Origin: Alcanivorax sp.
GTDB lineage: Bacteria; Pseudomonadota; Gammaproteobacteria; Pseudomonadales; Alcanivoracaceae
Assembly: GCA_022449455.1 (NCBI GenBank)
Contig: JAKUPL010000019.1
Span: forward strand, 1-38,148
Length of the DNA: 38,148 nucleotides
Direction: 5' to 3'
The notes beneath the pieces are model-generated. The model had not been told where the DNA came from. It did no database searches and saw only the letters and a list, made by a program, of their open reading frames with translations. Below are positions 1 through 38,148 of this stretch, in pieces. Position numbers and translations under genes: made by a program. Position 1 is the stretch's first letter. Each line of letters opens with the position of its first letter.

Positions 1-275
1 CAGCGCGGCGCCCGGTCGTCGCCGGTGCCGGGCACCGCGTCCAGGCCGGTGGCCTGGCGCAGGGCGGCGCGGGCGCACACCCGGCCGGCCAGGTACTCGG
101 CGCGGCGCTTGGAGAGTGCCCGCTCCAGCCCCGGCGGCATCGGGATACCGGCCTGACCGAAGGCGTCCTCGCCCAGCGCCTCGGGGCGGTAGCGGCAATG
201 GGCCAGCACCAGGCCGGGGCCCTGGTGGCGGGTTTCCAGATCGTGCAGGCAGGGGGGCAGGGCGGTGTCGGACAT
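1..275 (-). CDS. 4'-phosphopantetheinyl transferase (EntD/Sfp type), N-terminal part, cut by the window edge
   Basis: The reading frame opens at the complement of cat at 273-275 and runs without a stop to base 1, giving about 91 residues. Enzymes of this family move the phosphopantetheine arm of CoA onto carrier-protein serines of fatty acid, polyketide or siderophore synthases. The recognisable part is the EntD-like N-terminal domain: KRRAEYLAGRVCARAAL at about residues 58-74 matches the conserved [KR]RxxFLAGRxxAR block of EntD-type transferases, which contacts CoA. The Mg-binding acidic residues and the WSLKE-like motif would lie outside the window, so activity cannot be judged. It is transcribed divergently from the FMN reductase gene at 396. 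The family call is fairly sure; the carrier-protein partner is unknown. Confidence 0.75.
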   Translation of the reverse strand, partial: MSDTALPPCLHDLETRHQGPGLVLAHCRYRPEALGEDAFGQAGIPMPPGLERALSKRRAEYLAGRVCARAALRQATGLDAVPGTGDDRAPR

Positions 276-395
276 GGCGCCTAGAATAGTGGGCCCGAGG
301 CGTGGCGACCAGCGGCGCCCGTTGCGCCGGGTGCCTGGATAGTGCTAAACCCGGTGTTTCGTTTTTCTTCACCGTCCTCGCACAAGGAGTCGAAC

Positions 396-956
396 ATGCT
401 GCGCCTCAACGTGATCATCGCCAGTACCCGCCCCGGCCGGGTGGGGTCCGCCGTGGGCACCTGGTTCTATGAACTGGCCCGCCACCACGGCAATTTCGAT
501 GCCCGCTGGGTGGACCTGGCCGACTTCAATCTGCCGGTGTTCGACGAGCCCTATCACCCCCGCCAGCAGAACTACCAGCACGAACACACCAAGCGCTGGG
601 CGGCCAGCGTGGCCGAGGCGGACGCCTATGTGCTGGTGGTGCCGGAGTACAATTTCGGGCCCACCCCGGCGCTGCTTAACGCGCTCAACTACGTCTACCA
701 CGAGTGGAATTACAAGCCGGCGGCCTTCGTCAGCTACGGCGGCATCTCCGGCGGCATGCGTTCCGTGGAGGCCACCAAACCGACCCTGACCACCCTGAAA
801 ATGATGCCGCTGATCGAGCAGGTGGCGGTACCGATGGTCCAGGAGCAGCTGGAGGACGGCACCTTCAAGGCCAAGGACATCCAGGAAAAATCCGCCATCG
901 CCATGCTTGACGAGCTGGAACGCTGGGCCGACGCGCTCAAGCCGATGCGCGGCTGA
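396..956 (+). CDS. NADPH-dependent FMN reductase / azoreductase-like flavoprotein
   Basis: This 186-residue protein belongs to the flavodoxin-like NADPH-dependent FMN reductase family, which uses NAD(P)H to reduce flavin, quinones or azo compounds in the cytosol. The N-terminal IIASTRPGRVGSAV (about residues 5-18) is the phosphate-binding loop for FMN, and PEYNFGPTPALLNALN near residue 85 is the family's second FMN-contact motif (PEYN...P..LKNAID in relatives). Length is typical. I start at 396 because AAGGAG lies 7-12 bases upstream; an in-frame start at 342 would add 18 residues of low-complexity sequence. It heads a plus-strand unit with the SDR at 998 and the dehydrogenase-like gene at 1714. 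The substrate is not readable from sequence. Confidence 0.85.
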   Translation: MLRLNVIIASTRPGRVGSAVGTWFYELARHHGNFDARWVDLADFNLPVFDEPYHPRQQNYQHEHTKRWAASVAEADAYVLVVPEYNFGPTPALLNALNYVYHEWNYKPAAFVSYGGISGGMRSVEATKPTLTTLKMMPLIEQVAVPMVQEQLEDGTFKAKDIQEKSAIAMLDELERWADALKPMRG

Positions 957-997
957 ACCAACAATAGCTGAACCAACAATAACAACGGGAGAGCTTC

Positions 998-1717
998 ATG
1001 AAACGCACCTATCTGATCACCGGCGCCACCAAGGGCATCGGCCGCGCGACCGCCGAGCGGCTGGCCGCCGCCGGCCACGGCGTGGTGGGCATCGCCCGCC
1101 AGGGCGACGATCCGGACTTTCCGGGTACCCTGGTCAGCGCCGACCTGGGTGACCGGAACCAGGCCGAGGCGGTGTTCAGCGACCTGGCCGGCCGCTTCGA
1201 CTTCGACGGCCTGGTCAACAACGTGGGCATGATCAAGCCCCAGGCCCTGGGCGAGATCGACCTGGACACCTTTGATGCCATCCACGCCCTGCATCTGCAC
1301 CCGGCCATCCAGGCCAGCCAGGCGCTGCTGCCGGGCATGAAAAAACGCGGCTGGGGCCGCATCGTCAATGTTTCCAGCCTGACCATCTTCGGCCTGCCCG
1401 GGCGCACCGCCTACGGCAGCGCCAAGGCGGCCATGGTCAACTTCACCCGCACCTGGGCCCTGGAGCTGGCGCGCACCGGCATCACCGTCAACGCCATCGC
1501 CCCGGGCCCCATCGAGACCGAACTGTTCCGCGCCAACAACCCCGAGGGCAGCGACCGGGAAGCCGCCTACCTGGCCATGGTGCCCATGGACCGGCTCGGC
1601 GAGCCCCGCGAAATCGCCGCCACCCTGGAATTCATGCTCGGCGAGGACAGCGGCTACATGACCGGCCAGACCCTCTGCGTGGACGGCGGCGCTTCCGTCG
1701 GGCGGGCCGCGTTTTGA
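998..1717 (+). CDS. short-chain dehydrogenase/reductase (SDR)
   Basis: A 239-residue classical SDR. The Rossmann cofactor motif TGATKGIGRATAERL is at about residues 8-22, NNVG at about 75-78, the catalytic serine in VNVSSLT near 125, and the YxxxK pair as YGSAKAA near 139-145. PGPIETELF and the C-terminal GYMTGQTLCVDGG are the usual substrate-loop and SDR C-terminal motifs. The family reduces keto groups or oxidises alcohols with NAD(P)(H). A GGAGAG ribosome site precedes the ATG. The gene follows the FMN reductase by 41 bases and its stop overlaps the TTG start of the next gene, so the three are probably one transcript. The substrate is unknown; 3-oxoacyl reduction is possible given the acyl-CoA dehydrogenase-like neighbour. 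Confidence 0.88.
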   Translation: MKRTYLITGATKGIGRATAERLAAAGHGVVGIARQGDDPDFPGTLVSADLGDRNQAEAVFSDLAGRFDFDGLVNNVGMIKPQALGEIDLDTFDAIHALHLHPAIQASQALLPGMKKRGWGRIVNVSSLTIFGLPGRTAYGSAKAAMVNFTRTWALELARTGITVNAIAPGPIETELFRANNPEGSDREAAYLAMVPMDRLGEPREIAATLEFMLGEDSGYMTGQTLCVDGGASVGRAAF

Positions 1718-2646
1718 GCGGGAGTTGGGACGCATTGCGCGGACTGCTGAGCGCACCGGCCACGGCCAGTGCGCCCCACGATCTGGCGGCCTGGGCCCGG
1801 GGCTGGGCGGCGCTGTCGGCGGAGCACGACGACCCGGTGGCGCTGGCCCTGCACGGCGGCTTTGCCGCCGACCGGGTGGGCTGGGCGTTCGCCGCCGGCT
1901 ACCAGGCGGCCCTGCGCCGGCTGCTGGCGAACTTCGGCCTGGCCCCGGCCGACGGCGCCCGCCTGGCCCTGTGCGCCACGGAGGAAGGCGGCAACCGGCC
2001 CCGGGACATGGCCACCACCCTGCGCGCGGACGGTGATGGCTGGCGGCTGGACGGCGCCAAAAGCTGGATCACCCTGGGGCCGGTGTGCGATGAACTGCTG
2101 GTGGTGGCGCGGTTGGCGGGTGACGGCGATCGCCCGGCGTTGAAGGTGGCGCGGGTGCCCGCCGGCGCCGCCGGGGTGCGCCTGCGGGAGAAACCGCCGC
2201 TGGCCTTCGTGCCGGAGATTCCCCACACCGCCGCCACCTTCGAGGCGGTGGCCGTACCCGGGAGCGCGCTGCTGGACGGTGATGGCTATGACACCGTGGT
2301 GAAACCCTTCCGCACCGTGGAGGACACCTTTATCGCTCTGGCGGTGCAGAGCTGGCTGCTGCGCGAAGCCCGGGCGCGCGGCTGGCCGGCGGACTTCGCG
2401 GAAGCGCTGACCGCCAGCCTGGTGACCCTGGCCACCCTCAGCGAGCGGCCCGCCGACGACCCGGTCACCCATCTGGCCCTGGCCGGCGCCCTGGCCAGCA
2501 CCCAGCGTCTCTACCAGCAAGCGGACGGTCTCTGGGACGGCGAGACCGACGCCGCCGCCGACCGCTGGCGCCGCGACCGGCCCCTGTTCCAGGTGGCCGG
2601 CAAGGCCCGCGCCCTGCGCGCCCAACGGGCCTGGGAACGGCTCTGA
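1714..2646 (+). CDS. short acyl-CoA dehydrogenase-like protein
   Basis: A 310-residue protein starting at a TTG that overlaps the SDR stop codon (TTGA), a translational-coupling arrangement. CATEEGGNRPRDMATTL followed by GWRLDGAKSWIT (about residues 88-118) is the acyl-CoA dehydrogenase middle-domain pattern (TEP..GSD...T.A...GdgyvlnG.K.wit) that contacts FAD and substrate. The protein is shorter than the usual ~380 residues, and I do not see the typical C-terminal FAD-binding and catalytic-glutamate signatures. It may therefore be a divergent or specialised member, and catalytic competence is uncertain. There is no signal peptide, so a cytosolic location is expected. Overlap with the SDR suggests a shared pathway on a CoA thioester. 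Confidence 0.7.
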   Translation: MSGSWDALRGLLSAPATASAPHDLAAWARGWAALSAEHDDPVALALHGGFAADRVGWAFAAGYQAALRRLLANFGLAPADGARLALCATEEGGNRPRDMATTLRADGDGWRLDGAKSWITLGPVCDELLVVARLAGDGDRPALKVARVPAGAAGVRLREKPPLAFVPEIPHTAATFEAVAVPGSALLDGDGYDTVVKPFRTVEDTFIALAVQSWLLREARARGWPADFAEALTASLVTLATLSERPADDPVTHLALAGALASTQRLYQQADGLWDGETDAAADRWRRDRPLFQVAGKARALRAQRAWERL

Positions 2647-2663
2647 CCGCCAGGAGCGGCGGT
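2646..2663. terminator. short GC hairpin between convergent genes
   Basis: ACCGCC and GGCGGT flank a six-base loop right at the stop of the dehydrogenase-like gene. There is no T tract, so it is a weak candidate for a 3' end structure serving the convergent genes on either side. Confidence 0.25.
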
Positions 2664-2684
2664 TCGACCGCGAGCGGGTTGGTG

Positions 2685-3722
2685 TTAGCGCAACGGCGTG
2701 GCTTGAAAGAAACCGGCGGCTTGAGGGTCGGTGATTTCCAGTACCCGGCCTTCCTGGTCCTGGTGGACCGCCTGGTCGGCGCCTATCGGCGTGCCATCAT
2801 CTCGCCGCGCCGCGCCGTCCCCGACCGGGCTGAACCACCAGGACACCGGCCGGCCCGCCTTGAAGCGCACCCGCAGCCGTGTGCCTTCGGGATACGACAG
2901 CGTGCCCAGGGCAAAGGCTTGGTCCAGGGTGCCTTCGGCGCGCACCGGTCGATGTTCCGCATCCAGGTAGACGCGCCCCTGGAGCGCGGCGCTGGCCATC
3001 GGCACGGCCTTGCCCTTGGGCATGTCCAGCAGCCAACGATCCGGGTCCCGGTGGCCGTTGGCGTACATCGTGCCTTGCGAGGCCCGCAGGGCGCTGCCCG
3101 CCGGTAATGATGCGCCGTCCAGCCGGTTGCCGGTGGCCAGCACGCAACCGCTGACCCACTCCGGGGTGCCGTCACGATCCAGGTCCGCGGTCAGCGGTTG
3201 GTCGCCGGCGCAGCGCCAGCCACCCCACGCCTGATCACCGGCCAGCGTCATGCGCAGCCGGTCCGGGTAGTAGTGCCGGCCCTCCTCGCCCAGGTACAGA
3301 AAACGCCGCACCGCCGACGCCTGGAATCCGTAGACCGACACCGGTGTAGGAAAGGCCGCCCGCTCAAAACTCTCCAGCCGGTCTTTTTCCTTCAACACCA
3401 GCTTGCTGCCGGCGGGCATGTCGATGCCGGCCACCCGCGCCGGCGCTTCCAGAGTCACATGCAGGGCCGCCTGCTCCCGTATCCCGGAGACCAGCGCCCA
3501 CAGACCCAACGCCTGCCAGGCCACATAGGGCACGAACAAAGCGCCCAGCCCCGCCGACAGCCACACCGCGGCGCGCCGGTGCCGCTGGCGCCAGCGCCGC
3601 GCCCGCGGGTGGAGCCGCACCGTCAGCCAGAACAGCGCCAGTGCCGCCCCGGCCAGCATCGACAGTGTCAGCAGGCCGAGAAAAAGCGGAGAAAAAGAGG
3701 CGACCGGAATCACAGCGTCCAT
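2685..3722 (-). CDS. uncharacterised membrane-anchored protein
   Basis: A 345-residue protein I cannot assign to a family. It starts with two hydrophobic segments (about residues 11-34 and 50-75) separated by an arginine-rich loop (LHPRARRWRQRHRRAA). The remaining ~270 residues are soluble, presumably one domain at the membrane surface. The soluble part contains LTADLDRDGTPEWVSGC, which resembles a single calcium-loop (DxDxDG) repeat, and LYLGEEGRHYYP. Codon use matches the chromosomal background, so it does not look newly acquired. It converges on the dehydrogenase-like gene and lies downstream of hipA-like on the same strand with a 143-base gap, so a shared transcript is unlikely. On the minus strand a TATAAC that could serve as a -10 lies about 20 bases ahead of the start. 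Confidence 0.7.
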   Translation of the reverse strand: MDAVIPVASFSPLFLGLLTLSMLAGAALALFWLTVRLHPRARRWRQRHRRAAVWLSAGLGALFVPYVAWQALGLWALVSGIREQAALHVTLEAPARVAGIDMPAGSKLVLKEKDRLESFERAAFPTPVSVYGFQASAVRRFLYLGEEGRHYYPDRLRMTLAGDQAWGGWRCAGDQPLTADLDRDGTPEWVSGCVLATGNRLDGASLPAGSALRASQGTMYANGHRDPDRWLLDMPKGKAVPMASAALQGRVYLDAEHRPVRAEGTLDQAFALGTLSYPEGTRLRVRFKAGRPVSWWFSPVGDGAARRDDGTPIGADQAVHQDQEGRVLEITDPQAAGFFQATPLR

Positions 3723-3865
3723 CCATCGACGAAGGGGCGCCCGTTATAACAGGGCCGCCCCCGACCCCGCCAGGAACCGCCGGGCAAAACGGTCATTGCC
3801 GGCGCCGGCGGCGCCAGGGGGGGCTGGACGGGGCGGGTTGAACGTGGAATGCGCGGGCCTCGCCT

Positions 3866-5065
3866 TCAGTGTGGCGTGTTCAGAAAATCAGCCAGTTCGT
3901 TGCGAGCCTGCGTCCATTGTTCCTTCATCGATTGCCCGATGTCGCGGAAGTAGGGCGGCGCCTCGTCCATTTCCGGCACCACCCGGTCGACGGCGTTAAC
4001 GACCTTGGCCATCTGCTCACGGACCGTGGCGGGCGACAACTTGCAGTGCCGTCGGCCCAGTTGTTCCAGCCTCTTCACTTTCCACCAGCGCTTGCTGCCG
4101 CCGAGCTGCAGAGCCGGCACGTCCCTGCTCAGGTAGACGGTGGTGGTGACGATGTCGAAGGCCGGGGCGAGTCTGACCGCCGACCGGGTATCGGCGTACA
4201 GCAACCCGAAGTTTTTCAGATGGGCATCGCCATTTCTGACCGCCCATGACACCAGCAAGGAGGTGAACAAGGTCCGCCGGGCCCGATGCACCTGCTCCGG
4301 GGAGACGTAGGTTTCAACGGTGGCGATCAGCCGTTCGTAGGTACTGTCGTATTTCTCTTCCGGCACCAGGCCCTGCAGGGAACAGGCGTCCTCGAAGCCC
4401 AGGAAGCCGCCGTCCCCTTTTACGTCGAAGCGCTCCATCACGAACAGCCGTCCATCCAGCGAAACGTCGAAGCGGGGTACCTCCAGGCCGGCCAGGTCAG
4501 CCACCCGCATGCAGTAGTACTCGTTCAGCGCCAATTGCGGAAAATCGTCCCCCCAGGATTTCACGATCAGACGGCCGGAGCGGATCGCGGCTTTATCGCG
4601 CAGGTCCACCAGCACTTTGGGTTGGACGCCGGAGATCCCCGAACGCAGGGCGTATTTTTCCACCAACTGCTCGAACAGATCGGGATCGCCGGAGCGCAAC
4701 AGGTTGTCCAGGGTCTCACCGGGCGCTGCTGATTCAGCCGGCGTCCCGGGCGCCTGATAACCTAGCCGGCCGATCTGAAACGGGCCCAGCGACGTCAGTA
4801 ACGCCAGGTCGCTGGCGCCATGGAGCTTGCGGACCGTCCGGGCCAGCACGTCCTTCAGATAGCCCTCCGGCAGATTCTGGGCGAACACCGGATGCAGGCC
4901 GGGGAACTGCCAGGAGGTGTCCCGCCAGGGCATGGTCAGCGACACTTCCCGGTCGGCTGCCTCCGGCTGATAGGTGAAAGAGAAATCCTTTCTGCCCTGT
5001 TCAACCAGGCGGCCCGCCGGCTCACCGTCCACGGTCACCGTGATGCGCTTCACCGGATCGGTCAT
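3866..5065 (-). CDS. hipA: HipA-like serine/threonine kinase toxin
   Basis: A 399-residue HipA-type protein. In the best-known family members this kinase phosphorylates glutamyl-tRNA synthetase and arrests growth. Visible landmarks are the N-terminal HipA domain (GRLVEQGRKDFSFTY near residue 18 and LPEGYLKDVL near 85), the P-loop-like SGISGVQPKVL near 143-153, NEYYCMRVADLAGLEVP near 180-197, the catalytic loop NGDAHLKNFGLLY near 279-291 and the metal-binding APAFDIV near 302-308. Length is slightly below the E. coli protein (440). The start codon overlaps the stop of the upstream HTH gene by four bases (ATGA), the usual toxin-antitoxin coupling. All catalytic landmarks are present, so it is probably active. 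The exact target is inference, because related HipA-like kinases differ in substrate. Confidence 0.88.
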   Translation of the reverse strand: MTDPVKRITVTVDGEPAGRLVEQGRKDFSFTYQPEAADREVSLTMPWRDTSWQFPGLHPVFAQNLPEGYLKDVLARTVRKLHGASDLALLTSLGPFQIGRLGYQAPGTPAESAAPGETLDNLLRSGDPDLFEQLVEKYALRSGISGVQPKVLVDLRDKAAIRSGRLIVKSWGDDFPQLALNEYYCMRVADLAGLEVPRFDVSLDGRLFVMERFDVKGDGGFLGFEDACSLQGLVPEEKYDSTYERLIATVETYVSPEQVHRARRTLFTSLLVSWAVRNGDAHLKNFGLLYADTRSAVRLAPAFDIVTTTVYLSRDVPALQLGGSKRWWKVKRLEQLGRRHCKLSPATVREQMAKVVNAVDRVVPEMDEAPPYFRDIGQSMKEQWTQARNELADFLNTPH

Positions 5066-5322
5066 GTCCGCCCGCCTCTGTCGCCGCGCGCCTGCAGATC
5101 ATCCAGAGTAGGGCGCGGGCGCACCGGCACCGGTTCGATGGAAAAGCCATACAATTGAAACAGGCGCTCGAGCTTGCCGACGCCCAGCTCCGCGAGCTGA
5201 CCGGTCTCGAACTTGGCCACGGTGGTGCGGTCCATGCCGGCCCGCTCGGCCACGGTGCTCTGGGTGTCGCCGGCCAGCCGGCGCAGCTCTCTGAAGCGGC
5301 CACCCAGTTCAATAAGGTCCAT
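5062..5322 (-). CDS. hipB: HipB-like antitoxin, Xre-type HTH regulator
   Basis: An 86-residue protein that is mostly one helix-turn-helix: FRELRRLAGDTQSTVAERAG, then MDRTTVAKFETGQ and LGVGKLERLFQLYGF, the Xre/Cro pattern with the recognition helix near residues 31-40. In HipBA systems this protein binds the toxin kinase and represses the shared operon. The C-terminal tail from about residue 62 is basic and proline-rich and could be the toxin-contacting or degradation-prone part. It precedes hipA-like with a four-base overlap. Its own start is 24 bases from a strong palindrome (5346-5399) that is the likely operator. Chromosomal codon use suggests long residence. Confidence 0.85.
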   Translation of the reverse strand: MDLIELGGRFRELRRLAGDTQSTVAERAGMDRTTVAKFETGQLAELGVGKLERLFQLYGFSIEPVPVRPRPTLDDLQARGDRGGRT

Positions 5323-5345
5323 AATGGGGGTTCCGTTTTGGCTTT

Positions 5346-5399
5346 GTGAATATATACCATAAATTAATGAGTTTTAGCTCTTATATGGTTTATATTCAC
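5346..5399. promoter_or_regulatory. palindromic operator shared by hipBA-like and gdhA
   Basis: The left arm GTGAATATATACCATA (5346-5361) and right arm TATGGTTTATATTCAC (5384-5399) are inverted copies matching at 15 of 16 positions, separated by 22 AT-rich bases. The patch is conspicuously AT-rich in a GC-rich genome and sits in the only gap between the divergent hipB-like and gdhA genes. By analogy with HipB operators this is probably the autoregulatory site. The -10/-35 elements of both divergent promoters should lie in or beside it. Confidence 0.75.
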
Positions 5400-5405
5400 T
5401 TTTGA

Positions 5406-6797
<1,392 letters not shown>

Positions 6798-6818
6798 CCG
6801 GCGTTTCGGCGGGGCGGC

Positions 6819-6846
6819 TTGCTTTATCTTTCTGTTGGGCTATGGT
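6819..6846 (+). promoter_or_regulatory. candidate promoter before the Rnk-like leader
   Basis: TTGCTT (6819-6824), a 16-base spacer and TATGGT (6841-6846) lie between the gdhA stop and the small leader frame at 6882. The match to the sigma-70 consensus is moderate. Confidence 0.35.
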
Positions 6847-6881
6847 AGGGCGTTGAGTTCATTCATGGTTCGAGGCACACC

Positions 6882-6932
6882 GTGATTATCCGCCGCATTT
6901 TTCTGACCGTTTCCCCCACCTTCCTCCCTTAA
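6882..6932 (+). CDS. candidate 16-residue leader peptide upstream of the Rnk-like gene
   Basis: A GTG start with a well-spaced GAGG six bases before it opens a frame encoding about MIIRRIFLTVSPTFLP and ends in TAA at 6930-6932. The next base begins a ten-base-pair GC hairpin (6933-6956) followed by a T-containing stretch, and the Rnk-like gene starts 49 bases further on. Leader frame plus abutting hairpin is the layout of a transcription-attenuation leader. The peptide has no run of one amino acid, so amino-acid-starvation control is not obvious. A 'rnk leader' RNA family has been described computationally in pseudomonads; I cannot test whether this belongs to it. No homology evidence supports translation, so confidence is low. 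Confidence 0.35.
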   Translation: MIIRRIFLTVSPTFLP

Positions 6933-6956
6933 GCCGGACGGGCCCGCCCGTCCGGC
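6933..6956 (+). terminator. terminator or attenuator hairpin ahead of the Rnk-like gene
   Basis: GCCGGACGGG and CCCGTCCGGC pair perfectly around a four-base CCCG loop, followed by gtttcgtgcttt. It begins at the base after the leader-frame stop. It may end the gdhA transcript or act as an attenuator for the gene at 7005. Confidence 0.55.
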
Positions 6957-7004
6957 GTTTCGTGCTTTATCCATATCGTTAATTTCCAATCAGGAGATGT
7001 GCTG

Positions 7005-7403
7005 ATGGCGCCCCTGTGTGCGCGACGCCGCCTGCCCGGCTTATCGGCGAAGGCGCGCGGCTACCTGTCCGTTCGCGGATGGTGGATGTTGTCCCCGCCG
7101 TTGCTCGGCGGTTTGTTGGAAAAAATGGAGCAAAGAAGGGATCGGCGGGACCGCGCGATGATCGCGGACATCGACACCCGGGTCTGGATCATCGACCTGG
7201 ACCACGGCGGCGAAATGGACTTCGTCCTGGTGGAACCCGCCCGCGCGAAGCCCAACCGCCGCCTGATCTCCATCCTCTCGCCCTTCGGCGAGGCGCTGTT
7301 CGGCGCCCGCGTGGGCGACATGGTCCACCCCAGATTTCTCGGCCACGAATACAGTGTCCTGATCAAACGGGTGGAACCCTGGCGGGAGTCAGATCATGAG
7401 TAA
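7005..7403 (+). CDS. Rnk-like protein with GreA/GreB C-terminal domain
   Basis: A 132-residue protein whose second half resembles the GreA/GreB C-terminal fold as found in Rnk (regulator of nucleoside diphosphate kinase): a beta-rich stretch with DTRVWIIDLDHG, then RRLISILSPFGEALFGARVGDMV (compare [20 protein letters not shown] in E. coli Rnk). Rnk binds RNA polymerase in the secondary-channel region, so this is probably a cytosolic transcription-associated factor. The arginine-rich first ~50 residues do not look like the Rnk or Gre coiled coil. The ATG at 7005 has AGGAG eight bases upstream; the GTG at 6999 is too close to it. It follows a possible leader and hairpin. Confidence 0.6.
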   Translation: MAPLCARRRLPGLSAKARGYLSVRGWWMLSPPLLGGLLEKMEQRRDRRDRAMIADIDTRVWIIDLDHGGEMDFVLVEPARAKPNRRLISILSPFGEALFGARVGDMVHPRFLGHEYSVLIKRVEPWRESDHE

Positions 7404-7422
7404 GGAAAGAAAAAAGGGAAGA

Positions 7423-7561
7423 TGGTGGGCCCACCAGGGTGTAGCCCGATACCGTCAGGTACGCAAAGCAAGCTTTGCGAGGGCGGAACGCCGCGCATCT
7501 GTGATGCGTGGCCGGGAGTCCTGAATTCGCGCAGCGAATTGCCCGGCGCGAGCGAAGCGAG

Positions 7562-7577
<16 letters not shown>
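7423..7577. repeat. duplicated palindromic tRNA 3'-end sequence flanking a palindrome-rich spacer
   Basis: TGGTGGGCCCACCAGG occurs at 7423-7438 and again at 7562-7577, where it is the 3' end of the tRNA-Ile gene including CCA. The first 14 bases are themselves a perfect palindrome. The 123 bases between contain further inverted repeats (gcaaagcaagctttgc, gcatctgtgatgc, gaattcgcgcagcgaattgc) and begin GTAGCCCG, as many REP-type intergenic repeats do. It could be an attachment-site-like duplication or a REP-like element. No integrase is nearby. Confidence 0.5.
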
Positions 7578-7638
<61 letters not shown>

Positions 7639-7730
7639 GCTGAGCGGTCTGGCTGTCTTTAAAAAAGGAGGGCGTGTGTCTTTTGTGTGTCTGTCTCTAC
7701 GTCCTTGTGGCGCCTTTCCGGCGCTTCTTA

Positions 7731-7764
7731 TAAAACGGCCCGGGCGGGGTTGCCGTCCGGGCCG
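7731..7764 (-). terminator. Rho-independent terminator of rpoD
   Basis: On the minus strand CGGCCCGG and CCGGGCCG pair around a 13-base loop and are followed by TTTTAT. It starts 17 bases after the rpoD stop. Confidence 0.75.
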
Positions 7765-7780
7765 GTAGTTATAAACCAGC

Positions 7781-9682
<1,902 letters not shown>

Positions 9683-9726
9683 GCGTAAAGCCCGTAGGTT
9701 GACGAGGTGTCTTGGGGAAACGGCGT

Positions 9727-9732
9727 ATTATA
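9727..9732 (-). promoter_or_regulatory. -10 element of a probable rpoD promoter
   Basis: The minus strand reads TATAAT 45 bases ahead of the rpoD ATG. The -35 position at 17-18 bases is poor (TGGCTC/CTGGCT), so the promoter may depend on activation or be weak. Confidence 0.5.
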
Positions 9733-9815
9733 CGTGGATATGGGGGTCGGAGCCAGTTTGTACAAGGTGGTGTGCGTGTCTTGGCATGCTCCCGGTGATG
9801 CGCCACCGGGGCGGC

Positions 9816-11738
9816 TTAGCGGTCCCGGGCCGAGGCTTCACGGGCCCGGTGCCGGGCATCGGCCAGGGCGCGGATCAGCTCCGCCAGCCGCGCCACGTCC
9901 GGATCGGGGCGGCGCTGCTCTTCTTCAAGGGCCTGCTCCAGGGCCAGGGTGTGCAGGTGCTGCAGGGCGTCCTCCCAGTAGAGGCGCGCCACCCGGGCGT
10001 CCATGGGCGGTTTGAGCGCCTCGCGGAGCAGCGTGGACAGATCCTCGCCCTGGTCCAGGGCCATCGCCGCGCCCAGCAGGGCGGCCGGCGCGCCGCCCTG
10101 GTCCCGGGCGGTGTGGGCCACCTGGATCAGCAGGTCCTTCTGCGCCAGTTGCAGCCGGTCGAGCCCTTCCGGCAGGGGGTGCTCTTCCAGCACCTGGGGG
10201 TGCGAGAGCAGCACCAGCACCAGCCGTTCCACCAGGGTCAGGCCACCGCCGGCGGGGCGCGCCGGACGGCGGGGCCGGGCGGCCGGGGCCGGCTGGTCGT
10301 AGTCGTCCGGTGGCCCGTCCCATTCCGGTGGCGGGCCCGGGTCGTGATCCGGGGGCGGGGCGTCCCAGGGGGTGGTCTCCGGCTCCCGGCGCGGCGTCGG
10401 TGCTTCGGCGGCGGTGCGCCGGCCGGGCAGGCTTTCGCGCAGCTTTTCCAGGGACGCCCGCTCCAGGCGGGTGAGCCGCGCCAGCTCTTCCTCGAGCAGC
10501 GCCCGGTACACCGGCCCCGCCGGCTTGTCCAGGAACGGCAGGGCCAGGCGCGCCAGGCGCGCGCGGCCGTCCACCGTGTTCAGGTCGAGCCCCTCGGACA
10601 GGTGCCGGAACAGGTAGGTGGCCAGGGTGTCCGCTTTGTCAGTAAGCGCTAACAACGCCTCCGGCCCCTGGGCGCGCACCAGAGTGTCCGGGTCTTCCCC
10701 TTCCGGCAGGAACAGGAAGCGGGCCTGCTTACCGTCGTCCAGGGCCGGCAGGGCGGATTCCAGGGCCCGCCAGGCAGCGCGTCGGCCGGCGTTGTCGCCG
10801 TCGAAGCAGAACACCACCTCGTTGACCTGCCGGAACAGGGTGTGGCAGTGGTCCTCGCTGGTGGCGGTGCCCAGCGTGGCCACCGCGTTGGGCACACCGT
10901 GCTGGGCCAGGGCGATCACGTCCATATAGCCTTCCACCACGTACAGGCGGTCGGTCTTGTCCCGGCTCTGGCGCCACTCCCACAGCCCGTACAGCTCCTT
11001 GCCCTTGTGGAAAACGGGGGTTTCCGGGCTGTTCAGATATTTGGGTTTGCCGTCGCCGAGCACCCGGCCGCCGAAGCCAATGGTGCGGCCGCGGCTGTCA
11101 CGGATCGGAAACTGGATGCGGTCGCGGAACTTGTCGTAGGTGCGGCCGCTGTCCTCCCGGCGCACCAGCAGGCCGGCGGTGAGCGCCTGTTCGATGCCCT
11201 CGTTGTCCAGGCTCAGACCCTGGCTCAGGTTGTCGTAGCCCGGCGGCGCGAAGCCCAGGCCGTAGCGGGCGGCGATCTCGCCGGTGAGGCCGCGGCCCTT
11301 CAGGTACTGCACCGCCTTCTGCCGGTCCGGGGCGCTCTTGAGCTGCTGGCGGTAGAAGCGCTCCGCCCGGGTGAGCAGGTCGTAGAGCGTCTGCAGCCGG
11401 TCCCGCTTGGCCTTTTCCTTGCGCGCGTCGTGGCCTTCCTCGCGGGGGATCTCCATGCCGGCGCGGGTGGCCAGCTGCTCCACCGCCTCGGGAAAGTGGA
11501 GGTGGTCGTACTCCATCAGGAAGCCCACCGCGTTGCCGGAGGCGCCGCAGCCGAAGCAGTAATAGAACTGTTTGTCCGGGGCCACCGTGAAGGAGGGCGT
11601 TTTTTCCTGGTGGAAGGGGCAGCAGGCGGAATAGTTGCGGCCGGTCTTCTTCAGCGGCACACGGGCGTCGATCAACGCCACCAGATCGGTGCGAGCGAGA
11701 AGATCCTGGATGAAATGTTCGGGAATGCGGCCGGCCAT
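9816..11738 (-). CDS. dnaG: DNA primase
   Basis: A 640-residue primase that makes RNA primers for replication and works with the replicative helicase. The CHC2 zinc site is intact: Cys40, His43, Cys61 and Cys64, the same numbering as E. coli. The catalytic core follows with YGLGFAPPGYDNL and GFGGRVLGDGKPKYLNSPET, and the Toprim domain with YVVEGYMDVIALAQHG near 260-275 and FCFDGDNAGRRAAWRAL near 306-322. A proline-rich linker (about 435-490) leads to the helicase-binding C-terminal domain. I start at the ATG at 11738 (MAGRIPEHF), as in relatives, rather than an upstream in-frame GTG. Here the gene lies 33 bases downstream of a carboxymuconolactone-decarboxylase-like gene instead of directly after yqeY. 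Confidence 0.97.
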   Translation of the reverse strand: MAGRIPEHFIQDLLARTDLVALIDARVPLKKTGRNYSACCPFHQEKTPSFTVAPDKQFYYCFGCGASGNAVGFLMEYDHLHFPEAVEQLATRAGMEIPREEGHDARKEKAKRDRLQTLYDLLTRAERFYRQQLKSAPDRQKAVQYLKGRGLTGEIAARYGLGFAPPGYDNLSQGLSLDNEGIEQALTAGLLVRREDSGRTYDKFRDRIQFPIRDSRGRTIGFGGRVLGDGKPKYLNSPETPVFHKGKELYGLWEWRQSRDKTDRLYVVEGYMDVIALAQHGVPNAVATLGTATSEDHCHTLFRQVNEVVFCFDGDNAGRRAAWRALESALPALDDGKQARFLFLPEGEDPDTLVRAQGPEALLALTDKADTLATYLFRHLSEGLDLNTVDGRARLARLALPFLDKPAGPVYRALLEEELARLTRLERASLEKLRESLPGRRTAAEAPTPRREPETTPWDAPPPDHDPGPPPEWDGPPDDYDQPAPAARPRRPARPAGGGLTLVERLVLVLLSHPQVLEEHPLPEGLDRLQLAQKDLLIQVAHTARDQGGAPAALLGAAMALDQGEDLSTLLREALKPPMDARVARLYWEDALQHLHTLALEQALEEEQRRPDPDVARLAELIRALADARHRAREASARDR

Positions 11739-11771
11739 GGGGGGCAATCTTCCGCCTGTCGGCGCGACCAA

Positions 11772-12410
11772 TCAAGCGCCGTTCGCGCCGGCGGCCTCCA
11801 GGCGCCGATACAGAGCCTGCAGTTTGCGCTCCACCGGGGGTTCCACGTCGATGCCAGCGTTGATCAGCACACCGGCGACCATTTCGTAATGGCCAACCAG
11901 CATTACCAGTTCGATCAGATCGCGCCGCGAATAGCGCTCGGCCAGGGCTTGCCAGGTGGTGTCGTCGATCAGCTTGTCCGCGCACAGCTGGTCGCAGGCG
12001 CGCATCAGCAGACGGTCGTCGGCGTCGGCGATGTCCTCCGCCGCCCGGGTCACGGTGACGATGTCCTGGTCGCGCACGCCGACGCGCAGGGCGATTTCCA
12101 CGTGCTGGCCCCATTCATAGCGGCTGCGGCAGCGCCAGGCCACGCGCAGAATCGCCTTCTCGCGCACCGTCGCCGGCAGCCGGCCCCAGGGCATCAGTCG
12201 CGAGGCGAAGAACAGCCAGCCCCAGAACAGGCGCGGATTGAGGTGGATGACCGGGAACACCTGGGGCAGGTCGGGCCGGCCGAACCAGCGCGATGCGGAC
12301 GAGGCGGAACGGAACAACAGGCCGCGCTCGCGGGGCGGCGGCGCCGGCAGGCGCACGGACGACGGCCGGGCCCAGCCCGTTTCCGGTTGCAGCAAATCCG
12401 ATGCGATCAT
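11772..12410 (-). CDS. carboxymuconolactone decarboxylase / AhpD-like protein
   Basis: A 212-residue, mainly helical protein. REKAILRVAWRCRSRYEWGQHVEIALRVGV (positions about 85-114) fits the alkylhydroperoxidase-like core, where the usual motif is E..IL..a...n..yEW..H...a...G. The catalytic CxxC of AhpD is absent: only one cysteine (WRCRSRYEW) is in the region, which places it with the CMD members lacking the peroxidase cysteine pair. These are often lactone decarboxylases or of unknown function. AGGAG lies five bases before the ATG. Start and stop overlap by one base with the AraC-type gene ahead, so the two are coupled, and dnaG follows after 33 bases. The substrate is unknown. Confidence 0.75.
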   Translation of the reverse strand: MIASDLLQPETGWARPSSVRLPAPPPRERGLLFRSASSASRWFGRPDLPQVFPVIHLNPRLFWGWLFFASRLMPWGRLPATVREKAILRVAWRCRSRYEWGQHVEIALRVGVRDQDIVTVTRAAEDIADADDRLLMRACDQLCADKLIDDTTWQALAERYSRRDLIELVMLVGHYEMVAGVLINAGIDVEPPVERKLQALYRRLEAAGANGA

Positions 12411-13441
12411 CACAGCTCCTTGCGGAATTGGCCCGGCGTCACGCCGGTGCGTTGTCGGAACCAGCGAATCAGCGATTGCCGCGATTGCAAACCCAGGCGC
12501 GTGGCCAGGACTTCCAGCGGCTGGTTGCTGTGGCGAAGCAGAGCGCGCGCCCGGACCAGGCGCGCCTCGTCGAGCAGAGCGCGGAAGCCGCTGCCCTCGG
12601 CGCGCAGCTTGCGGTGCAGGCTGCGTTCGCTGAGGCCCAATTGATGGGCGATTTCTCTCACCGAGGGGTCGTGCTCCCCCAGCATGGCGGTGATCAATCG
12701 CGATACCTCGTCGGCCAGCGGCCGGTGCTGGCGGCGCCGTTGCAGCAAGGCGTCGGCGTGTTGTTCCAGGGCGCGGCGGATGGCCGGGTCGCCGTGCCGC
12801 AGGGGCTGGCCGAGCAACCGGTGCGCCACGCTGAGAGTCGTGCCGGGACGCTCGAAATACACCGGGCAGCGGAACAGGTCCTGATACGCCTGACGCCCAC
12901 GGCGTGGCGCGGGCGGCGCATGGGGAAAGGAAACCGCCAGTGGGAAATCGCTTCCCGAGGGCAATAGGGTCCGGGCCAGAATCACCACGCTGGCGAGCAC
13001 GTATTCACGGGCGTGGCGACGAAACAAAGGGCCGCCGGCGCGGCATTCCCAGTGCAGGTGCATGCGTCCCGGCGACGACTGCAGGGAAAAATGGCCGATG
13101 TCGCTGAGCAGGCCGTTATAGCGCACCAGCAGTTCCAGCACATCGGCGAGGCGCGGTGAACTCTGGGTCAGGAAACCGAGGGCGCCAAAGGTGGCCGGTT
13201 GCACGTCGGCGGCCAGCAACAGGCCGATGGGCCGGTCGGGCGCATCGCCGGTCAGACTCTCCAATACCGGCTCCAGGGCGCTGATCGGGAGGGTGGCCTC
13301 GGCGTCGTCCAATTGGGGTCGTGACACGCCCAGGGCGTCCAGCAGACGGGTGCCGTCCAGGCCAGCCACCTCGCCGCGGGCCAGGAAATGCTGCAAATGA
13401 CGTATGGACACCCAATTGTGGGGCGGATCGTTCTGCGACAT
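12410..13441 (-). CDS. AraC-family transcriptional regulator (OruR/ArgR-like, with arabinose-binding-like N domain)
   Basis: A 343-residue regulator. The N-terminal ~220 residues match the ligand-binding half of the OruR/MmoR-type AraC regulators (DRPIGLLLAADVQPATFGALGFLTQSSPRLADVL is characteristic in pattern; it spans about residues 69-103). The C-terminal ~100 residues hold the two AraC helix-turn-helix motifs: VREIAHQLGLSERSLHRKLRAEG near 259-281 and LEVLATRLGLQSRQSLIRWFRQRTGVTPGQFR near 308-339. Such proteins usually activate adjacent catabolic genes. The CMD-like gene overlaps its stop and an SDR is divergent across a 164-base gap, so those two are the likely targets. Confidence 0.88.
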   Translation of the reverse strand: MSQNDPPHNWVSIRHLQHFLARGEVAGLDGTRLLDALGVSRPQLDDAEATLPISALEPVLESLTGDAPDRPIGLLLAADVQPATFGALGFLTQSSPRLADVLELLVRYNGLLSDIGHFSLQSSPGRMHLHWECRAGGPLFRRHAREYVLASVVILARTLLPSGSDFPLAVSFPHAPPAPRRGRQAYQDLFRCPVYFERPGTTLSVAHRLLGQPLRHGDPAIRRALEQHADALLQRRRQHRPLADEVSRLITAMLGEHDPSVREIAHQLGLSERSLHRKLRAEGSGFRALLDEARLVRARALLRHSNQPLEVLATRLGLQSRQSLIRWFRQRTGVTPGQFRKEL

Positions 13442-13605
13442 CGGGCGTGGTGCTCCAGGATAATGTGAGCCGGTCCCAGTATGTCACGGTTTCCGCCCGC
13501 GCCCACCGGCTGGCGTCTTTGGTCCCTCCATTTGGCGGCGGGTGCCACCAACGGCAAGGCGCCGACATGGCAGCATCGCTCTTCTCAGCCAGCCAGGAGC
13601 CCGCC

Positions 13606-14466
13606 ATGAAGACGTTTCGCGACAAGCTTTGCCTGATTACGGGGGCCGCCAGCGGCATCGGGCGTGCTACCGCCCTGGCGTTGGCCCGGGAGGGCGCCCG
13701 GCTGTGCTTGACCGACCTGGAGGAGGCGGGTCTGGAAGAGACCGGGCGTCGCGCCCAGCGGGTCGGCGGGCACGTGGTGGCGTGCCGTGCGTTCGACATT
13801 GGTGACGAGGCGGCGGTGAATCGCTTCGCGGCGGACGTTCATGAGGTGGGCGGCAGCGTGGATGTGGTCATGAACATCGCTGGCATCTCCACCTGGGGCA
13901 CCATCGAGACCCTGGAAGCCCGGCATTGGCGGCAGTTGGTGGAGGTCAACCTGATGGGGCCGATCCATGTGCTGCGTGCTTTCGTGCCGGCGATGATCGC
14001 CGCCGGGCGCGGCGGTCATGTGGTCAATGTGTCGTCTGCCGCGGGCCTGTTCGGGCTGCCCTGGCACGCCGCCTACAGTGCCACCAAGTTTGGTCTGCGC
14101 GGCATCAGCGAGGTGCTGCGCTTCGATCTGCGCCATCACGGTATCGGCGTCAGTCTGGTGTGTCCGGGCGCGGTGAACACCGGTCTGGTGCGCACGCTCA
14201 ATATCGTCGGCGTGGACCGCGAGGACCGGCGGGTCCAGGCACTGACAAAGCGCTTCCAGCGTCACGCGGTGAGCCCCGAGCAGGCGGCGGTGGCGATTCT
14301 GAAAGGGATGCGTCGCAACCGTTATATGGTGTTCACATCGACGGACGTGAGGGTGGGGTATTGGTTTCAGCGCAAGTTCGCCTGGCCCTATGAGCGGGTG
14401 ATGCGGTTGTTGAGCGCGCGGGTGTTCGCGCTGGCGGGGAAAATGTCTGGCGGGAACGGTGATTGA
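13606..14466 (+). CDS. short-chain dehydrogenase/reductase
   Basis: A 286-residue SDR, slightly long for the classical type. The cofactor motif TGAASGIGRATALAL is near residues 10-24, NIAG near 88-91, the catalytic serine in VNVSSAAG near 138, and YSATKFG near 152-158. PGAVNTGLV follows, then a C-terminal extension with conserved RNRYMVFTSTDVRVGYW and a weakly hydrophobic last segment, as in SDRs associated with membrane or lipid substrates. I start at 13606 because AGGAG lies just upstream; an ATG at 13567 in frame lacks a comparable site. It is divergent from the AraC-type regulator, which is the likely controller. The gene interrupts the otherwise minus-strand replication/translation cluster. 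Confidence 0.87.
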   Translation: MKTFRDKLCLITGAASGIGRATALALAREGARLCLTDLEEAGLEETGRRAQRVGGHVVACRAFDIGDEAAVNRFAADVHEVGGSVDVVMNIAGISTWGTIETLEARHWRQLVEVNLMGPIHVLRAFVPAMIAAGRGGHVVNVSSAAGLFGLPWHAAYSATKFGLRGISEVLRFDLRHHGIGVSLVCPGAVNTGLVRTLNIVGVDREDRRVQALTKRFQRHAVSPEQAAVAILKGMRRNRYMVFTSTDVRVGYWFQRKFAWPYERVMRLLSARVFALAGKMSGGNGD

Positions 14467-14474
14467 GAGGTCAT

Positions 14475-14492
14475 TCGCGGTTTCAACCGCGA
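14475..14492. terminator. hairpin between convergent SDR and yqeY
   Basis: TCGCGGTT and AACCGCGA pair perfectly around a two-base loop in the 35-base gap between two convergent stops. Without a T tract on either side it is only a plausible terminator stem. Confidence 0.35.
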
Positions 14493-14501
14493 ACCGGCGG
14501 A

Positions 14502-14948
14502 TCAGCCCAGGCGGGCCTTGACCTTGCCGCTGACGGCACCGATGTCGGCGCGGCCCTGCAGTCGCGGCTTGAGCTCGCCCATCACCTTGCCCATGTCCTG
14601 CATGCCGGCGGCGCCGGTGCGTTGGATGGCGTCGTCGATCAGGGCGTCGATTTCGGCGTCGGTGAGCGGGGTGGGCAGAAATTCCTGGAGCACCGCCATT
14701 TCCGCTTCCTCGGTCTCGGCCAGGTCGTTCCGGCCGGCGTCGCGGTACTGCTGGGCGGCGTCCTTGCGCTGCTTGATCTGCTTATCGAGCAGCGCCAGGA
14801 TGCGCGCGTCGTCCAACTCGATGCGTTCGTCCACCTCGACCTGTTTGATCGCGGCGGTGGCCATCCGCAGGGTGCCCAGACGGGCTTTGTCCCGGGCGCG
14901 CATGGCGTCCTTGACGGCGTCGTTGAGTCGGTCCTTGAGCGCGCTCAT
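14502..14948 (-). CDS. yqeY: YqeY / GatB-tail-domain protein
   Basis: A 148-residue protein of the YqeY family, which shares the tail domain of the GatB amidotransferase subunit and is thought to bind tRNA. Family marks are LRMATAAIKQVEVDER near 26-41, KQIKQRKDAAQQYRDAGRNDLAETEEAEM near 58-86 and LPTPLTDAEIDALI near 93-106, ending with GKVMGELKPRL. I start at 14948 (MSALKDRL), the usual N-terminus. An in-frame GTG 15 bases upstream is possible, and neither has a strong ribosome site. It follows rpsU, as in many gammaproteobacteria, but dnaG, its usual next neighbour, is displaced here. Its role remains poorly defined. Confidence 0.9.
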   Translation of the reverse strand: MSALKDRLNDAVKDAMRARDKARLGTLRMATAAIKQVEVDERIELDDARILALLDKQIKQRKDAAQQYRDAGRNDLAETEEAEMAVLQEFLPTPLTDAEIDALIDDAIQRTGAAGMQDMGKVMGELKPRLQGRADIGAVSGKVKARLG

Positions 14949-14990
14949 TACGGCAGCGGTCACACGCCGGGCGGGCGCCCGGCGACAACC

Positions 14991-15206
14991 TTAGTAGAGG
15001 CGCTTACGCGCCAGCTGCTCGCGCTGGAGCTTCTTCAGGTGACGCTTTACAGCGGCGGCACGCTTGCGCTTACGCTCCTGAGTGGGCTTCTCGTAGTTCT
15101 CGCGACGACGGACTTCGGAGAGCACACCGGCTTTTTCGCAGGAACGCTTGAAACGGCGCAGGGCCACGTCGAAGGGTTCGCCTTCTTTCACTTTCACCTG
15201 AGGCAT
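14991..15206 (-). CDS. rpsU: 30S ribosomal protein S21
   Basis: A 71-residue, strongly basic protein. [19 protein letters not shown] and [17 protein letters not shown] identify S21, a small-subunit protein placed near the anti-Shine-Dalgarno region and important for initiation. Length equals that of E. coli. AAGGTAGGTG lies before the ATG. It is the first gene of the macromolecular-synthesis cluster, with a good promoter about 100 bases upstream and yqeY next on the same strand. Confidence 0.97.
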
Positions 15207-15303
15207 GAAGTATCACCTACCTTGAATATAACGGTTAATTGGAGCTGCCGGGGCTCAGGTGTCCCTCGGGCAACCGGTCGGCCACCCGGGCAGCAGGGCG
15301 CGA

Positions 15304-15331
15304 ATTCTACCTGAGCGCGCAGCAAATGCAA
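15304..15331 (-). promoter_or_regulatory. promoter of rpsU
   Basis: On the minus strand TTGCAT (15326-15331) and TAGAAT (15304-15309) are separated by 16 bases, about 100 bases ahead of the rpsU start. It is the best sigma-70-like pair in the divergent gap with tsaD. Confidence 0.55.
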
Positions 15332-15403
15332 AGCGGGGGCCGGAGCGGTATCATGCGCGCCCCGGCCGGGCATCGCGTCCGGACCGGTGAAACGGGAGCA
15401 AAA

Positions 15404-16435
15404 ATGCGCGTATTGGGCATCGAATCCAGCTGCGACGAGACCGGCGTGGCCCTCTATGACACCGAGCGCGGCCTGCTCGGCCAGGCCCTGTTCAGCCAGA
15501 TCGACATGCACGCCGCCTACGGGGGCGTGGTGCCGGAACTGGCCAGCCGCGACCATGTGCGCCGCCTGCTGCCGCTGATCCGCCAGGTGCTCAGCGAGGC
15601 CGGCTGCGGACCGGAGCAGTTGGACGGTGTGGCCTTCACCGCCGGGCCGGGCCTGGCCGGGGCCTTGCTGGTGGGCGCTGGCGTGGGCCGCTCCCTGGCC
15701 TACGGCTGGGGCGTGCCGGCGGTGCCGGTGCACCATATGGAAGGCCACCTGCTGGCGCCGTTGTTGGAAGACGACGGGCCGGAGTTCCCGTTCGTGGCGC
15801 TGCTGGTCAGCGGCGGCCACTCGCTGCTGCTGGACGCCCGTGCCCTGGGTGACTACCGGCCCCTGGGTGAGTCCGTGGACGACGCCGCCGGCGAGGCCTT
15901 CGACAAGGTCGCCAAGATGATGGGCCTGGGTTACCCGGGCGGGCCGCGGGTGGCGGCCCTGGCGGAGAAGGGCCAGCCCGGCCGCTTCCGCTTCCCCCGG
16001 CCGATGACCGGCCGGCCCGGCCTGGATATGAGTTTTTCCGGGCTCAAGACCTTCACCCTGAACACCATCAACGACCTGGGCGGCGCCGAGGCGCTGTCCG
16101 ATCAGGATCGGGCGGACATCGCCCTGGCCTTCCAGGACGCGGCGGTGGATACCCTGGTGATCAAATGCCGGCGGGCCATGGAGCAGACCGGCGGCGAGCG
16201 GCTGGTGGTGGCCGGCGGCGTCAGCGCCAACCGTGCCCTGCGCGAGAGGTTGGACGCGGCCATGGCCAAACGGGGCGTGCGGGTGTTCTATCCGGGGCTG
16301 GCCTACTGCACCGACAACGGCGCCATGATCGCCTACGCCGGCGCTCTGCGCCTGGCCGCCGGCGAGCGCAGCGGCCTGCCCATCGCGGTGCGCCCGCGCT
16401 GGCCGCTGGCGGAACTGGCTAGCCTTTCTTCCTGA
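15404..16435 (+). CDS. tsaD: tRNA N6-adenosine threonylcarbamoyltransferase TsaD
   Basis: A 343-residue enzyme of the ASKHA (HSP70/actin-like) fold that transfers threonylcarbamoyl from the AMP adduct to A37 of ANN-decoding tRNAs, acting with TsaB and TsaE. The start [17 protein letters not shown] is diagnostic. The metal-binding VHHMEGH (about residues 110-116), LVSGGHSLL near 133-141, [19 protein letters not shown] near 163-181 and [10 protein letters not shown] near 303-312 are all present, so it should be active. GGGAG precedes the ATG at 15404, while the frame is open further upstream without a credible start. Its last 17 bases overlap the 3' end of plsY on the other strand. Confidence 0.97.
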
Positions 16436-17033
16436 ACCCCAGCTCCTCGCCGCTGAGCAGCTTGGCCAGATTGGTGCGGTGGCGGAAAACCATGATCGCG
16501 GTCAGCGCCACCATCGGCCAGAACGCCGCCGGCAGCCAGAACCACAGGCTGATCGGCGCCGCCACGAAGGCGCTCAGCGACGCCACCGAGGAAATCCGCG
16601 TCACCGCGAACACCGCCAGCCAGACGGCGCCGGCCACCAGCCCGGTGGGCCAGTGCAGCGGGAACAGCAGGCCGAAGGCGGTGGCCACGCCCTTGCCGCC
16701 ACGGAACTGAAAGAACACCGGGAACAGATGACCGAGAAAGGCGCAGAAGCCCACCAGGGCGGCGCCGAAGGCGTTCATGCCGAGCCCGTAGGCCACCGCC
16801 ACCGGGATCGTGCCCTTCAGTACATCGCCCAGCAGCGTCAGCGCGGCGGCGGGCTTGCCTCCGATGCGCAGCACATTGGTGGCGCCCGGGTTGCTGGAGC
16901 CCTGGGTGCGCGGGTCCGGGTAGCCGAACAGCCGGCACACCAGAATGGCGCTGGAAATCGAACCCAGCAGATACGCGGCCGCGCACAAAGGCAGCAGCCA
17001 GACTCCGCTTTCCTGTAATGCTAAGGTGTCCAC
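16419..17033 (-). CDS. plsY: glycerol-3-phosphate acyltransferase PlsY
   Basis: A 204-residue integral membrane enzyme that uses acyl-phosphate to acylate glycerol-3-phosphate, the first step of phospholipid synthesis. The three PlsY signature loops are visible: LLGSISSAI with [17 protein letters not shown] near 22-57, [18 protein letters not shown] near 101-118, and [14 protein letters not shown] near 183-196. About five hydrophobic segments separate them. The start is the GTG at 17031-17033; no nearby ATG is available in frame. It is divergent from folB over 47 bases and convergent with tsaD with overlapping ends. Confidence 0.95.
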
Positions 17034-17037
17034 CGGC

Positions 17038-17043
17038 TATAAT
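17038..17043 (+). promoter_or_regulatory. -10 element of the folB-folK promoter
   Basis: A perfect TATAAT lies 37 bases ahead of the folB ATG. The sequence 17 bases upstream (GTAATG) is a poor -35. Confidence 0.5.
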
Positions 17044-17080
17044 CCCGCTACGAAATCCCGGGGCATTATCAAGGACCAGC

Positions 17081-17437
17081 ATGGACATCGTCTATATCAG
17101 CGACCTGAAGGTCGACACGGTGATCGGCATCTACGACTGGGAACGCCGCATCCGCCAGACCGTCAGTCTCGACCTGGAGATGGCCACCGACATCCGTCGC
17201 GCCGCCGCCAGTGATCACATCGACGACGCGCTCAACTACAAGGCCATCGGCAAACGCATCATCCAGTACATTGGTGATAGCGATTTCCAGCTGGTGGAGA
17301 CCCTGGCGGAACGGGTGGCGGAACTGGTGCGCGACGAGTTCGGCGTCACCTGGCTGAAGCTGCGCCTCAGCAAGCCCGGCGCCCTGCGCGGTTCCCGGGA
17401 CGTGGGGGTGATCATTGAGCGGGGGGAGCGGTCCTGA
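17081..17437 (+). CDS. folB: dihydroneopterin aldolase
   Basis: A 118-residue enzyme of folate synthesis that cleaves 7,8-dihydroneopterin to 6-hydroxymethyl-dihydropterin and glycolaldehyde. Marks are VDTVIGIYDWERRIRQTV near residues 9-26 (the catalytic glutamate and IGxxxWER motif), ALNYKAIGKRI near 51-61 with the active-site tyrosine, LVETLAERVAELV near 71-83, and KLRLSKPGALRGSRDVGVIIER at the end with the conserved lysine. I start at the ATG at 17081, which gives the standard N-terminus. It overlaps folK by one base (TGATG), so consecutive enzymes of the pathway are coupled. Confidence 0.95.
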   Translation: MDIVYISDLKVDTVIGIYDWERRIRQTVSLDLEMATDIRRAAASDHIDDALNYKAIGKRIIQYIGDSDFQLVETLAERVAELVRDEFGVTWLKLRLSKPGALRGSRDVGVIIERGERS

Positions 17438-17928
17438 TGCCCACGGTTTATCTGAGCCTCGGTTCCAACATCGACCGCGACCACAATATCCACTCCGGCC
17501 TGGACCAGCTGGCCGCCGAATTCGGCGCGCTGGGCCTCAGCCCGGTGTACGAAAGCGAAGCGGTGGGGTTCAGCGGCGACGCCTTCTACAACCTGGTGGC
17601 GTCCCTGGACACGGACCTGCCGGTGGGCGAACTGGCCGCCCGACTGCACGCCATCGAGCGGGCCCACGGCCGGGTGCGCGGCGAAAAGAAATTCGCCAGC
17701 CGCACCCTGGACATCGATATCCTCACCTACGGTGACCTCACCGGCGACGTGGACGGCGTGGAACTGCCCCGTGGCGAGATCCTCAAGCACGCCTTCGTGC
17801 TGCGCCCGCTGGCCGACCTGGCCCCGCGCACCGAGCACCCGGTGCTGAAGCGCACCTACGCGGCGCTGCTCGAGGACTATCGCTTCCCCGAACAGCGCCT
17901 GTGGCAGGTGCCGTTCGTCTGGCCCTAG
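17437..17928 (+). CDS. folK: 2-amino-4-hydroxy-6-hydroxymethyldihydropteridine pyrophosphokinase
   Basis: A 163-residue enzyme that pyrophosphorylates the FolB product from ATP, supplying dihydropteroate synthase. VYLSLGSNIDRDHNI (residues 3-17) is the N-terminal motif, FYNLVASLDTDLP near 49-61 the substrate region, and SRTLDIDILTYGDL near 87-100 carries the two magnesium-binding aspartates. Length is normal. It overlaps folB by one base. The accessory island begins directly after its stop; in related genomes I would expect cca or the pteridine reductase to follow. Confidence 0.95.
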   Translation: MPTVYLSLGSNIDRDHNIHSGLDQLAAEFGALGLSPVYESEAVGFSGDAFYNLVASLDTDLPVGELAARLHAIERAHGRVRGEKKFASRTLDIDILTYGDLTGDVDGVELPRGEILKHAFVLRPLADLAPRTEHPVLKRTYAALLEDYRFPEQRLWQVPFVWP

Positions 17929-18295
17929 AAAATTCGGCGAGATCCGCCCCGGTCAGCGTCGAGTCGATGGTGTCGGGGTTTGCTGTTTGATGCGCTTATT
18001 TCTATGGCTGGTTATGCGTGTCTGCACGACCCAAAAAGCACTAATGCTGTTGAATCTCAGCTGTCAAGGATGGTCAAGGGAAAAGATACTGCGCCGTCTG
18101 CTCTTTACAGAAACTAGAAAAGCACATGCTTTCTCCCTGCCTCGTTTTTTAGCCTGTAAAACCTAACCACCTATCAGATGGCTGAAGTTATTGTTGACTC
18201 TAGATGCCCACCTTTTAGTGTTCAGTTTTTTATTTGTTGACAATTGGTGAGAGCTATAAGATAAGAAAGTACGGTTTGCTCTTTGGGGAAAAATA
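17929..18295. other. gene-poor left edge of the accessory island
   Basis: These 367 bases mark an abrupt shift to AT-rich sequence after folK. No convincing gene is present. Two overlapping small frames exist, 17990-18166 (58 residues, ATG) and 18004-18117 (37 residues, ATG). Neither has a ribosome site, and they overlap in different frames, so they may be remnants. The right end carries a candidate promoter at 18237-18265. Confidence 0.6.
18237..18265 (+). promoter_or_regulatory. promoter of the secreted-protein / RHS operon
   Basis: A consensus TTGACA (18237-18242) and GATAAG (18260-18265) are separated by exactly 17 bases, about 30 bases ahead of the first gene of the RHS locus. Confidence 0.6.
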
Positions 18296-18643
18296 ATGCG
18301 GAAGTTGATAATCATAATTGGGACAGCGTTGGCGTTTTCTGGAGCTCGAGCTGATTGGCGGGGGCCTTACCAGATAGACGAGGTTGTTATTTCGTCGGCC
18401 GGTTCAATTAAAGTCGTGGTGCAGAACTACATCCCAGGGTCAGGATGTTCCGATTCGGCAGTAGTGAGAGGCTTTTCTTGGGTGGCAAGCGACAGCGCTG
18501 TTGATGAGCAGGTGGGAAACGCCCTGGTGTCCACCTTGCTATATGCACAGGCACAGGGCTTTAGTGTTGCTTTCGATACCAATGCTTGCCCGGAAAGTGA
18601 GTACACTGATTTCGGTGAAATATATATATCTTTCGAGGGGTAG
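18296..18643 (+). CDS. small secreted two-cysteine protein 1, upstream of the RHS toxin
   Basis: A 115-residue protein with a clear Sec signal peptide (KLIIIIGTALAFSGARA, cleavage expected after residue 19). The mature part begins DWRGPYQIDEVVISSAG and has exactly two cysteines, in GSGCSD and NACPES, likely one disulfide. It pairs with the next gene: both share a signal peptide, W-x-GP near the mature start, a V-x-I-x-S strand, a hydrophobic ALV..LL.A stretch before the second cysteine, and a final EI-x-I strand. GGGGA precedes the start. I do not recognise a family with confidence. The pattern is loosely like small secreted oligomeric toxin-binding subunits of OB-fold type, which is speculation. 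First gene of the RHS operon. Confidence 0.7.
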   Translation: MRKLIIIIGTALAFSGARADWRGPYQIDEVVISSAGSIKVVVQNYIPGSGCSDSAVVRGFSWVASDSAVDEQVGNALVSTLLYAQAQGFSVAFDTNACPESEYTDFGEIYISFEG

Positions 18644-18665
18644 CACTTATAAAGGGGGTGGAAAA

Positions 18666-19058
18666 ATGAAGGGTGTCGCTTTTCTTTGCTTGTTATTGTT
18701 TGCAGGAAATGCTCAGGCTGCTTGGGCTTGGATTGGGCCGATAAATATTAGTAAGGTCTACATACAATCGGCAGATATTGGTATGGGAAATTTTATTCGA
18801 ATTGATGTGGAGTCTTTAGATCTCAGTCCGTGTGGCGCCGGAAGGAAGTTGAGCTTGGCGACCAACCCGAACACGGGTGATCTGGGCTTCTCTACCTCTA
18901 GTCTTTCTGGATTTCCTGGCTTTAGAGGCTCGAATGAAAGAATACTGGCTGCTCTGCTTGCCGGCAAAACACAAGATAAAGAAATTTATATTAAAATGGA
19001 ATGTGGTTTTTCTTGGGGTTGGGTTTCAAGATATATTTCCGAAATAAAAATCAAGTAA
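18666..19058 (+). CDS. small secreted two-cysteine protein 2, paralogue of the preceding gene
   Basis: A 130-residue protein with signal peptide KGVAFLCLLLFAGNAQA (cleavage after about residue 18). The mature chain starts AWAWIGPINISKVYIQSAD, parallel to WRGPYQIDEVVISSAG of the upstream protein. It has one cysteine in SPCGAG and one in MECGFSW, in the same relative places as its paralogue. ILAALLAGKTQDKEIYI precedes the second cysteine and matches ALVSTLLYAQAQGFSVAF of protein 1 in character. A GGGGTGG ribosome site lies upstream, and the RHS gene starts 24 bases after its stop, so the three are almost certainly co-transcribed. Function is unknown; a role in export, folding or surface binding of the toxin is inferred from position only. 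Confidence 0.7.
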   Translation: MKGVAFLCLLLFAGNAQAAWAWIGPINISKVYIQSADIGMGNFIRIDVESLDLSPCGAGRKLSLATNPNTGDLGFSTSSLSGFPGFRGSNERILAALLAGKTQDKEIYIKMECGFSWGWVSRYISEIKIK

Positions 19059-19082
19059 AAATTTAAAGGTGTGGGGTGCGGG

Positions 19083-22000
19083 ATGCGCGGGATTTGTTAT
19101 GGGGTGTTCTTCTTATTGTTTCTAATCCAAGTCGATGCTCGGGCCGCAAGCCTGGCTCCACATTACTTTAAAGTTTATTACGGCGACTTCGATAGCCAAG
19201 AGTTTGGTTTGGATGGGTACGCTGATCTGTATCTTGAGGCGCAAGGTGCCTATGTGCCTTTGGGGGCTGGAGTCACTGCGCCCATGCCTTTCTTGTCCGA
19301 ATATGAAAGTATTCTGCTCTGCGGCACGTCTTCAGGGAATTTCGTTATTTGTAGCCTTGGAGATGGTTTCAACAAAGACGCTGGAGCGTTGGCGAATTTC
19401 CGTATAAAAATTGGCGATTTTGACGACGATGCGCTCCAGGACATTTTTTTGCACTCTCTATCGTCCGCCGAAAAAAGTTTATATCTGCATAATTCAGGGA
19501 ATGGCAATTTTAGCATAAGAGAGCAGTTCTTTTCCATTGATGGTGTCGCTATATCCGGTAATCCGGATGTGTTCGTTTCTGATCAAATGGGGGGGGCGGG
19601 GGCGGAAATCGTTGTAGATGGAAGTTATTACATTGAAGCGCCAAGCGGTGGTTTTGGGAAGATTAATAACATCAAACCCAATTACAATTTGACTGCAGCT
19701 TCGGAGGCGTCGTTTTCGGTTTCTGGTGGCGTGGCGAGCTACACTATCCCGATAAAAGTAGTTAAAGGTGGCGCGGGGATTGCGCCGGCTGTGTCGCTGG
19801 ATTATTCCAGTAATAGTGGGTACGGCCAAGCTGGTATGGGTTTTCAGGTATCAGGGCTTTCCTCGGTAACTCGGTGCGGGAGAAATAAACTTCGAGACGG
19901 TTATATTAAGGGTGTTGACGGGACGACACAGGACCTAGCTTGCTTGGATGGGGTCCGGCTTGTCCTGGAGAGCGGCGATTACTGGGGCCAGGGCTCTATT
20001 TACCGCCCAGAGCGAGAAGATGGCTCAAAGGTTGTATATGAAAATGATGGTTTCGTAGAATATAAGAAGAACGGAGACATTTATTATTACGGCGAAACGG
20101 AAAATTCGCGCTCCCATGGGATGGTTAACGGTCGCCCCGTAGCCACCTGGGGGCTGAGTTTTGTATCTGACCGGCTTGGCTATGGCTATCGCATTAGCTA
20201 TCGGGATGGATATGAAACCTATTTTCCTGAAAGTATTATATATACCGTTCAAAGAGGAAGTGGTGCGCCCGGTTATGCGGGAATTAAGTTTAAGTATGAA
20301 AAGGATCCTTACGGCAACACAACTTCTTTGCTGGGAAGAGAAGTCTATCTTGGTATACGGCTCGCCTCGGTTGAAAGTTTCTCAGATGACCAAATTTTAA
20401 GAAAGTATTACTTGACGTATGAGAGTAATCCGTCGACTCGCCGCTCCTTATTAACTCGCTATGTGGAGTGTGACGCGAGAAATAATTGTTTCCAGCCTAC
20501 AGAGCTTGACTGGCAGCTTGGCCCAAGCCCAAGTTTTGGAAATGGTAGATATATAAAATTCCCTGATCAGCGCGACAACGATGGAATTTTTGAGGAAGGT
20601 TTGCACCGGCCTGGGTTTAATCGCTGGGTAGACATTAATAGAGATGGGTTTGATGATTATTGTAGGGTTTCGCCATCTGATTCTCAGGGGGCCGAAATTG
20701 TATGCTACACGCAAAACGCGTCAAGCTACTTTTCTTTCCTTACGGAAATCGACGATAATTTTGATAGAACATATTATGAATATAATCGAAAAAGGCCGTA
20801 TGACTACCCCAACTGGAATATCGACCCTGCCTGGCGTGACATCAATAATGATGGATACGTAGATTTCTGTGTTTCGCGATCCTTAGGCGAAAAGCTGACG
20901 GCTGGCACGGACACCTTGCAGTGCTGGATCAACAACGGGGAGCTCGATACTGAATTTGACCAGACTGTAACGGCAGAAATTCCGAGACCTGTTCGGGCCA
21001 TGAGTGCTGGGGCGCGCTCTTGGACGGACGTGAATGGTGACGGAGAATTGGATTTTTGCTTCGCATATACCACCGACTCGGAAAAGGATTACATTTCCTG
21101 TTCCATAAAGAAGCAGGGTATTTTTGAGTTTGATCCGGGCTTCACGAAGAGAACAGCGGACTTTGGAGGGTACTGGTCTGACATCAACGGGGACGGTCTG
21201 CCTGATTTCTGTGTTGTCAAGAAGACTGATATCACATGCTATATAAATAATCGCGGTCTCGACTTGGAGGGAGGGCAATGGTCGAAAAACAGTGCAAACC
21301 TCGGCGATATTACTCCGCCCGCCCCTGAGGAAACTTATAGTGGAGGGACGACAAAACATTACTCTGCGGTTTTTGTTGATTTTTATGGCAACGGATATTC
21401 GGATTTTTGTCGTATTTATCCAGCCAAGAAAAATAATTTTCATGGTTATCAGGCGTCATGTTTGGCTTCTACCGGAGAAGGGTGGGGGGCGGACTTAACG
21501 TCTGATTTTATTCCGGTAGTGCAAGCTTACCAAGAAAAATTTGATCGCGCGGTTATGGCTGACGCGACGCAATTTATGGATGTTAATGCCGATGGCCTGA
21601 TGGATTGGTGTATCGAGTTGGGGCTAGAGCTCAAATGTATGCTTTCAGACTCGAATGGTTTTGGTACTGAGATGTCAACTTTTACCCTTCCCGCTTTCGG
21701 TGGATCGCATGGCCTCAAGCATATCAGGGAGGTAAATCGAGGTTGGGCAGACATTAACGGTGACGGGAATTCCAGTTACTGCGCTCTTTACTGGAAGTCG
21801 TTGGGGGACTCATCTGGTGGAATCAATAACCGAGGCATGGCGTGCTACGACTCTGGTTCCGCCGAAAAACACGATTATCTTGTGGGCGTGGAAAACGGCT
21901 TCGGTCTGGAATATTCCGTAGAATACACGGACATCGCAGACCCGACGGTTTACGAACACAGCCGAGATTTGGGTAGCCAGGGGCAGGTGTTCGCGACGTC

Positions 22001-25000
22001 CGGGATGAACGTGGTGTCGAAGTTACGGACATCCAATGGTATCGGGGGCTATAGCGAGCAGGAGTATTTCTATAAAAACTATGGCTATTTGCCTGGTGAA
22101 ATCGGCGGATTGGGCTTTGAATATATAAAAACCACCTCGGAAAACGGCAACAAGGTCGGTGAGGTTTGGTATGGCCAAAGTGTCTATGAGCATCAAGCGG
22201 GCAGGGTAGTCCAAAGCAGAACAAGCCTGAGAGGTAGTTCAGGGCAGCTGGTGACCGTGCGCGAAGAGAATAATGAATGGGAAACCCATTTCTATTCTGG
22301 CTTGGGCTATCAGGATATCAGCGCAACCACGGTTTGGGACGGCGTCGAGGCAACCAACTATCGCTATGGCGTTGAGTTGCTCAGCAGCGAAGTGCAGGAC
22401 TTCGATTTGACCGGGCAGCTCATTCGGACGACGACGACAGAAAACGAATACGATGCAACACAGCTTATTGAACAGTCTATTACCACCGTCGGTCAAAATC
22501 AGACCTTCAATAAAGTTATCCACAACAGCTATTACCAAGATGACTATGTGGGGTGGGTGATTGGGCGCTTAAGCGATTCGCAGACCTCTTACTCACACAG
22601 CTACGGTGGCATGGCTGCTTCGCCCATAACGCGGGAATCTTCCTGGGAGTATTATCAAAGTGGGTCGCCGTTCTATGGGATGTTGAAGAGCGAGACGGTG
22701 GAACCCAACCGGCCTGAGCTTTCTCAAACAACCACCTACACTTATAACTCTTACGGCTTAAAGGCGTCAGTGGTTCAGACTGCCGCCAATGCCAGCCCGC
22801 GCTCGACAGATTATTTGTATGACACTCGTGGTCAGTTCATGGTCCAAGAGAGCAATGCTCTAGGCCATCAGGTGTCCTATGACTATGATGCGGTGACGGG
22901 CAACCTGCTGTCGGTTACTGACCCCAACGGCTTGGTCTCGAATAGTGAATACGATTCCGTTGGCAGGAAAACCCGAGAAACCGCGCCCGATGGAACCAGT
23001 TCTGTCGTGGAGTACAAATCCTGCGCCTTCGGCTGCCCAGCCCAGGCTGTTTATTACACAGAAAGCTGGAGCGAGTCGGCGTCGGGCACGAAAATCTCAT
23101 CCGTGTCTCGTGAGTACATGGACCTATTGGGCCGAGCGGTGGAGGTACGCACCCAAGGTTTCAATGGGGATTGGATCGTCCAGAAAACCGAATATGACTC
23201 GCTGGGTTATGAAAAGCGCGTCAGCGAGCCCTACTACCAAAGCGCTTCTCCACAGTGGAACGTGGTGAGCTCTCGGGATGTTAAAGGGCGGGTTACCCAA
23301 AGAAACAACGCATCAGGTCTGATCGTTGAGATTACTTACAACGGTCTGAGTACGCAGACCATTCGCTCCTGGACGGACCCGTTGAATGGTGCCAGTGAAT
23401 CCAGAACGAGTTCTGTGCTGAACGATGTTTCGGGTAATAAGCGTAGATCTGTCGATAACGGCGGCAGAACGGTCGCCTTCAACTATGACGCCCTCAGTAA
23501 CCTCACTCATATCGATTTGCCCGGTGGCATGAGCGTCACCAATGAGTATGACGTCGTCGGGAGACGAGTCGCTTCCAGCGATCCCAACATCGGTGATTGG
23601 AAATACGGTTATGACGCTTTCGGTCAACTGGTCTTGCAAGAGAACGGTGCCGGCCGGCGCGTTTGCCTCTCATACGATGTGTTGGGGCGGAAAGTAAGCC
23701 GCACCGATGACTACTCTGTGAGTGCCCCTTGGGCCAATGCATTGGCTTCCGCCCTAAATGGTTGTCAGGGGCAGATAGCGTCTACCCAATGGAGTTATGA
23801 CGATACCTCGAAGGGCCTGGGTCGCTTGTCAGGCGTAACGATGGGGGCCGGGTATAGCTCTGAGCCCTTCTATGACGCTTTGGGCCGCCCGATACAAACG
23901 GAGACCAGCTTTGATGGGGAGACTTACCGCAAGTCGACTTCCTACGAAGCGGGAACGGGACGTGTCAGTACGATCACCCCGACACACAGAGTCTCAGGTC
24001 CAGATATTGAGGTGCAATACAGTTACAACGCACGGGGCTTTGTGACGGGGCTCAGTGAGGTGGGGACCCAGACGTCCTTCTGGCAGGTGGTCTCGCAGAA
24101 TGCCAGGGGCGACGTTACCGAGCGCTTGTTATCCGGGGCATTGATCAATCAGGTCATGGGCTATGATTCAGCGACCGGCGTCATGACACAGGTGCGGGCG
24201 AAAGCCGCGCTGGCCTCCGGCTCTGGCTGGAATATACAAAACGAAAGCTATGTTTACGCCGCCAATGGCAATATGAGGCAGCGGGCTCAAGCTATCTTGG
24301 CGATTAACCAGGATTTGGAGGAGACGTTCTCCTACGATTCTCTGGATCGCTTGGTAATGGCGGATGTGGCGAACCTGAACGATGCCAACCTTTCATTCAG
24401 TCAAACCGTCCAATACGACGTTGCCGGGAACATCACTGAACGCAACGATGTGGGGGTCTACCAATATGGTGAGAGCTGTGTTCATCAACAGACCTCATAC
24501 CAACCCGGGCCGCAGGCGGTTACTTCAGTACAAGGGCAGCGTAATCAGCAATATTGTTATGATGCCGCCGGCAATATGGTGAAGGGGGGAGGCCGGGATA
24601 TCTCCTACACGGCGTTCAATAAACCGACATCCATTACCTCAGAAGATGCGCAGATCGCGTTCGTGTACGGCCCGAACCAGAATATGATTAAACGGATCAC
24701 CGATACCAGCAGCGGCATCGTGACCAAGTGGATGTTCGCCGATTACGAGCGCGTTGAAAGTACCGCAAGCGGTGCCCCTTCTTTGAGAGAGCGCTGGACC
24801 TTGCCCGGTGGCGTTGTGGTGTCGGTTGAGGACGATGATCTTGAATCGAAGAAGGAGGAGTACCTCTTCTCCGATACACTGGGCAGTGTTGCAGCCGTGA
24901 CTAACGGCATGGGAGCCGTCAACGAGCGATATCGTTACGACCCCTGGGGGCGCCCCCGCGAGACCTTGGACTGGAGCGCCATCTCGGACGCTGCCTGGTT

Positions 25001-26261
25001 CGATATGGAGCGGGACCAGGGCGCCACCGGGAAAGGCTTCACGGGCCATGAGATGTTGGATCAAGTTGGCATCGTCCACATGGGCGGAAGAATCTATGAC
25101 CCGACCATCGGACGTTTCCTGAGCGCGGATCCTGTTGTGAAAGGGCTGGACAATGCTGAGAGCTACAATCGGTATAGCTATGTGTTGAACAGCCCCATGA
25201 GCTACACGGATCCCTCGGGCTACTCCTGGTTGAGCGATGCCTGGGATGACATAACGGACTTCGTAAAAGATCACTTCAAAGAGGTTCTTGCGGTATTTAA
25301 TCCCCAACTGGCGCTGATGGAAGCATCGACTCGTTACGGGGGGCGTGAACTCGCGCGATTTGCCGCGAAGAACAAGTACGCCGGCGAAGTGATAGGGCTG
25401 GTTGGTACCGTTGGTTGTTCGCTGAGCACTGCGGGCGCAGGTACCGCGGGTTGCGTTGCCGCTTTTCAGGGGTGGACCTCCGGGGCCATGGCTTACGGTA
25501 CGGGGGCGCCTGTGCAGCAGGCGTTGCTTGCTGGCGGTAAATCTGCGGCTCTAGCCTATGCAAACATAAGCGTTGCTGGGGGCATTGCTGATATGAATCT
25601 GGGTGCGTTCGGAAGTGGGGTTGCCCATGGGGCAAGAGGCGCCTTCTTCGCTGGCATCGCTGGGGGAGACGTCCGCTCCGGATTCCTTGGCGGGGCCACC
25701 GAGGGTGTCCTGGGTGACTCGATTCAAACCTGGACGGATGGTGATCCTATGCGTGGCACCATTGCGGCGGCTTTTATCAGTGGGTCTGTGTCTCAGGTAA
25801 CCGGCGGAAAATTCGCTGTGGGGGCTGCTACAGGCGCGATGGGGTATCTATTTAATCAGATGTCCGTGGATTCATCTGACCCTAACGGCGAGCCTTTTAT
25901 CGCTAATGACAAGCTGAATAGGGCGGCAAGAGATGTCTTGGCTCCGCCTGGAAGTATTAGAGAAATAGATGAAAATGGGCGGCTAATATATTCACTTCCT
26001 ATTGACTGGGAAGCACACCCGTTGCCGCATGGTGGAGGGTTTGTCATCGCGCGGCCGGATTGGCGGCCGATGAATGGTTTGCAAAGTGTAGTGAGGGTTC
26101 AGCCTGCTGGCACGGGTTCTTCAGGTTATAATCCTAAAGGGTACTTCGTTGTATATAATAAAAATGGTCAGCCAATAAGTCCTTATTCGGGTAGGACTGT
26201 GCCACCCAGAAAGCACCATAACGATTTTTCCATAGTCATTCCGGGCAAATTTGCAGAGTAA
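19083..26261 (+). CDS. secreted SpvB/FG-GAP/RHS-repeat polymorphic toxin
   Basis: A 2392-residue protein. Signal peptide about 1-21 (GVFFLLFLIQVDARA). The SpvB/TcdB N-terminal domain is marked by GGVASYTIPIKVVKGGAGIAP near 214-234 and GMGFQVSGLSSVTRCGRN near 250-268. Seven FG-GAP-like repeats of the form W-x-D-[IV]-N-x-D-G-x-x-D-F-C fall at about 515, 583, 646, 698, 763, 831 and 888, each followed by a second cysteine 8-25 residues later. YD/RHS repeats run from about 1210 to 1950. The RHS core ends with GRIYDPTIGRFLSADP near 2003-2018 and DPSGY near 2042. About 345 residues remain: a glycine-rich hydrophobic region, then a tip of about 115 residues from PFIANDKL with PRKHHNDFS near the end. 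RHS shells enclose such tips before delivery. I do not recognise the tip's activity. I prefer the ATG at 19083 over the GTG at 19071. The N-terminal third and tip are AT-richer than the RHS part, suggesting a mosaic. Confidence 0.9.
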   Translation: MRGICYGVFFLLFLIQVDARAASLAPHYFKVYYGDFDSQEFGLDGYADLYLEAQGAYVPLGAGVTAPMPFLSEYESILLCGTSSGNFVICSLGDGFNKDAGALANFRIKIGDFDDDALQDIFLHSLSSAEKSLYLHNSGNGNFSIREQFFSIDGVAISGNPDVFVSDQMGGAGAEIVVDGSYYIEAPSGGFGKINNIKPNYNLTAASEASFSVSGGVASYTIPIKVVKGGAGIAPAVSLDYSSNSGYGQAGMGFQVSGLSSVTRCGRNKLRDGYIKGVDGTTQDLACLDGVRLVLESGDYWGQGSIYRPEREDGSKVVYENDGFVEYKKNGDIYYYGETENSRSHGMVNGRPVATWGLSFVSDRLGYGYRISYRDGYETYFPESIIYTVQRGSGAPGYAGIKFKYEKDPYGNTTSLLGREVYLGIRLASVESFSDDQILRKYYLTYESNPSTRRSLLTRYVECDARNNCFQPTELDWQLGPSPSFGNGRYIKFPDQRDNDGIFEEGLHRPGFNRWVDINRDGFDDYCRVSPSDSQGAEIVCYTQNASSYFSFLTEIDDNFDRTYYEYNRKRPYDYPNWNIDPAWRDINNDGYVDFCVSRSLGEKLTAGTDTLQCWINNGELDTEFDQTVTAEIPRPVRAMSAGARSWTDVNGDGELDFCFAYTTDSEKDYISCSIKKQGIFEFDPGFTKRTADFGGYWSDINGDGLPDFCVVKKTDITCYINNRGLDLEGGQWSKNSANLGDITPPAPEETYSGGTTKHYSAVFVDFYGNGYSDFCRIYPAKKNNFHGYQASCLASTGEGWGADLTSDFIPVVQAYQEKFDRAVMADATQFMDVNADGLMDWCIELGLELKCMLSDSNGFGTEMSTFTLPAFGGSHGLKHIREVNRGWADINGDGNSSYCALYWKSLGDSSGGINNRGMACYDSGSAEKHDYLVGVENGFGLEYSVEYTDIADPTVYEHSRDLGSQGQVFATSGMNVVSKLRTSNGIGGYSEQEYFYKNYGYLPGEIGGLGFEYIKTTSENGNKVGEVWYGQSVYEHQAGRVVQSRTSLRGSSGQLVTVREENNEWETHFYSGLGYQDISATTVWDGVEATNYRYGVELLSSEVQDFDLTGQLIRTTTTENEYDATQLIEQSITTVGQNQTFNKVIHNSYYQDDYVGWVIGRLSDSQTSYSHSYGGMAASPITRESSWEYYQSGSPFYGMLKSETVEPNRPELSQTTTYTYNSYGLKASVVQTAANASPRSTDYLYDTRGQFMVQESNALGHQVSYDYDAVTGNLLSVTDPNGLVSNSEYDSVGRKTRETAPDGTSSVVEYKSCAFGCPAQAVYYTESWSESASGTKISSVSREYMDLLGRAVEVRTQGFNGDWIVQKTEYDSLGYEKRVSEPYYQSASPQWNVVSSRDVKGRVTQRNNASGLIVEITYNGLSTQTIRSWTDPLNGASESRTSSVLNDVSGNKRRSVDNGGRTVAFNYDALSNLTHIDLPGGMSVTNEYDVVGRRVASSDPNIGDWKYGYDAFGQLVLQENGAGRRVCLSYDVLGRKVSRTDDYSVSAPWANALASALNGCQGQIASTQWSYDDTSKGLGRLSGVTMGAGYSSEPFYDALGRPIQTETSFDGETYRKSTSYEAGTGRVSTITPTHRVSGPDIEVQYSYNARGFVTGLSEVGTQTSFWQVVSQNARGDVTERLLSGALINQVMGYDSATGVMTQVRAKAALASGSGWNIQNESYVYAANGNMRQRAQAILAINQDLEETFSYDSLDRLVMADVANLNDANLSFSQTVQYDVAGNITERNDVGVYQYGESCVHQQTSYQPGPQAVTSVQGQRNQQYCYDAAGNMVKGGGRDISYTAFNKPTSITSEDAQIAFVYGPNQNMIKRITDTSSGIVTKWMFADYERVESTASGAPSLRERWTLPGGVVVSVEDDDLESKKEEYLFSDTLGSVAAVTNGMGAVNERYRYDPWGRPRETLDWSAISDAAWFDMERDQGATGKGFTGHEMLDQVGIVHMGGRIYDPTIGRFLSADPVVKGLDNAESYNRYSYVLNSPMSYTDPSGYSWLSDAWDDITDFVKDHFKEVLAVFNPQLALMEASTRYGGRELARFAAKNKYAGEVIGLVGTVGCSLSTAGAGTAGCVAAFQGWTSGAMAYGTGAPVQQALLAGGKSAALAYANISVAGGIADMNLGAFGSGVAHGARGAFFAGIAGGDVRSGFLGGATEGVLGDSIQTWTDGDPMRGTIAAAFISGSVSQVTGGKFAVGAATGAMGYLFNQMSVDSSDPNGEPFIANDKLNRAARDVLAPPGSIREIDENGRLIYSLPIDWEAHPLPHGGGFVIARPDWRPMNGLQSVVRVQPAGTGSSGYNPKGYFVVYNKNGQPISPYSGRTVPPRKHHNDFSIVIPGKFAE

Positions 26262-26266
26262 AGCTT

Positions 26267-26641
26267 ATGACGCCAGAACGCGAATTGATTGATAGGCTTT
26301 CGTCATTTTTTCCAAATGGCGCTGATTTGGATTGTGTTTGTTTTTACCGGTTTTCAATTGTTTTTTTAATTGATGTCGTAAAAATAAAAACATACTCTTC
26401 TGTATTGTTTAAGGAGGGCGAAGTCGTACGTCACTTGTCGGCGAACAGTAAAAAATTGAACTCTGAGATCTTTCCTTTTTTGTCAAAAATCGGGGGGCGA
26501 ATAAAAAAATTTGATCTTGTTGATGGTCAGCTTGGTTTGACATTTGATGATGGAGATAAGTTATATTTCCTTCTAAAAGGTGCGGGGGCGGTTGAGGTTT
26601 GGGGAGAGGATTTCGGACTTTTTATTGTTGGTGATGATTGA
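26267..26641 (+). CDS. candidate immunity protein for the RHS toxin
   Basis: A 124-residue protein with no signal peptide or membrane segment, so probably cytosolic. It begins six bases after the RHS stop and is markedly AT-rich, like the toxin tip. It has an alternating charged/hydrophobic pattern with many lysines and an acidic, hydrophobic C-terminus (VEVWGEDFGLFIVGDD). I do not recognise the family. A small unrelated frame directly after a polymorphic toxin is nearly always its cognate immunity gene, so the role is inferred from position. The ribosome site is weak (GAGTAAAGC), consistent with coupling to the toxin stop. Another frame starts inside its stop codon region (26636) but is broken by repeat copy A. 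Confidence 0.65.
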   Translation: MTPERELIDRLSSFFPNGADLDCVCFYRFSIVFLIDVVKIKTYSSVLFKEGEVVRHLSANSKKLNSEIFPFLSKIGGRIKKFDLVDGQLGLTFDDGDKLYFLLKGAGAVEVWGEDFGLFIVGDD

Positions 26642-26730
26642 GTCGGTTTTTTATGGGGTGTGTGGGGAAGAGTATTGGCTGGTTTGGTTGAAGGAATGTA
26701 GCTGCCCCGGAGAGCTGCCCCGGGCTGCCC
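26636..26730 (+). pseudogene. 5' fragment of a gene truncated by repeat copy A
   Basis: ATGATTGA overlaps the immunity gene stop, the typical coupling of a following gene. The frame reads MIESVFYGVCGEEYWLVWLKE and then runs into the GC-rich left border of repeat copy A, where protein-like character is lost (CPGELPRAAPG). Only about 22 plausible residues remain. This suggests that a further gene of the toxin module was cut off when the sequence to the right was replaced. Too short to assign. Confidence 0.4.
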
Positions 26731-26964
26731 CAGGGTTGGGCCTCGGCAAGTTATTGAATTTATTGCATAAATCAGGTTTTTGGCAATTTTTTTGCCTTGA
26801 AAAAGCTTTTCTGAGCTGGTAAATGCCGGTTCTCCGCGTAGGAGAGTGTCCGGCCCTGTTCTTCTGGGGGCCTTTAGCTGCCTTCAAAGCGCCCCAAGGC
26901 CTGTATATTGGGTTGCGTGGCCGAGGCTTTTCTTATAAATCAGTGGGTTTTATAATCCGACCCC
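26731..26964. repeat. inverted-repeat element, copy A
   Basis: About 234 bases closely similar to copy B and sharing both ends with C and D. The left end is degenerate (GGGTTGGGCCTCGGCAAG) and the right end is ATCCGACCCC. Inside are the hairpin GGCAATTTTTTTGCC and the block AAGGCCTGTATATTGGG. The left border carries three tandem 10-13-base units (GCTGCCCCGG type). It lies between two broken genes, the frame after the immunity gene and a lipoprotein gene, so it marks a recombination joint. It encodes no transposase. Confidence 0.8.
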
Positions 26965-27086
26965 GGGTTTTTGTTGGCGGACGTCTCCGGTTCCGCGTCG
27001 GGTCGATAATTGTCGTCCTCGCAGGCGGACAGCAGTACGGATGCGGCGAGCAGCGCCGCCATGGCGTGGTGTTTTTCGAGTTTCAT
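26940..27086 (-). pseudogene. lipoprotein gene fragment, N-terminal part only
   Basis: From the ATG at 27084-27086 the minus strand encodes a signal sequence with the lipobox ASVLLSAC followed by EDDNYRPDAEPE. It is almost the same as the start of the neighbouring intact lipoprotein (ASVLLTAC, EDDNYRPDPEP). After about 40 residues the frame enters repeat copy A and stops at 26940. It is therefore a paralogue that lost everything but its export signal when copy A or the DNA beyond it arrived. Confidence 0.7.
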
Positions 27087-27167
27087 TTCGAGTCGCCCCC
27101 CTGAGAGCGTGAGCTCGGCCGGACCTTGCCACCCTGGCTCGGTCCCGGCCGGGGCCGGTGGTGGTGA

Positions 27168-28058
27168 TCAGTGATTGATAAAAGCCAGATATTCGTCGCA
27201 GGTGCGTTCCGGCTGAGCCACGCCATTAACGGACACCACGATGTGGTCCTGGCCGTTGAAGGTGGCGCTGGTGTAGCTGCCGTCGGCGGCGGTGAGCGTC
27301 AGCGTGCCGGACACCGCGCAGGACGACCCGGACGGGCGGCGCAGGCCGTCGCTGCCGGTGTCCACGGTGAGGTAGCTGTCGCTCCCGGGCAGGCTGATGC
27401 CGCCGTTCATGATCTGAATGATGTCGCCGCCGCTGAGCGAGCTCTGAACCTGGAAGTCCTGGAAGCCCAACTCCACGATTTTGTCGCTGGAAAGAAGCGC
27501 CTGGAATTTGTAGTGCCCGTTGGCCACATAGCTCGGTGGCGATGAGATGGGACCGGGAAAATCAATGGTGCCGTCGAATTCGACGACTTGGTGATCGGGG
27601 CCAAACAACAGTTCCTCGGAGAACCCGTCCATGGACAGCTGTACTAAATTTCCCACATCGCCGTATTCATAATTCACCACGCCTTTGGTTAAAACGTAAG
27701 CGTTGGCGCCATAACTGAGTTTGCAGTCGTTGTAGGTCGTGCTGGCAATCCGACCAATACCGGCGGTTTGCACAACCATATCGCCGCTACCTTCGTCGTT
27801 GCCGAAATGGCACGAGCCGGTAAAGGCTTGATCAGCAAGCTGAGGCCAATAGTTAATGATCTTCGGCGCCGCGAAATAGCTTTCGGTGGATTGGTTAAGC
27901 GCCACCGGCGCGCTGGTTTCGGTGACGGTGGGTTCGCCCGGTTCCGGATCCGGGCGGTAATTATCGTCTTCGCAGGCGGTGAGCAGTACGGACGCGCACA
28001 GCACGGCGGGCACGCCCCAGCGGATCGCCGGAGCGTGGCGGTAAGAATAAAGTCTCAT
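27168..28058 (-). CDS. lipoprotein of a tandem paralogous family, member 1
   Basis: A 296-residue predicted lipoprotein with lipobox VLLTAC (lipidated Cys29) followed by an acidic linker (EDDNYRPDPEPGEP), the usual pattern for an outer-membrane or periplasm-facing lipoprotein. The mature part appears beta-rich, with cysteine-bearing segments SCHFGND, NDCKLSYG, GSSCAVSGTLTLTAADG and a final RTCDEYLAF. The order of a C-x-x-x-x-L-[ST]-[LV]-T segment, then a beta strand with V-x-V-[NT]-G, then a last cysteine near the C-terminus is shared with the two genes upstream. I do not recognise a named family. GGGA precedes the ATG. A purine-rich, AT-rich 126-base gap separates it from the next gene and may hold its own promoter. 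Confidence 0.75.
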   Translation of the reverse strand: MRLYSYRHAPAIRWGVPAVLCASVLLTACEDDNYRPDPEPGEPTVTETSAPVALNQSTESYFAAPKIINYWPQLADQAFTGSCHFGNDEGSGDMVVQTAGIGRIASTTYNDCKLSYGANAYVLTKGVVNYEYGDVGNLVQLSMDGFSEELLFGPDHQVVEFDGTIDFPGPISSPPSYVANGHYKFQALLSSDKIVELGFQDFQVQSSLSGGDIIQIMNGGISLPGSDSYLTVDTGSDGLRRPSGSSCAVSGTLTLTAADGSYTSATFNGQDHIVVSVNGVAQPERTCDEYLAFINH

Positions 28059-28184
28059 TTTTCCCTATCCCAAGGCAATTTTTTCTTAAGTTTTATGGAA
28101 ATAATGCAATAAAAAATTGTTGAGGAAGCCTATCGGGGTAGGAATGAAAAGGAAAATGAAATTTTGCGTGCACCCCGAAGACGT

Positions 28185-29144
28185 TTAGTGCGCGATCACC
28201 AGCGCCGCCATCGGGTCGGCTAGGTCGAGCAGTTCGCCGCAATCGATCAGCCGGGCATTGCCGTTGGTGGTGATCACTGCTTCATCGGCGTGCTGAACGC
28301 TGAGGCGCACCTGGCTGTCTTCCGCGCCGGTGACGGTCAGGTCGCCGGAGTCCGGGCAGGCCGCCATGGAGGTGGACAGCAGCGGATCGGTGTCCACGTC
28401 GATGAATCCGGCGGGTTGATCCGGGCCGGTCAGCGACAGCCGCCCGCGGGCGCCGATGCCCATGCCACCGGTCATCAGATCCACGGCGAACGGCACGGCG
28501 AAATCCTGCAATCGCCACTCCCGAGCATGCAGGGACTGATTGTCCTCCAGGTACTCGAAGGCCAGGGTCAGCCCGGCGTCGCTGACGCTGGCGAACGGCA
28601 GGCCGGCGATCGGGTCCGGTGTCATGCGCAGGGTGCCGTCCAGGCGGGTGCGGTTGCCGTACACGGTGCCGCCCTGATTTTCGCGCAGGTCGGAAACGAA
28701 GGCCGTGGCGTCGACCTGGAAGGGCGAGGCCGGGTCGGCGCTGTCGTACTGGAAAGCCAGGTCGCCGTCGAGCATCAGGTCGGTGTCCGGCCCCAGGGAG
28801 ATCCGGCAGTTTTCATAATCAATCGCGGTGACGCGCCCGGCGCCGTCCGGTTCAGTTTCCCGTGCCACGGTGCCGTCGTTGTCGCAGGCGGTCACCGGCA
28901 TCACCACGCTGTACATGTTCAGGTCGTAGGCCACGTTCAGGGTCATCAGGTTGGTGACGAATATCGCCTCGCCCAGCAAGGATTCGGCGTTTTGCGCGTC
29001 CACGGCGATGGCTCGGGCATCGTTGTCCGGTGGCGTACTGTCGACGGGGCGGTGATCATGGTCGCCGCCACAGGCAGCGAGCAGCAGAACGAGGCCGGGC
29101 AGAACCCGGCGCGGAAGCGATAAGAACCTGAGTGGTGCGAACAT
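28185..29144 (-). CDS. lipoprotein of the tandem family, member 2
   Basis: A 319-residue predicted lipoprotein: signal peptide RVLPGLVLLLAAC (lipidated Cys25) followed by GGDHDHRPVDSTPPDND. Matching its neighbours, it has TACDNDGTV and YENCRISLGPDTDLMLDGDLAF in the first half, and MAACPDSGDLTVTGAEDSQ followed by AVITTNGNARLIDCGELLDL at the end. Cysteine placement agrees with members 1 and 3, so two disulfides are likely. It is more GC-rich than the RHS locus, so the lipoprotein cluster probably has a different origin. Function is unknown. Confidence 0.75.
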   Translation of the reverse strand: MFAPLRFLSLPRRVLPGLVLLLAACGGDHDHRPVDSTPPDNDARAIAVDAQNAESLLGEAIFVTNLMTLNVAYDLNMYSVVMPVTACDNDGTVARETEPDGAGRVTAIDYENCRISLGPDTDLMLDGDLAFQYDSADPASPFQVDATAFVSDLRENQGGTVYGNRTRLDGTLRMTPDPIAGLPFASVSDAGLTLAFEYLEDNQSLHAREWRLQDFAVPFAVDLMTGGMGIGARGRLSLTGPDQPAGFIDVDTDPLLSTSMAACPDSGDLTVTGAEDSQVRLSVQHADEAVITTNGNARLIDCGELLDLADPMAALVIAH

Positions 29145-29201
29145 GGGTATTCCCCCTGGCGGTGCGTTGTTGTTGCGCCGCAGTCTGCCAAGGGGAAAGG
29201 G

Positions 29202-29219
29202 CGCCGGCTTTCACCGGCG
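29202..29219 (-). terminator. hairpin after lipoprotein member 3
   Basis: CGCCGG and CCGGCG pair around a six-base loop, followed on the minus strand by a T/C-rich stretch. It lies 17 bases after the member 3 stop and just before the member 2 start, so it may reduce read-through. Confidence 0.45.
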
Positions 29220-29236
29220 TCCCGTCGCAATGTGCA

Positions 29237-30163
29237 TTATGTCCCGGGGCTGGTTGGCGGGGACGGCATTTGGGAGAACATCCATTCCTCGAAAGCATCG
29301 CAATCGTAATCGGCGGTGATACCGTTGATGGTCACCGTGATGGGGGTGCCGAAATTCAGGCTGAGGGAGGTGCCGTCGCCGCCGGTGATTGTCAGACTCC
29401 CACCGGCGGGGCAGTAAAGATCGCTTTCGAATGACAGAACGGTGTCGGTGACCACCGTGACCAGCCCTTCGAGCGGACCGGAGAAGCTCAGATCGCCATC
29501 CAGACGTCTGCCGTCCACGCCCTCGTTCAGGTATTCGGAGGTGGCGTCGAAACCCTGGTAATCCATGGTCAGATCGAGAAACGGCGCGTCTTCGCCATCA
29601 AGCGTGCCGCTCAACCTCAGCGTGGCCTCGATGTTTATAAAGTCCACCTCGTCGGAGCCGGTGCCGGGTACCAGGTCGAAGCCACCGTCCAACTGGCTTT
29701 TTTGAACGATGACGTAATCGCTGGACTGGGTCTGTTCGAAACGAAGCGCCTCGGCGTCCAGCCGGGTGAGCGCGCCACCATCGTATTCCAGGCTTACGGT
29801 ACCGTCCGCGACATTGCCGGTGGTGTACTCGCAGTGATCGAACTGAATCAGTGTCGGGTTCGGCGTGCCCTCCGGCTCCAGCAGAACGCCGCCGTTCAGG
29901 CAGCCTCCGTCGAGCACATTGCCCAATGCCTCATAGATCTGCTGCTGCATCACGCCATAGCGCAATGAATCGTATTGTTCGAGAACCAGGCCGGCCAGGG
30001 TGCCGGCGTTGTCCTCGCTGACGACCAGGCGGTTGACGCCCGTATCCTCCTCCATGTAGTCGGAATCGGAATCGTCGTCACAGGCGCTGAGCAGGACGGC
30101 GGTGAAGGCGATAAGCGGCAAGGAAAGCGCCAAGGAGGCGCTCGAGCGATAGGCGGGTTTCAT
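29237..30163 (-). CDS. lipoprotein of the tandem family, member 3
   Basis: A 308-residue predicted lipoprotein with signal peptide SLPLIAFTAVLLSAC (lipidated Cys28) and a strongly acidic linker DDDSDSDYMEED. The shared pattern is clear: DGGCLNGGVLLEPEG and FDHCEYTTGNVADGTVSLEY in the first half, and LYCPAGGSLTITGGDGTSLSL then ITVTINGITADYDCDAFEEW at the end. It is the most upstream member on the minus strand. The ~190 bases ahead of it contain no clear gene and lead to repeat copy C. Family function is unknown; repeated duplication suggests a variable surface or periplasmic role (inference). Confidence 0.75.
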   Translation of the reverse strand: MKPAYRSSASLALSLPLIAFTAVLLSACDDDSDSDYMEEDTGVNRLVVSEDNAGTLAGLVLEQYDSLRYGVMQQQIYEALGNVLDGGCLNGGVLLEPEGTPNPTLIQFDHCEYTTGNVADGTVSLEYDGGALTRLDAEALRFEQTQSSDYVIVQKSQLDGGFDLVPGTGSDEVDFINIEATLRLSGTLDGEDAPFLDLTMDYQGFDATSEYLNEGVDGRRLDGDLSFSGPLEGLVTVVTDTVLSFESDLYCPAGGSLTITGGDGTSLSLNFGTPITVTINGITADYDCDAFEEWMFSQMPSPPTSPGT

Positions 30164-30349
30164 CGTTGTTCTCCGGCTGCGGCATGCTGAAAACGGACCA
30201 TCATCATCCGTTCCTGCAAACCCTAGCGGCCGGAGGTGGTAAAGAAATTCCCCTAATCAGGGGTGACAAGGGGTAGTGTGAAGGCGGTCACATGGCCGCG
30301 TGGCTCAGTGCCCGCCATCGCCAGCGGGCCAGGCCACCCGGGGCCACCC

Positions 30350-30529
30350 GGGGTCGGACCTCGACAAGTCATTGATTTAATGAAATACCGGCTGTTAACG
30401 CGGGGCGCGTCCGGTCTTTTTTCCCTTAGGAGGGCCTTTTTGCTGTCGTAAAAGCAGCCTAAGGCCTGTAAACCTGCCCGCTATATAATGGTTTTTCTTA
30501 TAAATCAGTGGCTTGTGGTGGTCTGACCC
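30350..30529. repeat. inverted-repeat element, copy C (internally deleted)
   Basis: 180 bases from GGGGTCGGACCTCGACAAG to GTGGTGGTCTGACCC. It follows copy D closely (shared CCGGCTGTTAACGC, GCTGTCGTAAAAGCAGCC, TAAACCTGCCCGCTATATAA) but lacks about 50 bases of D's left half. The left border is a perfect tandem pair of GGCCACCCGG. The right end joins directly to a pteridine reductase gene fragment, just as copy D joins to the intact gene. Confidence 0.8.
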
Positions 30530-30531
30530 GG

Positions 30532-30694
30532 TCAGGTGTCATCATCGCCAGGCCGGCTTTGGCCATGCAGTAGAGGGGATGGTCGGCGAGAGGCTTCTCC
30601 GCGTACAGGTCCACCAGGTTGACGATGGCGCCCCGGCCGGAGCGGGCCAGGTCGTCGGCCAGGGCCTGGCTGAGCAAAGGGGGCGCGCGCAGGT
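30532..30694 (-). pseudogene. fragment of the pteridine reductase gene
   Basis: Bases 30538-30694 match 32576-32732 of the intact reductase gene with only about five differences in 157. The first seven (TCAGGTG) match that gene's stop region. About 240 bases between the two matching parts are missing and the join is out of frame, so the copy cannot be functional. It encodes the segment around the catalytic tyrosine (NLVDLYAEKPLADHPLYCMAKAG in pattern). It lies between copies C and B. Confidence 0.85.
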
Positions 30695-30711
30695 CCTGCC
30701 CGGGCCTGCCC

Positions 30712-30949
30712 GGGGTCGGACCTCGGCAAGTCATTGAATCTATTGGATTAAGCCGGGTTCTCTGGCAATTTTTTTGCCTTGGAGGGGCCTTTCTGAGCTG
30801 CTAAATACCGGTTTTCCGCGTAGGAGAGCGTCTGGCTTTGTTCTTCTGGAGGCCTTTTGGGCCGCCTTCAAAGCGCCCCAAGGCCTGTATATTGGGTTGC
30901 GTGGCCGAGGCTTTTCTTATAAATCAGTGGGTTGTTGTGGTCCGACCCC
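30712..30949. repeat. inverted-repeat element, copy B
   Basis: 238 bases, ends GGGGTCGGACCTCGGCAAG and GTTGTGGTCCGACCCC, with the inverted ends extending to CCCGGGG/CCCCGGG. It is highly similar to copy A, including the GGCAATTTTTTTGCC hairpin and the TTCCGCGTAGGAGAG and AAGGCCTGTATATTGGG blocks. The left border is a perfect tandem pair of CCTGCCCGGG. It separates the reductase fragment from the AT-rich membrane-protein cassette. Confidence 0.85.
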
Positions 30950-30978
30950 GGGTTTGCCGGTTTTTCAGGAGAACGGCA

Positions 30979-31290
30979 TTGAATATAGGGATTTTGATAG
31001 GTTGGGTGGCGGGCGTTTTTCTTATCGTTTACATGGTGTCCGTTGTGAGGCTTTATTCAGTCTTAAAAAAAGAATGGAGGTGGTTCTGGGAAGAAAAAGG
31101 CGCGCCAAGTATTACTGACCCGAACGGGCAAATAAAAATATTTTCTCTTTTGGTGTTGGGGCGAGGATTGGATGATGACTTTAGAGAAAAGAATAGACGT
31201 TCCATAGCTTTGGTTAGAGTGTCTTTCTTCGTTGCGTCTCTATCGTTCTTGCTGATTTGCGCAATGATCTTTTTGGGGGCTTATGATTAG
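30979..31290 (+). CDS. small two-helix membrane protein, cassette gene 1
   Basis: A 103-residue protein starting at TTG with a clean CAGGAG six bases upstream; no ATG is near. One hydrophobic helix lies at about residues 3-24 (IGILIGWVAGVFLIVYMVSVV) and another at about 78-99 (LVRVSFFVASLSFLLICAMIF). Between them is a soluble stretch with WRWFWEEKGAPS and LGRGLDDDFREKNRR. The layout (helix, charged middle, basic patch, helix) repeats in the next gene, so they are probably distant paralogues. AT-rich codon use contrasts with the chromosome. I do not recognise a family. A membrane immunity protein would be one possibility beside a polymorphic toxin locus, but no matching toxin is present. Confidence 0.6.
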   Translation: MNIGILIGWVAGVFLIVYMVSVVRLYSVLKKEWRWFWEEKGAPSITDPNGQIKIFSLLVLGRGLDDDFREKNRRSIALVRVSFFVASLSFLLICAMIFLGAYD

Positions 31291-31313
31291 GTTTGATGGT
31301 TTTGGGGTGAGAG

Positions 31314-31595
31314 ATGAATGACTTTGTTTTTTATTCAGGGTTTGCTCTTGTGGTCATTTTCATTGCCTGTATTTCCTTCTTCATAGAGAAGGTCAGGAGG
31401 GGGCTGGATGAGGACATTGGCTTCATAAAGCTGTGGTGGATGATTGGCTGTATGGATTTTTGGGATGGCTTTGATGTTGGTGGGGCCGACAGGGAAAGAA
31501 TTGTCTCAGCATATGGAAAAATAAAGAGAAGTACCATTGTGTTTGCTTTCTTTATGGTTGCTTTCAGTCTTTTTTTTGAAACGGTTAAAGGCTGA
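31314..31595 (+). CDS. small two-helix membrane protein, cassette gene 2
   Basis: A 93-residue protein with ribosome site GGGGTGAGAG directly before its ATG. Helix 1 is at about residues 4-24 (FVFYSGFALVVIFIACISFFI) and helix 2 at about 74-90 (STIVFAFFMVAFSLFF). The middle contains RRGLDEDIGFIKLWWMIGCMDFW and DRERIVSAYGKIKRS. It follows gene 1 by 23 bases and shares its layout. The reading frame after the stop also looks protein-like in another frame up to about 31690. Function is unknown. Confidence 0.6.
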   Translation: MNDFVFYSGFALVVIFIACISFFIEKVRRGLDEDIGFIKLWWMIGCMDFWDGFDVGGADRERIVSAYGKIKRSTIVFAFFMVAFSLFFETVKG

Positions 31596-31685
31596 AGGTC
31601 TGTCCGAGAATAAAGAACTTACCTATGATGTGGCTGGTTGGTATGGTTTGAGCCGCTTGGTTTCGCTGATTCAGAAAAGGGTTAA

Positions 31686-32069
31686 GTGGACGTGGAAAGC
31701 AGGGCATACAGAAATATTGAGGTGGAGTGGGGTAAGGGGGCGTATGGCGCTATTTTCATGATGCCTTCCTTGCTTTATTTCCATTACGACGACATCGTTC
31801 TTCCGGTTGGTCTGGTTATTTTTAATGCGTTGGCAATATATATTCCCAGGCCCATAAGGTTTCTGTTCCTGAATGACCCATTTTTTAGGTTTTCCATCTG
31901 TTCGTTTTTCTTTATTTCTGTCTTTTTTTGCTTTATCGGTGGCTGGGTGCTTGATGGTCTGGAGGTTATTCCTCCAGTGGCATTGAGTGGTGCTGCTTAT
32001 ATTTTTATGTGGGCCTATAGGCCTGAAAAAAAGCTCGAAGAATTCGGTTGGAAGAACATAGAAAAATAG
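31686..32069 (+). CDS. membrane protein, cassette gene 3 (start uncertain, possibly frameshifted)
   Basis: A 127-residue frame starting at a GTG immediately after an in-frame TAA, with AAGGG five bases upstream. Hydrophobic segments lie at about 22-58, 66-89 and 94-111. Upstream, a different frame (about 31580-31690) encodes LSENKELTYDVAGWYGLSRL and VSLIQKRVK, which look like genuine protein and would flow naturally into this gene. A single indel could therefore have split a longer gene, with this frame as its 3' part. The product ends in EFGWKNIEK, 19 bases before repeat copy D. The base composition is that of genes 1 and 2. Function is unknown. Confidence 0.5.
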   Translation: MDVESRAYRNIEVEWGKGAYGAIFMMPSLLYFHYDDIVLPVGLVIFNALAIYIPRPIRFLFLNDPFFRFSICSFFFISVFFCFIGGWVLDGLEVIPPVALSGAAYIFMWAYRPEKKLEEFGWKNIEK

Positions 32070-32088
32070 GACGTTGTCGACGCTGCCC

Positions 32089-32326
32089 GGGGTCGGATCT
32101 CGACAAGTCATTGAGTTGATTGATTTAAATGAGCTTTATGGCGGCTATTTTGGGCTTGGGCGGCTTTTTTGGGGTGGCAAATACCGGCTGTTAACGCAGG
32201 GCGCGCCCGGTCTTTTTCCCCTTAGAAGGGGCTTTTTGCTGTCGTAAAAGCAGCCTAAGGCCTGTAAACCTGCCCGCTATATAATGGTTTTTCTTATAAA
32301 TCAGTGACTTGTGGTGGTCCGACCCC
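32089..32326. repeat. inverted-repeat element, copy D
   Basis: 238 bases, the same length as copy B, from GGGGTCGGATCTCGACAAG to CTTGTGGTGGTCCGACCCC. The ends form an imperfect inverted repeat of about 30 bases (GGGGTCGGACC, ACAAG, CA, TGATTTA shared). The interior matches copy C. Its right end is two bases from the stop codon of the pteridine reductase, so the element abuts the conserved chromosome. Confidence 0.85.
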
Positions 32327-32328
32327 GA

Positions 32329-33066
32329 TCAGGTGCCGGCGAGGGCGAGGGAGCGGCCGCCGTCCACGGCCAGGATCTGGCCGGTGACGTAGGGGGCGTC
32401 CAGGGCGAGCCAGGTCACCGCGCCGGCGATGTCGTCCGGGTCGCCGGCCCGTTTCAGGGCGCTGGCCTTGAGTACCGCGTCCTGGTCGGCGCCGCCCTGT
32501 TCGGGCCACAGGATCGGGCCCGGCGAGACGCCGTTGACGCGTACCGACGGGCCCAGGTCGCGGGCCAGGCTTTTGGTCATCATCGCCAGGCCGGCCTTGG
32601 CCATGCAGTAGAGGGGATGGTCGGCGAGAGGCTTCTCCGCGTACACGTCCACCAGGTTGACGATGGCGCCCCGGCCGGAGCGGGCCAGGTCGCCGGCCAG
32701 GGCCTGGCTGAGCAAAAAGGGCGCGCGCAGGTTGCCGTGCACCAGCTCGTCCCAGTCGTGATCGGTGGCGTCGGCCAGGGGGGTGGGGTAGAAGCTGGAG
32801 GCGTTGTTGACTAGCAGATCCAGGCCGCCGAAACAGGCGCGGGCCTCGGCGGCCAGCCGGCGCACGGCGGCCGGGTCGCTCAGGTCCGCCTGCAGGCAGG
32901 TGGCGCTGTCCACCCGCGTGGCGTTCAGCTCCGCCGCCAGGGCCCGGGCCTCGGCCTCGCTGTTGCGGTAATGGATCACTACCCGACAATCGCGGGCGTG
33001 CAGGGCGCGGACGATGCGCGCGCCGATGCGGCGGGCGCTGCCGGTGACCAGCGCTATGGCTGCCAT
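32329..33066 (-). CDS. pteridine reductase / dihydromonapterin-type SDR
   Basis: A 245-residue SDR of the pteridine-reductase branch, which reduces dihydropterins or dihydrofolate with NADPH and fits the neighbouring folate genes. TGSARRIGARIV (about residues 8-19) has the arginine-rich cofactor loop of that branch in place of TGxxxGIG. NNASSFYPTPLAD near 86-98 is its typical substrate motif. The catalytic YCMAKAG is near 157-163, SPGPILWPE near 184-192 and VTGQILAVDGG near the end. It overlaps cca by 13 bases on the same strand. FolM-like is the closest named function, but I would not fix the symbol. A damaged partial copy lies at 30532-30694. Confidence 0.85.
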   Translation of the reverse strand: MAAIALVTGSARRIGARIVRALHARDCRVVIHYRNSEAEARALAAELNATRVDSATCLQADLSDPAAVRRLAAEARACFGGLDLLVNNASSFYPTPLADATDHDWDELVHGNLRAPFLLSQALAGDLARSGRGAIVNLVDVYAEKPLADHPLYCMAKAGLAMMTKSLARDLGPSVRVNGVSPGPILWPEQGGADQDAVLKASALKRAGDPDDIAGAVTWLALDAPYVTGQILAVDGGRSLALAGT

Positions 33067-34295
33067 CGTTCGAGAAACTCCTTTTTGTATTCCTTGATGA
33101 TCTTGAGGCGCTTTTCATCCAGGGCATGGCCCAGGGCCTGGCCGGCCAGGCCCGCCTCGCGCAGGCCGCTCACGTCCACCTTGCGCACCGCTTCGGCCAC
33201 CCCGGCCAGGTACTCGCCCTGGGGGAACGGTGCCTTGGGGTCGGCGGCGCAGGTGCGCGCGTCCGCTTCGCAGGCGGCCAGGAAAAATTTCAGCCGCCGG
33301 GGGCGGCGCACCACGTCCAGGCTGCGCAGCATTTCCCAGACGTCGGCGGGGCGCAGTTTCAGGGCCCGTTGGGCGCGCCGCTGCCAGCGCGTCATGGTCA
33401 CCGCGGCGTCGGCCAGTTCCTTGGAGACCCGCAGGCGCTGGGACATTTCCCGCGCCAGGTTCTCGCCGCGCCGTTCGTGGCCCTTGTGCTCCGGCCAGCC
33501 GTCCGGCGGCGTTTCCGCCTTGCCCAGATCGTGGCAAAGCAGGGCGTAACGGGACGTCAACGGCAACTGCTGGCGCGCCGCCTGCGCCAGGCAGCGGTAC
33601 TGGTGGGTGAGCACGTCCACGGTGGGGTGGTGATCCGGGCATTGGGGTACGCCGTCCAGGTGCGCCAGTTCCGGAAACAGCTCCGCCAGGGCGCCGCAGT
33701 CGTGCAGGGTCTGGAAGTAGGCCTGGGGGGAGCGCTCCATCAGCGCCCGGTTGGTTTCCTTCCAGACTCGCTCGGCGGGCAGATGGGCCAGTTCGCCGCT
33801 GATGGTAATGCGGGTCATCAGTTCCAGGGTTTCCTCGGCCACGCGGAAGCCCATCCAGCGGTAGCGGGCGGCCAGCCGCGCCACTCGCAGCACCCGTAGC
33901 GGGTCCTCGGTGAATGCCGGCGACACATGGCGCAGCAGCCGGGCCTTGAGGTCCCGCTTGCCGCCGAACGGGTCGATGATCTCGCCGTCGGCGGTGCGTG
34001 CCATGGCGTTGACGGTCAGGTCCCGGCGGATCAGGTCCTGCTCCAGGGACACGTCCGGTTCGGCGTGGAACACGAAGCCGCTGTAGCCGTGGCCGCTTTT
34101 GCGCTCGGTGCGGGCCAGCGCGTATTCCTCCCGGGTGTCCGGATGCAGGAACACGGGAAAGTCCTTGCCCACCGGTTTGAAGCCCTGATCGATGAGCTGC
34201 TGTGGGGTGGCACCCACCACGACCCAGTCTCGTTCCTTGACCGGCAGGCCCAGCAGTTCGTCACGAACCGCTCCGCCTACTAAATAAATATCCAT
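33054..34295 (-). CDS. cca: CCA-adding tRNA nucleotidyltransferase
   Basis: A 413-residue class II enzyme that adds or repairs the 3' CCA of tRNAs, with the length of the E. coli protein. [10 protein letters not shown] (residues 7-16) starts the nucleotidyltransferase fold, and Glu21 and Asp23 in KERDWVVVG bind metal. [10 protein letters not shown] near 110 and [15 protein letters not shown] near 137-151 are the further class II motifs. An HD phosphohydrolase domain follows with HDLGKAETP near 251-259, as in gammaproteobacterial members. Start at 34295 ([12 protein letters not shown]) is standard. The pteridine reductase gene begins inside its 3' end, so the two are co-transcribed. Confidence 0.96.
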
Positions 34296-34298
34296 TTG

Positions 34299-34327
34299 TT
34301 GTCACCCACCCTTTGCAGCAGAATATT
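34299..34327 (+). promoter_or_regulatory. candidate promoter between cca and the EamA exporter
   Basis: TTGTCA (34299-34304), exactly 17 bases, then AATATT (34322-34327) on the plus strand. Transcription would start at the 5' side of the hairpin at 34334. Confidence 0.35.
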
Positions 34328-34333
34328 CTCGCG

Positions 34334-34365
34334 AGCCGCGGTGCTGTACAAGCCCGCGGCTTTTT
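34334..34365 (+). terminator. isolated Rho-independent-type terminator ahead of the EamA gene
   Basis: AGCCGCGG and CCGCGGCT pair over eight bases around a 12-base loop and are followed by TTTT. No plus-strand gene lies upstream (cca is divergent), so it is either an attenuator in the leader of the exporter gene or the remnant of a lost gene. Confidence 0.6.
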
Positions 34366-34490
34366 GTTTGACCGCTTTCCATGGCGGCCACCCTTCGCCA
34401 TCCCCATCGTTGCTCGGTCAAGGTATTGTCCCCGGCCTCCGGAGCCTTCACAACCTCGCCGCAACCGCGCCACCTTACGCAAGGAATGAC

Positions 34491-35417
34491 ATGAACACCT
34501 TGGCCGCCTATCTGATTGTGATTGCCGTTTGGGCGACCACGCCGCTGGGCATCAAATGGAGCGGCGAAGCGCTGCCGGCGTTCGCCGCCGCCGGCGGGCG
34601 CATGGCGCTGGCGGCGCTGCTCGGGGTGCTGTGGTTGCTGGCGCGCCGTCAGGGGCTGCCGCTGCACCGCCGTGCGCTGGCCAGCTACGGCGCCGCGCTG
34701 CCGGGCATTTTCGGCGCCATGGGCTGCAGCTACATGGCGGCGCGGGATCTGCCTTCCGGGCTGATTTCGGTGGTGTTCGGCATGGCGCCGCTGATTTCCG
34801 GGGTGATGTTGCTGGCGGTACGCGGTGGTGCCCGCTTCAATGCCTGGCACTGGCTGGCCTGCCTGCTGGGGCTGGCCGGGCTGGCGCTGGTGTTCGGTGA
34901 CGGTTTGACGGCCCTGGGCCGGGGCGGCGATGCGGCGCTGGAGGGGCGCGTTCGCGGCATGCTGTGGATTCTGGCGGCGGTGAGCCTGTTCGCGCTGTCC
35001 GGCATCGTGGTGCAGCGGGTCGGCGCCGGCCTGGCGCCCATGCAGCAGACCGTGGGCGGGCTGATCGGCTCGCTGCCGCTGTACGGCCTGGCCATGCTGA
35101 TCACCGGGCAGGGCGTGCAGTGGAGCGGCGACGTGCGTGGTCTCGGGGCGATCGTCTATCTGGCGGTGTTCGGGTCCCTGGTGGGCTTCTATTGCTACTT
35201 TCTGGTGCTGACCCGGCTGCCGGCGGCCACGGTGGCGCTGGTCACTTTGATTACGCCGGTGCTGGCGCTGTCTCTGGGCGCGGGGCTTAACGGCGAGCAG
35301 CTCGGGCCGCGGGTGCTGGCCGGGGCGGCGGTGATCGTCGCCGCCCTGGGGTTGTACCTGTTCGGCGACCGGCGGGTACGCCGGCAGGTCGTTTCCGCCA
35401 CAGTCGGTGACGGTTAA
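34491..35417 (+). CDS. EamA/DMT-family transporter
   Basis: A 308-residue inner-membrane protein with about ten hydrophobic helices in two EamA repeats. The first repeat starts AAYLIVIAVWATTPLGIKWSGEALPAF in pattern (residues 4-30), with the family's W..tp...k motif. The second starts near residue 155 (GMLWILAAVSLFALSGIVVQR in part). Relatives export amino acids or other small metabolites. Substrate cannot be read here. GGAATGAC precedes the ATG at 34491, while the open frame upstream to 34296 passes through the terminator hairpin and is not coding. The arginine-rich C-terminus (GDRRVRRQ) is cytoplasmic. Confidence 0.88.
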   Translation: MNTLAAYLIVIAVWATTPLGIKWSGEALPAFAAAGGRMALAALLGVLWLLARRQGLPLHRRALASYGAALPGIFGAMGCSYMAARDLPSGLISVVFGMAPLISGVMLLAVRGGARFNAWHWLACLLGLAGLALVFGDGLTALGRGGDAALEGRVRGMLWILAAVSLFALSGIVVQRVGAGLAPMQQTVGGLIGSLPLYGLAMLITGQGVQWSGDVRGLGAIVYLAVFGSLVGFYCYFLVLTRLPAATVALVTLITPVLALSLGAGLNGEQLGPRVLAGAAVIVAALGLYLFGDRRVRRQVVSATVGDG

Positions 35418-35480
35418 GATCATTGTACGGCGCCCGGTGGCTGGGTAGGGTCGGTGAACCACGATGGGAGAGAGACCTTC

Positions 35481-36458
35481 ATGAAAACGCGTCTTACCGA
35501 ATTGCTGGGTACCCGCTACCCGATTATCCAGGGCGGCATGCAGAACGTGGGCTACGCGGAGCTGGCCTCCGCCGTGTCCAACGCCGGCGCCCTGGGCATC
35601 ATCACCGGCCTGACCCAGCCCACGCCGGAAGATCTGGCCCGGGAAATCGCCCGTTGCCAGGAGATGACCGACCAGCCGTTCGGCGTCAACCTGACCTTGC
35701 TGCCGACCATCAAGCCGGTGCCCTATGAGGAATACGCCCGGGCCATCGTCGAGTCCGGCGTCAGGATCGTGGAAACCGCCGGGCGCAGCCCGGAGCCGTT
35801 CATGGCCCTGTTCAACGAGCACGGCGTCAAGGTGATCCACAAGTGCACCTCGGTGCGCCATTCCCTGAAAGCCCAGAGCCTGGGCTGCGCGGCGGTGTCC
35901 GTGGACGGCTTCGAGTGCGCCGGCCACCCGGGCGAGGACGACGTCACCAACCTGGTGCTGCTGCCCGCCGCCGCCAAGGTGCTGGACATCCCCATGGTCG
36001 CCTCCGGCGGCATTGGCACCGGCGCGCAGATGGCCGCCTGCCTCGCCCTGGGCGCCGACGGCATCAACATGGGCACGCGTTTCATGGCCACCAAGGAAGC
36101 GCCCATCCACGAAAACATCAAGCGCGCCATCGTCGAGGGCACCGAGCGCGACACGGCGCTGGTCTACCGGCCCCTGCGCAATACCGCCCGGGTCTACAAG
36201 AACAAGGTGGCGGAGCGGGTCAACGAGATCGAGCGTGAAGCCGGCAAGGACATGAAGTTCGAGCTGATCAGCGACATGGTGGCCGGCGCCAAGGGCAAGG
36301 TGGCGCTCAAGGAAGGCGACGTGGATTACGGCATCTGGACCAGCGGCATGGTGCAGGGCCTGATCGACGCCATTCCTTCCTGCGACGAGCTGGTGGCCTC
36401 GATCATCGAGGAGTGCACCACCACCATCCGTCAGCGGCTGGTGAACCTGCTCGACTGA
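35481..36458 (+). CDS. NAD(P)H-dependent flavin oxidoreductase, nitronate monooxygenase-like
   Basis: A 325-residue TIM-barrel flavoprotein of the 2-nitropropane dioxygenase / nitronate monooxygenase family. TRYPIIQGGMQNVGYAELA (about residues 9-27) is the N-terminal FMN loop, VNLTLLP near 71-77 follows, and SVDGFECAGHPGEDD near 138-152 carries the region of the catalytic histidine. ASGGIGTGAQMAACLALGAD near 174-193 with MGTRFMATKEAP binds the FMN phosphate. GGGAGAGAG precedes the ATG at 35481. Members oxidise nitronates or act as quinone reductases, and this subgroup (GHPGEDD with H..T.VR) is often annotated only as flavin oxidoreductase. Its 3' end overlaps the convergent ABC ATPase gene by 28 bases. 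Confidence 0.9.
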   Translation: MKTRLTELLGTRYPIIQGGMQNVGYAELASAVSNAGALGIITGLTQPTPEDLAREIARCQEMTDQPFGVNLTLLPTIKPVPYEEYARAIVESGVRIVETAGRSPEPFMALFNEHGVKVIHKCTSVRHSLKAQSLGCAAVSVDGFECAGHPGEDDVTNLVLLPAAAKVLDIPMVASGGIGTGAQMAACLALGADGINMGTRFMATKEAPIHENIKRAIVEGTERDTALVYRPLRNTARVYKNKVAERVNEIEREAGKDMKFELISDMVAGAKGKVALKEGDVDYGIWTSGMVQGLIDAIPSCDELVASIIEECTTTIRQRLVNLLD

Positions 36459-37483
36459 AACACCACCAGGTGTTCCAGATCCAGACGCACCGCCACGCCC
36501 GTGCCTTCCGCATGAGCGTGGTGGCTGCTGGCCAGGCAGGGCAGCCGCTGGCCGTTGTCCAGTTCCAGCGTGTAGAGCATGCGCGCGCCGCGGAACAGGC
36601 ACTCCACCACTCGCGCCCGGCGCGGCCCGTCGTCGTCGATCACCAGATCGTCCGGCCTGACCAACACGTCCACCTCGGCGCCCGGCGCCAACCCCGGCGG
36701 TAGCGGCCCACGCAGCTCGCCCAGGGCGGTGTCCACCCGGTCCGCGTCCCGCACCCGCCCGGGCATCAATACGCCGCCACCGATAAAGTCCGCCACCGTG
36801 CGGTCCGCCGGCTGATGGTAGACCCGGTAGGGCGTATCCCATTGCCGCAGCGTCCCGCCGTGCATTACCCCTACCTGATCGGCCAGGGCGAAGGCTTCGT
36901 TCTGGTCGTGGGTGACGAACAGCGCGGTGATGCCCTCGCGCAGCAGAATCTGGCGCACCTCACGGCTGATCTGTTCGCGCAGCTCCGCGTCCAGGGCAGA
37001 GAACGGCTCATCGAGCAACAACAGGCGCGGCCGGGGCGCCAGCGCCCGGGCCAGGGCCACCCGCTGTTGCTGGCCGCCGGACAACTGGTGCGGATAGCGG
37101 TCGCCGAGCCCGGGCAGGCCGACCAGCGCCAGCAGTTCAGTGACCCGCGCCCGCCGAGTGGCCGGCGGCTGACGGTGCAGACCGAAAGCGATGTTGTCCG
37201 TCACGTTGAGGTGCGGAAACAGGGCGATGTCCTGGAACACCATGCCCACCCGGCGCTGCTCCGGCGGGGTCTGCCGGTGCGCTTCGGCCACCGGCTCGCC
37301 GTCCAGCAGCACGCGGCCGCCGTCGGGGGCGAGGAAGCCGGCGATCAGCCGCAACAGCGAGGTCTTGCCGCAGCCGGACGGGCCGATCAGGCAGCCGATG
37401 CGGCCTTCGTCCAGCGTCAGGCTGATCGGGTCCAGCACCGGCTGGCGGTCGAAGCGCAGGGAAAGACGGTCCAGGGTCAGCAT
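36431..37483 (-). CDS. fbpC: iron(III)-type ABC transporter ATP-binding protein
   Basis: A 350-residue ATPase. Walker A GPSGCGKTS is at residues 34-42, the Q-loop in VGMVFQDIALFPHLNV near 78-93, the signature LSGGQQQRVALARAL near 132-146, Walker B LLLLDEPFSALD near 152-163, and the switch histidine in FVTHDQNEAFALAD near 188-201. A C-terminal TOBE-like region of about 110 residues follows (VDVLVRPDDLVIDDDGP). Full-length TOBE-containing ATPases next to a permease of this kind belong to the FbpABC/CysA/PotA group, and iron(III) is the most likely substrate. I start at 37483 (MLTLDRLSLRF), ten bases after the permease stop. The periplasmic binding protein is not in the window. Confidence 0.85.
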   Translation of the reverse strand: MLTLDRLSLRFDRQPVLDPISLTLDEGRIGCLIGPSGCGKTSLLRLIAGFLAPDGGRVLLDGEPVAEAHRQTPPEQRRVGMVFQDIALFPHLNVTDNIAFGLHRQPPATRRARVTELLALVGLPGLGDRYPHQLSGGQQQRVALARALAPRPRLLLLDEPFSALDAELREQISREVRQILLREGITALFVTHDQNEAFALADQVGVMHGGTLRQWDTPYRVYHQPADRTVADFIGGGVLMPGRVRDADRVDTALGELRGPLPPGLAPGAEVDVLVRPDDLVIDDDGPRRARVVECLFRGARMLYTLELDNGQRLPCLASSHHAHAEGTGVAVRLDLEHLVVFQSSRFTSR

Positions 37484-37493
37484 AATGAAACGC

Positions 37494-38148
37494 TCATGGT
37501 GACGGGGCGTGGGGCACACGCATGGAACGGGTCAGCAGGATCACCGGCGCCACCCCGGCCAGCAGAATCGCCAGCGCCGGCAGGGCGGCGTCCGCCAGCC
37601 GCTCATCGGAGGCCAGCTCGAAGGCGCGCACCGCCAGCGTATTGGTATTGAAAGGGCGCAGCACCAGCGCCGCCGGCAGTTCCTTGAGGGTGTCCACGAA
37701 CACCAGCAGGGCACTGGTGGCCAGCGGCACCCGCAGCAACGGCAGATGCACCCGTCGCAGCAGGCCGGCGGGGCGGGCGCCCAGGGAGCGGGCGGCGCTG
37801 TCCAGGTTGGGCGACAGGTTCTGCAGGCCGGCGTCCAGGCCCTGCACCGGGATGGTCAGAAAGCGTACCGTGCAGGCGAAAATCACCGCGAACAGGGTGC
37901 CGGAAAACAGCAGCCCCGGGCCCGGCAGGCCGATCGCGGCGAGCAGGTCGTTGAGGCCCCGGTCCAGGCTGGCCAGCACCATCACCACGCCCACCGCCAG
38001 CACCGTGCCCGGCACCGCGTAGCCGAACCCGGCCAGCCGCGCGGCGGCCCGCCGGGGGCGGTCGGCGCGCAGCCGCCGGGCCCAGATCAGCAATAGCCCC
38101 AGGGCGGTGGCCGCCAGGGCGGTGCTGGCGGCGATCAGCAGGCTGGTG
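37494..38148 (-). CDS. fbpB: iron(III)-type ABC transporter permease, C-terminal part, cut by the window edge
   Basis: The frame is open to the window end, giving about 217 C-terminal residues of an inner-membrane permease. GYAVPGTVLAVGVVMVL lies in a transmembrane stretch. LGARPAGLLRRVHLPLLRVPL contains the EAA-type loop that docks the ATPase, and DTLKELPAALVLRPFNTNTLAVR is typical of the second half of FbpB-type permeases. Such permeases are fused duplications of two BPD_transp units, so more than half is outside. It precedes the ATPase gene on the same strand. Iron(III) is inferred from the family pattern. Confidence 0.85.
   Translation of the reverse strand, partial: TSLLIAASTALAATALGLLLIWARRLRADRPRRAAARLAGFGYAVPGTVLAVGVVMVLASLDRGLNDLLAAIGLPGPGLLFSGTLFAVIFACTVRFLTIPVQGLDAGLQNLSPNLDSAARSLGARPAGLLRRVHLPLLRVPLATSALLVFVDTLKELPAALVLRPFNTNTLAVRAFELASDERLADAALPALAILLAGVAPVILLTRSMRVPHAPSP

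Follow-up and report, generated by a model that had tools for sequence, protein, structure and literature searches.

Gene-less inverted-repeat elements share their compound ends with a Y1 transposase gene of the same genome

The window, meaning here the whole stretch of 38,148 nt that was analysed, contains an RHS-repeat gene with RHS_repeat, FG-GAP and SpvB matches (19071-26261), followed by the four inverted-repeat elements A, C, B and D (Table 1). All four copies reported at these places by the initial annotation were recovered. They are real inverted-repeat elements and are not specific to the island. The equal length given for B and D was correct, and so were the likenesses of A to B (86% identity, query 2-238) and of C to D (95% identity over 147 nt, with ~57 nt of the left half missing in C). 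The ends said to be common to all copies were confirmed as the tip GGGGTCGGACC and its inverse, but the outer bases of the left end of A have decayed. The ten-letter motif AAGGCCTGTA, described as central, sits in the right half instead. One of the open reading frames crossing the copies was tested (30838-31290) and matched no Pfam family. An Rfam search of the window gave no match to the elements; only a tRNA reached the gathering score. Gene names used here (folM, fabI, icd, ppiD-like) are presumed from the protein sequences save where Pfam supplied them, and the gene next to D is one that we take to be folM-like.

Table 1 Elements and neighbouring features in the window, with the matches of element halves to the end profile (see text).
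Feature	Coordinates	Strand	Description	Halves against the end profile
Element A	26733..26964	+	full two-ended copy, left tip decayed	left 26733-26830, E 8e-8; right 26894-26963, E 0.34
Element C	30350..30530	+	shortened copy, 181 bp	30350-30458, E 2e-10; 30424-30529, E 7e-12
Fragment of presumed folM-like gene, beside C	30538..30694	+	97% to 32576-32732	
Element B	30712..30949	+	full copy, 238 bp	30712-30812, E 4e-11; 30876-30949, E 4e-7
127-aa orphan ORF between B and D	31686..32069	+	74% to ORF of an RHS module in G021	
Element D	32089..32326	+	full copy, 238 bp; 2 bp from folM-like gene	32089-32183, E 9e-9; 32220-32326, E 4e-13
Presumed folM-like short-chain dehydrogenase gene	32329..33066	-	Pfam adh_short_C2; neighbour of D, outside the element	

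Element C and the adjoining folM fragment form a copy of D plus folM that is ~240 bp shorter. The right flanks of C and D are 97% identical over 157 nt, and the left flanks are unlike. In a genome of the same family (G024), the order is the start of a lipoprotein gene, a decayed element and folM, from which we infer that C marks the old junction. The block from B to D appears to have arrived with a partial duplication. The likeness of A to B does not extend more than ~13 nt into their flanks, as expected of a moved copy. In another family genome (G021), the counterpart of the 127-aa ORF lies directly 3′ of a related RHS gene, and from this match the ORF has probably been displaced from an RHS module. 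For the small ORF at 31314-31595, a search of genome contigs found no relatives. The claim that copies sit at every module junction is too strong, since the end profile matched nothing on the folK side of the island.

In this Alloalcanivorax-like genome of 4.22 Mb, the pattern GGGGTCNGACC has 60 matches on both strands, compared to 15 for the reversed pattern. The stretches around most of these 60 matches hold 18 full elements including A to D, and with many copies lying beyond the window and further ones in relatives, a repeat confined to the island is disfavoured. All copies whose surroundings were examined are intergenic, for instance after a ppiD-like gene and before fabI, after icd, and twice on contig C56. 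Some lie only 2-3 bp from a stop codon, namely D (folM), L008 (fabI) and L021 (at 1930). For size comparisons, we compiled a list of 43 elements from four genomes by pairing ends at 150-275 bp. This automatic list excludes A, whose ends exceed one mismatch, and an artefact pair in the window (30518-30724) was removed from the counts. Within these pairing limits, 38 elements measure 222-269 bp, four 170-172 bp and C 181 bp; 238 bp, the length of B and D, is one value in a range and is reached exactly by 6 of the 43. Two of the four 170-172-bp forms occupy the folM and fabI sites of G020, where the orthologues in the genome studied here are full-length, and by eye they have kept one fused inner block. 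The remaining two lie next to each other in G020. Within the genome the elements are mostly diverged; the close pairs are A and B, C and D, which are related by segmental duplication, and L029 and L037 (97%), situated at contig ends.

A Y1_Tnp profile search of the same genome returned five matches, four of them above the cut-off. On contig C67, one transposase gene is enclosed by an inverted pair of element-type tips (L038:1531-2467), a complete copy with a transposase, of the kind for which a search had been suggested. Its product P0001 (252 aa), encoded by the one gene of this copy, scores 34.8 bits against Pfam Y1_Tnp (cut-off 23) and 62.2 bits against NCBIfam REP_Tyr_transpos, below the cut-off of 80; a PADLOC search and a PDB sequence search gave no match. 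The structure predicted from a 30-sequence alignment (mean pLDDT 85.5, pTM 0.85) has the E. coli REP transposase 4er8 as its top PDB match in Foldseek (E 9e-7), followed by IS608 and then ISDra2. Residues H60, H62 and Y120 are invariant across the 30 transposase sequences, and in the Y motif, YIDLNM, N124 is invariant and M125 nearly so. The alignment leaves out L087 and L125 (stop codons), L109 and L095, and 47 of the 80 relatives described next were not entered. The ends of the P0001 copy are not close to those of any one element here, and therefore no copy is a recent derivative of it.

Relatives of the transposase were analysed at the best 80 of 471 loci, which carry the labels Alloalcanivorax, Thioalkalivibrio, many other Proteobacteria and some other phyla. 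Among these 80, 61 have a tip with up to one mismatch in the 300 bp upstream, 68 have one in the 300 bp downstream and 55 have both; the reversed pattern was found at 0 upstream and 2 downstream. The remaining 25 of the 80 lack a tip in the 300 bp on one or both sides, in some of them because the record ends first. From the ends of other genera, none of them Alloalcanivorax, we built a sequence-only profile of 80 ends. Because 22 of 102 non-redundant ends, judged atypical, were taken out manually, it favours typical ends; the E-values that it gives are approximate. On the window, seven of the eight element halves match at E <= 4e-7 and the eighth, the right half of A, at 0.34, while the rest of the 38 kb reaches at best E 1.3 when fragments overlapping the elements are set aside. 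At 24 loci of the genome, the profile found 12 further single ends (E <= 1e-3). Of the 59 matches at E <= 1 in loci of this genome, 39 begin at model position 1-2 and extend to at least 94, among them both ends of the P0001 copy.

Each end is a compound site of ~108 nt, composed of an outer inverted repeat and an inner quasi-palindrome. We compared 53 upstream and 60 downstream ends gap-free after removal of near-duplicates. The outer inverted repeat occupies positions 1-30, with 88-100% conservation at positions 2-11. The inner blocks follow at a spacing of 12 bp: CTTA at 67-70, TTTT at 79-82, AAAA at 91-94 and TAAG at 103-106. An anchor of CTTA-TTT fits best at position 67 in 39/53 upstream and 46/60 downstream ends and scores 6-7 of 7 in 43 and 50 ends, respectively, compared to means of 3.1 and 4.2 in the control with positions past 30 shuffled. 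Upstream, the inner block falls in the gene's leader; downstream, it reaches into the last part of the coding region, and there coding constraint may therefore contribute to its conservation. Pair covariation in the inner block is weak (top z 3.3 among ~1,080 pairs in 140 sequences, without a formal control), and we therefore read this block as a putative double-strand quasi-palindrome. The gene-less elements have a fixed architecture of two such end halves placed head to head, and in 43/43 elements the fold predicted with RNA parameters pairs the outer 30 nt of one end with those of the other.

A duplication of at least 3 nt in the flanks was present in 0/43 elements, and 2 nt were common to the flanks of 3, with 0.9 expected. 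Of 86 flanks, 78% have a C at -1 and 57% at -2. Tandem duplications comprising flank and tip occur at 22/85 ends and at 11/1531 control places, with a period of 7-32 and 90% likeness; either slippage at the base of the hairpin or nicking by the transposase could account for them. These flank and tandem-duplication statistics count orthologues separately. Nine orthologous pairs were compared along their length: the tips are identical at 196/198 positions, compared to 310/342 at positions 12-30, 531/648 at 31-66, 624/720 at 67-106 and 165/207 in the middle. The tips are thus held more strictly than the remainder of the element.

Presence and absence of elements differ between close species. At the folM site, compared in 13 genomes, an element is present in our genome, G021 and G020 and decayed in G024. 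The other nine have no element within the 1.5 kb scanned, and three of these nine have a single tip, with one mismatch, at the far side of the query. D and its orthologue in G021 are 89% identical. The fabI gene was found in 12/13 genomes, with an element in the same three and none seen in the 320 nt inspected in each of the remaining nine. The first C56 site holds an element in our genome and in G021 and a decayed remnant in G022; at the second, the element of our genome is absent from G021, G022 and G024. Next to icd, an element stands on each side of two genes in our genome, a DUF2789 gene and a 137-aa ORF without Pfam match. G020 has both genes and the far element only, and in G022 and G024 the DUF2789 start comes after icd. 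G021 has one element and neither gene at that place. The left 94 bp of this element are 74% identical to the first element of our genome; the final 33 bp, continuous with the flanking sequence, align to the end of the second. The G021 element is likely a chimera of both, a reading kept at likely because the tips are alike throughout the family.

Among 46 genomes of the family, exact elements number 13 in our genome, 12 in G021, 7 in G020 and one in G024, with none in the other 42; the reversed pattern gave 0 throughout. P0001 relatives at E <= 1e-20 are present in 3/46, namely our genome, G021 and G020, the last two having match coordinates that agree with the A. marinus and A. gelatiniphagus assemblies. 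Within the family, the elements thus co-occur with the transposase. The one intact element of G024, 95% identical to L031, counts against dependence on the transposase, as no P0001 relative was found in that genome at E <= 1e-20. We also examined 38 genomes reached via the transposase loci. Thirty-two have no exact pair, two Alloalcanivorax have exact pairs, and four others have one or two. The exact element is thus absent from 32/36 transposase-bearing genomes outside Alloalcanivorax, and amplification is therefore not general. Within a single genus, species with and without the transposase are available for comparison.

We consider it probable that A to D are gene-less elements of the TIRYT/TIRtron kind, each consisting of two HUH/Y1 ends head to head and mobilised in trans by P0001. 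The intact Y1 gene between the same ends, the finding of these ends with that transposase family in other genera, and the co-occurrence of elements and transposase within the family argue for this reading and give good sequence support to the initial description as non-autonomous mobile elements. P0001 made from the complete copy would recognise, in trans, the two ends of a gene-less copy, would act on the strand or hairpin where the two ends meet, and would cleave and rejoin at the GGGG tip. The element would insert beside C-rich sequence without target duplication, and the elements may be mobile at present. Resident copies also join in rearrangements, with one likely deletion at icd and the segmental duplication in the island. 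The proposal that they organise cassette exchange is supported in part: the C/D duplication copied part of folM, and the icd site of G021 lacks the element-flanked genes. Many copies, however, stand at plain gene ends far from the island.

Three other explanations have to be weighed against this one, and the most serious of them is that the elements are dead relics, spread long ago by a transposase now domesticated or idle, and altered today only by point mutation, segmental duplication and recombination. The divergence of most elements in the genome would suit it, as would the view of TnpA-REP genes as domesticated in the cited part of PMC8266576. We nevertheless judge it unlikely, given tips that are 99% identical in the nine orthologous pairs compared to 80% in the middle, a presence at icd and on C56 that varies between close species, and the likeness of A and B without alike flanks.

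A family of structured RNAs or transcription terminators kept at gene ends, with the transposase merely inside one copy, would account for the copies beside stop codons and for the folding of B and D, which is better than that of 200 shuffles (z -4.2 as DNA, -4.6 as RNA). Most of this folding, however, is due to pairing of the outer ends, which any inverted repeat would show; there is no Rfam match, the inner block lacks clear covariation of pairs, and the ends flank the transposase at most of the best 80 loci in many genera, so that we regard this explanation as very improbable. Miniature elements (MITEs) of an ordinary DDE-transposase insertion sequence would likewise have inverted ends, no gene and a size of 170-269 bp, but the gene between the same ends is of the Y1/HUH type and no target-site duplication accompanies any of the 43 elements, which leaves this origin hardly credible. 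The repeat was neither restricted to this locus nor recognised as a known insertion-sequence end or an ordinary RNA.

Returning to elements mobilised by P0001, we put forward a tentative generalisation that seems to us possible, though less likely than not. The Y1 transposase may know its ends not by a single-stranded REP hairpin but by a long two-part site, made up of the outer inverted repeat and of the inner quasi-palindrome, the latter read as double-stranded DNA with a 12-bp phase; such a site would be conserved across many genera. Where the transposase is kept, gene-less copies may be maintained, with tips held and interior turned over, and may act as joints at which the genes between two copies are deleted.

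Literature searches for the tip letters, TIRYT and Alcanivorax repeats, in a limited range of journals, found no description of the element family; among the matches to the tip letters was no title on bacterial repeats, and of the titles listed for Alcanivorax repeats none was relevant. Transposases of the IS200/IS605 family, such as those of IS608 and ISDra2, share the HUH/Y1 fold with P0001. This family is not known to make target duplications, as here, nor to have long terminal inverted repeats. No TnpB is present here, another difference, and the ends of that family are described as small subterminal hairpins in the part of PMC6006769 used here.

The elements also resemble REPINs and their RAYT transposases, as far as the cited parts of Bertels and Rainey 2011 (PMC3116915) and Nunvar et al. 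2010 (PMC2817692) describe them. Common to both are an inverted end pair forming a hairpin, dispersed and gene-less copies, single ends as remnants, and the correlation with a Y1 transposase that is present once and has these ends on either side. REPINs differ in their REPs of ~20-40 bp, compared to ends of ~108 nt here, and in their hundreds of copies, compared to ~30 copies or ends seen. The ends here begin with GGGGTCGGACC and have no GTAG- or GGAG-tagged REP hairpin. REPINs are the functional parallel of the elements.

In the classification by Quentin et al. 2018 (PMC6006769), in the part cited here, TnpAY1 subclass 2.1 holds most TIRYTs, with confirmation said to be needed. It is the second largest class of TnpA-like Y1 proteins, without REPs and without an assigned substrate. 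P0001 resembles this subclass as characterised there in being a long class-2-like protein with an NHVH motif, a C-terminal extension and no REP hairpins, but it has YIDLNM in place of the Y---NP of class 2, for which reason we do not count it as an established member. If P0001 is near subclass 2.1, ends with a fixed inner motif and gene-less copies would provide a defined substrate.

The closest likeness is to the TIRYTs or TIRtrons of Di Nocera and colleagues 2013 (PMC3733652). In the cited passages, these consist of a Y1 gene between long terminal inverted repeats, many with GGGGWSAS at a similar distance from the gene, and some species have families of TIR repeats, some of them as dimers. 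Here, too, a RAYT-like Y1 gene (by Pfam, the fold match to 4er8 and the invariant H60, H62 and Y120) lies between long inverted repeats that are not related to GTAG REPs, in L038 and in 55/80 of the best loci. Against the GGGGWSAS of those passages, the tips GGGGTCGGACC and GGGGTCGG agree at 7/8 positions, and copies with GGGGTCAG at 8/8. The differences lie in the 108-nt compound end, the 12-bp-phased inner block and the occurrence in Alloalcanivorax, none of them part of the description in the passages cited. We assign the elements to the TIRtron kind and regard them as a variant in which the compound ends are resolved.

A short tandem duplication made up of the flank and the GGGG tip was detected at 22 of 85 element ends, versus 11 of 1531 control places; two example ends are given in the table. 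Within the related Alloalcanivorax genome G020, four of the twelve elements (at loci L132, L174 and L204) are 170–172 bp long and have one inner block only. This form was found among none of the 17 elements listed for the Alcanivorax genome itself and none of the 13 listed for G021, a second related genome.

Downstream of icd in the Alcanivorax genome, a DUF2789 gene lies together with an ORF of 137 aa between two elements; at icd in G021 lies a single element, and both the gene and the ORF are absent there. In the window's island, the RHS-repeat gene is followed by a 124-aa ORF; a second ORF, an orphan of 127 aa, lies further downstream, and a relative of this orphan comes after the RHS gene in G021. 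Pfam gave no match for the three lipoprotein-like ORFs of the island, and a fourth is represented by a truncated 5′ fragment adjoining element A.

Coordinates of elements, element ends and ORFs
Feature	Location	Strand
Flank and GGGG tip in tandem duplication	window 30337-30360	
Flank and GGGG tip in tandem duplication	window 30699-30724	
RHS-repeat gene with following 124-aa ORF, and orphan 127-aa ORF further downstream	within window 19071-32069	
Three lipoprotein-like ORFs in a row	window 26987-30163	minus
Two elements bracketing DUF2789 gene and 137-aa ORF, own genome	L020:2164-3362	
Single element at icd, G021	L212:1442-1668	
Near-identical elements, own genome	L029:1359-1584; L037:84-310	

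Besides the tip-enclosed copy on contig C67, the Alcanivorax genome contains four additional matches to Y1_Tnp, the Pfam family of HUH/Y1 transposases (contigs C28, C70 and C23), one of them under the cut-off. No element tip with at most one mismatch occurred in the fetched stretches around the C28 and C70 matches.

Two elements of the same genome, at L029 and L037, are 97% identical, each close to a contig end, and G021 has a 96% identical pair likewise close to contig ends. These elements perhaps adjoin a duplicated locus.
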